A stretch of 62,925 nt of DNA, taken from contig JAJZQI010000015.1 of assembly GCA_021851875.1 (NCBI GenBank), positions 1 through 62,925 of the forward strand, written 5' to 3'. Below the pieces are notes generated by a model. That model did no database searches, was not told the DNA's origin, and was given only the letters and a program-made list of their open reading frames with translations. This DNA is from Pseudomonadota bacterium. Lineage in GTDB: Bacteria; Pseudomonadota; Gammaproteobacteria; Burkholderiales; JAJZQI01. Every line of letters starts with the position of its first letter. Position 1 is the first letter of the stretch. Of the stretch, positions 1 through 62,925 are shown piece by piece. A program made the position numbers and the translations under genes.

Positions 1-102
1 TCACCGCTCACCGCTCACCGCTCACCGCTCACCGCTCACCGCTCACCGCTCACCGCTCACCGCTCACCGCTCACCGCTCACCGCTCACCGCTCACCGCTC
101 AC
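1..102. repeat. 7-bp tandem repeat (TCACCGC x14 plus partial)
   Basis: Fourteen perfect head-to-tail copies of TCACCGC fill positions 1-98, followed by a partial TCAC. The array touches the window edge, so its true length is unknown. It begins one base from the TAG stop (102-104) of the minus-strand mshG-like gene, so it lies between that gene and whatever follows it in the pilus operon. The unit length is not a multiple of three and its minus-strand form contains TGA, so the array stops translation in every minus-strand frame. Arrays this perfect can vary in copy number by replication slippage; that is an inference here. Confidence 0.97.
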
Positions 103-1304
103 TAAAACTTGAACTTGGTCAGAATGTCGTACACCGGCATCAGTACGGCATACATGATCAACCCCAGTATTCCGCCCAAAATGATCGTCAGGGCCGGCTC
201 CAGTACTTTCAGCGCTTTCTCGATGGAGTCCTTGACGTCGCGGTTGTAAAAGTCGCTGATGTTGAGCAGGGCGGTGTCGAGCGCGCCGGTCGATTCGCCG
301 ATGCGCAGCATGCGCAGCACCAGCGGCGGAAAAATGGCCAGTTTCTGAAAGCTTTTCGACAGGCTTTCACCGGCGATGATCTGCTGTTCGGCTTCGGCCA
401 GCGCCGCGGCGATGGCGCGGTTGCCGACCACTTGCTGCGCCAGGCGCAAGCCTTCCAGTACCGGTATGCCCGCTTTGTAGGTGGTGGCGAATACCGTGGC
501 AAAGCGGGCCAGAACGATCTTGCGCAGGATGGGGCCGGTCAGCGGCAGATACAGTTTGAAGTGGTCCCACCCTAGCCGGGTGCCCGCGTCATGACGCAAT
601 GCCACATTGAAGCCGATCAGACCGGCGACAGGCAAGGCCAGAAACAATCCCCACCAGTGACTCAATAGATCGGACAGGGAGATCAGCAGGCGGGTTTGCA
701 GCGGCAGCTCGCCGCCCATGTTGCGGATCAGGCTGACCAGCTGGGGCACCAGATAAAGCAGCAGGAAGGCCAGGACGGACAAAATGACCACCAGTACGAT
801 GGCAGGATAGATGACCAGGCGGCGGGTCTGGGAGATCAGCTCGTCCTGCCATTTGAGCGTGCTGCTCAGATTGGCGAACACCTCGTCGAGTTGACCGGTC
901 TGCTCGCCGGCTTTGACCAGGTTGACGAACACCGTGTCGAATACATCCGGGTGGCCGGCGAGGGCCTGGGACAACATCTTGCCGCCTTCCAAGTCTTCCA
1001 GCAGTGCGGTGAGCACTTGGCGGAAGCGGGCGTTTTCCATGCTGTCACGCAGATCGTTCAAACCTTCGAAATAAGGAATACCGGCCCGGCTGATCTGCTC
1101 CATATGGAAGCAGAATGTGATCAGGTCGCGCCGGGTGATGGGAATGCCGGTAATCGTTGGGTTACGCTCGGCCAGACGGAAAGTCAGCAGGTCCAGGCCG
1201 GTGCGTTTGAGGCGCTGTTCCAGGTCGACTTCATTGGCGGCATCCATCGTGCCTTTGGCGCTATGGCCTTCGGCATCGACAGCGTGGTATCGGTAGGCAG
1301 GCAT
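102..1304 (-). CDS. mshG: MSHA/type II secretion platform protein, MshG/GspF family
   Basis: Inner-membrane platform protein (400 aa) of a type IV pilus or type II secretion assembly. It anchors the assembly ATPase and is thought to turn with it. Two T2SSF repeats are visible (about residues 65-190 and 265-390). Hydrophobic segments lie near 163-190, 213-235 and 368-392, as usual for GspF/PilC. The N-terminus (MPAYRYHAVDAEG) is the typical family start. It is the last gene seen of the minus-strand pilus block, 11 bases after the MshE-like gene, and ends at the tandem repeat. The msh name rests on the company of MshL, MshM, MshN and MshE-like genes. GspF of a general secretion system is the alternative. 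Confidence 0.85.
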   Translation of the reverse strand: MPAYRYHAVDAEGHSAKGTMDAANEVDLEQRLKRTGLDLLTFRLAERNPTITGIPITRRDLITFCFHMEQISRAGIPYFEGLNDLRDSMENARFRQVLTALLEDLEGGKMLSQALAGHPDVFDTVFVNLVKAGEQTGQLDEVFANLSSTLKWQDELISQTRRLVIYPAIVLVVILSVLAFLLLYLVPQLVSLIRNMGGELPLQTRLLISLSDLLSHWWGLFLALPVAGLIGFNVALRHDAGTRLGWDHFKLYLPLTGPILRKIVLARFATVFATTYKAGIPVLEGLRLAQQVVGNRAIAAALAEAEQQIIAGESLSKSFQKLAIFPPLVLRMLRIGESTGALDTALLNISDFYNRDVKDSIEKALKVLEPALTIILGGILGLIMYAVLMPVYDILTKFKF

Positions 1305-1315
1305 GGCGGCACCGG

Positions 1316-3010
1316 TCAGCGGCTGATGTCAATGACGCGCATGACTTCCATCAGGCTGGTGTCGCCCTGCAGGATTCGTCGTATGCCGTCCTGCGCCAGC
1401 GGGATGAAGCTTTTTTCCCGTGCCAGATTGCGCATTTCGCGGAAGGTCGCCCGGCGCGCGATCAGTTCGTCCATGTCGCTGTCGATGCGCAGCACTTCCA
1501 TGAGCGGCAGGCGGCCTTTGTAGCCGCGGCCGTTGCACACCGGACAGCCTTTGGGCTGGTACAGCGTGACATCCTGTTGCGGCGCGAGGCCCAGCAGGTG
1601 CCGGTCGCTTTCGTCTGGTGTGTACGGCGTTTTGCAGTGACCGCATAGCGCGCGCACCAGCCGTTGGGCGATCACACCGATGACGTTGCCGGCGATGATG
1701 TCGGGCGTGACGCCCAGATCCAGCAGGCGCGGGAAGGCGCCCAGAGCGGAGTTGGTGTGCAGCGTGGTGAAGACCTGGTGGCCGGTCATGGCGGCGCGAA
1801 AGGCCATGCTGGCGGTTTCCAGATCGCGCACTTCGCCCACCAGAATGATGTCCGGATCCTGCCGCATGATCGAACGGATGCCGTTGGCAAAGTCCATCTT
1901 CAGGGCTTCGTTGACCGAGGTCTGGCGCATCAGCGTGACGGGATATTCCACCGGATCTTCCAGCGTCATGATGTTGACCGTTTCGCGGTTCAGGTGCGTC
2001 AGCATGGAATAAAGCGTGGTGGTCTTGCCGCTGCCGGTCGGGCCGGTCACGACGATGATGCCCTCGGGGCGTGCCATCATGCGTTTGACCACGCCCATCT
2101 GGGTTGCCTGCAGCTGCATCTGCTCCAGCGGAATGATGGCCTTTTCCCGATCGAGCACCCGCAGGACGATGTTTTCGCCGTAGATGGTGGGCTGGCAGGA
2201 GACGCGGAAGTCGATCGGCCGGCCATTGAGCATGAGCGAAACGCGGCCGTCCTGCGGCGCGCGCGTTTCGGCGATGTTCATGTTGGAAATCACCTTGAGT
2301 CGCACGGCGATACCCGGCCAATAGACCTTGTGCAGGCTGCGCACGTTTTCCAGTACGCCGTCGATGCGGTAGCGGATGCGCAGAAAGGCATATTCCGGCT
2401 CGAAGTGGATGTCGGACGCGCCGCGTTTGACCGCGTCGGTCATCAGCGCCCCGACCAGACGCACAACCGGCTGGGTGTACTCGCCGCTGTCGCTCTGCAG
2501 GCTCTGATAATCGATTTCACCCGTTTCGATTTCCCGCAGAATGCCGTCCACCGACAGTTCGAAGCCGTAGAACTTGTCGATGTGCTCTTCCAGCTGGGCT
2601 TCGCCGGCCAGCAGGGTCTTCAGTTCGATCTGGGCCCCCAGCGTGGCGCGCAGCTGGTCCAGCGCCAGCACGTTGAACATGTCCGAGATCGCCAGGATCA
2701 GCGTCTGCAGATCGGCGTCGTAGGCAATCGGCAGGATCTGGTTGCGCTGGGCGAAGTCCTTCGGCACGAATTTGAGCGCCTCGGCATCGGCGATCACATT
2801 GGTCAGATCAATGCTTTCCTGGCCGATGGTGCGGGCCAGAATGTCACGGATCATCGCTTCCGTGACAAAGCCCAGCCGCACCAGCTGGCGGCCGATCGGC
2901 AGGTTGCTGCGATGCTGCTCCATCAGGGCGATACGCAGCTGATCCTGCGTGATCAATCCCTGGTGAACGAGCAGATCGCCCAGTCTGAGTTTGCGTCTTT
3001 GTTCTGCCAT
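1316..3010 (-). CDS. mshE: Pilus assembly ATPase, MshE/GspE family
   Basis: Cytoplasmic hexameric ATPase (564 aa) that powers pilin polymerisation. The N-terminal T2SSE_N-like domain (about 1-150) starts with LRLGDLLVHQGLI, the region that binds c-di-GMP in Vibrio MshE. The Walker A motif GPTGSGKTTT is near residue 323. The Asp box (LEDPVEYPV), Walker B (RQDPDIILVGEVRD) and His box follow. A zinc tetracysteine motif is present as CGHC and CPVC near 457 and 490. It sits 14 bases after the MshN-like gene and 11 before mshG. Binding of c-di-GMP is plausible by family but not proven by the sequence. Confidence 0.88.
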   Translation of the reverse strand: MAEQRRKLRLGDLLVHQGLITQDQLRIALMEQHRSNLPIGRQLVRLGFVTEAMIRDILARTIGQESIDLTNVIADAEALKFVPKDFAQRNQILPIAYDADLQTLILAISDMFNVLALDQLRATLGAQIELKTLLAGEAQLEEHIDKFYGFELSVDGILREIETGEIDYQSLQSDSGEYTQPVVRLVGALMTDAVKRGASDIHFEPEYAFLRIRYRIDGVLENVRSLHKVYWPGIAVRLKVISNMNIAETRAPQDGRVSLMLNGRPIDFRVSCQPTIYGENIVLRVLDREKAIIPLEQMQLQATQMGVVKRMMARPEGIIVVTGPTGSGKTTTLYSMLTHLNRETVNIMTLEDPVEYPVTLMRQTSVNEALKMDFANGIRSIMRQDPDIILVGEVRDLETASMAFRAAMTGHQVFTTLHTNSALGAFPRLLDLGVTPDIIAGNVIGVIAQRLVRALCGHCKTPYTPDESDRHLLGLAPQQDVTLYQPKGCPVCNGRGYKGRLPLMEVLRIDSDMDELIARRATFREMRNLAREKSFIPLAQDGIRRILQGDTSLMEVMRVIDISR

Positions 3011-3024
3011 GCTGCGATCCGGCG

Positions 3025-4050
3025 CTAAGGTTGGCTTAAGGTCGCTAGGCGCGCCTTTGCCTGGTTGATGTCGAAGCCGTAGCCGTGTTGTTCTGCCAGT
3101 GTTATGGCCTGCTGGTAGTACAGCCGTGCCTGCTCGCTTTGGCCGAGATGGTCGAGGCTGACTGCCAGATTGAAGGCGTAGTCGGGGTGCTGCGGCGCGC
3201 TGCCGACGGCGGAAAAATAGGCTTCTTCGGCCGCCTGCCAGTTGCCGCTGCGGCTGTAATGATTGCCCAGGGAATAGTACAGGGCGGCGTTGCCGGGTTC
3301 GCTGGCGACCAGCTGCCGGAGCCGGGTGCCCGTTGCCGCCGGGTCGGCGGCATCAGCCAGATTGATCAGGCCGGCCTGCGCGGTCGGATTGTGCGGATCA
3401 AGCTGCAAGGCGGCGCTGTAGTAGCGCACGGCCTGGTCGGGCTGTTTGCCTTGCGCTGCAATCGCAGCCAGACCGAGCATTGCGTCGACATTGTGCGGTT
3501 GTTGCTGCAGCAGCGCCAGGTAGAGTGTTTGCGCCTGCTCAAGCTGGCCTTTCTGCCATGCGCCGTAGGCTTGTGCGGCGAGCGGGTTGATGGCGGGCGC
3601 TCTGCTGCCACGCACTATGGTTACCTGATCCGGGTCGGTAGCGTTGTCGCGGGTTTTGTCCGCAGTGCCGGTCTGCTGTGTTTGTGCCGGGGCGCTGCCG
3701 GACTTCGCTTCTGTCGCCGTCACGGTTGCCGCTTGCGTGGGCGTACCCGCTTGCGCTGTTGGCGCCAGCACCGCCGATGCAGGGGCAGCAGGTACGGGGG
3801 CCTGCGCGACGGGCTGAGACAATACAGCGGGTGGGCGTACAGCCGGCCCCCGCATGGCGAAATAGACATACGTGAAATAGCCGCAGATGAAAATCAGCGC
3901 GGCGGCGATAACCAAGCCCATTTCGCGTGACAGACCGAGCGATGCGGCCAGGTTGCCGGGAATCGCCAGCCAGTCGGCTGCTCCCCTGTCGGGTAAACCA
4001 GTCAGCGGTTTGGCCTCGGCTTTTTTCAATGCGTCGATTAGCAGGCTCAT
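3025..4050 (-). CDS. mshN: MSHA biogenesis protein MshN-like, TPR protein
   Basis: Bitopic inner-membrane protein of 341 aa. The N-terminus MSLLIDALKKAEAK is the cytoplasmic signature shared by MshN and GspB/ExeB-type proteins. One membrane helix lies near residues 43-66, followed by an Ala/Pro/Thr-rich linker to about 140. The C-terminal half is tetratricopeptide repeats (about 160-335). Such proteins bridge the inner-membrane machinery and the secretin through the periplasm. The start ATG overlaps the stop of the mshL-like gene by 4 bases. Sequence identity in this family is low, so the name is mainly from the N-terminus, topology and position. Confidence 0.75.
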   Translation of the reverse strand: MSLLIDALKKAEAKPLTGLPDRGAADWLAIPGNLAASLGLSREMGLVIAAALIFICGYFTYVYFAMRGPAVRPPAVLSQPVAQAPVPAAPASAVLAPTAQAGTPTQAATVTATEAKSGSAPAQTQQTGTADKTRDNATDPDQVTIVRGSRAPAINPLAAQAYGAWQKGQLEQAQTLYLALLQQQPHNVDAMLGLAAIAAQGKQPDQAVRYYSAALQLDPHNPTAQAGLINLADAADPAATGTRLRQLVASEPGNAALYYSLGNHYSRSGNWQAAEEAYFSAVGSAPQHPDYAFNLAVSLDHLGQSEQARLYYQQAITLAEQHGYGFDINQAKARLATLSQP

Positions 4051-5852
4051 GGTTGCCCCGCAGCCCCTTGCGTTGACGGCAAATAACGCCTGAACGCCTG
4101 CAGCGCGGTGTCATCCAGCGACGGGTTGCGGATGATGGTCGGGCGCAGGAAGATGACCAGCTCCGATTGGCTGTTGTGCTGTTCTTTTTGGCCGAACAGC
4201 GCGCCAATGCCTTCCGGGCGTGACAGTACAGGCAGGCCGTCGCTGGCGTTGCCGCTTTCATCCTGCATCAAGCCGCCGAGAATGACGGTCTGACCGCTGT
4301 TGACCTGCAGCACGGATTCCATCTCGCGTACCTGAATGACCGGGATGTTGTTCTTGATGCTGGCGCTCGCCAGTGCCGGATTGGGGTCGGTCACCTCGCC
4401 CACCTTGCGGGAGATGGTGGGCCGGACGACCACCGACACCTGGCCGCTGTCGGTGATTTGCGGCGTGACGCTCATGACCACGCCGACCGGCACCGTGTGC
4501 GGCGTGGTGGTGTAGACTGTGGGCGTCAGTGTGGTGCCGGCTGTCGAGGTGGTACCGGCCTGCACGTCAATGGAAAAATATACCAGATTGTTGACGACTT
4601 TCAGCAGCGCGGTCTGGTTGTTCAGCGCAATGACCTTGGGGCTCGACAGCACGCGGGTTTTACCGAAGGATTCCAGCAGGTCGATGGTGGCGTTGAACTG
4701 GCCGCTGGTGTTGCTGTAGCCGATGGTGAAAAAGGGATTGAGCGTATTGGCCAGGTTGGTGGCGGCACTGTTGTGGGTGGCAAAGGAAAAGCCTGCGCCG
4801 GCGGCCAGCCGGCTCCAGTCGATGCCGGCGCGGAACTGGTCGTTGAGCGCCACCTCGACGATGGTGGCCTCGATCAGCACCTCGCGTTCGGCATTCTGCT
4901 GCACCCGGTCGAGATAATCCTGCACCAGTTTATGCTGTTTCTGCGAGGCATACACGGTAATTGTGCCGGCTACGGGGTTGACCACCACGGCGTCCTTGCC
5001 CAGGTCCTGATACAGGCTCGGCTGGTCGCGGAAGACGTCGTTGAACAGCGCGCTGGCGCCGCTGCCCGCGCGCGCGACGGCAGCCGCCTGCTGCAGCCGT
5101 TCTTCCCGTGTGGCACGCAGGGTTTCCTGCCGCTGGGCGCGTTCTTCCGCCGTTTGAGCGGCCGATCGGGTGGCATTGATGATTTTGCGGATGTTGTCCG
5201 TCACGGTGTCCCAGAAATCGTTTTCCGATTTGGTGTCGACGGTGGTCACCGAATTGTTGCCCGATGCGCCGGACTGGACGGCCACGTTACTGCCAGCGGC
5301 AATGCCGCTGCCGGTCGAGGCAACCTGGGTCGACACGCCGATGCGCGATGTCGTGGTGCGATTCAGGTTGATGTAGTTGAGTTTGTAGGTATGAAAGTAG
5401 GGCGTGTCGGGCATGACCACGATGGTGCCGTTCTCGACGCTGTAGCGCAGGTCGATCTGGCGGGCGATGCGGTCCAGAATGGCGGGCAGGGTTTCGTTGA
5501 CGGCATTGATGCTGACCAATCCCTGGATATTGGGGTTGATGTCGATATTGTGGTGCGTGTCGCGCGCCAGGGCAAACAGCAACTCCTTGGCGGGGACTTC
5601 ATGCACGACGACGCCATACGTCAGGGGTTTCTCGCTGGGACGTGGCGGGGGCACGAAATTGCTGCCGGTCACCGGGGCAGGGATCGCGTTCGCTGCTTTG
5701 TCGCTGGCGGCGGGCTGGCTGATGTGGCCGGCGGATGGTTTGATGCTGCTTTGAAAGGCGCAGCCCCCCAGGCCCGTCAATAAACCGAATAACAGGATTT
5801 GCACGCCGTGCCGCAGAATGGCCGAACATGTCGATGTCGCCCGTTTTTTCAT
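4047..5852 (-). CDS. mshL: Outer-membrane secretin lipoprotein, MshL-like
   Basis: Secretin ring through which the pilus leaves the cell, about 601 aa. A lipoprotein signal peptide is evident (LTGLGGC lipobox near residue 31). Next come an STN/N0-type domain around 75-165 with FALARDTHHNIDIN, a Ser/Gly-rich insert, and a C-terminal secretin domain (about 330-580) with VPVGVVMSVTPQI and LGGLMQDESGN. It ends with an NPSLDD-containing tail. An in-frame TTG lies one codon upstream; the ATG at 5852 is preferred. The ATPase gene's TGA overlaps this start. Alternative name: GspD/PilQ-type secretin. Confidence 0.88.
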   Translation of the reverse strand: MKKRATSTCSAILRHGVQILLFGLLTGLGGCAFQSSIKPSAGHISQPAASDKAANAIPAPVTGSNFVPPPRPSEKPLTYGVVVHEVPAKELLFALARDTHHNIDINPNIQGLVSINAVNETLPAILDRIARQIDLRYSVENGTIVVMPDTPYFHTYKLNYINLNRTTTSRIGVSTQVASTGSGIAAGSNVAVQSGASGNNSVTTVDTKSENDFWDTVTDNIRKIINATRSAAQTAEERAQRQETLRATREERLQQAAAVARAGSGASALFNDVFRDQPSLYQDLGKDAVVVNPVAGTITVYASQKQHKLVQDYLDRVQQNAEREVLIEATIVEVALNDQFRAGIDWSRLAAGAGFSFATHNSAATNLANTLNPFFTIGYSNTSGQFNATIDLLESFGKTRVLSSPKVIALNNQTALLKVVNNLVYFSIDVQAGTTSTAGTTLTPTVYTTTPHTVPVGVVMSVTPQITDSGQVSVVVRPTISRKVGEVTDPNPALASASIKNNIPVIQVREMESVLQVNSGQTVILGGLMQDESGNASDGLPVLSRPEGIGALFGQKEQHNSQSELVIFLRPTIIRNPSLDDTALQAFRRYLPSTQGAAGQP

Positions 5853-7183
5853 CAATTGTGTGCTCCCTGCACAAGCGCAGCGTTTCGTTCCGTGCGAATG
5901 CCGCCGGCCGTGCGAATCAGCGGCCGATTTTTTTTGAGTGGTGGCGGTAATCGGTTTATAGCGGCAGCGGCTTCACTGTGTGTGGAATAGCTGCCATAAG
6001 TTACGTTATAGGACAAATTGTTCTTTACCCGTGTCGGGTATACAAAAATTTCTTCTGCTTTGAGTGCCGATGCCAGCCTGGTGAGGCGTTGCGTCAGGTC
6101 GGCTAGGTCGGCTTCGCTGAATAATTGCAGTGTGAAGGTTTTGTCATCCGTGCTCGCCAGCCAGCGGTCGGTGGCTTGCAGGCGCGCTGCGACGATGTCC
6201 GTATGGGCCGCGGCGGCAAGTCGAGGCGGCGGGGAAGGCGTAATCGGTGCGGCGGAGGCTGTGGCGTCCGGTTGGCGGGAAGCGGGCAGAGCCCACGCGG
6301 CCAATGCCAGCAGGGCGAGCAGCAGAACGCCGCCGGCAGTTGCACGCTGCCGGTGCCGCCGGCCGGTTTTGGCGTGTGCAAACGGACTGTCGGCGACAGC
6401 GGCGCGGACATGCTGCAAGGTCAGGTTATGGGTATTTCCCGCGAAAGCGGCCAACAGGACTTTATCCGCCAGAATATTCAGTCGCCGGCTCAGGCCATGG
6501 GCGTGGCGGCTGAGTTCGCGCACAACCGCGGGCGGGAAAAGTTCCGGGCCGCGATAGCCGGCGGAACGTAAACGGTGATCCAGGTACTGCCGGGCCTCCT
6601 CCCACGTGAGAGGGCGCAGGACAAAGTGCTGGGTGATGCGCTCATTCAATTGGCGGATCGCCGGCTGGCGCAGGTTTTCATCCAATTCCGGCTGGCCGAA
6701 CAGAACAATTTGGAGCAGTTTTTCGTGTGCGGTTTCCAGGTTGGTCAGCAGCCGTATTTCTTCCAGCGTTTCCAGCGGCATGCCCTGGGCCTCTTCCACC
6801 AGCAAAATGGTGCGGCGTCCATTGGCATGGCTGTGCAGCAGCGAATGCGTAACGGCCTGGGTGAGTTCGGTGATTGATGCGTTGGCGGCGAGCGGCAGCT
6901 TCAAATCGCAAGCGATGGCGGTCAGCACTTCCTGCGGTGAAATATGCGGATTGGCCAGGTAGACGAGATCGTGCGCGTTGCGTAATTTTTCTGCCAGCAT
7001 GCGGCACAGCATGGTTTTGCCGCTGCCGACTTCGCCCGTCACCTTGACGATTCCCTCCCCCTGTTCGATGGCGTAAACCAGCGCGTCGAGCGTGCTGCCT
7101 CGGTCTGCGCCGGGATAGAAAAATCCGGTGTTGGGCGTGATCTTGAAGGGGGCTTCATGCAAGCCGAAGTAGTCGAGGTACAT
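5852..7183 (-). CDS. mshM: ExeA/MshM-type AAA ATPase with C-terminal SPOR-like domain
   Basis: Inner-membrane AAA ATPase of about 443 aa, starting MYLDYFGLHEAPFKITPN, the classic ExeA/GspA/MshM opening. Walker A GEVGSGKTML is at 50-59 and a Walker B-like ILLVEEAQ follows. A single membrane helix lies near 275-295. The last 90 residues (FTLQLFSEADL... to ...YGSYSTHSEAAAAINRLP) look like a SPOR fold, which would bind denuded peptidoglycan. GspA-type ATPases help secretins through the wall, so this domain fits. The start at 7183 is 4 bases after the response regulator's stop; a longer frame would run into that gene. Confidence 0.82.
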   Translation of the reverse strand: MYLDYFGLHEAPFKITPNTGFFYPGADRGSTLDALVYAIEQGEGIVKVTGEVGSGKTMLCRMLAEKLRNAHDLVYLANPHISPQEVLTAIACDLKLPLAANASITELTQAVTHSLLHSHANGRRTILLVEEAQGMPLETLEEIRLLTNLETAHEKLLQIVLFGQPELDENLRQPAIRQLNERITQHFVLRPLTWEEARQYLDHRLRSAGYRGPELFPPAVVRELSRHAHGLSRRLNILADKVLLAAFAGNTHNLTLQHVRAAVADSPFAHAKTGRRHRQRATAGGVLLLALLALAAWALPASRQPDATASAAPITPSPPPRLAAAAHTDIVAARLQATDRWLASTDDKTFTLQLFSEADLADLTQRLTRLASALKAEEIFVYPTRVKNNLSYNVTYGSYSTHSEAAAAINRLPPPLKKNRPLIRTAGGIRTERNAALVQGAHN

Positions 7184-7187
7184 GCGT

Positions 7188-8600
7188 TCAGGTCTCGTCC
7201 TTGCCATAGGTTTGCATCCGGCTGTACAACGTCGTGCGGTTGATGCCCAGCAGCCGGGCGGCTTGCGACAGATTGCCGTGAGTGATGTCCAGCGCCGCCT
7301 GCACATAGCTTTGTTCCCAGTCCTTCAGCATGCGGTCCAGCTCGAAATTGATTTGGCCGGATAAGTGCTTGCGGGCGATTTCCTTCAGGCCCTGACTGCC
7401 GGGTGTCAGCGCCAGTTCCTGCGGATTGATCGCCGCGCTGTCGAACTCATCCTCCAGTTGGGACAATTCAATAGTCTGGTCGGGGTATTTGGCGCCCAAG
7501 CGGATGACGATGTTGCGCAATTCGCGCACATTGCCGGGAAAGTGGTAATCCAGCCAAGCCGCGCGGGCTGAGTCGCTCAACTGGAAACGGGCCCCATGGC
7601 CCAGCTGCCGGCGGAAATGTTCCATCAGCACCAGCCGGTCGCCGCCCAGTTCGCGCAGGGGCGGGGCGGTCAGCACAAAGACGCTGAGGCGGTGATACAG
7701 GTCGGCGCGAAAACGCCCTGCCCGCACTTCGTTTATCAGATCCCGGTTGGTGGCGGCGACAATGCGCGCCTGACTCGTGCGGGTCTGGGTTTCGCCCACC
7801 CGCTGGTATTCGCCGTTTTCCAGCACACGCAGCAATTTGGCCTGCAATTCCAGCGGCAACTCGCCGATTTCATCCAGAAACAGGGTGCCGCCGCTGGCCT
7901 CCTCAAAGTAGCCGGAGCGTGCCTGTTGCGCGCCGGTGAAAGCGCCGCGGGCATAACCGAACAGCGTGGGTTCCACCAGCGTGGGGGCAATGGCAGCGCA
8001 GTTCAGAGCCAGAAAGGGGGCGTGTGAACGGCGGCTGAGAAAGTGCAGGCATCTGGCCGCCACTTCCTTGCCGCTGCCCGATTCACCCTCGATCAGCACC
8101 GGAAAAGGGGTGTCGGCGTATTGCTGCAGCTGCAGGCGCAGGCGTTCCAGCGGTGGGCTGCGGCCAATCAGATCGCAGCCGTTCGATTCCGCCGCTGTCG
8201 GCGATGGCTGGTCGAGTGCGGCCAGCAAGCGGGTGCGAATCTGCTCGGCCGGGCAGGGTTTGGCGACGAAGTCCATGGCGCCGAGTGCGCGCGCGTGACG
8301 GGCGTGCGCTTCATCGTTCTGGCCGGACAAAACGAGGATGCGTAAGGTGGGAATCCGTCCGAGCAGGTCGCGTATCAGTGCGAAGCCTTCGTCCGGTTTG
8401 TGCGGCTTGGGCGGCAGCCCCAAATCGACCAATGCCAGTTCGGGCGGATGATCCTGCGCCAAGCTGATGGCTTCGGTGCGGGAGTGGGCGGTCGCGACAT
8501 TGAAATCGCGGATCAGCACGAATGCCAGCGCATCCGTGATCAGCGGATCATCGTCAACAATCAGCAGTGCTGGTTTGTCCTGCTTGTTCCGAGTGGGCAT
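7188..8600 (-). CDS. Sigma-54-dependent response regulator (NtrC family)
   Basis: DNA-binding response regulator of 470 aa. A receiver domain spans about 1-130, with the acidic pocket VDDD and the phospho-acceptor Asp in ALVDLGLP near residue 59. The sigma-54 interaction AAA+ domain follows, with Walker A GESGSGKE, the GAFTGA loop that contacts sigma-54, and FLDEIGEL. The C-terminal Fis-type helix-turn-helix reads [20 protein letters not shown]. It is the first gene of the minus-strand pilus block and probably controls it or a linked sigma-54 regulon. No partner histidine kinase is in the window. Confidence 0.9.
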
Positions 8601-8703
8601 CGGCGCCCCGGCTGAATTAGGTTACTTCAATATAAACCATAACATCGCTCTATGCTAAAGACGTCTGCGGTAACCGGGACGCCTGCGGTGACTGCCGGCA
8701 TGT

Positions 8704-8709
8704 TAAAAT
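8704..8709 (+). promoter_or_regulatory. Putative extended -10 (TGTTAAAAT) before the 8738 gene
   Basis: The sequence TGTTAAAAT at 8701-8709 has the TG of an extended -10 and the hexamer TAAAAT. It lies about 29 bases before the ATG at 8738. No convincing -35 is visible at 17 bp, which fits an extended -10 promoter. The region also separates this gene from the divergent response regulator. Confidence 0.35.
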
Positions 8710-8737
8710 GCGCGCGGTTTGATAGGGAAAATGAGTA

Positions 8738-9163
8738 ATGAAAGATTTTGTTGAGCTGCTGGTCAGCCAGAGTAAAGCTGACCGCGTGTCCGTGACGTCC
8801 GCTCTGGACGATGCGTTGAAACACCTGGACAACGTGATGACCGGGATTGCCGGTGATTTGCAGGTGGAGTTTTTCGGTCCCTTCGTCGGGGTTGAAACCG
8901 AGCTGGCGCACCAGCTCATTGTGCGTGCGCACAGCTGGGAGCTGGGCGGCAAGGAGTGGAGCCTGAAGGTGTGCACCACCGCGCCGCAGTCCGATTTTCG
9001 TCCCGAGTGGCCGATCCAGGGTTCCGGCCGTTTGCGCAAGCAGCTGATCGTCAAGGCGCTGCCGGCCTTTTTCAAGGATTATGTCGAAGCCGTTGCTCAG
9101 GCGGGCAGGGCGGATACCCCGTCCGGCAAGCGGATTGCCCAGTTGGCCGAGCGCTTTAAGTGA
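8738..9163 (+). CDS. Hypothetical protein, 141 aa, no recognised domain
   Basis: Compact, soluble-looking protein without signal peptide or membrane helix. It starts MKDFVELLVSQSKADR and has a central predicted beta-rich stretch (LQVEFFGPFVGVETELAHQLIVRAHSW is one run of it, here only cited in part as GPFVGVETE). Its last 30 residues are basic and helical (GKRIAQLAERFK). It stands alone between the divergent response regulator and the convergent SDR gene. Codon use matches its neighbours and an extended -10 lies just upstream, so it is probably expressed. I do not recognise the family and assign no function. Confidence 0.7.
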   Translation: MKDFVELLVSQSKADRVSVTSALDDALKHLDNVMTGIAGDLQVEFFGPFVGVETELAHQLIVRAHSWELGGKEWSLKVCTTAPQSDFRPEWPIQGSGRLRKQLIVKALPAFFKDYVEAVAQAGRADTPSGKRIAQLAERFK

Positions 9164-9178
9164 CTGCTTATAAAGCAG
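9164..9178. terminator. Small hairpin between convergent genes
   Basis: The inverted repeat CTGCTT-ATA-AAGCAG (6-bp stem, 3-nt loop) sits immediately after the TGA of the 8738 gene and 8 bases before the end of the convergent SDR gene. A modest T-rich stretch follows on the plus strand (CGTTTCCTT). It could act as a weak bidirectional terminator; the stem is short. Confidence 0.35.
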
Positions 9179-9185
9179 CGTTTCC

Positions 9186-10079
9186 TTAACGCCTGACTGC
9201 CGATTCTTCCAGCGTTTCTTCCAGGCTGTGCTGCGGGCGGAACGCCAGAAGCGTTTCCGCCCGCCGGCAGTTCAGCGTCAGTGTATGTTGCGCCCCATCC
9301 AGCCAGCCCGGTTCGGCGCCGGCGCCGAACCCTTTCCACGCCAGATAGAGCCAGAGCCGTGCCAGCCACAGGGGTATGCCCACTGCATGGGGATGCCGGC
9401 GGCGCACCAGGCTGCGGAAGTCGTAGGTTTGCGGCGCGGCCAGGTTGAACGGGCCGCTTGCATCGGCCAGCAGGGCCGCGACGATGGCGGTTGCCACGTC
9501 TTGTTCGTGAATGCATTGCAGCTGCGGCTGCGGTTCGGGCAGGCGCAGGAAGACCGGCAGCCGCAGGATGAACAGCAACAAGGGCTGGGCCTGGCGGCCC
9601 AGGATGATATGCGGCCGCAGCCGCACTGCGGCCGGCACATGCTGCGCCATCCAGAGCTCCAGCTCGGCCTTGTGCTCGCCGTAAAGAAATCCGCGTAGCG
9701 GCGCGAATGGCGCTTCTTCCTGCAGTAGCACGCCTTGGCCGTAGACCGATGCGCTGGACAGGTGGACGATTTTCACGCCCTTTTCGCGCGCCGCGGTGAA
9801 CAGCCGCTGGCTGGCGGTGACGTTGATTTCATGCATGTCGCGCGGCGAAGTGCGGCCGCGCAACACGACAAAAGCCAGGTGAATGACGGCGTCGACCGCG
9901 TCGAGCAGGGTCAGATCAAGCTGGCGGATGTCGCCGGTGCGGGCGCTGAACTTGGGATGGCTGAAGCGGCTGGGGCGAATGTCGAAGCCGATCACCGCCT
10001 CGATCTCGCGCCGGTTGCACAGCATGGGCAGCAATGGGGCCGCCAGATGGGCGGCGCTGCCGGTGACCAGAACGCGCAT
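9186..10079 (-). CDS. NAD-dependent epimerase/dehydratase (extended SDR), atypical glycine motif
   Basis: Rossmann-fold protein of 297 aa in the extended SDR superfamily, substrate unknown. It starts MRVLVTGSAAHLAAPLL, where the usual TGxxGxxG is reduced to TGSAAHLA: the second and third glycines are missing. The strand-2 Asp (GFDIRPSRF), the LTLLDAVDAVIHLAF segment, a Ser motif (VHLSSASVYG) and the YxxxK pair (YGEHKAELE) are all there. The fold and catalytic pair thus look intact but cofactor binding may differ. It follows the flavin oxidoreductase gene by 12 bases and probably shares its transcript. Confidence 0.75.
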   Translation of the reverse strand: MRVLVTGSAAHLAAPLLPMLCNRREIEAVIGFDIRPSRFSHPKFSARTGDIRQLDLTLLDAVDAVIHLAFVVLRGRTSPRDMHEINVTASQRLFTAAREKGVKIVHLSSASVYGQGVLLQEEAPFAPLRGFLYGEHKAELELWMAQHVPAAVRLRPHIILGRQAQPLLLFILRLPVFLRLPEPQPQLQCIHEQDVATAIVAALLADASGPFNLAAPQTYDFRSLVRRRHPHAVGIPLWLARLWLYLAWKGFGAGAEPGWLDGAQHTLTLNCRRAETLLAFRPQHSLEETLEESAVRR

Positions 10080-10091
10080 GTCGGCAGCCCT

Positions 10092-11144
10092 TTAATCCTG
10101 CATGACGGGGATGACTTCTTCCGCGATGCAGCGCAGCGATTCCTGTACCACTTCCGTATGGGCGCCGCCGGCGCCCACCGCCAGCAGCATATGGGTGACG
10201 CCGGCCGCCTGGAATTTGCGCAGCTGTTTCACGCAGTCTTCCGGTGTGCCGACCACCGCCATGCCGAACGTTTCCAGCAGGGTCAGGTTGATGCCCAGGC
10301 GCATCACTTCGCGGAAGCGCCCCAGTTCATGGAAATGCTCGTAACTGGGGTAGAGTTTTTCCAGCACCGGCAGGGTGGTCTTGTACAGTTCGTGATAGAA
10401 CCACGTCAGCGCCTGCTTGGCCACGTGCTTGGCCCGCTCGCGGTCCTTCAGGCAGACGATGCCGACAGTCATGCCGATGCGCGGCGGTTCTGTGCCGTTC
10501 CAGGCCTTCAGGTAGCTCTTGATGTCCTGTTTGTTCATGACCCAGGGCTTGAATGGCCCGGCCAACATGCCCAGTTGCTGTTCCGCCGCCCAGGAGAAAC
10601 TGTCCGGACTGACCGCCGCGCTCCACAGCGGCGGATGCGGTGTCTGCACGGTGTGCGGCAGGATGTCGATGTTGTCCAGTTGGTAGTGCTCGCCCATGAA
10701 GGTGACGGGCTGGCGGTTGAAACTGGCGCGCAGAATCTGCAGGCCTTCCGTCACTGCCGCGCGGGACGAGGCCATGTCGCGGCCGAATACCTTGAATTCC
10801 GGCGGCGAAAATCCGCGGCCGATGCCGACATCGAGCCGGCCCCGGCTGAGGATGTCCAGCGTCGCGACGCGCTCGGCCACATGCACCGGGTGATGCAGCG
10901 GCATGGGGATGATGCCGAAACCCAGGCGGATGCGTTTGGTGCGCTGCGACAGGGCGGCAAGGAACAGGTCGGGCTTGGACGAGTGCGAGTACTCGCGCAT
11001 GAAGTGGTGTTCCACCAGCCAGGCGCAGCGGTAGTTCAGCTCGTCGGCCAGGGTCAGTTCGTCCAGCGATTGGGCGAAGGCATCGGTTTCGCTGCGTTCG
11101 AGAAAGGCCGGGTTGGCAATTTCATAAAACAGGTCGAATTGCAT
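10092..11144 (-). CDS. LLM-class (luciferase-like) flavin-dependent oxidoreductase
   Basis: Predicted FMN- or F420-type TIM-barrel oxidoreductase of 350 aa. The opening MQFDLFYEIANPAF, the EHHFMREYSHSSKPDLFLAA segment, LGFGIIPMPLHHPVHVAE and GRLDVGIGRGFSPPEF are typical of bacterial luciferase-like monooxygenases. Substrate cannot be told from sequence. Members of this group act on alkanes, sulfonates, nitrilotriacetate or aldehydes. It heads a two-gene minus-strand unit with the SDR gene and diverges from mlaF across a 301-bp spacer. Confidence 0.82.
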   Translation of the reverse strand: MQFDLFYEIANPAFLERSETDAFAQSLDELTLADELNYRCAWLVEHHFMREYSHSSKPDLFLAALSQRTKRIRLGFGIIPMPLHHPVHVAERVATLDILSRGRLDVGIGRGFSPPEFKVFGRDMASSRAAVTEGLQILRASFNRQPVTFMGEHYQLDNIDILPHTVQTPHPPLWSAAVSPDSFSWAAEQQLGMLAGPFKPWVMNKQDIKSYLKAWNGTEPPRIGMTVGIVCLKDRERAKHVAKQALTWFYHELYKTTLPVLEKLYPSYEHFHELGRFREVMRLGINLTLLETFGMAVVGTPEDCVKQLRKFQAAGVTHMLLAVGAGGAHTEVVQESLRCIAEEVIPVMQD

Positions 11145-11445
11145 GGAGTTTGACCGGACGGCAAAAGCGCTATGATGCCAGTGAACCCAAAGTGCGGCAA
11201 ATGGCCGGGCTGTTCAGATAGCGGGGCGGATATCGGGTAATGCCGGGTGGGTGATGGCATTTCAGAGGCGACGGGTTGCCCGCTGGTTACATTCGGCGGC
11301 TTCCTTAAGACATCGTAAACCAATGATTATTTGTCTTGTAACGTCGTAACGCATAAAATGCCGGGAACTTTAGCGTCTGTCCGCAGGCCGGTACAATACC
11401 GGTGGCCTATACAACTGACAGTCATTTAACGGAACCGTCCGCATC
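11145..11445. other. Divergent intergenic region with a leader palindrome before mlaF
   Basis: These 301 bases hold no convincing gene. They separate the divergent flavin oxidoreductase and the long mlaF-to-tatC run, so promoters for both should lie here. A perfect inverted repeat CCGGTA-CAA-TACCGG is at 11388-11402, about 45 bases before mlaF. An AT-richer patch around 11318-11360 (TTGTCTTGTAACG, GCATAAAATG) may contain the mlaF promoter, but I cannot place -35 and -10 boxes with confidence. Confidence 0.6.
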
Positions 11446-12249
11446 TTGAATAATCTGGTAGAACTCAAGAACGTCAATTTTGCCTACGAAACCCGCTCTG
11501 TGCTCAAGGGACTCAATATGAAGATCCCCAAGGGTAAGGTCGTGGCCATCATGGGCGGCAGTGGTTGCGGTAAAACCACGCTGCTGCGCCTGATCGGCGG
11601 GCAGATTCGCGCCACCCAGGGCGAGGTGAACGTGGCCGGGCAGAATGTCGGTCAGCTCAATCGTGATGCCATGTACGACCTGCGCCGGCGCATGGGCATG
11701 CTGTTCCAGTTCGGCGCCTTGTTTACCGATCTGTCGGTGTACGAGAACGTGGCCTTTCAGATGCGCGAGCACACTGATCTGCCGGAAGAGATCATTCGCG
11801 ATCTGGTGCTGATGAAGCTGCATGCCGTGGGCCTGCGCGGTGCGCGCGACCTGATGCCGTCCGAGCTGTCCGGCGGCATGGCGCGGCGGGTGGCGCTGGC
11901 GCGCGCCATCGCGCTCGACCCGATGCTGATCATGTATGACGAACCGTTTGCCGGCCTGGACCCGATTTCGCTCGGCGTCACCGGCAACCTGATCCGTCGC
12001 CTCAACGATGCGCTGGGCGCGACCTCCATCGTGGTGACGCACGATGTGCAGGAATCGCTCAAGATTGTCGATTACGTCTACTTCATGTCCGAGGGCGTGA
12101 TCGTGGCGCAAGGCACGGCGGAAGAAATGAAAAAATCGGACATCCCCTACGTGCACCAGTTCGTCTGGGGTGAAATGGATGGCCCGGTGCCGTTCCATTA
12201 CGAAATGAACAAGACTTACGCGGAAGACATGGGGCTGGATCATGCTTGA
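11446..12249 (+). CDS. mlaF: Mla phospholipid transport ATPase MlaF
   Basis: ABC ATPase (267 aa) of the MlaFEDB inner-membrane complex, which moves phospholipids between the inner membrane and periplasmic MlaC to keep outer-membrane asymmetry. Walker A GGSGCGKTT, Q-loop LFQFGALF, signature LSGGMARR and Walker B LIMYDEPFAGLDP are present. The start codon is TTG (MNNLVELKNVNF); no ATG lies in a better position. The stop region overlaps mlaE by 8 bases. It is the first gene of the mlaFEDCB unit. Confidence 0.95.
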   Translation: MNNLVELKNVNFAYETRSVLKGLNMKIPKGKVVAIMGGSGCGKTTLLRLIGGQIRATQGEVNVAGQNVGQLNRDAMYDLRRRMGMLFQFGALFTDLSVYENVAFQMREHTDLPEEIIRDLVLMKLHAVGLRGARDLMPSELSGGMARRVALARAIALDPMLIMYDEPFAGLDPISLGVTGNLIRRLNDALGATSIVVTHDVQESLKIVDYVYFMSEGVIVAQGTAEEMKKSDIPYVHQFVWGEMDGPVPFHYEMNKTYAEDMGLDHA

Positions 12250-13036
12250 TCATCTTCTTCGGCCGCTGCGCAACATCGGCCATCGCGTGGTGAACAGCAT
12301 TTGGCGCCTGGGTTACGCTTCGCGTTTCTTCCTCATGACCCTGCTCAAGTCGGGCACCAGTTTTGCCCGCTTCAGTCTGATCATGCGCGAGATTTATTTC
12401 TCCGGCGTGCTGTCGCTGATCATTATCCTGGTGTCGGGCCTGTTCGTCGGCATGGTGCTGGGTTTGCAGGGTTACGAAACCTTGCAGAAATACGGCTCGG
12501 AAGAGGCGCTGGGCACGCTGGTGTCGCTTTCGCTGGTGCGCGAACTGGGGCCGGTGGTGGCGGCATTGCTGTTTGCCAGTCGGGCCGGCTCGGCGATCAC
12601 GGCCGAAATCGGTCTGATGAAGGCGACCGAGCAGATCGCCGCGATGGAAATGATGGCGGTCGATCCGATTGCCCGTATCATCGGCCCGCGTTTCTGGGGC
12701 GGGGTGCTTTCCATGCCGCTGTTGGCCGCCATGTTCAGCGCCATCGGCGTGTTCGGCGGCTACCTGGTCGGCGTGGTGCTGATCGGCGTGGATGACGGCG
12801 CCTTCTGGTCGCAGATGCAGGCCAATGTGGATTTCCGCAACGACATTCTCAACGGCGTGATCAAGAGTGTCGTGTTCGGTGTGGCGGTCACCGCCATTGC
12901 CGTGTTCGAAGGTTACGATGCCCCGCCGACGGCCGAGGGCGTGTCGGGAGCAACCACCCGGACCGTGGTGATGTCATCGCTGGCGGTGCTGGGGCTTGAT
13001 TTTATATTGACGGCATTCATGTTTAGAGGAATGTGA
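12242..13036 (+). CDS. mlaE: Mla permease MlaE
   Basis: Integral membrane permease (264 aa) of the MlaFEDB complex. About five hydrophobic helices are visible after an amphipathic N-terminus. Family hallmarks include LVRELGPVVAALLFASRAGSAITAEIG (cited in part as ELGPVVAALL), the contact region for MlaF, and EGYDAPPTAEGVS near residue 225. It overlaps mlaF by 8 bases and is followed 3 bases later by mlaD, so the subunits are translationally linked. Confidence 0.95.
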   Translation: MLDHLLRPLRNIGHRVVNSIWRLGYASRFFLMTLLKSGTSFARFSLIMREIYFSGVLSLIIILVSGLFVGMVLGLQGYETLQKYGSEEALGTLVSLSLVRELGPVVAALLFASRAGSAITAEIGLMKATEQIAAMEMMAVDPIARIIGPRFWGGVLSMPLLAAMFSAIGVFGGYLVGVVLIGVDDGAFWSQMQANVDFRNDILNGVIKSVVFGVAVTAIAVFEGYDAPPTAEGVSGATTRTVVMSSLAVLGLDFILTAFMFRGM

Positions 13037-13039
13037 TAG

Positions 13040-13516
13040 ATGGAACGGACTACCCTGGATCTGTGGGTCGGGATTTTTGTTGTGATCGGCATTGCCGCAT
13101 TACTGACGTTGGCCATGAAAGTGGGCAACCTGTCCACCTACAACAGCGACGCCACCTACACCGTGACGGCAGACTTCCAGAATATCGGCGGCCTCAAGGT
13201 CAAGGCGCCGGTTAAAAGCGCCGGCGTACTGGTTGGCCGGGTGAGCGGCATCGAATTCGACACCAAGCGTTTCGAGGCCGTTGTAACCTTATCGCTCGAC
13301 AAGCGTTATATGTTTCCCAAGGACACTTCGGCGTCCGTGCTGACGTCCGGCTTGCTGGGCGAACAGTATATCGGTCTGGATGCGGGTGGCGACGAGCAAA
13401 ACCTGCAGCAGGGCGACAAAATCAAACTGACCCAGTCGGCGGTGGTGCTGGAAAAACTGATCGGACAGTTTCTCTACAGCAAGGCGGCCGACGGCAGTGA
13501 CAAGGATGGCAAATGA
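13040..13516 (+). CDS. mlaD: Mla substrate-binding MCE protein MlaD
   Basis: Membrane-anchored MCE protein (158 aa) that forms the hexameric lipid channel on the periplasmic face of MlaFEDB. One N-terminal membrane helix (LWVGIFVVIGIAALLTLAM) is followed by a single MCE domain (about 38-118) with FQNIGGLKVKAPVKSAGVLV and LTSGLLGEQYIGL. It starts MERTTLDLWVG, typical of the family, and overlaps mlaC by 4 bases. Confidence 0.94.
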   Translation: MERTTLDLWVGIFVVIGIAALLTLAMKVGNLSTYNSDATYTVTADFQNIGGLKVKAPVKSAGVLVGRVSGIEFDTKRFEAVVTLSLDKRYMFPKDTSASVLTSGLLGEQYIGLDAGGDEQNLQQGDKIKLTQSAVVLEKLIGQFLYSKAADGSDKDGK

Positions 13517-14139
13517 TGCAATGGCGTAAACTGATTGCCGCACTGGTTCTTGCCGGCGCTTCCATGCTGGCGGCAGCCGATACCGTGGCGCCCGACGTGC
13601 TGGTGAAGAACACCACCCAGGAAGTGCTGGCTATTATCAAGCAGGACAAGGCGCTGCAGTCCGGCGACAAAAAGAAGATGAATGATCTGGTGGAAGCCAA
13701 GGTGCTGCCGCATTTTGATTTCACCCGCATGACCCGCCTGGCCGTGGGCAAGGCATGGCGTACCGCCACACCCGACCAGCAACAAGCGCTGGTGCGCGAA
13801 TTCCGTACCCTGCTGGTGCGCACCTATTCCAAGGCGATTTCCACTGCAATCAATACCAATGTCGACGTCAAACCGCTGCGCATGGCGGCCGGCGATACCG
13901 AAACCGTGGTGCGCACCGGCATTCAGCAGTCCGGTACGCAGCCGATTTCGGTTGACTACGTGGTGGAAAAGGATGGCGACACCTGGAAAGTGTTCGACGT
14001 GATCGTCGAGGGCGCCAGCCTGGTGACCACCTACCGCTCCAGCTTCAACGACGAAGTGACCAGGGGCGGCATTGACGGCTTGGTCAAGTCGCTGGTGCAG
14101 AAAAACCAGTCGGCCGATGCCCCGGTAGCGAAAAAATGA
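13513..14139 (+). CDS. mlaC: Periplasmic phospholipid carrier MlaC
   Basis: Soluble periplasmic lipid shuttle (208 aa) between the MlaA-porin complex and MlaFEDB. A Sec signal peptide is clear (LIAALVLAGASMLAAADT, cleaved near residue 22). The mature part has the MlaC/Ttg2 signature LPHFDFTRMTRLAVGKAWR and VEGASLVTTYRSSF. It overlaps mlaD and mlaB by 4 bases each. No mlaA is in the window, so the outer-membrane partner must be elsewhere. Confidence 0.94.
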   Translation: MMQWRKLIAALVLAGASMLAAADTVAPDVLVKNTTQEVLAIIKQDKALQSGDKKKMNDLVEAKVLPHFDFTRMTRLAVGKAWRTATPDQQQALVREFRTLLVRTYSKAISTAINTNVDVKPLRMAAGDTETVVRTGIQQSGTQPISVDYVVEKDGDTWKVFDVIVEGASLVTTYRSSFNDEVTRGGIDGLVKSLVQKNQSADAPVAKK

Positions 14140-14417
14140 TCGAGCAGCGCGGTGATGCTTTTTACGTTACCGGTCCGATGACCATTGCCACCTCGGCCAC
14201 CGTGCTGACCGAAGGACGCAAGCTGTTCGGGCGGCAGGGCGGCGTGCTCGATTTTGCCAGCGTGACCGAGCTCGATTCCTCGGCCGTCAGCGTGCTCATG
14301 CAGTGGCAGCGCGAAGCGCACCAGCAGGGCAGCCGGTTAGGCTGCCGCAATATTCCGGCCAACCTCAAGAATCTGGCCGCGCTGTACGGCGTGGCCGATA
14401 TGCTCGCGCTCAAGTGA
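14136..14417 (+). CDS. mlaB: Mla STAS-domain protein MlaB
   Basis: Small cytoplasmic STAS protein (93 aa) that binds MlaF and is needed for assembly and activity of the complex. The pattern FASVTELDSSAVSVLMQW contains the conserved Asp-Ser-Ser loop of STAS domains. It begins inside the mlaC stop (ATGA) and its own stop overlaps the GTG start of the next ABC gene. That continuous coupling supports one transcript. Confidence 0.9.
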   Translation: MIEQRGDAFYVTGPMTIATSATVLTEGRKLFGRQGGVLDFASVTELDSSAVSVLMQWQREAHQQGSRLGCRNIPANLKNLAALYGVADMLALK

Positions 14418-15331
14418 CCCAGCCGGCTATTCAAATCAGCCAGATCCGCAAGCGTTTTGGCGAACTGGAGGCTCTCAAGGGCGTCAGCCTGTCGGTTGAA
14501 CAGGGCGAGTTTTTTGCCCTGCTCGGTCCCAACGGTGCCGGCAAGACCACCCTGATCAGCATTCTTGCCGGCCTGACGCGCGCCGACTCCGGTGAAGCTC
14601 GCATCATGGGGCATGACGTGGTGCACGATTATCGGGCAGCGCGTCACGCGCTCGGCGTCGTGCCGCAGGAACTGGTGTTCGATCCCTTTTTTACCGTGCG
14701 TGAAACCCTGCGCATCCAGTCGGGCTATTACGGCGTGAAGAGCAACGACGGCTGGATCGATGAAATCCTGCACAACCTCGATCTGACCAACAAAGCCGAC
14801 ACCAACATGCGCAAGCTGTCCGGCGGCATGAAGCGGCGCGTGCTGGTGGCCCAGGCGCTGGTGCACAAGCCGCCGGTGATCGTGCTGGACGAGCCGACCG
14901 CCGGGGTCGATGTGGAATTGCGCCAGACCTTGTGGGCCTTCGTGCGCAAGCTCAACGAACAGGGTCATACCATCGTCCTCACCACGCACTACCTGGAGGA
15001 AGCGGAAGCTTTGTGCAGCCGGGTGGCCATGCTCAAACAGGGCGAAGTGGTGCTGCTCGATCGCACGGATAAATTGCTGGCGCAGCATGCCGAAAAGAAA
15101 GTGGCTCTCAAGCTGGTGCCCGATAGCCTGCCGCTTGCCTTGCAAGCGATGAAGTGCGGCGAGCAGCGGGGCGCGCACGTGCTGGCGCTGCAGGACTTTG
15201 CCCAACTGGATGGCGTGCTGGCCACGCTGCGTGAGAGCGGGGTGAGAATCGAGGACATGGAAGTGCTGACGCCGGACCTGGAAGATGTGTTCGTCAAAGT
15301 AATGCACGGCGAAGGCAGGGCGGTGGCATGA
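14414..15331 (+). CDS. ABC exporter ATPase, YadG-like
   Basis: ABC-2-type ATPase of 305 aa. Walker A GPNGAGKTT, signature LSGGMKRR and Walker B VIVLDEPTAGVD are visible in the first 200 residues; a small C-terminal extension follows. I choose the GTG at 14414, which overlaps the mlaB stop (GTGA) and gives MTQPAIQISQIRKRF. The in-frame ATG at 14303 lies inside mlaB and adds residues not seen in the family. It pairs with the permease that follows. Many betaproteobacteria have this pair between mla and murA; its cargo is unknown. Confidence 0.9.
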   Translation: MTQPAIQISQIRKRFGELEALKGVSLSVEQGEFFALLGPNGAGKTTLISILAGLTRADSGEARIMGHDVVHDYRAARHALGVVPQELVFDPFFTVRETLRIQSGYYGVKSNDGWIDEILHNLDLTNKADTNMRKLSGGMKRRVLVAQALVHKPPVIVLDEPTAGVDVELRQTLWAFVRKLNEQGHTIVLTTHYLEEAEALCSRVAMLKQGEVVLLDRTDKLLAQHAEKKVALKLVPDSLPLALQAMKCGEQRGAHVLALQDFAQLDGVLATLRESGVRIEDMEVLTPDLEDVFVKVMHGEGRAVA

Positions 15332-16086
15332 CGCCCGGCTTTCGCGCGCTGTTTTACAAGGAAATTTTGCGCTTTTACAAGGTCGCGTTCCAGACCGTGC
15401 TGGCGCCGGTCATTACCGCGCTGCTGTATCTGCTGATCTTTTCCCATGTGCTGGAAGAGCATGTGCAGGTGTACCCGGGAGTCAGCTATACGGCATTCCT
15501 GGTGCCCGGCCTGGTGATGATGTCGGTGCTGCAAAACGCTTTTGCCAACAGCTCATCCAGTCTGATTCAATCCAAGGTGACCGGCAGCATCATTTTCGTG
15601 CTGATGCCGCCCATCGCCTACAGCGAGTTTTTTCTCGCCTACGTGGCGGCCGCGGCGGTCAGGGGCGTCGCGGTGGGGGGCGGCGTGTTCGTGGTGACCC
15701 TGCTGTTTGCCTTGCCGCCCTTGCGTGAACCCCTGTGGTTGATCGTTTTTGCCTTGCTCGGCAGCGGTCTGCTGGGGGCGCTTGGGGTGGTGGCGGGCAT
15801 CTGGGCGGAAAAATTCGATCAGCTGGCGGCGTTCCAGAATTTTCTGATCATGCCGTTCACTTTCCTGTCGGGTGTGTTTTATTCGCTACATTCGCTGCCC
15901 CCCTTCTGGCAGGGCGTATCGCGCTTCAATCCGTTCTTTTACATGATCGACGGCTTCCGCTACGGCTTTTTCGGCGTCAGCGACGTGTCGCCCTGGTTAA
16001 GTCTGACCATTGTGCTGGTCTGCTTTTTCGCTTTATCATTGTTTACCCTACAATTGCTGAAGACCGGCTACAAGCTGCGTCACTAG
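15328..16086 (+). CDS. ABC-2 type permease, YadH-like
   Basis: Integral membrane subunit (252 aa) of the ABC exporter encoded with the preceding ATPase, which it overlaps by 4 bases. Six hydrophobic helices are visible, with ABC-2 landmarks PGLVMMSVLQNAFANSSSSL and FLSGVFYSLHSLPPFWQ near the last loop. It ends 8 bases before the BolA-family gene. Substrate unknown. Confidence 0.9.
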   Translation: MTPGFRALFYKEILRFYKVAFQTVLAPVITALLYLLIFSHVLEEHVQVYPGVSYTAFLVPGLVMMSVLQNAFANSSSSLIQSKVTGSIIFVLMPPIAYSEFFLAYVAAAAVRGVAVGGGVFVVTLLFALPPLREPLWLIVFALLGSGLLGALGVVAGIWAEKFDQLAAFQNFLIMPFTFLSGVFYSLHSLPPFWQGVSRFNPFFYMIDGFRYGFFGVSDVSPWLSLTIVLVCFFALSLFTLQLLKTGYKLRH

Positions 16087-16094
16087 AGAACGAA

Positions 16095-17632
<1,538 letters not shown>

Positions 17633-17705
17633 AAAACCGCCCGCTTGGCTCCACTTGACGGTAAAATGTCATTTTTCTGCAACCTATTGAAATAGGCTCT
17701 CAACC

Positions 17706-18362
17706 GTGATTACCCTTGCCCTCTCCAAGGGACGTATTTTCGAGGAAACCACGCCGCTGCTGGCTGCGGCCGGTATCACTCCGCTGGAAGACCCGGAAAA
17801 ATCCCGCAAGCTGATCATCCCCACCAACCGTGACGATGTACGCCTGGTGATCGTGCGCGCCTCGGATGTGCCGACCTATGTGCAATACGGCGCGGCGGAC
17901 ATCGGGGTGGCCGGCAGGGATGTGCTGGACGAGCATGGCGGCGCCGGTCTGTATCAGCCGCTGGATCTGCGCATCGCCCGCTGCCGCATGATGGTGGCCG
18001 TGCCGCAGGGTTACGAATACGAGCAGGCCGTGCGCCAGGGCGCCCGCATTCGCGTGGCGACCAAATACCTCAATACCGCGCGCGCCCACTTCGCCGCCAA
18101 GGGCGTGCATGTGGACCTGATCAAGCTGTACGGTTCCATGGAACTCGGTCCGCTGGTCGGGCTGTCCGATGCCATTGTCGACCTGGTGAGCAGCGGCGGT
18201 ACGCTCAAGGCCAACAATCTGGTGGCGGTGGAACACATTGCCGACATCAGTTCGCGTCTGGTGGTGAACCAGGCGGCACTGAAAATGAAACGTTCGTTGA
18301 TTCAGCCGATTATCGACAACTTTGCCGCTGCCGTTGAACGCATGGCGCAGGAGGAAAAGTAA
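17706..18362 (+). CDS. hisG: ATP phosphoribosyltransferase HisG, short form
   Basis: First enzyme of histidine synthesis: ATP plus PRPP gives phosphoribosyl-ATP. At 218 aa it is the short form without the C-terminal regulatory domain, so by family rule it needs the regulatory partner HisZ, which is not in this window. [18 protein letters not shown] and the PRPP loop [14 protein letters not shown] are visible. The gene begins 73 bases after murA and its stop overlaps hisD by one base. Confidence 0.96.
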
Positions 18363-19666
18363 TGGCCACCATCCGCCGCATGAATTCCCAGGCTGCCGGT
18401 TTTCAGGCTGAACTCGCGGCCCTGCTGGCTTTTGAGGACGAGCAGGACGCCAGTATCGAAAACACCGTGGCGGCCATTCTGGCCGACGTGAAAAAACGCG
18501 GCGACGCCGCCGTGCTGGAATACACCCAGCGTTTCGATCGGCTGGAAGCGGCTTCCATGGCGGCGTTGGAATTACCCAAGGAAAAGCTGCAGGCGGCGCT
18601 GGACGGTCTGCCGCCCGAGCAACGCGGTGCCTTGTACGAAGCGGCCGACCGGGTGAAGCGTTACCACGAACGCCAGCTGCAGCACTCCTGGCACTACACC
18701 GAGGAAGACGGCACGCTGCTCGGCCAGCAGGTCACCGCGCTGGATCGCGTGGGTCTGTATGTGCCGGGCGGCAAGGCGGCCTATCCGTCGTCGGTGATCA
18801 TGAACGCCGTGCCGGCCAAGGTGGCGGGCGTGGCCGAGCTGATCATGGTGGTGCCGACACCGGGCGGCACGGTCAATCAGCTGGTGCTGGCGGCGGCGGC
18901 CGTGTGCGGCGTCGATCGCGTATTCACCATCGGCGGCGCCCAGGCTGTGGCGGCGCTCGCTTACGGCACGCAAACCGTCCCGCAGGTGGACAAGATCGTC
19001 GGCCCCGGCAATGCCTATGTGGCATCGGCCAAGCGCCGCGTGTTCGGCACGGTCGGTATCGACATGGTGGCCGGTCCGTCCGAGATCCTGGTGGTGTGCG
19101 ACGGCAAGACCGATCCCGACTGGATTGCCATGGACCTGTTCTCGCAGGCCGAGCACGACGAACTGGCGCAGTCGATTCTGCTGTCGCCCGATGCGGCTTT
19201 CCTCGACGCGGTGGAAAAGAGTATCGCCAGGCTGCTGGAAGAAATGCCGCGCAAGGAAGTCATCAGCACTTCGCTGACCCATCGCGGCGCGCTGATCCAG
19301 GTGCGGGATCTGACTGAAGCGGTGGAGATCGTCAACTTCATCGCGCCCGAGCATCTGGAACTGTCGGTGGCAGATCCGGAGCAGTGGGCGCGCAAGGTGC
19401 GCCACGCCGGCGCCATCTTCATGGGCCGCATGACCTGCGAGTCGCTGGGCGATTACTGTGCCGGTCCCAACCACGTGCTGCCGACCTCGCGCACCGCGCG
19501 TTTCTCGTCGCCGCTGGGAGTGTACGATTTCCAGAAGCGTTCCAGCCTGATCATGGTGTCGCCGGCCGGCGCTAACGTGCTGGGCAAGGTGGCCGCCACG
19601 CTCGCCTACGGCGAGGGGCTGCAGGCGCATGCGCGCTCCGCTGAATACCGTCTGTCGCGGGATTAA
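18362..19666 (+). CDS. hisD: Histidinol dehydrogenase HisD
   Basis: Zinc enzyme that oxidises L-histidinol to L-histidine in two NAD-dependent steps. Length 434 aa is normal. Landmarks: [34 protein letters not shown], the [14 protein letters not shown] zinc-site segment and [22 protein letters not shown]. It starts one base into the hisG stop and is followed 4 bases later by hisC. Confidence 0.97.
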
Positions 19667-19670
19667 CTGC

Positions 19671-20738
19671 ATGAGTCGATTCTGGAGTCCGGTGGTTCAC
19701 GGCCTGACCCCCTATGTGCCGGGCGAGCAGCCCAAGCTCAACAACCTGGTCAAGCTCAACACCAATGAAAATCCCTACGGTCCGAGCCTGCGCGTGCTGG
19801 AAGCGCTGCGCGCCGAGGCAGGCGACAGCCTGCGTCTGTACCCTGACCCGAACAGCGACCGACTGAAGCAGGCGATCGCCGAGCAGCACGGTCTGGATAC
19901 GGCCCATGTATTCGTCGGCAACGGCTCGGACGAAGTGCTGGCGCATACCTTCCAGGCGTTGCTAAAACACGACTTGCCGATTTTGTTTCCGGATATCAGC
20001 TACAGTTTTTACCCGGTCTATTGCGGTTTGTACGGGATCGACTACACTGAAATTGCTCTTGATGAGCAGTTTGCAATCAATGTGGACGATTACATGCGCC
20101 CCAACGGCGGCATTATTTTCCCCAATCCCAATGCGCCGACCGGTCGAGCCCTGCCGCTGGCCGATATCGAGCGCCTGCTGCAGACCAACAGCGAATCCGT
20201 GGTGGTGATTGACGAAGCCTATGTCGACTTCGGCGCCGAATCGGCCGCCACGCTGGTGAAAAAATACCCGCAACTGCTGGTGGTGCATACGCTGTCCAAA
20301 TCCCGTGCGCTGGCCGGCCTGCGCGTCGGCTTTGCGCTCGGTCAGCCCGAGCTGATCGAGGCGCTGGTGCGGGTCAAGGACAGCTTCAATTCCTATCCGC
20401 TGGACCGCTTTGCCCAGGCGGGCGCCGTTGCGGCCATGCAGGATCGCGCCTGGTTCGACAATACCTGCCGCAAGGTCATCGCCAGCCGGGAAAAGCTGGT
20501 GGCCGAACTGGAGAGTCTGGGATTCGAAGTGCTGCCCTCGGCGGCGAATTTTGTCTTTGCGCGGCATCCGCAGCATGACGGGGCAGACCTGACGGCCAAA
20601 TTACGCGAGCGCAGCATCATCGTGCGGCATTTCCGCAAGCCGGCCCGCATCGCTCCTTTCATGCGCATCACGATCGGTACCGATGTGCAATGCGCCGCGC
20701 TGGTCGATGCATTGAAAGACATCCTGAAAACAGCCTGA
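19671..20738 (+). CDS. hisC: Histidinol-phosphate aminotransferase HisC
   Basis: PLP-dependent aminotransferase (355 aa) making L-histidinol phosphate from imidazole-acetol phosphate and glutamate. The PLP lysine lies in [17 protein letters not shown], with the [11 protein letters not shown] Asp-Tyr pair before it. I place the start at 19671 ([15 protein letters not shown]); an upstream in-frame ATG at 19629 lies inside hisD. It precedes hisB by 31 bases. Confidence 0.95.
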
Positions 20739-20769
20739 ACCCGTTTATCACTTCTGCACACGACTGACT

Positions 20770-21363
20770 ATGCCCATGCGTACAGCCCAAGTAACCCGCA
20801 ATACCCTGGAAACCCAGATTTCCGTCGAACTCAATCTGGACGGTACCGGTAAGGCACATTTCGAGACCGGCCTGCCGTTTCTCGATCACATGCTCGATCA
20901 GGTGGCGCGCCACGGCATGATGGACATCACCATTGCGGCCAAGGGCGACCTGCATATCGACGCGCACCACACGGTGGAAGATATCGGCATTACGCTGGGC
21001 CAGGCCTTTACCAAGGCGGTGGGCGACAAGAAGGGTATCAAGCGCTACGGCCATGCCTATGTGCCGCTGGACGAGGCGCTGTCACGCGTGGTGATCGACT
21101 TGTCCGGCCGTCCCGGGCTGGTGTTCGAGGTGCCGTTTACCCGCGCCTGGATCGGCCAGTTCGACGCGGACCTGTTCCATGAATTTTTCCAGGGTTTCGT
21201 CAATCACGCCCTGGTGACGCTGCATGTGGACAACCTGCGCGGCAGCAACGCCCATCATCAGGCGGAAACCGTGTTCAAGGCATTCGGCCGCGCCCTGCGC
21301 ATGGCGCTTGAGGCGGACGAACGCATGGCCGGCATCACGCCGTCGACGAAAGGCGCGCTGTGA
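20770..21363 (+). CDS. hisB: Imidazoleglycerol-phosphate dehydratase HisB
   Basis: Manganese enzyme (197 aa) dehydrating imidazole glycerol phosphate. Only the IGPD domain is present, without the histidinol-phosphatase domain of the enterobacterial bifunctional form, so a separate phosphatase must exist elsewhere. His-rich metal motifs [26 protein letters not shown] and SNAHHQAET are intact. A second ATG lies two codons in (20776) and could be the true start. It overlaps hisH by 4 bases. Confidence 0.95.
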
Positions 21364-22040
21364 TTGATATCGCCGTAATCGACTATGGCATGGGCAATCT
21401 GCGCTCGGTGTCCAAGGCGCTCGAACACGTGGCTCCGGCCGCGCGCGTGGTGGTGACCAGCGATCCGGCCGCCATTCGCGAGGCCGGCCGGGTGGTGTTC
21501 CCGGGTGTCGGCCACATGAGCGACTGCATGAAGGAATTGCAGCAGCGCGGGCTGGTCGACGTGGTCAAGGAAGCCGCGGCCGGCAAGCCGTTCCTGGGCA
21601 TTTGTCTGGGCATGCAGGCGCTGTTCGAGCACAGCGAGGAAGGCGACTGCGCAGGGCTGGGCATTTTGCCCGGCCGGGTGCTGAAATTCCCGGCGGAAGC
21701 CATGCACACCGAGCAGGGCGAAAAACTCAAGGTGCCGCACATGGGCTGGAACGAAGTGCATCAGGCGCAGTCGCACCCCATGTGGGCGGGTATCAAGGAT
21801 GCCGAGCGTTTTTACTTCGTGCACAGCTACTACGTGGAAGCCGGCAACCCCGATCTGGTGGCCGGCTTCAGCGTGTATCCCTTTCCGTTTACCTGTGCGG
21901 TGGCTGCCGGCAACATTTTTGCCGTGCAGTTCCACCCGGAAAAAAGCCAGACGGCCGGCATGGCCCTGCTGGGCAATTTCGTCACCTGGGACGGCGGCAT
22001 CATGGCCTCCACCTGTGACACGTCCAGCTGCAGTTACTGA
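21360..22040 (+). CDS. hisH: Imidazole glycerol phosphate synthase glutaminase HisH
   Basis: Class I glutamine amidotransferase subunit (226 aa) that feeds ammonia to HisF. The nucleophile Cys lies in [14 protein letters not shown] and the catalytic His-Glu in QFHPEKSQ. The start is GTG, overlapping the hisB stop as GTGA. The protein ends with a short tail ([15 protein letters not shown]) of roughly a dozen residues beyond the usual family end, with two cysteines; its meaning is unclear. Confidence 0.94.
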
Positions 22041-22073
22041 TTTTGTTTTGAGCGTTTGACCGAGACCTGAACC

Positions 22074-22820
22074 ATGTTGATGATTCCCGCAATTGACCTG
22101 AAGGATGGCCACTGCGTACGTTTGCGCCAGGGGCTGATGGAAGATGCCACGGTGTTTTCCGAAGAACCCGCCGATATGGCGCGGCATTGGGTGAAACAGG
22201 GCGCCCGCCGCCTGCATCTGGTCGATTTGAACGGCGCCTTTGCCGGCAAGCCGGTCAATGAAGCCGCCATCAAGGCCATCGTCGAAGCCGTCGGCGGTGA
22301 GATTCCCATCCAGCTGGGCGGCGGCATTCGCGATCTGGAAACCATCGAACGCTATCTGGATGATGGCATCAGCTACATCATCATCGGCACGGCTGCGGTG
22401 AAAAACCCCGGCTTCCTGCACGAGGCTTGCGATGCCTTCCCGGGTCATATCATCGTCGGGCTGGACGCCAAGGACGGCAAGGTGGCGGTGGACGGCTGGT
22501 CCAAGCTCACCGGCCACGACGTGGTGGATCTGGCGGCCCGTTTCGAGGGTTACGGCGTCGAGTCGGTCATTTACACCGATATCGGCCGCGACGGCATGCT
22601 GTCGGGCGTGAACATCGAGGCGACGGTCAAACTGGCCCGTGCGTTGACCATTCCGGTGATCGCCAGCGGCGGCATCACCAATCTCGACGATGTGCGCAAG
22701 CTGTGCAACGTGGAAGAGGAAGGCATCATCGGTGCCATCACCGGTCGCGCCATCTACGAAGGCACGCTGGATTTTTCAGCGGCTCAGGCGCTGGCCGATG
22801 AATTGTCCGAGGTCGTCTGA
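22074..22820 (+). CDS. hisA: Phosphoribosylformimino-AICAR ribotide isomerase HisA
   Basis: TIM-barrel Amadori isomerase (248 aa) of histidine synthesis. The N-terminal general base lies in [15 protein letters not shown] and the second catalytic Asp in [12 protein letters not shown]. Phosphate-binding loops [11 protein letters not shown] and [11 protein letters not shown] are present. Its stop overlaps the hisF start by one base. Confidence 0.96.
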
Positions 22821-23581
22821 TGGGATTGGCCAAGCGCATTATTCCCTGCCTTGACGTCACTGCCGGTCGCGTCGTCAAAGGCGTCAATTTTGTCGGTTTG
22901 CGCGATGCCGGCGATCCGGTGGAAATCGCCCGCCGCTATGACGAGCAGGGCGCCGACGAGCTGACTTTCCTGGATATCACCGCCAGCTCCGACGAGCGGG
23001 ATATCATCCTGCATATCATTGAAGATGTGGCAGCCCAGGTATTCATCCCGCTCACCGTCGGCGGCGGCGTGCGTGAAGTGAACGATGTGCGGCGCCTGCT
23101 CAATGCCGGCGCCGACAAGGTCAGCATCAATACCAGTGCGGTGACCAATCCGCAGCTGGTGGCCGATGCCGCAGCGCGTTTCGGCTCGCAATGCATTGTG
23201 GTGGCGATCGATGCCAAGCAGGTTGGCGAGGGCAAGTGGGAAGTCTTTACCCACGGCGGCCGCAAGGCAACCGGGCTGGATGCGGTCGAATGGGCGCAAA
23301 AGATGCAGGCTATGGGGGCGGGCGAGATCCTGCTGACCAGCATGGACCGCGACGGCACCAAAAACGGTTTTGATCTGGCGGTGGTGCGCGCCGTATCCGA
23401 CGCGGTGGATATCCCGGTGATCGCCAGCGGCGGGGTGGGCAAGCTGGAACACCTGGCCCAGGGCGTACTGCTGGGGCATGCCGATGCCGTGCTGGCGGCC
23501 AGCATTTTCCACTTTGGCGAATTTACCGTGCGTCAGGCCAAGGAACACATGGCCATGGCCGGCATTGAAATGAGGATGTAA
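22820..23581 (+). CDS. hisF: Imidazole glycerol phosphate synthase cyclase HisF
   Basis: TIM-barrel cyclase (253 aa) that joins ammonia from HisH to PRFAR, giving imidazole glycerol phosphate and AICAR. Catalytic Asp residues are in [19 protein letters not shown] and [30 protein letters not shown] is the phosphate loop. It overlaps hisA and hisI by one base each. Confidence 0.97.
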
Positions 23582-23973
23582 TGGCCGATACCTGGTTGAA
23601 TAAAGTGAACTGGGGCGATAATGGCCTCATTCCGGCCATTGCCCAGGATGACCAGACCAATGAGGTGTTGATGGTCGCCTGGATGAACCGCGAGGCGCTG
23701 AAAGAAACAGCGTCCAGCGGCAATGCCGTATACTGGTCGCGTTCACGCCGCAAGCTGTGGCGCAAGGGCGAGGAGTCCGGTCACGTGCAGAAGGTGAAAG
23801 GCATCTTCCTCGACTGCGACGAAGACGTGGTTCTGCTCAAGGTGGAACAGATCGGCGGGATCGCCTGTCATACCGGACGGCACGACTGTTTTTTCCAGCA
23901 GCTGGTCGATGGCGAATGGCGCGATGTGAAACCGGTGCTGAAAGACCCGGCGGAGATCTACAAGCATGAATGA
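23581..23973 (+). CDS. hisI: Phosphoribosyl-AMP cyclohydrolase HisI
   Basis: Zinc- and magnesium-dependent hydrolase (130 aa) opening the purine ring of phosphoribosyl-AMP. The core [27 protein letters not shown], the magnesium Asp cluster [11 protein letters not shown] and the zinc Cys residues in [14 protein letters not shown] are visible. It is separate from HisE, unlike the fused enterobacterial enzyme, and overlaps it by 8 bases. Confidence 0.96.
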
Positions 23974-24292
23974 AAATGACGTATTGGGCCGCCTTGCCGC
24001 GATTGTCGAGTCGCGCAAGCAGGCCGACCCGCAGGATTCCTATGTGGCCAGCCTGTATGCCAAGGGTCTCGACAAGATCCTCAAAAAGGTCGGTGAAGAG
24101 GCGGCCGAAACGCTCATTGCGGCCAAAAACAGCGACAAGGCGGAGCTGGTGTACGAGATGGCCGATCTGTGGTTCCACTGTCTGGTGTTGCTGGCACAAA
24201 AAGGCCTGCATCCGGACGATGTGCTGAACGAGCTGGCCCGCCGCGAGGGGCTGTCGGGGCACGTGGAAAAAGCCGGCAGGAGCGAACGCTGA
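23966..24292 (+). CDS. hisE: Phosphoribosyl-ATP pyrophosphatase HisE
   Basis: MazG-like all-alpha pyrophosphohydrolase (108 aa) converting phosphoribosyl-ATP to phosphoribosyl-AMP. The family core [20 protein letters not shown] and [12 protein letters not shown] carries the acidic metal ligands. It overlaps hisI by 8 bases and the HIT gene by one base, closing the histidine block. Confidence 0.95.
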
Positions 24293-24630
24293 TGAGTGAC
24301 TGTATTTTCTGCAGAATCGTCGCCGGCGAGCTGCCCAGCAACAAGGTTTACGAAGACGACGATATACTGGTGTTTCATGATATTCACCCGATCGCGCCGG
24401 TGCATTTTCTGCTGATACCGAAGCGACATGTCGAATCGTTGGCGCACTGCGAGGAGGAGCATATGCCGCTGTTGGGCAAGATCCTCGCGCTGGCGCCGAA
24501 GCTGGCCAGGGAGCAGGGGCTGGAGAGCGGTTTCCGCACCATGATCAATACCGGTCATGGCGGCGGGCAGGAAGTGTTTCACCTGCATGTGCACGTATTT
24601 GGCGGCGGCAGCCATTTGCCGCGTTTATAA
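24292..24630 (+). CDS. HIT-family nucleotide hydrolase, HinT-like
   Basis: Purine nucleoside phosphoramidase-type histidine triad protein of 112 aa. The start at 24292 ([19 protein letters not shown]) overlaps the hisE stop; an upstream frame extension has no support. The histidine triad HLHVHVFGG is at the C-terminus. HinT homologues sit between his and tat genes in many betaproteobacteria, so this is a stable neighbourhood. Confidence 0.93.
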   Translation: MSDCIFCRIVAGELPSNKVYEDDDILVFHDIHPIAPVHFLLIPKRHVESLAHCEEEHMPLLGKILALAPKLAREQGLESGFRTMINTGHGGGQEVFHLHVHVFGGGSHLPRL

Positions 24631-24664
24631 GAGCGGGTAAAACCCGCTGCAACTGGAGACGGAA

Positions 24665-24883
24665 ATGGGATCATTTAGCATTTGGCATTGGTTGATCGTG
24701 CTGGTCATCGTATTGGTGATTTTCGGCACCAAGAAACTGCGTAACATTGGCGGTGACCTGGGCGGCGCAGTCAAGAACTTCAAGGATGCGATGAACGAAG
24801 GCGATAAACCCAAACAGCTTGACCAGCAGCATACCGGTGGCGAGACCATCGATGCCGAAGTGACCGATAAAAAGAAAGTCTGA
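24665..24883 (+). CDS. tatA: Twin-arginine translocase subunit TatA
   Basis: Pore-forming subunit (72 aa) of the Tat system for folded proteins. It has a short N-terminal membrane helix ([19 protein letters not shown]), the [14 protein letters not shown] amphipathic hinge and a charged tail. A GGAGA ribosome-binding site lies 6 bases before the ATG. The tatABC order is classic. Confidence 0.95.
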
Positions 24884-24925
24884 CGACACAACAGCACGGG
24901 CAAGCTGAGAGGGGCGGCGCGGATC

Positions 24926-25354
24926 ATGTTTGATATCGGATTTTCCGAACTGCTGGTAATCGGTGTGGTGGCCCTGGTGGTGCTCGGGCCGGAACGGTTG
25001 CCGAAAGTGGCGCGCACGGCGGGCCACCTTGTTGGCCGTCTGCAGCGTTACATGGCGGCGGTGAAGGCTGATATGGAGCGGGAGGGCCATTTGCAGGATC
25101 TGCATGATCTGCGCCAGCAATTCGAAACCTCCAAAAGCGAAGTGGAAAAGTCGATTCAGCAGACGGCTCAGGCAGTGAAAACCGAAGCGGCCGAACAGGC
25201 GCAGACCATTCACGCGCCGCTGGAACAGGCCAAGCAGGAAATTGCGGGGGCTGTCGCACCCGCTGCGAGCGAACCCGCTCCCGCTGTAGCTGCGCCCATC
25301 ACTCCAGCCGTTGCCGCAACCACACCCCCTTCCTCTGAAAAGTCGACTGGCTGA
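24926..25354 (+). CDS. tatB: Twin-arginine translocase subunit TatB
   Basis: Tat receptor subunit (142 aa) that binds signal peptides with TatC. It opens [20 protein letters not shown] with the conserved [13 protein letters not shown] after the helix. A long coiled segment and an Ala/Pro-rich tail ([15 protein letters not shown]) follow. tatC starts 2 bases after its stop. Confidence 0.94.
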
Positions 25355-25356
25355 CC

Positions 25357-26187
25357 ATGTTTGCCGAACAGCAGTTCATTTCCCATCTGTTAGAAATGCG
25401 CGACCGCCTGCTGCGGGTGGTGGTGATCTACCTGATTATTTTTGTCGTCCTGTTTCCGTTTGCCAACAAGCTGTACACCCTGCTGGCGCAACCGCTGCTG
25501 ATGGCCCTGCCCAAAGGCGGGCAGATGATCGCCACCGAGGTGACAACACCGTTCTTCGTGCCGCTCAAGGTCACCATGATGGCGGCCTTCATCCTGTCGC
25601 TGCCGTACACGCTTTACCAGGCCTGGGCCTTTATTGCGCCGGGTTTGTACACGCACGAAAAGCGCCTGGCCCTGCCGTTGATCGTTGCGAGCACCCTTCT
25701 GTTCCTGGTCGGCATGACCTTCGCCTATTTCGCCGTTTTCCCGGTGGTGTTCGGTTTCATGGTGCACACAGCGCCGGCGGGCGTGGCGGTGATGACGGAT
25801 ATCGGCAAGTATCTGGATTTCGTGATGACCCTGTTCCTGGCGTTCGGGACCACCTTTGAAGTGCCGATCGCGGTGATTCTGCTGGTGCTGATGGGGATGG
25901 TGAGCGTGGAAAAACTGCGCGAAATCCGTCCTTACATGATCGTCGCCGCGTTCATTATCGGCGCGATTTTCACACCGCCCGACGTGATTTCGCAAATCAT
26001 GCTGGCCGTGCCTTTGTGGCTGCTGTATGAAGTGGGTATTATCATGGCCGCGCTGCTGAAAAAGCAGCGCGCCGCTGATACGGGGACAGCTCGGTCAGAG
26101 GACGAAGCGCCTTACCGTCCCCTGAGCAGTGAGGAGATGGACCGCGAACTCGATGCCATCGAGGCGGCCGAAAAAGATCAGAAGTGA
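25357..26187 (+). CDS. tatC: Twin-arginine translocase subunit TatC
   Basis: Polytopic core (276 aa) of the Tat receptor with six membrane helices. FISHLLEMRDRLLRVVVIY, the FFVPLKVTMMAAFILSLPY region and FGTTFEVPIAVILL are signature segments. The charged tail of about 40 residues (RSEDEAPYRPLSSEEMD) is longer than in E. coli. Its last 10 bases overlap the convergent hydrolase gene. Confidence 0.96.
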   Translation: MFAEQQFISHLLEMRDRLLRVVVIYLIIFVVLFPFANKLYTLLAQPLLMALPKGGQMIATEVTTPFFVPLKVTMMAAFILSLPYTLYQAWAFIAPGLYTHEKRLALPLIVASTLLFLVGMTFAYFAVFPVVFGFMVHTAPAGVAVMTDIGKYLDFVMTLFLAFGTTFEVPIAVILLVLMGMVSVEKLREIRPYMIVAAFIIGAIFTPPDVISQIMLAVPLWLLYEVGIIMAALLKKQRAADTGTARSEDEAPYRPLSSEEMDRELDAIEAAEKDQK

Positions 26188-26996
26188 AGTACCTCGTCCA
26201 CCTTCATGGTATGGACGGGGATCTTCTTGTCGCCCAGCTTGTCCATCGCCTGCCGCAATTCTGACGGCGTGCCATCAAGAATCGGGAAGGTGCCGTAATG
26301 CATCGGCACCACTTCCTTCGGCTTCACCATATCGACGGCCAGCGCGGCACGCTTGGGGTCCATGGTGAAGTGGCCGCCGATACAGGCCATCATCACATCG
26401 ATATGACTGAATTTGCGGATCAGCGACATGTCCTGGAACACGTCGGTGTCGCCGGTGTGGTAGAAGGTCGGGCCGTTTTTCACCTGAATGACAAAGCCGC
26501 CGGGCGCGCCGCCGTCATGAATGTCCTTGTCGGCGCTGCCTTCCGGCGGCATAACGGTGGAGCTGTGCACGGCCGGAATAAAGGTCACTTTCACTTCGCC
26601 ATCCAGCAGTGACAGCGTGCCGCCGAAATTGCCCATGGTGTCCATGCCGGCCTGCTTGGGCGGGTAGCCGCCATAGGTGGTCAGTTCGCTGCCCAGATCA
26701 TAGGTGGCAACCAGCTTGGCGCCGGTTTTCCTGGCAATTTCCACGCTGTTGCCGACATGGTCAAAGTGGCCGTGGCTGATGAGGATCAGGTCGGCCTGTT
26801 TGATGTCGGCCAGATCTTCCTTGCCGTGCGGGTTGGACGGGTTGGTGATCCACGGATCGATCAGCAGGGTTTTGCCGCTCGGCGTGGTGATCTTGAACGC
26901 GGCATGGCCGTACCAGGTGAGGCTGGTGCCGGCCGCCCACAAGGCGGTACTGCTCAGGCTGAGGGTGGCTGCCAGAACGAGGGTGCGCAGTTTCAT
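26178..26996 (-). CDS. Secreted metal-dependent hydrolase, MBL fold (UPF0173-like)
   Basis: Metallo-beta-lactamase-fold hydrolase of about 272 aa with a Sec signal peptide when started at 26996 (MKLRTLVLAATLSLSSTALWA). The metal motif SHGHFDHVGNS and later ligands HTGDTDVF and VVPMHYGTF match the UPF0173/UlaG-like group. The reaction is unknown. It is probably co-transcribed with folA, whose stop is 10 bases upstream. It overlaps the tatC 3' end by 10 bases. Confidence 0.85.
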   Translation of the reverse strand: MKLRTLVLAATLSLSSTALWAAGTSLTWYGHAAFKITTPSGKTLLIDPWITNPSNPHGKEDLADIKQADLILISHGHFDHVGNSVEIARKTGAKLVATYDLGSELTTYGGYPPKQAGMDTMGNFGGTLSLLDGEVKVTFIPAVHSSTVMPPEGSADKDIHDGGAPGGFVIQVKNGPTFYHTGDTDVFQDMSLIRKFSHIDVMMACIGGHFTMDPKRAALAVDMVKPKEVVPMHYGTFPILDGTPSELRQAMDKLGDKKIPVHTMKVDEVLHF

Positions 26997-27006
26997 GAGT
27001 GCTCCA

Positions 27007-27492
27007 TTATGGTTGTTTGTGATACTCGACGAAATCAAATTCTAGTCCGGATTCGCTAAGATGCGAATCGCGTTTCACTTCCTGCCAGAGGCTTTTGTCA
27101 AACTCGGGAAAATGCGCGTCACCGACGAATTCGCCCTTTATTTCAGTGAGATAAAGATGCTGGGCGAGCGGCAGTGCCTGGGCATACAGCTCAGCCCCGC
27201 CGATGATGAACGCCTCATCCTTGTCCTGACACGCTGCGATGGCCGCTTGCAATGAGGTCGCCGAGGTGCAGCCCTCCACCCGGTAGTCCGGATTGCGCGT
27301 TACGATGATGCTGTGCCGGCCGGGCAGGGGTTTGCCGATCGACTCGAAAGTCTTGCGGCCCATGATGATGTCGTGGCCCAGCGTCAGGCGCTTGAAGTGC
27401 TGCAAATCCTCTTTCAGATTCCACGGCAGACGGTTTTCAATGCCGATGACGCGATTTTGCGCCATGGCGGAAATGATGCTGATTTGGGTCAT
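27007..27492 (-). CDS. folA: Dihydrofolate reductase
   Basis: NADPH-dependent reduction of dihydrofolate to tetrahydrofolate; 161 aa, normal length. Landmarks: ISAMAQNRVIGIENRLPWNLKEDL with the catalytic acid, IIMGRKTFESIGKPLPGR and AFIIGGAELYAQALPL. Its ATG overlaps the stop of the upstream cytochrome gene (TAATG). thyA lies two genes upstream on the same strand, which fits joint folate metabolism. Confidence 0.95.
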   Translation of the reverse strand: MTQISIISAMAQNRVIGIENRLPWNLKEDLQHFKRLTLGHDIIMGRKTFESIGKPLPGRHSIIVTRNPDYRVEGCTSATSLQAAIAACQDKDEAFIIGGAELYAQALPLAQHLYLTEIKGEFVGDAHFPEFDKSLWQEVKRDSHLSESGLEFDFVEYHKQP

Positions 27493-28157
27493 TACAAGCT
27501 CGATATGTAGGCCGCTACCGCCTGGATGTCGGCGTCGGTGAGCTGGCTGGCAACTTTGGACATGAGCGGATCCTTGCGCTCCCCCGTGCGGCTGCGGTAG
27601 AGGGTGAGTGATTTAATGAGATAAGGCGTCTGCTGGCTGGCAATGCGGGCGATTTGCTCGTTGCCCAGGCCCTTGTCGCCGTGGCAGACATGGCAAACCT
27701 GACTGAAGATCTGCTTGCCCCGGCTCATCAGGGCCGGATCGCCGGGCGGGTTTTTTCTGGCCGGGATGCTGGAGAAATACACGGCGATATTGACCTTCTC
27801 TTCGTCCGTCAGCTCTTTCAGCAACCCTTCCATGAAAGGGTACTTGCGCCGCCCGTCGACAAATTTCTGCATCTGCACCAGCAGGTAGGCGGCATTTTGC
27901 GCGGCAAGATTGGGCGTTTCCGGATGGGTGCTGTGTCCTTCCGTGCCGTGACAGTTGAAGCAGAATGAGGCGGTGCGTTTGCCGGCTGCTGCCGCTTGCT
28001 GGATCTTTTGCGGCGAAATCTGGATCTGCGACAGACGGTCTGCCAGACTGGGTTGTGTCGTTGCAGCGGCAGCCAAACTGGCGGAAGACATGCCGTATGC
28101 CAGCAGGAAGAGCGGTACGAAGCCTGATTTGAAGCCCGGAATCCTCATTTGCAGCAA
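27492..28157 (-). CDS. Periplasmic dihaem c-type cytochrome
   Basis: Secreted cytochrome of 221 aa with a signal peptide (PLFLLAYGMSSASLAAAAT). Two CxxCH haem sites are seen, CFNCHG near residue 69 and CHVCHG near 156, each followed by a methionine-containing region. The layout resembles cytochrome c4/c553 electron carriers. It sits unusually between thyA and folA. Its redox partner cannot be named from this window. Confidence 0.88.
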   Translation of the reverse strand: MLQMRIPGFKSGFVPLFLLAYGMSSASLAAAATTQPSLADRLSQIQISPQKIQQAAAAGKRTASFCFNCHGTEGHSTHPETPNLAAQNAAYLLVQMQKFVDGRRKYPFMEGLLKELTDEEKVNIAVYFSSIPARKNPPGDPALMSRGKQIFSQVCHVCHGDKGLGNEQIARIASQQTPYLIKSLTLYRSRTGERKDPLMSKVASQLTDADIQAVAAYISSL

Positions 28158-28247
28158 CTCCTCACGAATGGTTTTTTTAGGACAGAAGAATTATGCCATA
28201 TTAGGATATTGGTATCCTTTATTTCTTTCGCGGGCTGGGCTTGCGAG

Positions 28248-29042
28248 TCAAACGGCCACGGGTGCCTTGATGCCCGGATGCGGATCATAGCCTTCCAGCG
28301 TGAAGTCGTCGTATTTGAAGGCGAACAGATCGGTGACTGCCGGGTTCAGTCGCATGATCGGCAAGGCGCGCGGCTCGCGCGCCAACTGGGTGTTGACCTG
28401 TTCCAGGTGGTTCAGATAAATGTGCGCATCCCCCAGGGTGTGGACGAAATCACCCGGCTGCAGGCCGCACACCTGCGCCATCATCATGGTCAGGATGGCA
28501 TAGGAGGCGATGTTGAACGGCACGCCGAGGAAGATATCCGCGCTGCGCTGATAGAGCTGGCAGGACAATTTCCCATCCGCCACGTAAAACTGGAAGAAGG
28601 CGTGACAGGGCGGCAGTTTCATGTTGCTGATCTCGCCCACGTTCCAGGCGGATACGATCATGCGGCGGGAATCGGGGGTATTCTTGATCTGCTTCAGCAC
28701 CTCGCTGATCTGATCGATGTGGCGGCCGTCCGCCGTCGGCCAGGAACGCCACTGATAGCCGTAGATGGGCCCCAGGTTGCCGTTCTCGTCCGCCCACTCG
28801 TCCCAGATGGTGACGCCATTTTCCTTCAGGTAGCTGATGTTGGTGTCGCCCTGCAAAAACCACAGCAATTCGTGAATGATCGACTTCAGATGGACTTTCT
28901 TGGTCGTCAGCAGGGGAAAACCCTCCTGCAGGTTGAAGCGCATCTGGTAGCCGAAGACCGATTTCGTGCCGGTGCCGGTGCGGTCGGTCTTGGTGGCGCC
29001 ATGATTGAGTACGTGGGTAAGCAGGTCGAGGTATTGTTGCAT
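28248..29042 (-). CDS. thyA: Thymidylate synthase
   Basis: Makes dTMP from dUMP with methylene-tetrahydrofolate; 264 aa, the same length as the E. coli enzyme. Landmarks: [19 protein letters not shown], the dUMP segment [12 protein letters not shown], the catalytic Cys in [12 protein letters not shown] and [12 protein letters not shown]. It leads the thyA-cytochrome-folA-hydrolase run. Confidence 0.97.
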
Positions 29043-29166
29043 GGTGTTGGGCTGCAGAAAATTGTTAGCCTGTATTATTACTTAGCAGGCGGATTTCGTC
29101 ATGTGCTTATCAGAGCGGTGCAAGGGAGACCTGCCGCAGTCTTGCGAGTTAACCTTTTGCGCTGTA

Positions 29167-29466
29167 TTAGAAGCCTTGCAATAGCAGGTCAATTGCGGCG
29201 ACGATTTCAGCGTGATGGTTTTGCAGGTTGAACTGCACGGTTGTCAGTTCCTTTACCGGAATGGCTGCCATGTATTGCGTGACCATGATGAACGATTCAC
29301 CGTTGAGCACGAATATAGGGTTGAGGGTGGTTGCCGGTTTGGGGGCGTTGGCCTGGGGCATCAATGGAACCACTATCCGCGTGTTGAAGTGGCTTATGGC
29401 ATCCGCCTGTATGTCCATGATATAGCCCTGGCCGGACGGGGTGCTATAGACCGAGAAGCGGCTCAT
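29167..29466 (-). CDS. ccdB: CcdB-family toxin, altered C-terminus
   Basis: Toxin of a type II toxin-antitoxin pair, 99 aa. The CcdB fold is suggested by RFSVYSTPSGQGYIMDIQAD, NTRIVVPLMP and NGESFIMVTQYMAAIPV. The F-plasmid toxin ends Trp-Gly-Ile, and these residues are needed to poison DNA gyrase. Here the end reads LLLQGF: the Trp is replaced by Gln. It may be a weak or non-gyrase toxin, or an inactive one. It starts one base into the ccdA stop. Confidence 0.85.
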   Translation of the reverse strand: MSRFSVYSTPSGQGYIMDIQADAISHFNTRIVVPLMPQANAPKPATTLNPIFVLNGESFIMVTQYMAAIPVKELTTVQFNLQNHHAEIVAAIDLLLQGF

Positions 29467-29714
29467 CAGAACATCCTGTGCTTGGCCAGGGGCAGACCTT
29501 GCTGCTCCACGAAGGCATTGGAGCTTTCAATGGCCGCCTGATTTTCTTGCCGCCAGAGTTCTGCGCGCTTTTCCGCCACGGCCCGGATGAGTCCGGCTTC
29601 GGCCGCCTGCGAGATGTTGATTCGCAGCGCCTTGGCCTCGGCGAGCAGGCTTTCTGCCAATGATACATTGGCCGTCCTTTTGGGGGAGGACGCGGATTGA
29701 ATGAGGGTTGCCAT
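29466..29714 (-). CDS. ccdA: CcdA-family antitoxin
   Basis: Antitoxin of 82 aa. The N-terminal ribbon-helix-helix region (KRTANVSLAESLLAEAKAL) binds the operator. The C-terminal toxin-binding part NAFVEQQGLPLAKHRMF matches the conserved CcdA tail. It lies upstream of ccdB and overlaps it by one base, the standard order. Autoregulation by CcdAB is expected by family; no operator can be pinned down here. Confidence 0.9.
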   Translation of the reverse strand: MATLIQSASSPKRTANVSLAESLLAEAKALRINISQAAEAGLIRAVAEKRAELWRQENQAAIESSNAFVEQQGLPLAKHRMF

Positions 29715-29854
29715 GATGCTCTCCGGATTTGCTTTGCTGGTTTTATGGTGTCATATGTGTTTATAAAAAACAACATGCCCGATGTGCATCTTGTTTGCCG
29801 ATGAAGCAGTGAACATATCGACCGTGTGTGGTCGGGTGCCCAGGCATGCCGGAG

Positions 29855-29899
29855 TATAATGAGCGGTAATGTGTGGCATTTCCACGCCTACGTTATAAT
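29855..29899 (+). promoter_or_regulatory. Two TATAAT -10 elements before rlmJ
   Basis: Two perfect TATAAT hexamers occur at 29855-29860 and 29894-29899, ahead of the rlmJ ATG at 29912. The second would give a nearly leaderless message, so the first is the more likely promoter. Neither has a good TTGACA at 16-18 bp spacing. Confidence 0.4.
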
Positions 29900-29911
29900 G
29901 AAAGTCGCCCG

Positions 29912-30757
29912 ATGCTCAGTTACCGCCACGCCTTCCATGCCGGCAATCACGCCGATGTCCTCAAGCACATGGTGCTTGTTCAACTGCTGCGCTACATGGC
30001 GAAGAAGGACAAGCCGTTTACCTACGTCGACACCCATGCCGGCGCGGCATTGTATGCCTTGCAGGAAGGCTATGCGGCCAAGAATGCCGAGTATGAGAGC
30101 GGCATTGCCCGCCTGTGGGAGCGCAAGGATTGCCCGCCGCTGGTGGCCGATTATGTGGCGCAGGTGAAAGCCTGCAACCCGGATGGGGCGTTGCGTTATT
30201 ACCCGGGCTCACCGCAAATCGCCCAGCAGCTTCTGCGGGCGGACGACAAGGCGCGGGTGTTTGAGCTGCACAGCAGCGACAGCGCCCTGTTGCAGCAGCA
30301 TTTCCGGGCGCAGGGCCGGCAGGTGAAAGTGGCGGCGGCTGATGGTTTTACCGGGCTGAAGTCGGTGTTGCCGCCGCCATCGAGGCGGGGTGTGGCCTTG
30401 ATCGACCCGCCTTATGAGGACAAGCAGGATTATAAAAAGGTGCTGGAAGCGCTGCGCGATGCGCAAACACGCTTTGCCACCGGCGTGTATGCCGTGTGGT
30501 ATCCGATGCTGCAACGCGAGGAGTCGGTGAAACTGCCGGAACGGCTGAAGCGTTTGCAGGAGAAAGACTGGCTGCATGTGAGTCTGACTGTGCAGTCGCC
30601 GGGCGAAGACGGTTTTGGCATGCACGGCAGCGGCATGTTCGTGCTCAATCCGCCCTGGACCTTGCCGCAGGAGTTGGAAAGCGTTATGCCCTGGCTGGTG
30701 AAGGTGCTGGGACAGGATGGCGCGGCGGAGTACTGCCTGGAATATCGGCTGAGTTGA
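29912..30757 (+). CDS. rlmJ: 23S rRNA (adenine2030-N6)-methyltransferase RlmJ
   Basis: SAM-dependent methyltransferase (281 aa) modifying A2030 of 23S rRNA. The start at 29912 gives the family's MLSYRHAFHAGNHADVLKHM. The catalytic N6-adenine motif appears as LIDPPYEDK, with YVDTHAGAALY as the SAM site and GMHGSGMFVLNPPW near the end. An in-frame ATG 13 codons upstream gives residues outside the family. Its stop directly abuts the convergent globin gene. Confidence 0.95.
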   Translation: MLSYRHAFHAGNHADVLKHMVLVQLLRYMAKKDKPFTYVDTHAGAALYALQEGYAAKNAEYESGIARLWERKDCPPLVADYVAQVKACNPDGALRYYPGSPQIAQQLLRADDKARVFELHSSDSALLQQHFRAQGRQVKVAAADGFTGLKSVLPPPSRRGVALIDPPYEDKQDYKKVLEALRDAQTRFATGVYAVWYPMLQREESVKLPERLKRLQEKDWLHVSLTVQSPGEDGFGMHGSGMFVLNPPWTLPQELESVMPWLVKVLGQDGAAEYCLEYRLS

Positions 30758-31141
30758 TCAGCGGACCCCCAGTATACGCTGCAAATTTCCCCCGATGGCC
30801 TGCGCCATCTGCCACCATTGCCCGGCCGGACCGGGCTCAAGATTTTCTTCCATGGCCTGGTGAAACAGTTCCAGCCAGCGGGCGAACAATACCTGATTCA
30901 GCTGCATCGGTTTGTGCCGCCCGATCATGTCAAAGGGCCGGTGCGGACCCGGTCGCCCGCCCATGGCGGTCCACCAGTATTCGGTGATATGGGCCTCGTG
31001 TTCCGCCAGATCGCGCAGCTGCGCGAAATAGGGCGCCAGCAGCGGGTCGGCCAGCAGCTTGGCATAGAAATCATGCACCACGCGTGCGACGTTGTCCTTG
31101 CCTATCTGGACGCAAAGCGGGTTAAGCGTTCGTTGTGTCAT
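30758..31141 (-). CDS. Group III truncated haemoglobin
   Basis: Small (127 aa) haem protein of the 2/2 globin fold, subgroup III. The E/F-helix segment [20 protein letters not shown] carries the proximal His, and [16 protein letters not shown] is the typical B/E region with a double Trp. Family roles involve oxygen or nitric oxide handling; the substrate here is not determined. It overlaps the end of bpt by 20 bases and is probably co-transcribed with it. Confidence 0.88.
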
Positions 31142-31871
31142 CGATTTCCGGGAGCGTTTGCCAGCATCCCTGAATGAAGCATTCCAGGGGTTGGAAATTG
31201 GCCTTGTAAGCCATTTTCTGGCTATCGGTGATCCAGTAGCCCAGGTACAGATACGGCAGCTGTTGCTGCCGGCATTGCTCCGCCTGCCACAGTACGTTGT
31301 AGGTGCCGAGGCTGGCGCCGGGCAGGTGGGGGTCGTAAAAGGTGTAGACGGACGACCAGCCGTCGGTCAGCCGGTCGATGACGCTGACCATGACCAGCTG
31401 CGCCTGTTCGTCGCGAAATTCCACCAGCTGGGTATCCACCGGGCTGGCCAGCAGGAACTGCGCGAACTGTTCTTCGCTGTCGTGATCCATGCCGCCGTTG
31501 GTGTGGCGGGCCTTCTGGTAGCGCTGGTAGAGCTGGAACTGTTCGCGGCTGAAGGTGCGCGGAACCATGTGGGCCTGCAGTCGCTGGTGCTTCTGCCAGG
31601 CCCGTTTCTGCGAGCGGTTGGGTAGGAACTCGGTCAGCCGGATGCGTACGGGAATGCAGGCGCGGCAGCGATCGCACCAGGGCCGGTATACATAGTGCCC
31701 GCTGCGACGGAAGCCCAGTTTGGCCAACTCGCTGTAGACCGGTGAAGTGATCAGATGCGTGGGCGTGACAACCTGCGAGCGCGCCTGCCGGGCATCCAGA
31801 TAGCTGCACGGATAAGGCGCGGTGACGTAGAACTGCAACAGTTCCAGCGGTAAATCAGACAAGGTCGACAT
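31122..31871 (-). CDS. bpt: Aspartate/glutamate leucyltransferase Bpt
   Basis: N-degron pathway enzyme (249 aa) that adds leucine to N-terminal Asp or Glu of proteins, marking them for ClpS-ClpAP. The start at 31871 gives [20 protein letters not shown]; a longer frame adds hydrophobic residues unlike the family. Motifs: [35 protein letters not shown] with paired cysteines, and [20 protein letters not shown]. aat, the other N-degron transferase, lies about 600 bases further on the same strand. Confidence 0.94.
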
Positions 31872-31935
31872 AAATAAATAATAGCGCGATTTGCACCGCT
31901 TTGCTCTGGGGCGGTGTGACGATTGTGACCAATTT

Positions 31936-31957
31936 GCTGGAAAAACGGTTTTCCAGC
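31936..31957. promoter_or_regulatory. Nine-bp perfect inverted repeat upstream of bpt
   Basis: GCTGGAAAA and TTTTCCAGC flank a 4-base loop. It lies about 65 bases before the bpt start in a non-coding stretch (31872-32077). It could be an operator or a leader hairpin for bpt. There is no clear T-run after it in either direction, so a terminator is less likely. Confidence 0.4.
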
Positions 31958-32077
31958 TATACAACTGAATTAACAATAAGATAAGCCAGACTGGTGGAGT
32001 CATGCCGCTGGAGCAGACGGGTGCAGAGCGGGCGCAGGAGTGTGTCGGCAGGATTACCTGGCCTGATCTTGTCGATA

Positions 32078-32305
32078 GTGAAAATCCTCAATGGCGGTGC
32101 GGTGGCCGAATACGTGTTTGAGCCGGTCTATACCGAGGAGGCGGTGCCCGCTGAACTGGATTTTGATGAATTTGTCGCCAGCATGCGGCTCAAGGGCATC
32201 TGCTGCGGTTTGCCGGAGGAGGTGTGCGCCAGGCCATACGAAGCAGACCCGCGCGAAATTGCCCGCATGTTGCCGCAAAACGTGCAACAGGAAATTGTTG
32301 CCTGA
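32078..32305 (+). CDS. Unrecognised small ORF (about 75 aa)
   Basis: Reading from the GTG at 32078 gives [20 protein letters not shown] and onward, acidic in the first half, with [16 protein letters not shown] containing three cysteines. The frame is open further upstream (to 31994), with a TTG at 32069 as another possible start. No strong ribosome-binding site decides the choice. It points against bpt and aat and overlaps the next small ORF by 4 bases, which hints at real coupled genes. I do not recognise a family; a decayed remnant is possible. Confidence 0.4.
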
Positions 32306-32487
32306 CCGAGCAGTATGAACAGCTGCATCAGCGGCCCGAGATCAGTCATTTCCTGTCGATCCAGGCCCGTCTGGTGAAACGTGAAATCCACATGGATGCC
32401 CTGCAGATCAAGGCGCTCAGACAGAAATCGGCAACGCTGCTGCAACAGATCGACGACCTGCACAGCCGCGGCAAACAGCGGCTTTAA
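32302..32487 (+). CDS. Unrecognised small ORF (about 61 aa), coiled-coil-like
   Basis: The frame overlapping the previous ORF's stop (CTGA) reads [16 protein letters not shown] and ends QQIDDLHSRGKQRL. It is rich in Gln, Leu and charged residues with heptad-like spacing, so a short coiled coil is likely. Only a rare CTG start fits the overlap; the first ATG would give about 31 residues. It ends directly at the aat stop (convergent). No family recognised. Confidence 0.3.
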   Translation: MTEQYEQLHQRPEISHFLSIQARLVKREIHMDALQIKALRQKSATLLQQIDDLHSRGKQRL

Positions 32488-33222
32488 CTAGCCGGGCGCG
32501 TTGGATTGGAAGGCCGTGCTTGCCGTGTCGCTGACGACCAGCGATGTGACCGGCTGCCAGGCCGGTTCTGCCGCGGCCAGCTGTTGCAGATGCGTCGTAA
32601 ATTCGCTGCGGGGAATCTCCCGGGCGCCGAAGCGGGCCAGGTGGGCGGTATTCATCTGGCAGTCGATCAGGCCGAAATTCCATTGCTGCAGTTGTTTGAC
32701 CAGATGGACAAAGGCGATTTTTGACGCATCGCTCCGTCTGGCGAACATGGATTCGCCGTAAAACGCCCGGCCCAGCGCCAAACCATACAGTCCTCCAGCC
32801 AGTTCGCCGTCCACCCAGGTTTCCACCGAGTGGGCGAAACCCATTGCGTGCAGCATTGAGTAGGCCTCAATCATTTCCGGCGATATCCAGGTACCGTCCT
32901 GGTCCTTGCGCGGTTCGGCGCAGGCTTGCATGACGCGGGTAAAGACCGTGTCCACGCGAATTTCATAGCCGCCCCGGCGGATGATTTTCTGCAACGAACG
33001 GTGCACATGCAGTTCATCCGGAAACAGCACCATGCGCGGGTCCGGACTCCACCACAAGATAGGTTGGCCTTCGCTGTACCAGGGAAAAATACCCTGGCGG
33101 TATGCTGCCAGCAGTCTTTGCGGCGAAAGGTCGCCGCCGACAGCCAGCAGGCCGCTCGGCTCGTCCAGCGCCGAGTCGACCGGAGGGAAGGCTGTGGAAT
33201 GGGTAAGCCACGGTAAATGCAT
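32488..33222 (-). CDS. aat: Leucyl/phenylalanyl-tRNA--protein transferase Aat
   Basis: Adds Leu or Phe from aminoacyl-tRNA to N-terminal Arg or Lys, creating an N-degron; 244 aa. Landmarks: [65 protein letters not shown] and [11 protein letters not shown]. It is on the same strand as bpt, and the pair is often adjacent in proteobacteria. Here the two small ORFs separate them. Confidence 0.95.
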
Positions 33223-33444
33223 GGCAGGATTTTATCTTAAATGGAGCGGCTCGAGCGGGTTAAGAGTGTAATAAGTAATGCACCGATGTGGTGCGTCATG
33301 TCGCTGCATCAAGCAATATGGGTGGTGGAGGGATCGATACCCTGCCTCAGGAGCGTGGAAAAGAGAGATGAACAGCCGACAAGGAGGTTCGTGGCATGGC
33401 TATTGCTAGCCGGTTGGTGAGGTGTCCGGCTTTAGGATTAGGTT

Positions 33445-34632
33445 ATGGATGGTGGGGTTGAAAATGCGTTTGACGGCAAAAAATTGCCGGATGCAGGCAC
33501 GTTTGCCTGGCTGGGAGACGGTGTCCGGCTTGCAGCGGCATTTGTCGCCGGAGCATGTCTGTTTCAGGCGCAGATTGTGCTGCAGATCGTTGGTGGGATT
33601 GCCTTGTTGTTCGGTATTGCGCTGCAGATCAAGAAATCGCTTTGTGATATCCGTCAACGGAATGTCCTTTTGCAGTTTGTGAGTGCGGTGGAGGCGGGCA
33701 ACCTGACCGAGCGATTGCAACCGGGTGCTTGTATGAATTACCGCTTGGCGGAGGAATTGAATATGATGGTTCGATCCTATGCGCGGTTACTCGCCAACCT
33801 GGCGAGGGCCACCAGTGAGTTGACCAATACCGCAGCGGCTGGAACCGAGAATGCGATAAATGGGGATGAGGGGGTAAAGTCGCAGCGTGAAATTACGGTG
33901 AACTCGGCCGCCACCCTGGAACAATTGTCAGTCAGTCTCGCCACGACTTCGGAGCATGCGGTCGAGGCGGCCCGGCTTGTGGATCAGACTGCACTGGCAG
34001 TCCGCCACGGAGAGGAAAATGGCCATCTCCTGGCGGGAAACATGACTCGCATACGTGCTGAGATGAGTGAAACCATGAACCGGGCCGGACAACTCGACCG
34101 GGGCTCAAATGAAATAAGCGGGATTGTGCAAATCATTGCCGGTTTGGCAGAACAAACGAATTTGCTGGCATTGAATGCCGCCATCGAGGCGGCCCGTGCG
34201 GGTGAGTTGGGGCGCGGCTTCGCTGTTGTAGCGGACGAGGTCCGCAAGCTCGCCGAACGGACCAGGGTCGCCACCGTTGATATCAAGGAATTGATCCAGA
34301 GTCTGCACCATGACGTCGGTGGCGTTCGGGGTGCCATAACCGGTACGCAGGAGGAAATTGATGCCGGTTTGCGGCAAACCAGTGCTTTGATGGAGCGACT
34401 CAATGCTGTTACGGCGTTGGCGGAGTCCGCGCAGATTGCCGTCAGGGGAATTTCTTCCGCCAGCCAGGAGCAAAGCATAGCAAGCGAGCAGCTGGCGCGC
34501 GATGTGGAGCGTGTGGCCAATTTGGCGGAACACAACGAGCACCTGGTGGAAGATAACCGTGATCTGTCAATGTACCTGGCACAAATGTCCGATCAATTGG
34601 GGCGTGCCATTCAACGATACCGTTACGAGTGA
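33445..34632 (+). CDS. Methyl-accepting chemotaxis protein without periplasmic sensor
   Basis: MCP of 395 aa. After about 20 residues, two closely spaced hydrophobic stretches (about 24-62) form a membrane hairpin with no periplasmic domain. A HAMP-like linker and the long helical signalling domain follow. The CheA/CheW-binding tip is intact ([20 protein letters not shown] then [16 protein letters not shown]). No C-terminal CheR pentapeptide is visible. Ligand sensing must come from elsewhere; the next gene, 6 bases on, encodes a NIT-like membrane protein and is a natural partner. Confidence 0.88.
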
Positions 34633-34638
34633 GGTCTT

Positions 34639-35538
34639 ATGAGTGTGCTTTTATGGGTTATTTTAAGTGTGGCTGTCGTATTGGGGTATCGGGGCTGGCA
34701 AAAAATGCGGCTCAGGGCGTTGCGTGCCAATGATGTTCGCAAAGCGCTGGCGCACTGCGGTTCTTTGATCGTACTGATAAAGAAAATGCAGCAGCACCGC
34801 GGCCTGAGTGCCGGTTGGCTTGCCGGCGAGAAATCATTTGGTAGCGATATGATGCAACGGCGGCGCGAGATTGAAAGGGTTTTCATTGAGCTGGAGAAGC
34901 TGGCGGAAGATGAGTCAAGCCAGCCCAGACCTGTGCTGCAGCATAACGAATTGCGGTTGTTGCGCTTTCACTGGCAGGAATTGATCGAACAGCTTTCCGG
35001 GCTGGATGCGTCCAAATGCATCGCGCGCCACAGTCAGCTGATTGCGCGTGTGCTGGATTGGTTGTCGGCTCTGGGTGATGCGAGAGTAACGTTGAAATTG
35101 AGCGATGCGGAAGGGGTTGAGACGGCAAAAAATTATGCCGACCGGCTGCCCCGTTTGGCCGAATATATCGGTCAGGCGCGTGCCGTGGGCAGTAGCGTCG
35201 CGGCGGCAGAAAAACTCTCTTCGGTTGATAGCGTCAGATTGCATTATCTTGTGATGCGAATCGAGTCTTTGAGCAATTTTTCCCGGTCTGAAATGGGCGG
35301 GGGGGAATGGAAAACGGCCCGGGAGGCCGTCCGAAACCTGCTGTCGACTGTTCAGACAGCGTTGATCGGTAAAGGTGGGGTATCCATCCCTGCCGGCCAG
35401 TATTTTGCGTTGGCTACCCAGGCGCTTGATGCGGTTTATGCGTGCGACCAGGCATGTGCCGTTGATTTAAGCCAACGAATTGATCGTCTTGTTTCAAAAG
35501 AGATGTTCGCCGACCATGCGAGGGCGGTCTTGGGCTAG
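34639..35538 (+). CDS. Membrane-anchored NIT (nitrate/nitrite sensing)-like protein
   Basis: Protein of 299 aa with one N-terminal membrane helix (MSVLLWVILSVAVVLGY) and an all-helical remainder. The stretch KKMQQHRGLSAGWLAGEKSF resembles the NIT domain consensus (QxERGLSAxYLA), the helical bundle that binds nitrate or nitrite in NasR and related sensors. No output domain follows. It starts 6 bases after the MCP gene with a GAGG ribosome-binding site. By topology the sensory part may be cytoplasmic or periplasmic. The NIT call rests on one motif. Confidence 0.65.
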   Translation: MSVLLWVILSVAVVLGYRGWQKMRLRALRANDVRKALAHCGSLIVLIKKMQQHRGLSAGWLAGEKSFGSDMMQRRREIERVFIELEKLAEDESSQPRPVLQHNELRLLRFHWQELIEQLSGLDASKCIARHSQLIARVLDWLSALGDARVTLKLSDAEGVETAKNYADRLPRLAEYIGQARAVGSSVAAAEKLSSVDSVRLHYLVMRIESLSNFSRSEMGGGEWKTAREAVRNLLSTVQTALIGKGGVSIPAGQYFALATQALDAVYACDQACAVDLSQRIDRLVSKEMFADHARAVLG

Positions 35539-35552
35539 CCATTGACGGCCCC

Positions 35553-37175
35553 TCAGGGGGAATATCCCGGAATCCTGCTCTCGTCCACTTCGTCGATCTG
35601 GTAGGGTTCAAGGAAGCGTTTGGCGTAATCGAGATAGACTTTCCGGCGGATAAAGACGTCGAACAGGTCGGGGTCGACATGGCGGTCTTCCTTCATGCGG
35701 CCGAGGATGGTCAGCGCTTCAGTCAGCGTCTTGCCCAGTTTGTAGGGCCGGTCACGGGCGGTCAGGGCCTCGAAAATGTCGGCAATGGCCATGATGCGCG
35801 CCTGCAAAGACATCCGGTCGCCGGTGAGGCCGCGCGGGTAGCCTTTGCCATCCATGCGCTCGTGATGGCCGCCGGCGAATTCCGGCACGTTCTTCAAATG
35901 TTTGGGCCAGGGCAGCGCTTCCAGCATATTGATGGTGGAAACGATGTGGTGGTTGATGATTTCGCGCTCTTCCGGCAGCAGTGTGCCCTTGGCGATCTTG
36001 AGGTTGGCCATCTCCGAACTGTTGAGGAAGGGTACGACATTGCCGTTCGGGTCACGCCAGATGTAGGCGCCGATCTGTTCCACCCGTGCCTGGTCTGCCG
36101 CTGTCATGAACTCGCCGCCGATATTGGCCTTGCGCAGGAATTCGCGGTCGCCATCCAGCTGTGCGAGGCGTGCGCGGTACTGTTCGTCGGCCCGTTTGAC
36201 GGTGTGTTCGTTGCCATTGGCAGCCAGTTGGGCATGCAGTTTCTGGATTTCCGCGTCGCGCTTGAGCACTTCGAAACGGGTATCCACCGACTCGATGCGG
36301 TCGAACAGCGTCTGCAATTTGGTCGATTTGTCGACGATGTGCACCGGCGTGGTGATTTTGCCGCAGTCGTGCAGCAAACCGGCGATTTTCAGTTCATAAC
36401 GATCCTTGTCGTTCATGTGAAAGTCGGCCAGCGGACCCTCATCCGTATTGTTGGTGGCCTCCGCCAGCAGCATGGTCAGTTCGGGTACGCGCGCGCAGTG
36501 GCCGCCGGTGTAGGGCGATTTTTCGTCAATCGCGGTGTTGATGAGCTTGATCAGCGACTCAAACAACACTTCCAGCTGACTGATGAGCTGGCGGTTGGTC
36601 AAGGCGATGGCGGCCTGAGAAGCAAGGGATTCGACCAGTTGCTGGTCTTCCTTGTTGAATATACGCACTTTGCCGGTGTCCGGTTCCAGTGCGTTGATCA
36701 GCTGCATCACGCCGATGATGTCGTTTTCATGGTTTTTCAGCGGCACGGTCAGGAACGATTGCGAACGGTAACCTGTGCGCTGATCGAACGCGCGCGTGCC
36801 GGTGAAATCGAAACCCTGTTCGCTGTAGGCGTCCTTGATGTTGATGGTGGTGTCGTGCAACACGGAGTAGGCCACCACCATGTTGTTGTTGGGCTCTCCC
36901 TGTTCGCTGTAGAGCGGCAGGTCGGGAAAGGGGATGGCCACGCCGGTGGTGCCGCCCATGGCGATATTGAGCGAATCGGTGCGGACGATCTCGAACTTGA
37001 GTTTGCCTTCCGGGGTGACTTTGTACAGCGTGCCGGCATCGGCCAGGGTGATGGACTTGGCGGCCAGCAGAATGGTCTCCAGCAGCCGCGGGAGGTTTTT
37101 TTCCCGCGACAGGGCAATACCGATCTTGTTGAGCTCGCTGAGCCGCCGCAACAGATTCGATGAATGCATTTCCAT
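35553..37175 (-). CDS. GAF-HD-GYP phosphodiesterase (c-di-GMP)
   Basis: Cytoplasmic protein of about 540 aa. An N-terminal GAF domain (about 25-185) with IGVMQLINALEPDTG is followed by a complete HD-GYP domain: GLLHDCGKITTP, HHERMDGKGYP and ADIFEALTARDRPYK. HD-GYP enzymes hydrolyse c-di-GMP or cGAMP. The ATG at 37175 follows a GGAGCGGGG ribosome-binding site; the longer frame overlaps the ATPase gene. It is the last gene of the six-gene signalling operon, 29 bases after the GAF-GspE gene. The GAF domain could bind a cyclic nucleotide made by the operon's own cyclase (inference). Confidence 0.9.
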   Translation of the reverse strand: MEMHSSNLLRRLSELNKIGIALSREKNLPRLLETILLAAKSITLADAGTLYKVTPEGKLKFEIVRTDSLNIAMGGTTGVAIPFPDLPLYSEQGEPNNNMVVAYSVLHDTTINIKDAYSEQGFDFTGTRAFDQRTGYRSQSFLTVPLKNHENDIIGVMQLINALEPDTGKVRIFNKEDQQLVESLASQAAIALTNRQLISQLEVLFESLIKLINTAIDEKSPYTGGHCARVPELTMLLAEATNNTDEGPLADFHMNDKDRYELKIAGLLHDCGKITTPVHIVDKSTKLQTLFDRIESVDTRFEVLKRDAEIQKLHAQLAANGNEHTVKRADEQYRARLAQLDGDREFLRKANIGGEFMTAADQARVEQIGAYIWRDPNGNVVPFLNSSEMANLKIAKGTLLPEEREIINHHIVSTINMLEALPWPKHLKNVPEFAGGHHERMDGKGYPRGLTGDRMSLQARIMAIADIFEALTARDRPYKLGKTLTEALTILGRMKEDRHVDPDLFDVFIRRKVYLDYAKRFLEPYQIDEVDESRIPGYSP

Positions 37176-37204
37176 GCCCCGCTCCTTGGCCAAGGTCCGG
37201 CCGG

Positions 37205-39580
37205 TTACTTGATGCAGACCGCGCGGACCTGATGCAAGTCGGTAATCCCCTGCACGACCTTTTCGATGCCGTCCTGTTTCAGCGTCCGCATGCCTTCTTC
37301 CAATGCAACGGCCAGCACTTCGGCCACGCGCGCCTTCTCCTGGATCAATTGTTTCACCCGATCGGTACAGACCAGCAGTTCGTGCAGGCCGACCCGGCCT
37401 TTGTAGCCGGTATTGCTGCATTCGGGGCAGCCGACCGGTTTATACAGCGTGAATTCGCCCTTGTCATTGCCGAAGTCCTTGCGCCATTCGTCCAGCACCC
37501 GCTTTTTGGCGGCCGCCGGGTCCTTTGTCCATGACGGTGTGCGCAGCAATTCCTGGCTGTATTCGCTGAGGATTTCGTCCAGTTCTTTTTGGTCCGGTGT
37601 GTAGGCTTTCTTGCATTTGCTGCACAGGCGCTTACCCAGCCGTTGAGCCAGGATGCCCAGCAGCGCGTCGGCAAAGTTGAACGGGTCCATGCCCATGTCG
37701 AGCAGGCGCACGATGCTTTCCGGCGCGCTGTTGGTGTGCAGGGTGGAAAACACCATGTGGCCGGTCAGCGAGGCTTCGATACCTGTTTCCACCGTTTCCG
37801 CATCGCGCATCTCGCCCACCATCACCACATCCGGGTCGGCGCGCAGGAAAGCGCGCATGGCGATGGCGAAAGTGAAGCCGGTTTTGGGATTGACCTGGAC
37901 CTGCCGCAGGCCTTTCTGGGTGATTTCCACCGGGTCTTCCGCCGTCCATATTTTGGTATCGGAGGTGTTGATGAAGCCCAGTACCGAGTGCAGGGTGGTG
38001 GTTTTGCCTGAGCCGGTGGGGCCGCAGACGAGGAACAGGCCGTAGGGTTTGGTGACCAGCTCCTTGGTATGGGCGAGATTGCGTTTGGACAGGCCCAGCT
38101 TGTCGATGGGAATCGGCTCGCCGGCGGCGAGAATGCGCATGACCACATCTTCCAGCCCGCCTGCGGTGGGCAGGGTCGCCACGCGCAGCTCGATGTTGAG
38201 CGGGCCGAATTTCTTGAACTGGATTTTGCCGTCCTGCGGTTTGCGCTTTTCCGCGATGTCCAGGTCGCACATGATCTTGATGCGGGCCACCAGCGCATTA
38301 CGCAGGTGTGCCGGCAGTTCGATATACGGCGCCAGCGAACCGTCCCGGCGAAAGCGGATGAGGGTCTTGTTTTTGCCGGCGCCCGGCTCGATGTGAATGT
38401 CGGATGCGCCCTGTTTGTAGGCATCGATGATGATTTTGTTGACCAGCTGTACCAGCTCGTTATCCTGCGCGGCGGAAATGTCCTCCGCCACCAGCCCCGC
38501 TTCCTCCCCTTCTTCTTCCAGGGCGGAAAGCATTTCGCTGATCGAGCCGGTATCCGATTCAATGCCGTAAAACAGGTCGAGCGTCTGTTTGAATTCCTGT
38601 TCGCTGCAAACGTGGTAAACGATTTTCGATTTGGGGAAAATCTGCTGCGCGGTCCGCGTGCCTTTGACATTTTCCGGGTCCATGGCAACCACGATCAACC
38701 CCTCGGACAAGTCGTCGAGCGGAATCCAGCCTTGGCTTTCAAGATAGTCCCGTTTCAGGTTCTTGAGCAATTCGGTCGGTTTGATGCGATTCGCGTTGAA
38801 CGGCTCATAGGCTACACCGTAAAAAGTACCCAGGGCAGCGCCGATGGACGCCTGGGAAATCTGAAACTCCTCGCGCAGAATGTCTTCCAGATTGCGGGAT
38901 TTTTTGCGGGCCGAGCGTACGGCCAGCACCAGCTCGTCGGGCGACAGCAGACCTTGCGTGATCAAGTCGTCGTACTTGGTCCTGACTGTCTGTTGCCCGG
39001 GCAGGGACGTTGTGCCGCCCTGCCGCTGGCTGAAGGCGATCGCCAATGTCTTGGCCAGCTCCATAACGCCTTCGGTGGCAATGTCCTTGAACGGCAGGCC
39101 CGACAGCGTGTTGATCAGCTGGATGACGCCGATCGTGCCGTCATTGTCGTCGACGATCGGGGCAACAAGCATTTGCCTGGTGCGATAACCGGTGCGCTGA
39201 TCCACCTCTTTTAAAAAGCGCATTTCCGGCGTGTAGCTTTTCAGCTCGGCCTCATCGTACACATCCTTGATGTTGAGCAGCCGCTTGGTCATTGCGCAGT
39301 AGCCGGCGATGCTCTGCGGACTGATCGGCAGCTTCAGGTCGGTGAAGTTTTCCAGGCCGGTCTTGATCTTGGTGACGACCCATTTGTGGTCATCCGAAAT
39401 GGTGTAGAGAGTGATGCGGTCGGCCTCGAACAGCACGCGGATTTCGCGCGCCACCTCCAGCATGATTTCGTCGATGTTATGGGCAGCGTGCACCCGATTG
39501 GCGACTTCCTGCAATTTTTTGCTGAAAGTCAGTTTGTCGCTGAGTTCGCTGATTTGGGAGTTGTTGGGATTGGTCGTCAT
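37205..39580 (-). CDS. GspE/PilB-type ATPase with N-terminal GAF domain
   Basis: Secretion-type ATPase of 791 aa. An N-terminal GAF domain (about 20-175, IGVIQLINTLSG) precedes a T2SSE_N domain (about 200-340) and a complete ATPase core. Walker A GPTGSGKTTT is near residue 523, followed by WTAEDPVEI, RADPDVVMVGEMRD and SLTGHMVFSTLHTNSA. Zinc cysteines CSKC and CPEC are near 655 and 717. No pilin, platform or secretin gene is adjacent. It lies between the FecR and HD-GYP genes in a tight operon, which suggests a ligand-gated assembly motor. It may serve a pilus encoded elsewhere, such as the msh block. Confidence 0.9.
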   Translation of the reverse strand: MTTNPNNSQISELSDKLTFSKKLQEVANRVHAAHNIDEIMLEVAREIRVLFEADRITLYTISDDHKWVVTKIKTGLENFTDLKLPISPQSIAGYCAMTKRLLNIKDVYDEAELKSYTPEMRFLKEVDQRTGYRTRQMLVAPIVDDNDGTIGVIQLINTLSGLPFKDIATEGVMELAKTLAIAFSQRQGGTTSLPGQQTVRTKYDDLITQGLLSPDELVLAVRSARKKSRNLEDILREEFQISQASIGAALGTFYGVAYEPFNANRIKPTELLKNLKRDYLESQGWIPLDDLSEGLIVVAMDPENVKGTRTAQQIFPKSKIVYHVCSEQEFKQTLDLFYGIESDTGSISEMLSALEEEGEEAGLVAEDISAAQDNELVQLVNKIIIDAYKQGASDIHIEPGAGKNKTLIRFRRDGSLAPYIELPAHLRNALVARIKIMCDLDIAEKRKPQDGKIQFKKFGPLNIELRVATLPTAGGLEDVVMRILAAGEPIPIDKLGLSKRNLAHTKELVTKPYGLFLVCGPTGSGKTTTLHSVLGFINTSDTKIWTAEDPVEITQKGLRQVQVNPKTGFTFAIAMRAFLRADPDVVMVGEMRDAETVETGIEASLTGHMVFSTLHTNSAPESIVRLLDMGMDPFNFADALLGILAQRLGKRLCSKCKKAYTPDQKELDEILSEYSQELLRTPSWTKDPAAAKKRVLDEWRKDFGNDKGEFTLYKPVGCPECSNTGYKGRVGLHELLVCTDRVKQLIQEKARVAEVLAVALEEGMRTLKQDGIEKVVQGITDLHQVRAVCIK

Positions 39581-39593
39581 AGTGTGACAGATT

Positions 39594-41177
39594 TTATCTG
39601 TTCAATGCGACAACTCCGTTTACGGTGACCAGGGTCCCCGTGGCGAGGTTGCCGTTCATGTTGTAGGAAGCAATGGCGCCTTCTGCGTTGGGTCCAACGA
39701 ATTCACCATGCACTGATGAGCCGGTTTGGATGGTTACGTTACCGCCTCTGCCGGTTGTAAGTGCTACACCGCTGTTGCCGCTCGTGTTTGCGTTCAGGAA
39801 CTGGGTCAGACTGCCATTACCGGTGGCTACCCAGTTGACGTTGTTGGGCATGCTGATGCTGATGCCCGTTTGCACCGTCTGGGCGCCGAAATCGACATTC
39901 ATGGTCATGTAGTTCAGGTTGCCGGTGGTGCCATTCTGATCGGTCGGCAGCGTGTGCCCGATGTTCGTGTAATAACCGGTCATCTGGTTGGCGGCCAGCG
40001 CTTGCAGTTGGGTGGTGGTCGTCACCTGGGAAGTCCAGATATAGTGGAAATCACCGGTTGACTGCTGCTGCACGCCGTTGTCGATCACGCTGAAGCCGCT
40101 GCCCCAACGGCCCCAATATACCGTATAAAGCGGCGTCAGGGTGGTGGGGTCCTTGACCTGAATCGAGCCGGTTTGCAGCAGCGGCGCCGAATTGGCGTTG
40201 AATTCAAACAGGCCGCTGTTGTCGGTGGTTTTCAGGTACAGCAATTCGTTGTTACTGCCGATGGTGATCAGCGGATTGCGTTCATAACTGATGCTGCCGC
40301 TGCTGGAAGACGGCAAACCGTTCAGCAGCTCGCCGTAGGCGCCGGCGCCGCCCCAGTTGAGCGGCGCCGATTGCGCGCCCGTCAGCAAGGTCGTTGAGAC
40401 GAGCTGCGTGAGCCCGGCCTGCTGGGTTGAATCGGCGGGGAGAAGGGTGCTGTCGGGGCTGATATAGGTGAGCAGCAGCGAGTCGCCGCCGGATCCGCTG
40501 TCGCCTGAACCGCTTGTGCCGCTTCCGCCTCCACCCAGATCAAGCGGCTGGCTGAAAAAACCGGGTATTTGCTGCAAACGCGTGGGCGGGCTGTTGCTGT
40601 CCGGCACGTAACCGACCTGGTTGGGGCCCAGCAAAATGCTGCCGGCATTGGAGGTCAGGATTGTGCCGCCGCTGTTCACCCGGTCGTACGTGCCGGCTTC
40701 ATCCTGGTTGCTGTTATCGGCATTGGGCGGAATATGCAGCGGCTCATGGTCGGTGCCGCGTATGCCGATGGTGGCCACGGGTGTGGTGATCTTGTAGTTC
40801 CGCTTGTTGACCTTGCCAATCAGCCCGGTAACCGAGCGGAAAGTGCCGGTTGCCAGCGATAGCTGTTCTTTTTCCGTGCCATCCGCCTTGCCGTTGAAGT
40901 GGTAGCTGTCTATTTTCATGTCGGAATTGGCGCGTACCGACAGCAAGCCGCCATCGGTCATCTTGATTTGCAGGATGGTGGCCGGGCCGGTATGCACGCG
41001 GTCGCCGGCGTCGACGGCAGCGCCTTTGGTGGCGGGCCGGCTGCTGCCGTCCGCGGCCGTGAGCGTGGCTTCGCCGGTGATGAATTGGATGTGCCCGGCC
41101 ACGGTTTCGGCTGCCAGGCTCACGGACGCGTTTGCCAGACAGGCAAAGGCGATGATGCTCAACGACAAGCGGCTCAT
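39594..41177 (-). CDS. Secreted FecR-domain protein with TbpB-like C-terminal barrel
   Basis: Exported protein of 527 aa with a Sec signal peptide (FACLANASVSLAAE, no lipobox Cys). A FecR domain spans about 28-150 (DRVHTGPATILQIKMTDGG, TPVATIGIRGTDHE). A Gly/Ser linker (GGGGSGTSGSGDSGSGG) is near 210. The C-terminal 200 residues are Thr/Asn/Gly-rich beta structure ending with GEFVGPNAEGAIASYNM and VNGVVALNR. That GxFxGPxAxxxxG pattern recalls the C-terminal barrels of transferrin-binding protein B and of Slam-exported haemophores. The upstream Slam-like gene, 11 bases away, supports that reading. It is a candidate surface or released ligand sensor. Confidence 0.75.
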   Translation of the reverse strand: MSRLSLSIIAFACLANASVSLAAETVAGHIQFITGEATLTAADGSSRPATKGAAVDAGDRVHTGPATILQIKMTDGGLLSVRANSDMKIDSYHFNGKADGTEKEQLSLATGTFRSVTGLIGKVNKRNYKITTPVATIGIRGTDHEPLHIPPNADNSNQDEAGTYDRVNSGGTILTSNAGSILLGPNQVGYVPDSNSPPTRLQQIPGFFSQPLDLGGGGSGTSGSGDSGSGGDSLLLTYISPDSTLLPADSTQQAGLTQLVSTTLLTGAQSAPLNWGGAGAYGELLNGLPSSSSGSISYERNPLITIGSNNELLYLKTTDNSGLFEFNANSAPLLQTGSIQVKDPTTLTPLYTVYWGRWGSGFSVIDNGVQQQSTGDFHYIWTSQVTTTTQLQALAANQMTGYYTNIGHTLPTDQNGTTGNLNYMTMNVDFGAQTVQTGISISMPNNVNWVATGNGSLTQFLNANTSGNSGVALTTGRGGNVTIQTGSSVHGEFVGPNAEGAIASYNMNGNLATGTLVTVNGVVALNR

Positions 41178-41188
41178 TGCTGGTCTCC

Positions 41189-42553
41189 CTAACGGAAGTC
41201 GCGCCTCAGGGTGATGGAGAAGTCGGCGCGGTCGAATGCATACAGCGGTATGTTGGAGTCATTATGCATCAGCGTCAGACGCGGCGTCAGGCTCCAGTCC
41301 TTTTTCAGTTTCCAGTTTAGACCAAAAGTCAGGTCGCTGAGCCGGTCTTTTCCGACAATTCCCGGTGCGCGGGCGCTCATGTATTTGTCATTGCGCTCCT
41401 GGTAACCGGCCAGGACAAAGAAGTCCACTGCGGCACTGAGCGAAACCTGTCCGCCGACCCGCAGGCCGTAGATGCGTCGGCTGTTATCGCTGCCGTTGGT
41501 CAGTTTCGTGGTGGCGTCTTCATTGGTGAAATACACATTGGCGAGCAGAATGGGGTGCAGCGGACCTTCCAGGCCATGCAGCCATTGGCCGGCTACGGTG
41601 TATTGGTCGTTGCTGGAATAGGGCAGGTCGTCATAGCGTAATTGCCCGGCCTGCAGGGTCAGTCCGACCTGGTCGAAGCCGCTGATTCTATATTTCCAGT
41701 CGAGCGATCCGCCGAGAAAAGAGTGATCGAGCGTGGCTTTTGGGCTGCCTGTCGCCGCGCCCGCCTGCCAGTATCGCTGAGCCAGCAGCGCCGCTTTCAT
41801 GCTGTGCCGGCTGCCGTTCCACAGTACGCCGGCCTGGCCGCCCAGCACGGTGGAATTGAATTCGTCCTGCTGGAAGTAGGCGCGCTGGCGCAAGTCGGCG
41901 CCGGCAAAAAATTGCTGGCCGGGCTTGAGCGGGGCCGTGTAGTTGATGCCGCCGCCCAGGGAAGCATAGCCGTCTTCGTGCTGCACGGCATTGCCGGTCG
42001 GTTGCAGGCCGCTGATGCCGTAGGTCTGCTGTACCGATTGACTGAAGCTGCTGGTTACCGAGGAGATGTTGCTGTCGTAACCCAGTCCGCCGTCCACATA
42101 ACCGCTGATTTGCGGCCCCCGTTCGGCCTGTTCCTGCTGCTCGATCAGTTTCAGGTTCTGCCCAATGACGACGCTGGCGGCAGCGGGCGGATTGAGCTGC
42201 TGCAGGGCCAGAAACTCGGCCTTGGCGCGGTCTTTCTCGCCCATGGCCAGCCAGGCGCGGGCGAGATCGAGGCGGGCGCCGGCATGGTTGGGCTGTTGCG
42301 CCACGACACGTTCAAGAATCAGCGTGGCCTTATCCGGATACCCCGCTTCCAGTGCCGCCACGCCCAGCAGGTAGTCATACTCGACGTTGCCGGCCTGGGC
42401 GAACTCGTAGGGCGCCAGCTTTTCGTAGGCCGATTTGGCTTTGCCTGCGTTGAGCAGTTTCTGGGCTTTGGTCAGGTCGCTGTCGTCGGCCTGGCTGGTC
42501 AGGCTGTAAGTCATGCAGGTCAAGGCAAGCAGGGCTACGAGACGCATGTTCAT
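41189..42553 (-). CDS. TPR plus outer-membrane beta-barrel protein, Slam-like (DUF560)
   Basis: Outer-membrane protein of about 454 aa. A signal peptide (LVALLALTCMTYSLTSQA) precedes TPR-type helices (about 25-150, GAARLDLARAWLAMGEKDRA-like). From about 165 on there are alternating beta strands (SGYVDGGLGYDSNISS to the end ITLRRDFR), ending in Phe-Arg. This TPR-barrel plan is that of surface lipoprotein assembly modulators. Start 42553 gives MNMRLVALL and overlaps the phosphodiesterase stop by 4 bases. The gene precedes the FecR/TbpB-like gene, its likely cargo. A generic TPR porin is the alternative. Confidence 0.72.
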   Translation of the reverse strand: MNMRLVALLALTCMTYSLTSQADDSDLTKAQKLLNAGKAKSAYEKLAPYEFAQAGNVEYDYLLGVAALEAGYPDKATLILERVVAQQPNHAGARLDLARAWLAMGEKDRAKAEFLALQQLNPPAAASVVIGQNLKLIEQQEQAERGPQISGYVDGGLGYDSNISSVTSSFSQSVQQTYGISGLQPTGNAVQHEDGYASLGGGINYTAPLKPGQQFFAGADLRQRAYFQQDEFNSTVLGGQAGVLWNGSRHSMKAALLAQRYWQAGAATGSPKATLDHSFLGGSLDWKYRISGFDQVGLTLQAGQLRYDDLPYSSNDQYTVAGQWLHGLEGPLHPILLANVYFTNEDATTKLTNGSDNSRRIYGLRVGGQVSLSAAVDFFVLAGYQERNDKYMSARAPGIVGKDRLSDLTFGLNWKLKKDWSLTPRLTLMHNDSNIPLYAFDRADFSITLRRDFR

Positions 42554-43314
42554 AGTGCGAATTCCTGATTGGGTTGCAACATGACAGGATGGTAAGCGGC
42601 CGCGCTGTGGATGATTTCCTGCATCGTCAGCTCGATCTCGCCCGGCTTCAGGTGGGTAATAAAAATTTCCGGCCGTTGCTGCAAATTCGCCAGTTCCTCC
42701 ACCAGCAGGCTGGGACAGAGATGCCTGGAGGCGATGGCGACTTCCTTCTCGCGGTTGCAAAAGGCCGTTTCGATAATCAGGTAGCGCAAATTCCCGATGT
42801 CGTTCACATAGGCCCACAGCTCCGGGTTGGTGGTCGTGTCGCCGGTAAACACCAGGCTGGCCGCGCCGCTGTCGAGCTGATAGCCGACGGCGGGAACGGT
42901 GTGGTTGGCCGGCAGGGCGCGGATGGTGCGGCCATCGATCGCCGCTGCATCGCCGACCGCGAGCGGGCGGAATGCCAGCCAGGGGGCCTCGGGATTGGGG
43001 ATGCGGGTAAAATCGGGCCAGATCATCCAGTTGAAGATGTGGCTTTGCAGCGCGGTGATCACTTCCGGCAGCGCGTGCACGGTGATCGGGCGGGTGCGGA
43101 CAAAACCGACGGTATCGACCAGAAAAGGCAGGCAGGCGATGTGGTCCAGATGCGCATGGGTCAGGAAAACATGATCGATGCGCTTGAGTTCTTCAAAGCT
43201 GAGTTGGCCGACGCCGGTACCGGCATCCAGCAGAATGTCGTGGTCAATCAGAAAGCTGGTCGTGGCCAGGCCCGAGCCAATGCCCCCGCTGCAACCGAGA
43301 ACCCTGACGCGCAT
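42550..43314 (-). CDS. Class II 3',5'-cyclic-nucleotide phosphodiesterase (MBL fold)
   Basis: Metallo-beta-lactamase-fold enzyme of 254 aa. The metal motif is THAHLDHIACLPF (HxHxDH), with ligands in ALPANHTVPAVGY, VFTGDTTTNPE and FITHLKPGE, as in class II cAMP phosphodiesterases and RNase Z-like proteins. Position decides the name: it lies 17 bases after an adenylate cyclase gene, so hydrolysis of cAMP is the simplest role. No signal peptide, hence cytoplasmic. Substrate is inferred. Confidence 0.82.
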   Translation of the reverse strand: MRVRVLGCSGGIGSGLATTSFLIDHDILLDAGTGVGQLSFEELKRIDHVFLTHAHLDHIACLPFLVDTVGFVRTRPITVHALPEVITALQSHIFNWMIWPDFTRIPNPEAPWLAFRPLAVGDAAAIDGRTIRALPANHTVPAVGYQLDSGAASLVFTGDTTTNPELWAYVNDIGNLRYLIIETAFCNREKEVAIASRHLCPSLLVEELANLQQRPEIFITHLKPGEIELTMQEIIHSAAAYHPVMLQPNQEFAL

Positions 43315-43331
43315 AAGGCGCTCCCCCGTTA

Positions 43332-45551
43332 TTATTTGGTATGGAATTCGTACACGCCGTTCCAGTCGGCCGGCGGCGGTGTTTGCCGATATTGCTGCAC
43401 GCGCTGCAAAAAAATCGCATACAGGCGCTGATCCGGCCGCGCCTGCGACAGCGTGTGCAAGACGGTTTCAGCCTCAGTCCACTGCTGCCGGCGGTAGTGC
43501 GCCAGAGCCCGCTCGAATGCCTGGACATCTTCGCTTGACCGGCCGTGCAGGATGCTGCCCGCCGCCGGTTGCGGCTCGAAAATGCGCACCGGTTCCTGCT
43601 TGCCCTTGACGTTGACCTGGTCCAATTCACAGTACTGCGCCTGCGTTGCCGCCTTGACGGTCGTTTCACTCACTATCATAGACACGCCGTATTGTTTTGT
43701 CAGCCCTTCCAGTCGCGAGCCGAGATTGACCGCATCGCCCATCGCCGTGTAGGCGCGGCGGAACTGCGAACCCATGTTGCCGACGCTCATGATGCCGGTG
43801 TTGACGCCGATGCCGATGCGCAGTTCCGGCCAGCCGCGCTGCTTGAACTCGATCTGCAGTTGCCGCAGGCGCTCCAGCATGGCCAGACCGGCATCGACCG
43901 CATGCCGGGCATGCTGCGGGTCGCTCAATGGCGCACCCCAAAACGCCATGATGGCATCGCCCATGTATTTGTCGATGGTGCCGCGATGCTGGTGAATGAT
44001 TTCCGTCATGGCCGTCAGGTAGGTGTTGAGGATGTCGGTCAGCTCCTGCGGCGTGAGTTTTTCCGAAATGCTGGTGAAGTCCCGGATATCGGAGAACAGC
44101 ACGGTCATTTCCCGGCTGTCGCTTTGCATGTTCACCTGTTCCGGGTGTTGGCTCATTTCGTCCACCAGTTGCGGCGGCACATATTGGCCGAACAGTTCGG
44201 AAATCAGGTGGCGATTGCGCGATTCGACAAAATAGCCATAGGCGACGTCGAATACATAGATCAGCATGACCAGACTCAGGCTGGATGCCAGCGGCAGTAC
44301 GATATGTTCATGCTGCCAGGCCCACAGGTTGCCGCCGGCAATGAGACCCAGCAGCCAAGCCGTCAGCAGGGTGGACTTGAGCGGCGACATGCGCGGCAGC
44401 AGCAGCGTCAACAGCAAGCCGCTGAGCAGCAGCGTGAGAATTTCGATGGCGATGCCGTATTGCGGCATTTTCAGGATGGCCTGTTCCAGCATGCCGGCAA
44501 TCATGTTGGCGTGAATTTCCACCCCGGGGTAGACATTGCCCACCGGCGTGACCCGCAGGTCTTTCAACCCTGGGGCGGTGGTGCCGACCAAAATAATTTT
44601 ACCGGCCAGCGCATTGACGGGCAGGCGATTGTGCATGACATCCGCAGCCGATACGTACAGAAAACTGCCCTGTTCGCCGCGGTAAGGCACCAGCGCGCGG
44701 CCGTATTGATCCACCGGGATGGTCATGTCGCCAACTGAGAGGCCCTCGAGTGCGGCATAACTGCCGTCACGGCTTTGCGGGATGAAAAAATCGACCGGCG
44801 GCTCCCCCAGCGCGGCGCGCAGCAGGGCGAGCGACAGCGGTTGGTAGACCTGACCGCCATACTCGATGAGCATGGGAATGCGCCGGACCACGCCGTCGAT
44901 GTCGGTGCTCGGGTTGAAGTGACCGCCGTTGTCCGCCGCCTGCTGCAGTTGCGGCAGGTTGGCGCCGAAGCCGTTGGCCCGGCTCAAGGGAATGCCCAGC
45001 CGTTCAAATGGCGCGGCGGGTGCCAGGGGCGTGGGCAGCCTGCCGACATGATGTTGCATGCCGTCGGCAGCGGTGGTGAAGTAGTAGCCCAGCACAACCG
45101 GCCGATTTTTCAGGCTGGCGGCAAACAACGCGTCGCGGTCAAGTTGCGGTGAAATCTGCTGCAAGGCTTGCTGGTACTGTGTGTCGTGCCTGAGCGTGGT
45201 GGCGCCGAGCTGTTGCAGGACACTCAGGCCCGAGCTGTCGTCCTGCTCGGCAAACACGATATCGAAACCCAGTGCGGCGATCCGGTAGCGGTCGAACAGC
45301 TTGTTCACCAGTAGAGCCAGTTTGTCCCGCCCCCAGGGAAAGCGGCCTTCTTCCGCCAGGCTTTTTTCGTCGATATCGACAATCGCCACCCCGTCGAAAC
45401 GCGTGTTTGGCATGGTCAGCTTCATCCGCATATCGTAGGAAATGGCTTCCAGCCGCTGCAGCAAAGGGAGGTGGACCCACTCCAGCGCGTTGAGCAGGAA
45501 CAGGGCAAGCAGCGAAAGGGTTGCAACGATGCGAATCAGAGTATGGGGCAT
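43332..45551 (-). CDS. CHASE2-domain class III adenylate cyclase
   Basis: Membrane sensor cyclase of 739 aa. An N-terminal helix is followed by a periplasmic CHASE2 domain (about 30-330, FDGVAIVDIDEKSLAEEGRF and NALAGKIILVGTTAPGLKDL). Three membrane helices lie around 345-430. The class III catalytic domain (about 475-660) has metal Asp residues in VLFSDIRDFTSISEKL, the adenine-specifying Lys in IDKYMGDAIMAFWG and RAYTAMGDAVNLGSRLEG with the transition-state Asn and Arg. Lys plus Thr at the base-contact sites favours ATP over GTP. A TPR-like tail ends the protein. First gene of the six-gene operon. Confidence 0.92.
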   Translation of the reverse strand: MPHTLIRIVATLSLLALFLLNALEWVHLPLLQRLEAISYDMRMKLTMPNTRFDGVAIVDIDEKSLAEEGRFPWGRDKLALLVNKLFDRYRIAALGFDIVFAEQDDSSGLSVLQQLGATTLRHDTQYQQALQQISPQLDRDALFAASLKNRPVVLGYYFTTAADGMQHHVGRLPTPLAPAAPFERLGIPLSRANGFGANLPQLQQAADNGGHFNPSTDIDGVVRRIPMLIEYGGQVYQPLSLALLRAALGEPPVDFFIPQSRDGSYAALEGLSVGDMTIPVDQYGRALVPYRGEQGSFLYVSAADVMHNRLPVNALAGKIILVGTTAPGLKDLRVTPVGNVYPGVEIHANMIAGMLEQAILKMPQYGIAIEILTLLLSGLLLTLLLPRMSPLKSTLLTAWLLGLIAGGNLWAWQHEHIVLPLASSLSLVMLIYVFDVAYGYFVESRNRHLISELFGQYVPPQLVDEMSQHPEQVNMQSDSREMTVLFSDIRDFTSISEKLTPQELTDILNTYLTAMTEIIHQHRGTIDKYMGDAIMAFWGAPLSDPQHARHAVDAGLAMLERLRQLQIEFKQRGWPELRIGIGVNTGIMSVGNMGSQFRRAYTAMGDAVNLGSRLEGLTKQYGVSMIVSETTVKAATQAQYCELDQVNVKGKQEPVRIFEPQPAAGSILHGRSSEDVQAFERALAHYRRQQWTEAETVLHTLSQARPDQRLYAIFLQRVQQYRQTPPPADWNGVYEFHTK

Positions 45552-45682
45552 GCGCCTGGAGGTTGCTGTTGTGGTCGTGTTGTGTGGTTATAGCTGCTGG
45601 CGTTCTCTTCAACAAGCGCTGCCCGGCCTGGGGGTATTTATTGCCTGTCGCTTTGCTCGAGTGCGCACGGCCTGGTTTGCGC

Positions 45683-45712
45683 ATGATAGAATCCTTTGCC
45701 AACGACTATAAT
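45683..45712 (+). promoter_or_regulatory. Promoter for the HDOD gene
   Basis: A perfect TATAAT at 45707-45712 is preceded at 18 bp by ATGATA (45683-45688), four of six matches to TTGACA. The predicted start would fall about 25 bases before the ATG at 45743. The same 191-bp spacer must carry the promoter of the divergent cyclase operon. Confidence 0.5.
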
Positions 45713-45742
45713 TTTCACAGGTTTAGGAATACGGCCTGATCC

Positions 45743-47227
45743 ATGTCCCTGGGCAAATATTTCAAAAAGTTGATAGGCGGCGAACAGCAGCCGGCGGCCA
45801 GCGAACAACCTCCGCTGCTGGTGGAGACGCGAGCCGAGCCGGCGGAGCCGAAGGTTGAGGCGCCGGCCGACTCCGCAGCCGTTATCGACAAGCCGCTGCC
45901 GCAGGGATCCGTGATCGATACCGAGGCTGAAGTGGTGGCCGGCAAGGCGTCAACCAGCCTGCTTAAGGTGCAAACGCACGGCGAACGGAATACGACGGAT
46001 TCCCTGCGGCAGAAATTCTTCCGGCGCGATCCCGTTCTGAATCAGTACCATCAGGTCATCGGCTACCGTCTTTCCCTGCGCAGCGCCGTGAGCGAAGAGA
46101 ATCAGGCAGACCCCGTATTGCAAACCATGCGGGGCGAGATGCTGGTGCAGGGCCTGTTCTCGCTGGGGCTGCTGGAATTGGCCAAGGACAAGCAGCTGAT
46201 TGTCGATTTGCCGCCGGCCATGTGGGGCAACCCCTTGGTGCAGCGCTTGCCGCGCAAGAACGTGGTATTCATGCTCAGCTGGGTGGGTGAAATCGGCAAG
46301 GAACAGATCAGCCAGGTATCGACCCTGCTGGATGCAGGCTACGCCTTGGGCATGGACTTCATGGTGGCGCTGCGCGACGGCCGCGATCTGAGCCGTCACA
46401 TCACCTATTTCACCGTTGACATGGCCACGCTGCCCGCCGGTTTGCGGCCGGAAAAGCTGCGCGGCCTGTTTACCCGCCCCACGCAGAAAATGCTGGCGGA
46501 AAACGTCAACAGCGACGAGGCGCTGGAAGCGGCTAAAACGCTGGGCTGCCACTGGTATCAGGGTTACTACTTTGCCCGCCGCCAGCCTTTGTTGCCGCCC
46601 CGCCTGGACGGCAATCGCCAGCGCATTCTCATGCTGCTCAATCTGGTGCGCCAGCGCGCGGAAATTTCCGAGCTGGAAGAACAATTCAAGCGCGATGCGG
46701 CGCTGTCCTACCGCCTGCTGCGCTATATCAACTCGCCCGGCACAGGGCTGATTCAGACGGTGCGCTCGATTGCCCATGCATTGATTATTCTCGGCTACGA
46801 TCAGTTGTATCGCTGGCTGACGCTGCTGCTGTACGCCAGCGGCAAGGGCGATCCGCGTTCGCAGGCGCTGCTCAAGAGCGCGCTGGTGCGCGCGCGGCTG
46901 GCCGAAACCGTCGCCAAGCGCAACCTGCCGCCGGCCGAGTCCGACGCCGTGTTCATTACCGGCATTTTCTCCTTGCTGGACGTGCTGTTCAATGCGCCGA
47001 TGGAAAAAGCCGTCGATGGTTTGAGCTTGCCGGAACCGGTGATGAATGCGCTGGTTAAGGATGAAGGTCGCTACGCCCCGTTCCTGCGGCTCGCCGCCGC
47101 TTGCGAAGAAGGGGAAGAAACAGCCATCATTGCCCAGTCGAATGCGCTGGGTCTGTCGGCCGAAGAAGTGAATGAACTGCACATGGCCGCACTGGTATGG
47201 GCTGAAAGTATGGATCAGGGGGCGTAG
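45743..47227 (+). CDS. HDOD/degenerate-EAL signalling protein (YuxH-like)
   Basis: Cytoplasmic protein of 494 aa. The first 90 residues are Ala/Glu/Pro-rich and probably disordered, opening with MSLGKYFKKLIGGEQQPA, a basic amphipathic segment. An EAL-like region (about 95-270) lacks the catalytic EAL motif, so c-di-GMP hydrolysis is unlikely. The HDOD domain (about 280-480) is clear: SELEEQFKRDAALSYRLLRY, SIAHALIILGYDQLYRWLTL. Such proteins act as scaffolds in motility or pilus control. It diverges from the cyclase operon. Confidence 0.85.
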   Translation: MSLGKYFKKLIGGEQQPAASEQPPLLVETRAEPAEPKVEAPADSAAVIDKPLPQGSVIDTEAEVVAGKASTSLLKVQTHGERNTTDSLRQKFFRRDPVLNQYHQVIGYRLSLRSAVSEENQADPVLQTMRGEMLVQGLFSLGLLELAKDKQLIVDLPPAMWGNPLVQRLPRKNVVFMLSWVGEIGKEQISQVSTLLDAGYALGMDFMVALRDGRDLSRHITYFTVDMATLPAGLRPEKLRGLFTRPTQKMLAENVNSDEALEAAKTLGCHWYQGYYFARRQPLLPPRLDGNRQRILMLLNLVRQRAEISELEEQFKRDAALSYRLLRYINSPGTGLIQTVRSIAHALIILGYDQLYRWLTLLLYASGKGDPRSQALLKSALVRARLAETVAKRNLPPAESDAVFITGIFSLLDVLFNAPMEKAVDGLSLPEPVMNALVKDEGRYAPFLRLAAACEEGEETAIIAQSNALGLSAEEVNELHMAALVWAESMDQGA

Positions 47228-49546
<2,319 letters not shown>

Positions 49547-49563
49547 GATTGGAAATGGGGAGC

Positions 49564-49614
49564 GGGAAGTAGGGAGTGGGATGTTGGCGGGGGTTTCCCC
49601 TCTTCCTATTTCCC
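49564..49614 (+). promoter_or_regulatory. Imperfect hairpin between parE and parC
   Basis: An 18-base purine-rich arm (49564-49581) pairs with 49597-49614 with 14 Watson-Crick pairs, two G-U wobbles and two mismatches, around a 15-base G/T-rich loop. It fills most of the 93-base parE-parC spacer and ends about 25 bases before the parC start. It could attenuate or stabilise the bicistronic message. There is no T-run to make a standard terminator. Confidence 0.45.
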
Positions 49615-49639
49615 AATACCCACTCTCTAAGGAATGAAT

Positions 49640-52096
49640 ATGGAAAACGATGAATTGACGCTGGATATGTTTGGCGGCGAAGAAGACAAAGCAGCCCGGG
49701 CGGAGCCTGGGCCTGACGCGGTGAGCGAGAGCGTGACAGAAGACGCGGAAAATGTGCCGGAAGTGAGTGCTGGCTCCGATGGCAGTGGCGAGCCGCCGCA
49801 GGGCGGCGAGGGCGATAACGGTAACGGTAACGGTGGCGACGAGCCGTTGCCGGAGTTGGCGCAGTTCGCCGAACGGGCTTACCTTGAATACGCCATGTCG
49901 GTGGTCAAGGGCCGTGCCCTGCCGGACGTAGCCGACGGGCAGAAGCCGGTGCAGCGGCGTATTTTATTTGCCATGCACGACATGGGACTCACCGCCACAG
50001 CCAAGCCGGTCAAGTCCGCCCGCGTGGTGGGCGAGATTCTGGGTAAATACCACCCGCACGGCGATTCCTCGGCTTATGAGGCGCTGGTGCGTCTGGCGCA
50101 GGATTTTACCCTGCGCTACCCGCTCATCGACGGGCAGGGCAACTTCGGTTCGCGCGACGGCGACGGTGCGGCGGCCATGCGTTACACTGAAGCGCGCCTC
50201 ACCCCGCTGGCGGAGCTGCTGCTGGGCGAGCTGAATGAAGGCACGGTGGATTTTGTGCCCAATTACGATGGTGCGTTTGAAGAGCCTGCGCTGTTGCCGG
50301 CACGCTTGCCCATGGTGCTGCTCAACGGCGCATCGGGTATCGCGGTCGGCATGGCGACCGAAATCCCGCCGCACAACCTGAAGGAAACCGCGGCGGCGGC
50401 GATTCACCTGCTGCAGAACCCCGATGCCGGCGTGGCCGACCTGCTAAAGCATCTGCCCGGGCCGGATTTCCCCGGCGGTGGGCAGATCATTTCTTCCGCC
50501 ACTGACATTCAGGCGGCGTACGAATCCGGTCGTGGCAGCCTGCGCCTGCGCGCCCGCTGGCAAATCGAGGAGCTGGCGCGCGGTTACTGGCGTCTGATCG
50601 TAACGGAGCTGCCGCATGGCGTGTCCGCCCAGCGCGTGCTGTCCGAAATCGAAGACGCCAGCAACCCCAAAATCAAGCCGGGCAAGAAAGCCCTCACGCA
50701 GGAACAGAACCAGCTCAAGCAGTTGATTCTGTCCGTGATCGACAAGGTGCGCGACGAAGCCGGCCAGCAGGCGCCGGTGCGCCTGGTATTCGAGCCGCGT
50801 TCTTCGCGCATGAACCCGCAGGATCTGATCAACGTCCTGCTTATCCACACCAGCCTGGAAGTGAACACGCCGATCAATCTGGTCATGCTGGGACGTGACG
50901 GCCGGCCGCAGCAGAAAAATCTGCGCCAGATTCTGGCCGAATGGCTGGACTTCCGCTGGCAGGCCGTCACCCGCCGCAGCCAGTACCGTCTGGGCGTGGC
51001 GGAAAAGCGCATCCATATTTTGGAAGGCCGTCGCATCGCTTTCCTGCATATCGAGGAAATCATTCGCGTCATCCGTGAGTCGGACGAGCCGAAGTCAGAG
51101 TTGATGGCTGCCTTTGGCTTGAGCGAAATCCAGGCCGAAGACATTCTGGAAATTCGCCTGCGCCAACTGGCCCGGCTGGAAGGCATCCGCATCGAGAAGG
51201 AACTGGCCGAGCTGCAGGAAACCGCCGCCGGTCTGCGTCACCTGCTGGACAACCGCGATGCCATGCAGGCGGCGATTATTGCCGAGATTGAGCGCGATGT
51301 CGCCCGCTTCGGCGATGGCCGTCGTACCCTGATCGAGACCGCCGAGCGCACCTCCGGTACGCGCCAGGTGGCGGACGAACCGATCACCCTCATCCTGTCG
51401 AAAAAAGGCTGGCTGCGTTCGCGTAGCGGCCACGGCGTGGAAGCCCAGAGTTTGACCTTTAAAGACGGCGATAGCCTGCTGGCACTGGTGGAAACCCGCA
51501 GCGTGCATCCCGCCATCCTGCTCGACCACACCGGCCGGGCCTATAGTCTGCTGGCGGCCGACGTGCCCGGCGGGCGCGGCGACGGGGTGCCGGTCAGCAC
51601 CTTCATCGACGCGCCGGGCAACACCCGCATTGTCGCCATGCTGTCGGCGCCGGTGGAGACATCTTATCTGGTGGCCAACAGCGGCGGCTACGGTTTCATT
51701 GCCAAGCTGTCCGACATGCAGTCGCGCATCAAGGCGGGCAAAACCTTCATGACACTGGAAGAGAGCGAAACCATGCTGCCGCCGGTGGCCGTGGGAGATG
51801 CCAGGGATGCCGTGGTGCTTTCCGCGACCGGGCGCCTGCTGTTGTTCCCGCTGGCCGAAGTCAAGCAACTGGCCAAAGGGCGCGGGGTGCAGTTGCTGAA
51901 ACTGGAAGGGGCGGACAGCCTGGCCGTGCTGGGGGTGTGCAGGGACAAACTCACCTTTACCGGTCTGGGGCGTGGCGGCAAGGACGATCAGTGGGTGCTG
52001 GGCGAGATACAGTTAATGGACTATCGCGCCAGCCGTGCGAAAAAGGGCAAACCCGTACTCAAGCCGCTGAAGAATATGCGGATTGTGGTGGACTGA
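49640..52096 (+). CDS. parC: DNA topoisomerase IV subunit A ParC, N-terminally extended
   Basis: DNA-cleaving subunit of topoisomerase IV, about 818 aa. I choose the ATG at 49640: AAGGA at 49629-49633 is 6 bases before it, while the ATG at 49634 is too close. The first 70 residues are an acidic Gly/Asn-rich tail ([16 protein letters not shown]) before the normal start [16 protein letters not shown]. The catalytic Tyr is in [15 protein letters not shown] and quinolone-region [12 protein letters not shown] is intact. The C-terminal beta-pinwheel is shorter than in GyrA. The tail is longer than usual for ParC. Confidence 0.95.
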
Positions 52097-52385
52097 CTTT
52101 AAGACGGGGCAGACGTGAGGCTGTCTGGGAGCGTTCTGTTTCTGCTGCTGTCGCTGCCGGTTAAGCGGAAGTGGCGGGCAATGCGACAGCGGACCCTGAC
52201 CTGCCGCCGTTTCCCCATTGTGCAGTCCTATGTGGATGTTTTTCTATCCGGTTGTCTATCAGCCGAATGCGGGCAAAATTGACAAAATGCTGAGCAAAGA
52301 AGTGCCCAAGGCTTTTGCTGCAATAAAGCTTGAGTAACCGTCCTTATCGTTGCTCGCAGGGCGGCACCCTGATGCGCCCGCTCAC

Positions 52386-52907
52386 CTAATACATGCCCTG
52401 TTCGCGCAGTCGGCGTTGCCTGATCGCATCCAGTCGTTGCTCTTCGGTCATCGGTGTGTGGAGATCCCGGTTCTCCTTGATAACATTTGGATCGTTGCAG
52501 CGCACGCCAAGATTTGTTTCGCATTCTGCGATGAGTTGCTTGTCTGTTAGCTGGTTGGCAGCTTTTTGGCGCGCAGCTGCTTCGGACTGGGCCTTAGACT
52601 TTGCCATTTGCTCCTCGGACCGCGCACGCTCCTTTGCCGCCTGCTCTTCTGCATATTTTTGTGCTGCGATCATCTCTGGTGAGGGAGCGATAACAATGGC
52701 ATTTCTGGCAGCTTCTTTTGCCGGTGTGGCCGAAGGAGTCTGACTTTTCAAAATGGTTTGCTGGCGCGTGGTCGAGTTCGCCTGATTGCAGGCGGTGTTG
52801 GAAAGGTAAGTGCTCCCGTCCGGCTTTGTGCATTTGAAGATGTCGGCAGCAGCTATACTCGGCAGGGCGAGGGAAGTGCATAGTAGCAGGCAGGACGTGA
52901 GGCGCAT
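52386..52907 (-). CDS. DUF4124-domain secreted protein
   Basis: Small exported protein (173 aa from the ATG at 52907) with a signal peptide ending LALPSIAAA. The mature start DIFKCTKPDGSTYLSNTACNQ is the DUF4124 pattern with two cysteines, common in beta- and gammaproteobacteria. A long Ala/Lys/Gln-rich helix follows (about 70-120), then a Cys pair in AECETNLGVRCNDP. Function unknown. A longer start at 52925 adds six residues before the signal peptide. The 289-base gap to parC holds nothing I can identify. Confidence 0.85.
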   Translation of the reverse strand: MRLTSCLLLCTSLALPSIAAADIFKCTKPDGSTYLSNTACNQANSTTRQQTILKSQTPSATPAKEAARNAIVIAPSPEMIAAQKYAEEQAAKERARSEEQMAKSKAQSEAAARQKAANQLTDKQLIAECETNLGVRCNDPNVIKENRDLHTPMTEEQRLDAIRQRRLREQGMY

Positions 52908-53128
52908 GTGAACTCCCGAGTTCAATGTTGTGATTGTTGTGGCAAGTTATATCTTGCCGAGCAATTATGACATTTTAATTCTGGGTTGTGGGTTCAAGCC
53001 TGTCTGAATATGAGCTACCCAATCTGTTTGCGCCACAGAGTGGGGGGTGGAAATTCAATTCGAGTGGGTTTTCTTCGTGTCATGATAATGGCATGATGCG
53101 GGCTGCGATAATTAAAAATCCATAAACC

Positions 53129-54697
53129 ATGCTCATCATCCCGCTCGAACACCGCCCCGACTGGCGTAATCCGCCGGTGCTGACGGTATTTCTGATTGTC
53201 ATCAACGTGCTGGTGTATTTCGGCTTTCAGGGTAAGGACCCGCAACGCGAAGCAATTGCCTGGCAGTGGTATAGCACGTCGCAGTTGCTCAAGGATGAGC
53301 GGCGACCTTTTCTCGATTATCTGCGTTCAACCGATCCGGCCGCCTGGAAACGTTTGGAGAATGCTGAAGTCAATTCCGGGCCGGATGCGATCGATGACGA
53401 GGGCGACAATTGCGGCTGTCAGATGCCCGACCAGCCCGATCAATCCGCTCAGACTCAAGCCGAACCGCCGCAGATCGTCGAGCATGACCCCTCGCCCATG
53501 GATCAAGCCCAGTTTGAGTACGCCATGAATAACATCGGCTACCGGGGTTTCATCCAGCAGAAAATGGCGGGCAATGCTGATTGGCTGAAAGCGAATGCTC
53601 ACTTTAACGAACTGCGCCAGAAAATCAGCGCCTATGCCTACGGTTTTACCCCGGCTGAAGCGCATTGGTACAACTGGTTCACCAGCCTGTTTCTGCATAT
53701 GAATCTGGAACACTTGCTGGGCAACATGATTTTTCTGTTCATTTTCGGTTTCAGCCTGGAAATAGCTATCGGCCGTGGCCCGATGCTGCTGCTTTACCTC
53801 TTGAGCGGCATGGGTGGAGATTTGCTGGACTGGGCGGCCCGTATGCACAGTATGATTCCATCCCTTGGCGCGTCGGGCGCCATTTCCGGCCTGATGGGCA
53901 TGTACATAGCCGTGTACGGTCTGCGCAAAATCAATTTTTTCTACAGCCTTGTTTTTTATGCCGGCCATTTTCGCGCGCCGGCATTGATCGTGTTTCCCGT
54001 CTGGGTCGGCTACGAGGTATACGGTGCAGTGCGAGCCACTGACCATATCGGTCATTGGGTGCACAGCGGCGGATTGTTGTTCGGCTTTGTGCTGTTGGCT
54101 TTGTGGTTGCGCTTGGGTTTGCAGTACAACCGCGATTTCGTGGAAAAAATCGACCACGATGCGCCGTGGAAAAAAGCCTTGGCCAGGCTGGAAGAGCTGG
54201 TCGCCGCCATGAGACTCGGCGAAGCGCGCCAGCATGGCATGCAGCTGGCCACAGCCTATCCGCGCGTGCCGCAAGTCTGGCAGGCGCTGTATGACGTGGT
54301 GAAAATCTCGCCTTCAAGCCGGGAATACCATCAGGTGACGCATGATCTGCTCAAGCAGATCCGCTACGCTGGTCAAGTGCCGGAACTGAAGCCATTGATC
54401 GAGCAGGTTGCACGCGACTACGCCAGGCATGGCGAGGAGAAAACGCCGGCCTTTACCGAGTCGGTGGCGTTGGAATTGGCTCAGCGCATCAATCGCGGCG
54501 ACAACATCAAGCTGTTCGTATTTTTAGTGGACCGCCTGCTGGCGCTCAAGAGCCAGCATGAGGCCATGCCGTCCATTTTGCAGGTGGCCAGCAACCTGAC
54601 GGCAAAAAACGGCGATGCGAACCTGGCCAGGCTGTATCGCGAAACGCTGCTGCGCAATTTCCCGGGGTCTGAAGCCGCCCGTCAAATGATGGGCTGA
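53129..54697 (+). CDS. Rhomboid-family intramembrane serine protease
   Basis: Membrane protease of 522 aa. A first helix (PPVLTVFLIVINVLVYFGF) is followed by an unusually long soluble insertion (about 32-170). The rhomboid core then shows HMNLEHLLGNMIFLFIFG, the catalytic Ser in SLGASGAISGLMGMY (near 248) and the catalytic His in IGHWVHSGGLLFG (near 307). A helical C-terminal region of about 190 residues follows, perhaps TPR-like. Substrates unknown. It converges on the zinc-finger membrane gene with 3 bases between them. Confidence 0.9.
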   Translation: MLIIPLEHRPDWRNPPVLTVFLIVINVLVYFGFQGKDPQREAIAWQWYSTSQLLKDERRPFLDYLRSTDPAAWKRLENAEVNSGPDAIDDEGDNCGCQMPDQPDQSAQTQAEPPQIVEHDPSPMDQAQFEYAMNNIGYRGFIQQKMAGNADWLKANAHFNELRQKISAYAYGFTPAEAHWYNWFTSLFLHMNLEHLLGNMIFLFIFGFSLEIAIGRGPMLLLYLLSGMGGDLLDWAARMHSMIPSLGASGAISGLMGMYIAVYGLRKINFFYSLVFYAGHFRAPALIVFPVWVGYEVYGAVRATDHIGHWVHSGGLLFGFVLLALWLRLGLQYNRDFVEKIDHDAPWKKALARLEELVAAMRLGEARQHGMQLATAYPRVPQVWQALYDVVKISPSSREYHQVTHDLLKQIRYAGQVPELKPLIEQVARDYARHGEEKTPAFTESVALELAQRINRGDNIKLFVFLVDRLLALKSQHEAMPSILQVASNLTAKNGDANLARLYRETLLRNFPGSEAARQMMG

Positions 54698-54700
54698 CGC

Positions 54701-56161
54701 TCAGGTTTGCGGCATTTTGGCCGGTGCATTTTCCTTCATGGCCTGCAAGACGGAGCGGTAGTTGCCGATCTGTCCGTTCAGGGCATGGTTGGGGAAGTGC
54801 GCCAACACATAATCCAGCACCATCAGCGCCTTGTCGTCGTCGCGTAAGCCCTCCGAGTAAACTCGTGCGAGCAGGTAATAGGCCTCCGGCAGCTCCTCGC
54901 TTTGCGGTGCTTCTTTGTGCAGCATGGCCAGCAGCGCAATAGCCGGCTTGTATTTGCGTTGGCGGAAATATTCATGCGCCAGCCGCGTGCGCAGGCCGAT
55001 CTGGCGCGGCAGGTAATCCGGCTGGCGCTGGCGGGCGGCTTCAAATGCTCCGGTCAGGCGGTTGTCGCGCCCCGTACGGACCAGAAATTCCATATAGCGG
55101 TCGGTATGCTGGGCGATCCGCTCCGGATACAAATCGGTTTCACACAATAAACGGTGGTAGCGGCCGTGCGCCTCGGCATCGTCGGGATAATCGTTGACCA
55201 GCCCTCCCAGCTCACGCAATGCATCTTCAAAGCGCGATTCGCGCAGCAGCAAGGTGGCCCGCGCCAGCCCCAGTTTGCGCTTGTCGGTCGGCTCGGCTGC
55301 ACGCGGCTCTTCGGTCTCAATGCCCAGGTCGGCATGGTGCTGGTAGAGCAAATAGCCCATCATGGCGCCCATCACCATGTTGAAGTAGCTCGTGCTGACC
55401 GCAATGAGGGCAAACAACACATGCGGGCTTTGCATGAGCAGCTTCTGCAATGTGGCCTGCGGCAGTAAGCGCAACACCTGGTCCGGGCCGGCGGAAATCA
55501 GCGCCAGGACCAGCACCAGTCCCAGATAGGACCAGCCGGTCCGGCTGGCTACGCGCCAGATTTCGGCGGGGTTCAGTGCTTCGAAGAGCGAGCCGGTGAC
55601 AGCCAGCAGCATGATGCTGGCCGGCAGCAGGGCGGACAGAGCGAGAATCGCCAATACGCCCAACATGCTAAAGCCGGCCAGAAAGCCGGATGCCACCCCG
55701 AAGGCGATCATCAGCCCCAGCATTTTGATGGTGGTCGGATTGCCGTCGAACAAGTCGAGTAAATCCGGCGCCTTGGTTTTACCTTGGCTGCAAAACTCGA
55801 TGACCCGCAAGCCTTGGCGAATCACCAGCGACACGATGATGAAAACAGGCAGCAGGACAAACAAGCTTTGCAGATCGAACATCTGAACCGTGCCGGCCGT
55901 TAGCGCCGCAATCAGGGCCAGAAAAATCAGTCCGTTCAGTTGCAGGGGGTAGGCAAAAAACTTGTGCATTTGCATCCAGAACGGCGGCGTGGAGTTGGCC
56001 GCGCCAAGAAAGCGCATGTTGCCGCCGCAAAAGCTGCAGTAAGGCGGTTTAACGCTGTCCGGCTGGGCGGGAAAGCAGTCCTGGCACAGCAGGCTGCCGC
56101 AGGACGGGCAGTGCCAGCTGGCGGGTTGTGCGGGGTGATATGCGCAGAGTTCTCGGGCCAT
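54701..56161 (-). CDS. Membrane protein with B-box-like zinc finger and TPR region, function unknown
   Basis: Protein of 486 aa in three parts. The N-terminus has Cys/His spacing C6-x2-H9-x8-C18-x2-C21-x4-C26-x2-C29 and C42-x2-C45, like a B-box or double zinc ribbon. Hydrophobic helices lie between about 75 and 270 (LIFLALIAALTAG, VLAILALSALLPASIMLLAV). The C-terminal 190 residues are helical repeats resembling TPRs (LREALRELGG-like, then AYYLLARVYSEG). I recognise no named family. Its convergence on the rhomboid gene may be chance, but both pair a membrane core with a helical C-terminus. Confidence 0.75.
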   Translation of the reverse strand: MARELCAYHPAQPASWHCPSCGSLLCQDCFPAQPDSVKPPYCSFCGGNMRFLGAANSTPPFWMQMHKFFAYPLQLNGLIFLALIAALTAGTVQMFDLQSLFVLLPVFIIVSLVIRQGLRVIEFCSQGKTKAPDLLDLFDGNPTTIKMLGLMIAFGVASGFLAGFSMLGVLAILALSALLPASIMLLAVTGSLFEALNPAEIWRVASRTGWSYLGLVLVLALISAGPDQVLRLLPQATLQKLLMQSPHVLFALIAVSTSYFNMVMGAMMGYLLYQHHADLGIETEEPRAAEPTDKRKLGLARATLLLRESRFEDALRELGGLVNDYPDDAEAHGRYHRLLCETDLYPERIAQHTDRYMEFLVRTGRDNRLTGAFEAARQRQPDYLPRQIGLRTRLAHEYFRQRKYKPAIALLAMLHKEAPQSEELPEAYYLLARVYSEGLRDDDKALMVLDYVLAHFPNHALNGQIGNYRSVLQAMKENAPAKMPQT

Positions 56162-56494
56162 GGGGGTTCGTCGTTACGCTGTTCGAATTATGACGGAACA
56201 ATATATGCTTAAGCATTCATAAGCAAGTTTTTCATGCGATTTGGATGAGATTCTGTTGCAGCGGGTCTACCGCAAATGCGCACGGCGCGGAGGATGGGCA
56301 GGTTGATCTGATTTGCATTGAATAATGGCCCATAGGCGGTCCATATAAGTGCAGATTATTTTGTAACGTTTTGTTCTGGTGCATTTTATGTGGTTCATGC
56401 GGCTGTTTTTGTGATTTGCTGGTGCATATTGCCAGGCACGGTTTTTGCGCTGAGTTCCTGCTGATTCAAATATCGAGTTGGAACGGAGTGCACG
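56162..56494. other. Divergent intergenic region before the AraC-type gene
   Basis: No gene is evident in these 333 bases. A 12-bp palindrome ATGCTTAAGCAT lies at 56205-56216, about 45 bases before the minus-strand zinc-finger gene. Nearer to the regulator gene the sequence is T-rich, and GGAG stands 9 bases before its ATG. No confident promoter boxes. Confidence 0.5.
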
Positions 56495-57490
56495 ATGTCG
56501 GCCTATCTGAACACCATTTTTTCCGCCATTCCTTTGGTGAATTACCGGGAAACGCATGACTTCGACGAGCAGGCGGAGATGCTCAAGGGTTGGAATCAGA
56601 ATTATCTGCAGATATCGTCCGGGCATTACAGCGGTTATGTTTCCGACATCCGCTTCGAGCGGGTGCACATGTTTCTGGAATACACCAGCAAGGCGCTTTT
56701 CCAGCAGGGCTGGCTCGATGAAGAGTCGGTTGCCGTGGGCGTTCCCATGTTCGCCAATTCGGCCGGCGTGTTCTGCGGCTCGGCCACGGGGCGCGACTAC
56801 GTGCATGTGTTTTCGGGGCAGGAAGGATTCGAGTTTTACTCGCCGAGCGAATTGTTGATGGCGGGCATCACCGTGCAGCGGACCGAGCTGATGCAGGCTC
56901 TTACCCCGGACGAGCAGGACGCGCTGGATAAGAACTGCGCCACGGCCCATGTGTTCAGCCTTGAAACGGAAGGACTGGAAGCCATCAGGCGCTTTGTCGC
57001 GCAGGTGTTCGTGACCGTGGGCGAGCAGCCCGAAGTGCTGCAGGGCGGGGCTGTGGCGGCAGGCATCAAACAGACACTGCTCTCGCTGTTGGCCGAGACG
57101 ATTCTGCACATCAACGACCAGTCGTCCGCCACCCTGGCAGGATCGCGCTGCTGGAAGATTATCGCCGAAACGCAGGAAATGGTCCGGGAGCAGACGGATG
57201 CGCCCTTGAGCGTAACCGATTTGTGCCTGCACTTTGGCGTGAGCCGCAGAATGCTGCAGAACTGTTTTCAGAACATGCTGGCGATCTCGCCGGCGGCCTA
57301 CCTGCGGGCGGAACGGCTCAATGCCGTGCGACGCATGCTGAAAGAGACCGACTCGGTGACCGAGGCGGCCGCCAACTGGGGCTTCTGCCACTTTGGCCAT
57401 TTTTCGCAGGAATACAAAAAACTGTTCGGCGAACTGCCCTCGGCCACGCTGAAGCGGACGCACGCGGACCCGCTTATGGCAACTGTTTGA
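56495..57490 (+). CDS. eutR: AraC-family regulator, EutR-like
   Basis: Transcription factor of 331 aa with a C-terminal AraC/XylS double helix-turn-helix: LSVTDLCLHFGVSRRMLQN and VTEAAANWGFCHFGHFSQEYKKLFGE. The long N-terminal part probably binds the effector. Its 3' end overlaps eutC by 17 bases in convergent orientation. EutR of enterobacteria activates the eut operon with ethanolamine and cobalamin; position makes the same role likely here. The name rests on context more than on the N-terminal sequence. Confidence 0.82.
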   Translation: MSAYLNTIFSAIPLVNYRETHDFDEQAEMLKGWNQNYLQISSGHYSGYVSDIRFERVHMFLEYTSKALFQQGWLDEESVAVGVPMFANSAGVFCGSATGRDYVHVFSGQEGFEFYSPSELLMAGITVQRTELMQALTPDEQDALDKNCATAHVFSLETEGLEAIRRFVAQVFVTVGEQPEVLQGGAVAAGIKQTLLSLLAETILHINDQSSATLAGSRCWKIIAETQEMVREQTDAPLSVTDLCLHFGVSRRMLQNCFQNMLAISPAAYLRAERLNAVRRMLKETDSVTEAAANWGFCHFGHFSQEYKKLFGELPSATLKRTHADPLMATV

Positions 57491-58361
57491 TTTCCGCCGG
57501 CGGAGCGATCAGGATCATGTCGCTTTCATCTTTCAGATCCACCCCGGTGAGTTTGAGTCGCAGGCCTTCCTGCGCCAGCCATAACAGTTTATGGGCAGCC
57601 GTCGCATAACTCAGTCCTTCCGTCCGGACGTTGGAAATGCAATTTCTTTCCGCGTTGTGGCGTCCCACGCGTGGCTCGTAAGTCAGATACATGCCCAGGC
57701 TGTCCGGCGAGCTCAAGCCCGGCCGCTCGCCGATGAGGATGGCAACCAGCCGTGCTCCCAGCGCTTCGCCAACCTCGTCTCCCAGGGCAACGCGTGCCTG
57801 GCTGGCCACGACAACCGGGCCAATTTGCCAGTCTTGTGGTGCAATGCGACGAATCGCCTCCAGCATCGGCAGGGCATGTTTCTGGATAGCCAGGGATGAC
57901 AGGCCGTCACCGACTACCAGCAGCAGATCTAAGGGTTTTTCGGGTTTGGCGGCCTGTAGCGCCGCCACGCTTTCTGCTTCAAGCCGCCGGCCCAGGTCCG
58001 GGCGCAACAGGTAAGTGCCACGGTCGCCCGCCCGGCTGTTCACCCTTAGCGTAGGGAAGTCGGCCGCATGCAAGCTGGCGCACAAGGCATCGACATCCAG
58101 CGGCAAATGCACCGCATCCTGCGCCATGGCGTGGGCATAGCCGAATTGCAGCACTTCTTCCGTCGGCAGGCTGGAGCCGGTTCTTCCCAGCGCAATGCGC
58201 GCCTGGGTGAATTGCCGCAATTTCTGCCACGGATCGGGCGTCGCACTGCCCTCGTTCAGGCGGCCTGCAGTTTGCCCGGCAGGCTTTTGAGCAGGCGATG
58301 GGTCGGTGTAACCGGCCGTACCCGACCGGTCGAATCCGATATGTTCATGGCGCTTAACCAT
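57474..58361 (-). CDS. eutC: Ethanolamine ammonia-lyase small subunit EutC
   Basis: Adenosylcobalamin-binding small subunit; with EutB it splits ethanolamine into acetaldehyde and ammonia. Core: PWQKLRQFTQARIALGRTG, DRGTYLLRPDLGRRL, LLLVVGDGLSSLA, LIGERPGLSSPDSLG and ERNCISNVRTEGLSY. From the ATG at 58361 it has 295 aa but overlaps eutB by 106 bases. The only other start-like codon is CTG at 58259, which overlaps the eutB stop as CTGA and gives about 261 aa beginning NEGSATPDPW after the first residue. The coordinates given use the ATG; the shorter form is a real alternative. Confidence 0.9.
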   Translation of the reverse strand: MVKRHEHIGFDRSGTAGYTDPSPAQKPAGQTAGRLNEGSATPDPWQKLRQFTQARIALGRTGSSLPTEEVLQFGYAHAMAQDAVHLPLDVDALCASLHAADFPTLRVNSRAGDRGTYLLRPDLGRRLEAESVAALQAAKPEKPLDLLLVVGDGLSSLAIQKHALPMLEAIRRIAPQDWQIGPVVVASQARVALGDEVGEALGARLVAILIGERPGLSSPDSLGMYLTYEPRVGRHNAERNCISNVRTEGLSYATAAHKLLWLAQEGLRLKLTGVDLKDESDMILIAPPAEIKQLP

Positions 58362-59650
58362 TGTTCAAACTCCGGTGCCGGTTTGAGGCCCAGCACATTG
58401 CGCAGGTAAAGGGCATCGTGAAACGACGTGCTCTGATAGTTGAGCATAATGTCGTCCGCACCGGGAATGCCCATGATAAACGTCACCTCGGCTGCTCCCA
58501 GGAGCGTCATGAGATTGTCCATGTCATCCTGGTCGGCATCGGCATGATTGGTATAGCAGACGTCGCAGCCGATGGGGACGCCCAGCAGCTTGCCGCAGAA
58601 ATGGTCCTCCAGCCCGGCGCGGATGATCTGTTTGCCGTTGTAGAGGTATTCCGGGCCGATGAAGCCCACCACGGTATTGCTCAGCAGCGGCGCGTAGCGG
58701 CGGGCGATGGCATAGGCGCGCGCCTCGCAGGTTTGCTGGTCCACGCCGAAATGGGCATTGGCCGACAGCGCCGTGCCCTGGCCGGTCTCGAAATACATCA
58801 CATTGTCGCCCGCCGTGCCGCGCTTCAGGGACAAAGCCGCTTCACGCGCCTCGCGCAGAATCTCCAGATTGATGCCGAAGCTCTGGTTGGCCTTTTCCGT
58901 GCCGGCGATGGACTGGAATACCAGATCGACCGGCGCGCCTCTTTCCATCACCTGAATCTGGTTGGTCACGTGGGTCAGCACGCAGGACTGCGTCGGAATG
59001 CCGTATTCGCTGATGACCTCGTCCACCAGATGGTACAAATCCGTCAGCGCCGGGATGCTGTCGGTAGCCGGGTTGATGCCGATAACCGCATCGCCGGAGC
59101 CATACAGCAGACCATCGACAATGGAAGCGGCGATGCCGCGCGGATCGTCGGTCGGGTGATTGGGCTGCAGGCGGGTGGACATTCTGCCCTTGAGGCCGAT
59201 GGTGTCGCGGAAGGCCGTGACCACGCGGCATTTGCGCGCGACCAGAATCAGGTCCTGATTGCGCATGAGCTTGCTGACCGCCGCCGCCATTTCGGGCGTG
59301 ATGCCCGGGGCGACGCAGGTCAGGGTTTCCGTGTCGGCCGCGTCGGACAGCAGCCAGTTGCGCAGTCCACCCACGGTGAGGTGGCTGATTGCGGAAAACG
59401 CAGCGGCGTCGTGCGTATCGATGATCAGCCGGCTGACTTCATCGCTTTCGTAGGGAATCACCAGTTCCTGCAAAAACTGGCTCAATGGAATGTCGGCCAG
59501 GCACATTTTGGCCGCCATACGCTCGGCATTGGTTTGGGCCGCAACGCCGGCAAGATAATCGCCTGAACGGCTCGGTGTGGCCTTGGCCAGCACGTCCTTC
59601 AGGTCTTTGAAATGGTAAGTCTGTACGCCGACAGTTTGGCTGTATTGCAT
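58256..59650 (-). CDS. eutB: Ethanolamine ammonia-lyase large subunit EutB
   Basis: Catalytic TIM-barrel subunit (464 aa) that binds ethanolamine. Landmarks: LLYGSGDAVIGINPATDS, the substrate-contact segment GTEKANQSFGINLEIL, VMYFETGQGTALSANAHFG and IGCDVCYTNHADADQDDMDN. It sits 46 bases after the permease gene. No eut shell, EutA or aldehyde dehydrogenase genes are in the window, so this is the simple, microcompartment-free form. The acetaldehyde enzyme must lie elsewhere. Confidence 0.95.
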   Translation of the reverse strand: MQYSQTVGVQTYHFKDLKDVLAKATPSRSGDYLAGVAAQTNAERMAAKMCLADIPLSQFLQELVIPYESDEVSRLIIDTHDAAAFSAISHLTVGGLRNWLLSDAADTETLTCVAPGITPEMAAAVSKLMRNQDLILVARKCRVVTAFRDTIGLKGRMSTRLQPNHPTDDPRGIAASIVDGLLYGSGDAVIGINPATDSIPALTDLYHLVDEVISEYGIPTQSCVLTHVTNQIQVMERGAPVDLVFQSIAGTEKANQSFGINLEILREAREAALSLKRGTAGDNVMYFETGQGTALSANAHFGVDQQTCEARAYAIARRYAPLLSNTVVGFIGPEYLYNGKQIIRAGLEDHFCGKLLGVPIGCDVCYTNHADADQDDMDNLMTLLGAAEVTFIMGIPGADDIMLNYQSTSFHDALYLRNVLGLKPAPEFEQWLSAMNISDSTGRVRPVTPTHRLLKSLPGKLQAA

Positions 59651-59696
59651 GGCGATGCCTCCTGACGGCGCCCGGCGTTAGCCGGGCGCAACACGT

Positions 59697-61073
59697 TTAA
59701 CTATTAGCTGTGACCATGTTGTCCGGAGCTGTTGCACGATGCTCTTTGGTAAACATGAAGTAAGCGAAGGCAATCGCCAGGAACAGCACAAACAGACCGG
59801 CCAGCAATTGATTGTAGTAAATCATCGTGACCAGGCTGATGGACGACAGAACCAGTGCAACCGCCGGGAACAGCGGGTAAACCATTGCCGGGAACGGGCG
59901 ATGCAGATTCGGTTCGTTTTTGCGCAACACGAACAGGCTCAGCATGGACATGATATACATCACAATCGCGCCGAACACCGCCATGGTGATCAGATTGGCC
60001 GTCAGGGTCTGGCCGCCGATGGTGATCAGGTTGTCGCTGAAGATCGCGGCCACACCGACAATGCCGCCCGCAATGATGGCGCGGTGGGGCGTTTTGAATT
60101 TGGGATGCACGGTCGCGAAGTACTTCGGCAGGTAACCCGCGCGAGACAAGGCGAAGATCTGCCGGGAGTAGCCCAGGATAATGCCGTGGAACGAGGCAAT
60201 CAGACCGAACAGACCAATCCACACCAGCATGTGCAGCCAGCCGCTATTGGCGCCCACAACCATTTTCATGGCTTGCGGCAGCGGGTCGTTGATGTTGGAC
60301 AGGGCTTTCCAGTCGCCTGCGCCGCCGGCAAAGACCATCACGCCCATGGCCAGCACCACCAGCGTCAGGATACCGGCAATGTAGGCAACCGGAATGGTGC
60401 GTTTCGGGTTTTCAGCTTCCTCGGCGGCCATGGCCACGCCTTCGATCGCCAGGAAGAACCAGATGGCAAACGGGATGGCGGCAACAATGCCGGAAATGGA
60501 ACCCAGGCTGAAATGGTCTTCACCGGACCAGCCGTGTGCCACGAAGTTGCTGACGGAGAAGCCCGGCGAAACGACGCCCATGAACACCAGCAATTCCAGA
60601 ATCGCCAGGACAGTGACAAACAGCTCAAATGTGGCCGCGATGCGCACACCGATGATATTGAGCGCGATAAAGACGACATAGGCGCCGGCCGCCATCAGTT
60701 TGACGTCAACGCCGGGAAACTGCACATTGAGGTAAGCGCCAATGGCCATGGCAATGGCGGGCGGGGCAAAGACGAACTCGATCAGGGTGGCGAAGCCCGC
60801 CAGGAAGGCGGCTTTCTCGCCAAAGGCCCGGCGGGCGTAGGCAAAGGGGCCGCCTGCGTGCGGGATGGCGGTGGTCAATTCGGTGAAACTGAAAATAAAC
60901 GTGGTGTACATCACGGCAATGAGGATGGACGTGACCATAAAGCCCAGCGTCCCGGCCGTATTCCAGCCGTAACTCCAGCCAAAATATTCGCCCGAAATCA
61001 CCAGCCCGACGGCCAGACCCCATAAATGCCAGGTGTTCAGCACTGGCTTGAGAGTGTTGCTATCATTATGCAT
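59697..61073 (-). CDS. eat: Ethanolamine permease (APC superfamily)
   Basis: Twelve-helix amino acid-polyamine-organocation carrier of about 458 aa. WGLAVGLVISGEYFGWSYGW is the typical opening of ethanolamine permeases; TAIPHAGGPFAYARRAFGE is the APC helix 2-3 region. GGAG lies 7 bases before the ATG at 61073 but only 1 base before the ATG at 61079, so 61073 is preferred. First gene of permease-eutB-eutC. An inverted repeat in its leader may regulate it. Confidence 0.9.
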   Translation of the reverse strand: MHNDSNTLKPVLNTWHLWGLAVGLVISGEYFGWSYGWNTAGTLGFMVTSILIAVMYTTFIFSFTELTTAIPHAGGPFAYARRAFGEKAAFLAGFATLIEFVFAPPAIAMAIGAYLNVQFPGVDVKLMAAGAYVVFIALNIIGVRIAATFELFVTVLAILELLVFMGVVSPGFSVSNFVAHGWSGEDHFSLGSISGIVAAIPFAIWFFLAIEGVAMAAEEAENPKRTIPVAYIAGILTLVVLAMGVMVFAGGAGDWKALSNINDPLPQAMKMVVGANSGWLHMLVWIGLFGLIASFHGIILGYSRQIFALSRAGYLPKYFATVHPKFKTPHRAIIAGGIVGVAAIFSDNLITIGGQTLTANLITMAVFGAIVMYIMSMLSLFVLRKNEPNLHRPFPAMVYPLFPAVALVLSSISLVTMIYYNQLLAGLFVLFLAIAFAYFMFTKEHRATAPDNMVTANS

Positions 61074-61092
61074 GATCATGCTCCATATATGC

Positions 61093-61113
61093 TCTGCCGA
61101 TTTTGTCGGCAGA
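61093..61113. promoter_or_regulatory. Inverted repeat TCTGCCGA-N5-TCGGCAGA in the eut leader
   Basis: Perfect 8-bp arms around TTTTG. It lies 20 bases before the permease start. It may be an operator overlapping the promoter or a leader hairpin close to the ribosome-binding site. It shares the TGCCGA/TCGGCA half-sites with the palindrome at 61242. Confidence 0.55.
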
Positions 61114-61241
61114 ATTTACGGTACCCAATGAATGATGAAGAACGATGGCCGGCCAGGAACCGGGTGGAACGCTTTTGGCACAATCCGGCGCATCGTACTG
61201 GGGTCAATTTAGGCGTGTTGGCATGACCGTGCTATCCCGTT

Positions 61242-61257
61242 TCGGCAAATTTGCCGA
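61242..61257. promoter_or_regulatory. 16-bp perfect palindrome TCGGCAAATTTGCCGA
   Basis: Perfect dyad about 170 bases upstream of the permease start. It contains TCGGCA and TGCCGA half-sites separated by four bases, the same half-sites as at 61093-61113. A pair of related dyads at one promoter suggests a dimeric repressor or activator. AraC-type proteins usually prefer direct repeats, so the binder may not be the EutR-like protein. Confidence 0.5.
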
Positions 61258-61422
61258 TTCTTATATAAGTCTTGGGCAGGGCGGCGGGGTTTGAGCTTGC
61301 GCCATGCCAGGGCTGGCTCGCGCTGGCGCAAGGAGAACAGCCGTGCGTACATGGCTGGCGAGGAAAGTTTCGGCCCTCGCCGGAGGCAAGCCCCAGCCGA
61401 AATTCAACGCCACAGGCGGCGT

Positions 61423-62319
61423 CTATCTGTCAGGCGTCTGCAGTGCCTGTGTCAGTAAGGCATCCATCTGCTGCATCTGTTCTGCGGAGAGGTCGAAGTT
61501 AAAGATGGCCAGGTCTTCCCGCATGTGCTGCTCAGAAGATGTGCCGGTAAGAGGCACGATGCCATGGAGGGTGAGATAGCGGAAAAATACCTGAGCTGTC
61601 GTTTTGCCGAGATTCTGTGCAAGCTCCTGCACCACCGTGCTGCGTAAAAGTTCGATGTTCGCCGTCAGGCTCCAGAAACTTTCGAACACCATGCCATGGT
61701 CGGCACACCACAGCCGTATATCCGCATTGAAGCCGTTATCTTTGTAAAAGCGGTTTTGCAGTACCACGGGTTTCACCGCCGCATCGGCATATAGTGCTTG
61801 CAGCACGGTCAGATCATAGCAGTTGCTGATACCCAACTGCCGTGCGCCGCCGGTTGCATGAATCGCTTCCATGGCCTGCCAGGCCTGCATCATCGTTTCG
61901 TGCGGCAGCATGGGCGAATGCAGAATCAGGCAATCCACATAATCCGTTTGCAGATTGCGCTGTGATACTCCAAAGGACTGAGCCACTTGCAATGCCACGG
62001 GGGCGTCCACATCGTAGGGCACCTGATTGGGGTCCTGGCTGGAAAGCGGGGTGAACTTGGTTTGCAGGTACAACTCATCACGCGCAATACCCAGAGAATG
62101 CGCTTTTTGCAGCCCCGCACCCACCAGGCGCTCATCATAATGCTTGGGCTGGCAGGCTGTGTCGAAACCCCGAAAACCCGCCTCAAGCGCCTGCGCCACC
62201 AATTCCGAGGTCCGCTCCTTTTTCCAGGCAGTGCCATACAGAATGCGCGGCATTTTAATTTGGACTGACGTTGTCAGCCAGGTGTGAGTGTTCACTGTTG
62301 TTTGTCTTTCGAAATGCAC
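61423..62319 (-). CDS. Aldo/keto reductase
   Basis: NADPH-dependent TIM-barrel reductase of up to 298 aa. The catalytic tetrad is visible: Asp in GFRGFDTACQPKHY, Tyr in HYDERLVG, Lys in LQTKFTPL and His in DCLILHSPM. The cofactor region FRYLTLHGIVPLTGTSSEQH is near the end. The start is uncertain: GTG at 62319 or 62295, or ATG at 62253 (MPRILYGTAWKK), none with a clear ribosome-binding site. Same strand as the eut genes but 343 bases away. Substrate unknown. Confidence 0.85.
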   Translation of the reverse strand: MHFERQTTVNTHTWLTTSVQIKMPRILYGTAWKKERTSELVAQALEAGFRGFDTACQPKHYDERLVGAGLQKAHSLGIARDELYLQTKFTPLSSQDPNQVPYDVDAPVALQVAQSFGVSQRNLQTDYVDCLILHSPMLPHETMMQAWQAMEAIHATGGARQLGISNCYDLTVLQALYADAAVKPVVLQNRFYKDNGFNADIRLWCADHGMVFESFWSLTANIELLRSTVVQELAQNLGKTTAQVFFRYLTLHGIVPLTGTSSEQHMREDLAIFNFDLSAEQMQQMDALLTQALQTPDR

Positions 62320-62330
62320 GGGGGGCAGAT

Positions 62331-62630
62331 TTATCGCGCAGTATCCGTGTTAAGTGCCGGCTTGGGTGAAGCAACGGGCAATCTTCCTATGCGGCCAAGA
62401 TGCGTAAAGTTAAATCCCTCTGCGTATTTGAGGCCATATCCAGTGCTCTGTCAAAACCAATGTGTGCACACCAGATGAGGCTGACGGAGATGAGCACTGG
62501 AAGGGGTAGAGCAATGCCAACAACGAGACACGCCAAAGCCCCAATGTATGAGTGCGCCAGGTTGTAACTCACAGCACCCGTCTTGTGGAGCCCACGAGAT
62601 AGCCCACAAACATCACAGCATCAGCAGCAC
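62331..62630 (-). pseudogene. Frameshifted remnant of a DUF4260 membrane protein
   Basis: Read on the minus strand, three frames together give a DUF4260-like sequence. AVMFVGYLVGS comes first; a shift between about 62580 and 62592 leads to GAVSYNLAHSYIGALACLV and IWCAHIGFDRAL. A second shift near 62440 (two C where three are expected) then leads to GYGLKYAEGFNFTHLGRIGR, stopping at 62331-62333. The N-terminal part is missing; the homology ends at the repeat-rich stretch from about 62620. An intact 61-aa frame (62387-62572) covers only the middle. Confidence 0.75.
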
Positions 62631-62640
62631 GGCATCAGCA

Positions 62641-62674
62641 AGCATCGGGGTCAGCGAAGAAGCATCGGGGTCAG
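62641..62674 (+). repeat. 14-bp direct repeat AGCATCGGGGTCAG
   Basis: Exact copies at 62641-62654 and 62661-62674; the second forms part of the left arm of the large inverted repeat. This hints at partial duplication of one end of that element. Confidence 0.8.
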
Positions 62675-62733
62675 GCCTTACATTTTACACAAACAAAACA
62701 GGGGTGGTGTAAAATGTAAGGCCTGACCCCGAT
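62664..62733. repeat. Perfect 27-bp inverted repeat (REP/RAYT-like)
   Basis: Arms at 62664-62690 and 62707-62733 are perfect reverse complements around a 16-base spacer. The arm begins ATCGGGGTCAGG and ends TTTTACAC. Sequences of the GGGGTCAGG...AATGTAAG kind often flank IS200-like REP-associated transposases in proteobacteria; that link is from memory. The element interrupts an IS110-type reading frame after codon 18. Confidence 0.85.
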
Positions 62734-62925
62734 TGTGCAGCTTTTTCGATACATCAATCCCTACAAAGTGAACCGCCTCGTTCATCGTTCTGACCTTCCT
62801 CGTATGCAGGTTCAGGCTCACGCCCCACCCAAGTTACCGTACGGCTTGATTGAACGAAAAACAGGCTGCAGCACCTATCTGACCCACAGGCTGTTAGCCT
62901 TAAGCCTTATCGATGTCTTGCAGCC
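62678..62925 (-). mobile_element. IS110-family transposase, 5' stump
   Basis: On the minus strand an ATG at 62785, preceded by AGGAAGG, starts MNEAVHFVGIDVSKK. The VGIDVSKK motif is the DEDD-type opening of IS110 transposases. After about 17 codons the frame enters the inverted repeat and stops at 62678-62680 (35 codons in all), so the rest of the gene is missing here. The 140 bases upstream (62786-62925) are probably the IS left end and run off the window. Confidence 0.65.

Follow-up and report, generated by a model that had tools for sequence, protein, structure and literature searches.

The window, by which we mean the whole stretch of 62,925 nucleotides analysed here, harbours the gene of an MCP and, on the same strand, that of a protein with a NIT domain. 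Both were found where the sequence-only reading had placed them, and the spacer from the stop of the first to the start of the second comprises 6 bases. The features of the locus are the following.

33445..34632, plus strand: LBD-less MCP, 395 aa, with a membrane hairpin at about aa 21-62, a HAMP-like region at about aa 63-120 and then the signalling domain
33505..33630, plus strand: the two MCP membrane helices (helices 21-40 and 44-83 in the model, the membrane portion extending to about aa 62)
34054..34524, plus strand: MCPsignal domain, aa 204-360, according to Pfam
34639..35538, plus strand: standalone NIT protein, 299 aa, with an N-terminal membrane helix followed by a double four-helix bundle
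34639..34692, plus strand: membrane helix of the NIT protein, aa 1-18, predicted to be N-out/C-in
34789..34800, plus strand: QxxR motif, Q51-R54, in helix 1, one half of the putative nitrate site
35170..35181, plus strand: GxxR motif, G178-R181, in helix 5, the other half of the putative nitrate site
32488-33222, minus strand: leucyl/phenylalanyl-tRNA-protein transferase gene, 5' of the MCP gene and divergent
35553-37421, minus strand: GAF-HD-GYP gene, convergent, lying 14 bases past the NIT stop

A promoter scan yielded no promoters, and the four terminator-like sites are within the spread of shuffled sequence (mean 2.4, sd 1.8). The GAF-HD-GYP gene adjoins the gene of a type II/IV secretion ATPase that has MshEN and, at its N terminus, a GAF domain (window 37205-39580); elsewhere in the window, a small bacterial globin gene (30758-31141) adjoins an arginyl-tRNA-protein transferase gene. 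The host genome of 2.68 Mb contains a single match to PF08376, which is the NIT protein of the window, together with 15 MCP-domain matches and two CheA-type matches. That the host has flagella is suggested by a single FliF/YscJ match, which lies in a frame of 557 aa. NirB scores above its cut-off; a NasA-like reductase carrying a Fer2_BFD domain scores under the NCBIfam cut-offs.

The MCP had been described as a membrane hairpin plus a signalling domain, devoid of a sensor. Pfam and the structure model bear this out. At E 0.01, MCPsignal is the sole Pfam family detected (140.2 bits versus a cut-off of 34.6). The model (pLDDT 88.7, pTM 0.50, residues 1-20 of low confidence) displays helices 21-40 and 44-83 joined by a three-residue turn, which leaves no room for a periplasmic domain; a connector and a single helical run from 99 to 394 follow. 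In an alignment of the window protein with 52 of 58 references, MCPsignal is present in all 53 members, and no known LBD is among the Pfam families found. HAMP, a domain expected of the MCP in a receptor of the CetA/CetB type, is recognised by Pfam in four of the 53, the window protein not being one of them; the model of the window protein shows a HAMP-like arrangement of helix, connector and helix at about aa 63-120. By hydropathy, 79 untruncated MCP partners have two membrane helices in 52 cases, one in 18, none in 6 and three in 3, with a cut-off that in the window MCP caught the second membrane helix only. Where at least two helices were detected, the loop joining the last two has a median length of 10 residues.

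The 299-aa protein was said to consist of one membrane helix and a NIT-type helical bundle, and this also proved correct. NIT is its sole Pfam family at E 0.01 (residues 46-274, 45.2 bits versus a cut-off of 24.9). The NIT-type motif QQHRGLSAGWLAGE corresponds to residues 51-64, and Pfam NIT matches 55 of the 57 sequences aligned, i.e., the window protein and 56 of 62 references. Fed with these 57 sequences, AlphaFold2 produced a model of eight helices (pLDDT 95.7), the first of which, residues 2-61, is continuous with the membrane segment. Comparison of the predicted structure with the PDB by Foldseek placed NasR (4akk) on top with an E of 1.8e-5, the sole entry with E < 0.001. VIA-align of the model with 4akk gave a Z of 25.3 and an rmsd of 4.2 over 267 residues, the runner-up having a Z of 12.2. 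A fold unrelated to the NIT bundle is thus no issue, since the predicted fold is that of NIT. A PDB sequence search with the window protein and searches with profiles of 10 and 57 members did not reach NasR; among the PDB searches with this protein, it was found through fold comparison alone.

Are the two genes neighbours by chance? In a draw of 399 genomes from the order, the NIT protein was matched in 69, with 12 matches in frames shorter than 400 aa. The window and nine others of these 12 have an LBD-less MCP directly upstream on the same strand; of the remaining two, L008 lies at a contig start and L031 is a fused gene that a frame change appears to have broken. A draw of 369 genomes from the class, with matches taken at E 1e-10, added nine pairs (L113, L114, L116, L117, L119, L121, L122, L124 and L128), two of them in open frames longer than 500 aa; of the matches in longer frames, those with a returned locus were covered, so that further pairs may exist. 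In the same draw, a NIT gene without MCP was seen in L143, L144 and L145, L142 and L146 resemble fused genes that have been broken, and L147 stops at the contig edge. Among 398 genomes drawn from the phylum, five of the six standalone NITs besides that of the window are paired with an MCP. In the sixth, L186, a membrane helix at the N terminus is not obvious, Pfam finds no match, and no MCP adjoins it. Outside the class, the sole short frame of this draw (G866, L192) looks like a broken gene of the PAS-NIT-MCP type; the other matches there are in frames longer than 500 aa, some of which were opened.

The named loci tell the same story. In 66 of the best 80 of 299, a co-directional MCP ORF precedes the NIT gene, a count that includes the short ORFs of L092 (303 aa) and L102 (143 aa) and a few cut by contig ends. 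Of the 67 NIT ORFs in these 66 loci, 58 lie within 60 bases of the MCP ORF. Thirteen of the best 80 of 299 lack an upstream MCP. Five of these (L033, L049, L070, L079 and L088) are situated at a contig edge or within 360 bases of one, and eight (L059, L073, L074, L076, L078, L091, L097 and L099) have ample upstream sequence. A single locus among the best 80 of 299, L082 from Bacillota, is a fused NIT-MCP. Homologues of the two genes thus do co-occur, with real exceptions. The pair is common to many beta- and gammaproteobacteria; its hosts include Dechloromonas, Azonexus, Methyloversatilis, Thauera and Azoarcus, and also Zobellella, Marinobacter, Shewanella, Alteromonas and Cellvibrio. In L090 (3920-5738), two NIT genes stand in tandem behind a single MCP. 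A tblastn search of the PLSDB plasmids at E 1e-5 detected no relatives. In the scan of genome contigs, a single sequence confirmed no relative, whereas a profile did.

For the comparisons that follow, the duplicates L001, L112 and L004 were removed, which left 85 split NITs, 40 fused NITs and 15 standalone NITs without a seen MCP. L002 is the window; the near-identical L005/L061 and L010/L095 were kept among the 85, and L008/L079 among the 15.

The Pfam score, the fold match and the conserved pairing together make a chance resemblance or adjacency very unlikely. For the window, chance neighbourhood is ruled out by a pairing conserved across many lineages. One might still think of a fused NIT-MCP gene that fell apart. 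Fused genes apparently broken through frame changes do exist (L031, L142, L146 and L192), but the order in the window, MCP before NIT, is the reverse of the domain order in fused receptors, and the MCP has a hairpin of its own; the window pair consists of two ORFs, each with its own membrane segment. In a tree of NIT domains with 135 rows, a branch with an SH-aLRT of 98 has on one side every one of the 39 fused rows, together with the broken fused L031. All other standalone NITs are on the opposite side, and the label "fused" needs two changes over the 135 rows. The tree, from which L005, L061, L079, L010 and L138 were omitted, was made by a quick method and has many weak inner branches; the standalone side is a clade only under some roots. 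Conserved pairing and separation in this tree rule out a broken fused gene for the window. Chance and breakage are, taken together, hardly credible explanations.

The two families also appear to have travelled together. For 76 pairs, NIT and MCP distances correlate with an r of 0.933, the largest value of 1000 permutations being 0.181. Nearest neighbours in the NIT and MCP sets agree for 45 of the 76 pairs, and the three loci nearest to the window are L032, L034 and L038 in both. The correlation indicates co-inheritance, not contact; matched trees also result from shared descent. The MCP tree is not relied on, because just 13 fused rows passed its 180-residue filter, several long branches met and the split label needs three changes. 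Overall, the MCP and the NIT protein are likely to make up one chemoreceptor of two chains.

On which side of the membrane is the sensor? The positive-inside rule states that the flank of a membrane helix that is rich in lysine and arginine (K/R) faces the cytoplasm. Immediately past the membrane helix of the window NIT protein, we find the K/R-rich stretch GWQKMRLRALR. Scored with HMM anchoring, 83 of 84 split NITs (of 85) have more K/R after the helix than before it, and one shows the opposite. The mean number of K/R in the split NITs is 4.65 in the 15 residues after the helix, a count independent of ORF starts, and 0.06 just before it, a count that is lowered because the stretch before the helix was cut at the last Met in standalone proteins; some start codons are uncertain. 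Of 36 scored fused NITs (of 40), only two have more after than before, 27 have more before than after and seven are ties; the means are 3.06 before and 1.97 after. Where no MCP was seen beside a standalone NIT, ten of 15 could be scored: eight have more after, and two are ties. An earlier, motif-anchored scoring, in which some positions were mis-set, pointed in the same direction for the split NITs (77 of 85 scored, all 77 with more after than before); for the fused ones, 32 of 40 were scored, seven with more after and 16 with more before. The inversion of the charge pattern between split and fused NITs is new here. Taken with the positive-inside rule, it predicts a cytoplasmic location for the split NITs and a periplasmic one for the majority of the fused. 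The split NIT sensor therefore probably faces the cytoplasm like NasR, as judged from charges. One could imagine instead that the NIT domain is periplasmic and acts via the MCP hairpin as in fused receptors. The hairpin could indeed take a transmembrane signal, and the 27 of 36 scored fused relatives provide a precedent for the periplasmic charge pattern; with 83 of 84 split NITs having more K/R after the helix and almost none before, this arrangement is very improbable.

The nature of the ligand is a more delicate question. The nitrate site of sensors of the NarX/NarQ type is described as GxxR, conserved in nitrate chemoreceptors; NasR has both arginines, with a glutamine replacing one glycine (PMC8199190). 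E175 and R176 of NasR have been placed in a predicted pocket (PMC7496416). By a constant offset, R181 of the window protein would correspond to NasR R176, and an alanine to E175. R54 and R181, the putative nitrate-site arginines, are present in all 85 split NITs, that of the window included. They are, however, nearly as conserved in fused NITs (R54 in 38 and R181 in 39 of 40) and, for this reason, do not by themselves predict nitrate. A QxxR motif of helix 1 combined with a GxxR motif of helix 5 occurs in 77 of 85 split NITs and in 19 of 40 fused ones. It is the asymmetric pattern of NasR, as PMC8199190 describes it. From the conserved residues and a few gene neighbourhoods, it is somewhat more likely than not that the ligand of the split NITs is nitrate or nitrite.

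The fused receptors recommend caution. According to the account in PMC6381276, binding of nitrate or nitrite by the fused NIT domain of PA4520 was not seen, and nitrate taxis was unaffected in a PA4520 mutant. The same source reports that P. putida, with a NIT chemoreceptor, had no nitrate taxis and that P. atrosepticum, which lacks McpN but has a NIT receptor, displayed it. Some NIT domains are listed without known ligand (PMC13343842). It is thus possible, if rather unlikely, that the pair is the same two-protein receptor with the same topology, yet responds to another anion or a metabolite. The behaviour of PA4520, the orphan NIT domains and the retention of both arginines in fused NITs would fit; the NasR-like QxxR and GxxR in 77 of 85 split NITs, the predicted cytoplasmic placement, as in NasR, and the nitrate-type ABC transporter, ANTAR or nirB neighbours of some relatives speak for nitrate or nitrite.

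These neighbours merit a closer look. An NMT1-like binding protein and a nitrate-type permease are encoded near the NIT gene in five of the best 80 of 299 named loci (L078, L091, L099, L101 and L106), of which L101 and L106 alone have an MCP. As a nitrate ABC transporter component, the ATPase of L099 scores above the NCBIfam cut-off; the permease of L078 scores best with nitrate transporters, under the cut-off. The binding proteins get no NCBIfam name, and calling them "NrtA" is therefore our own reading. L078 also encodes a lone PilJ-domain protein (Pfam PilJ; 2520-3356) with two N-box-like stretches; its gene is on the opposite strand and is flanked by an ANTAR gene and the gene of the NIT protein. 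In L144 (2634-5796), which has no MCP, a standalone NIT with an N-terminal hydrophobic stretch overlaps the gene of an ANTAR response regulator, behind which lies that of an NMT1-like binding protein (NrtA as read here); the arrangement looks like NasR split into two chains. In L145 (2-3382), a nirB-type nitrite reductase gene that scores above cut-off lies near that of a standalone NIT of 304 aa, in which a membrane helix is not obvious.

Another frequent neighbour is a gene of the PAS-PAS-GGDEF-EAL type: in 30 of the best 80 of 299 named loci (e.g., L042:1438-3600) one follows the NIT gene in the same orientation. It was called at 300 bits or more, with a start from 858 bases before to 210 bases after the NIT stop; ORF starts were set mechanically and two of the 30 were scanned with Pfam. 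Most of these loci are Rhodocyclales-like; Zobellella (L066, L067) is also represented, as is a Moraxellaceae MAG (L052), and 25 of the 30 are also paired with an MCP. Much weaker matches (55 bits) lie behind the NIT gene in L101 and L106. In L070, with 359 bases upstream, and in L074 the gene stands behind the NIT gene, and no MCP was detected. Standalone NITs are not confined to MCP partners. They could even be general input subunits with a c-di-GMP enzyme or an ANTAR regulator as main target, the MCP being one partner or a mere neighbour. The 30 co-directional genes, L070, L074 and L144 lend themselves to this idea. Yet no partner is as common as the MCP (66 of the best 80 of 299), the PAS-PAS-GGDEF-EAL-type gene is missing at 300 bits from the other 50 of the best 80 of 299 and from the window, and the window has the convergent HD-GYP gene in that place. 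We consider the idea unlikely.

What remains, with a probability of roughly 0.55, is a receptor built like CetA/CetB, in which a NIT protein replaces the PAS protein, is anchored N-out/C-in and reads cytosolic nitrate or nitrite. What computation supports is the NIT fold, the architecture of the two proteins, their conserved pairing, the separation from the fused receptors, the charge pattern and the conserved arginines. From this we infer the complex, its ligand, the route of coupling and the behaviour of the pair to be as follows. A single N-out/C-in helix would anchor the NIT protein and keep its bundle in the cytoplasm beside the membrane. Nitrate, perhaps nitrite, would be held in a cleft by R54 and R181, as is thought for NasR. 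Binding might shift the bundle or the anchor helix, and the shift could reach the MCP by helix-helix contact with the membrane hairpin or by contact with the HAMP-like region. CheA activity and swimming would change in response, and the receptor would report intracellular, not periplasmic, nitrate or nitrite. Some observations do not fit smoothly: among the best 80 of 299 named loci, three of the five with nitrate-type transporter genes belong to the eight MCP-less ones with ample upstream sequence; the charge pattern of one split NIT is reversed; and Pfam sees HAMP in only four of 53 MCPs. The sequence-only reading had proposed a two-protein receptor for nitrate or nitrite taxis. Its in trans part stands by virtue of NIT fold, pairing, NIT tree and matched trees; its ligand is a matter of conserved residues and neighbours, and PA4520 is reported to bind neither anion.

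A wider reading is tentative: the standalone NITs may be one family, whose members sense nitrate in the cytoplasm while anchored in the membrane and signal in trans, mostly to LBD-less MCPs and in some lineages to PAS-GGDEF-EAL or ANTAR proteins. With the anchor flipped relative to fused receptors, the sensor would be inside; swimming and, in some species, c-di-GMP would therefore follow internal nitrate.

In a literature search at the level of titles and opening lines of abstracts, no description of a split NIT-MCP pair was found; an earlier mention is possible. Nitrate taxis has so far been ascribed to the periplasmic receptor McpN or to energy taxis (PMC6381276, as far as this source goes). 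If our reading is true, a conserved receptor of two proteins that senses internally through NIT would add a third route, bipartite receptors would extend beyond PAS, and in many beta- and gammaproteobacteria the LBD-less MCPs would gain a testable partner. As the NIT domain seems to be turned outward in one group and inward in the other, nature appears to have performed an experiment in sensor topology.

Comparison with known systems reveals a mosaic. With NasR, the NIT-ANTAR antiterminator of Klebsiella oxytoca (PDB 4akk), the NIT protein shares the fold, the predicted cytoplasmic placement and the paired arginines. Unlike the split NITs, NasR is fused to its ANTAR output and acts on RNA; it is not known to have a membrane anchor. 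Sensory rhodopsin and Htr provide a precedent for a separate membrane sensor that signals to a two-helix transducer of the MCP type, the sensor being a seven-helix light sensor. The fused NIT-MCPs, PA4520 and the fused loci, combine the same modules but in one chain, with the NIT domain behind the first membrane helix and mostly predicted to be periplasmic; they are on the opposite side of the NIT tree, and PA4520 was reported not to bind nitrate (PMC6381276). McpN of Pseudomonas aeruginosa mediates nitrate taxis, the role proposed for the pair, yet is described as a single chain with a periplasmic PilJ domain (PMC6381276). Close parallels are CetA/CetB, the bipartite energy-taxis receptor of Campylobacter jejuni (PMC2628428), and the related CetBA2 of Magnetospirillum gryphiswaldense (PMC12442639). 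As portrayed there, they share with our pair the adjacent genes, the LBD-less MCP with a two-helix membrane hairpin and the separate sensor protein. The CetB sensor is on the cytoplasmic side, where charges alone predict the NIT domain to be; CetB, however, is a peripheral PAS protein with no membrane helix, while here the sensor is a NIT domain with its own membrane anchor.
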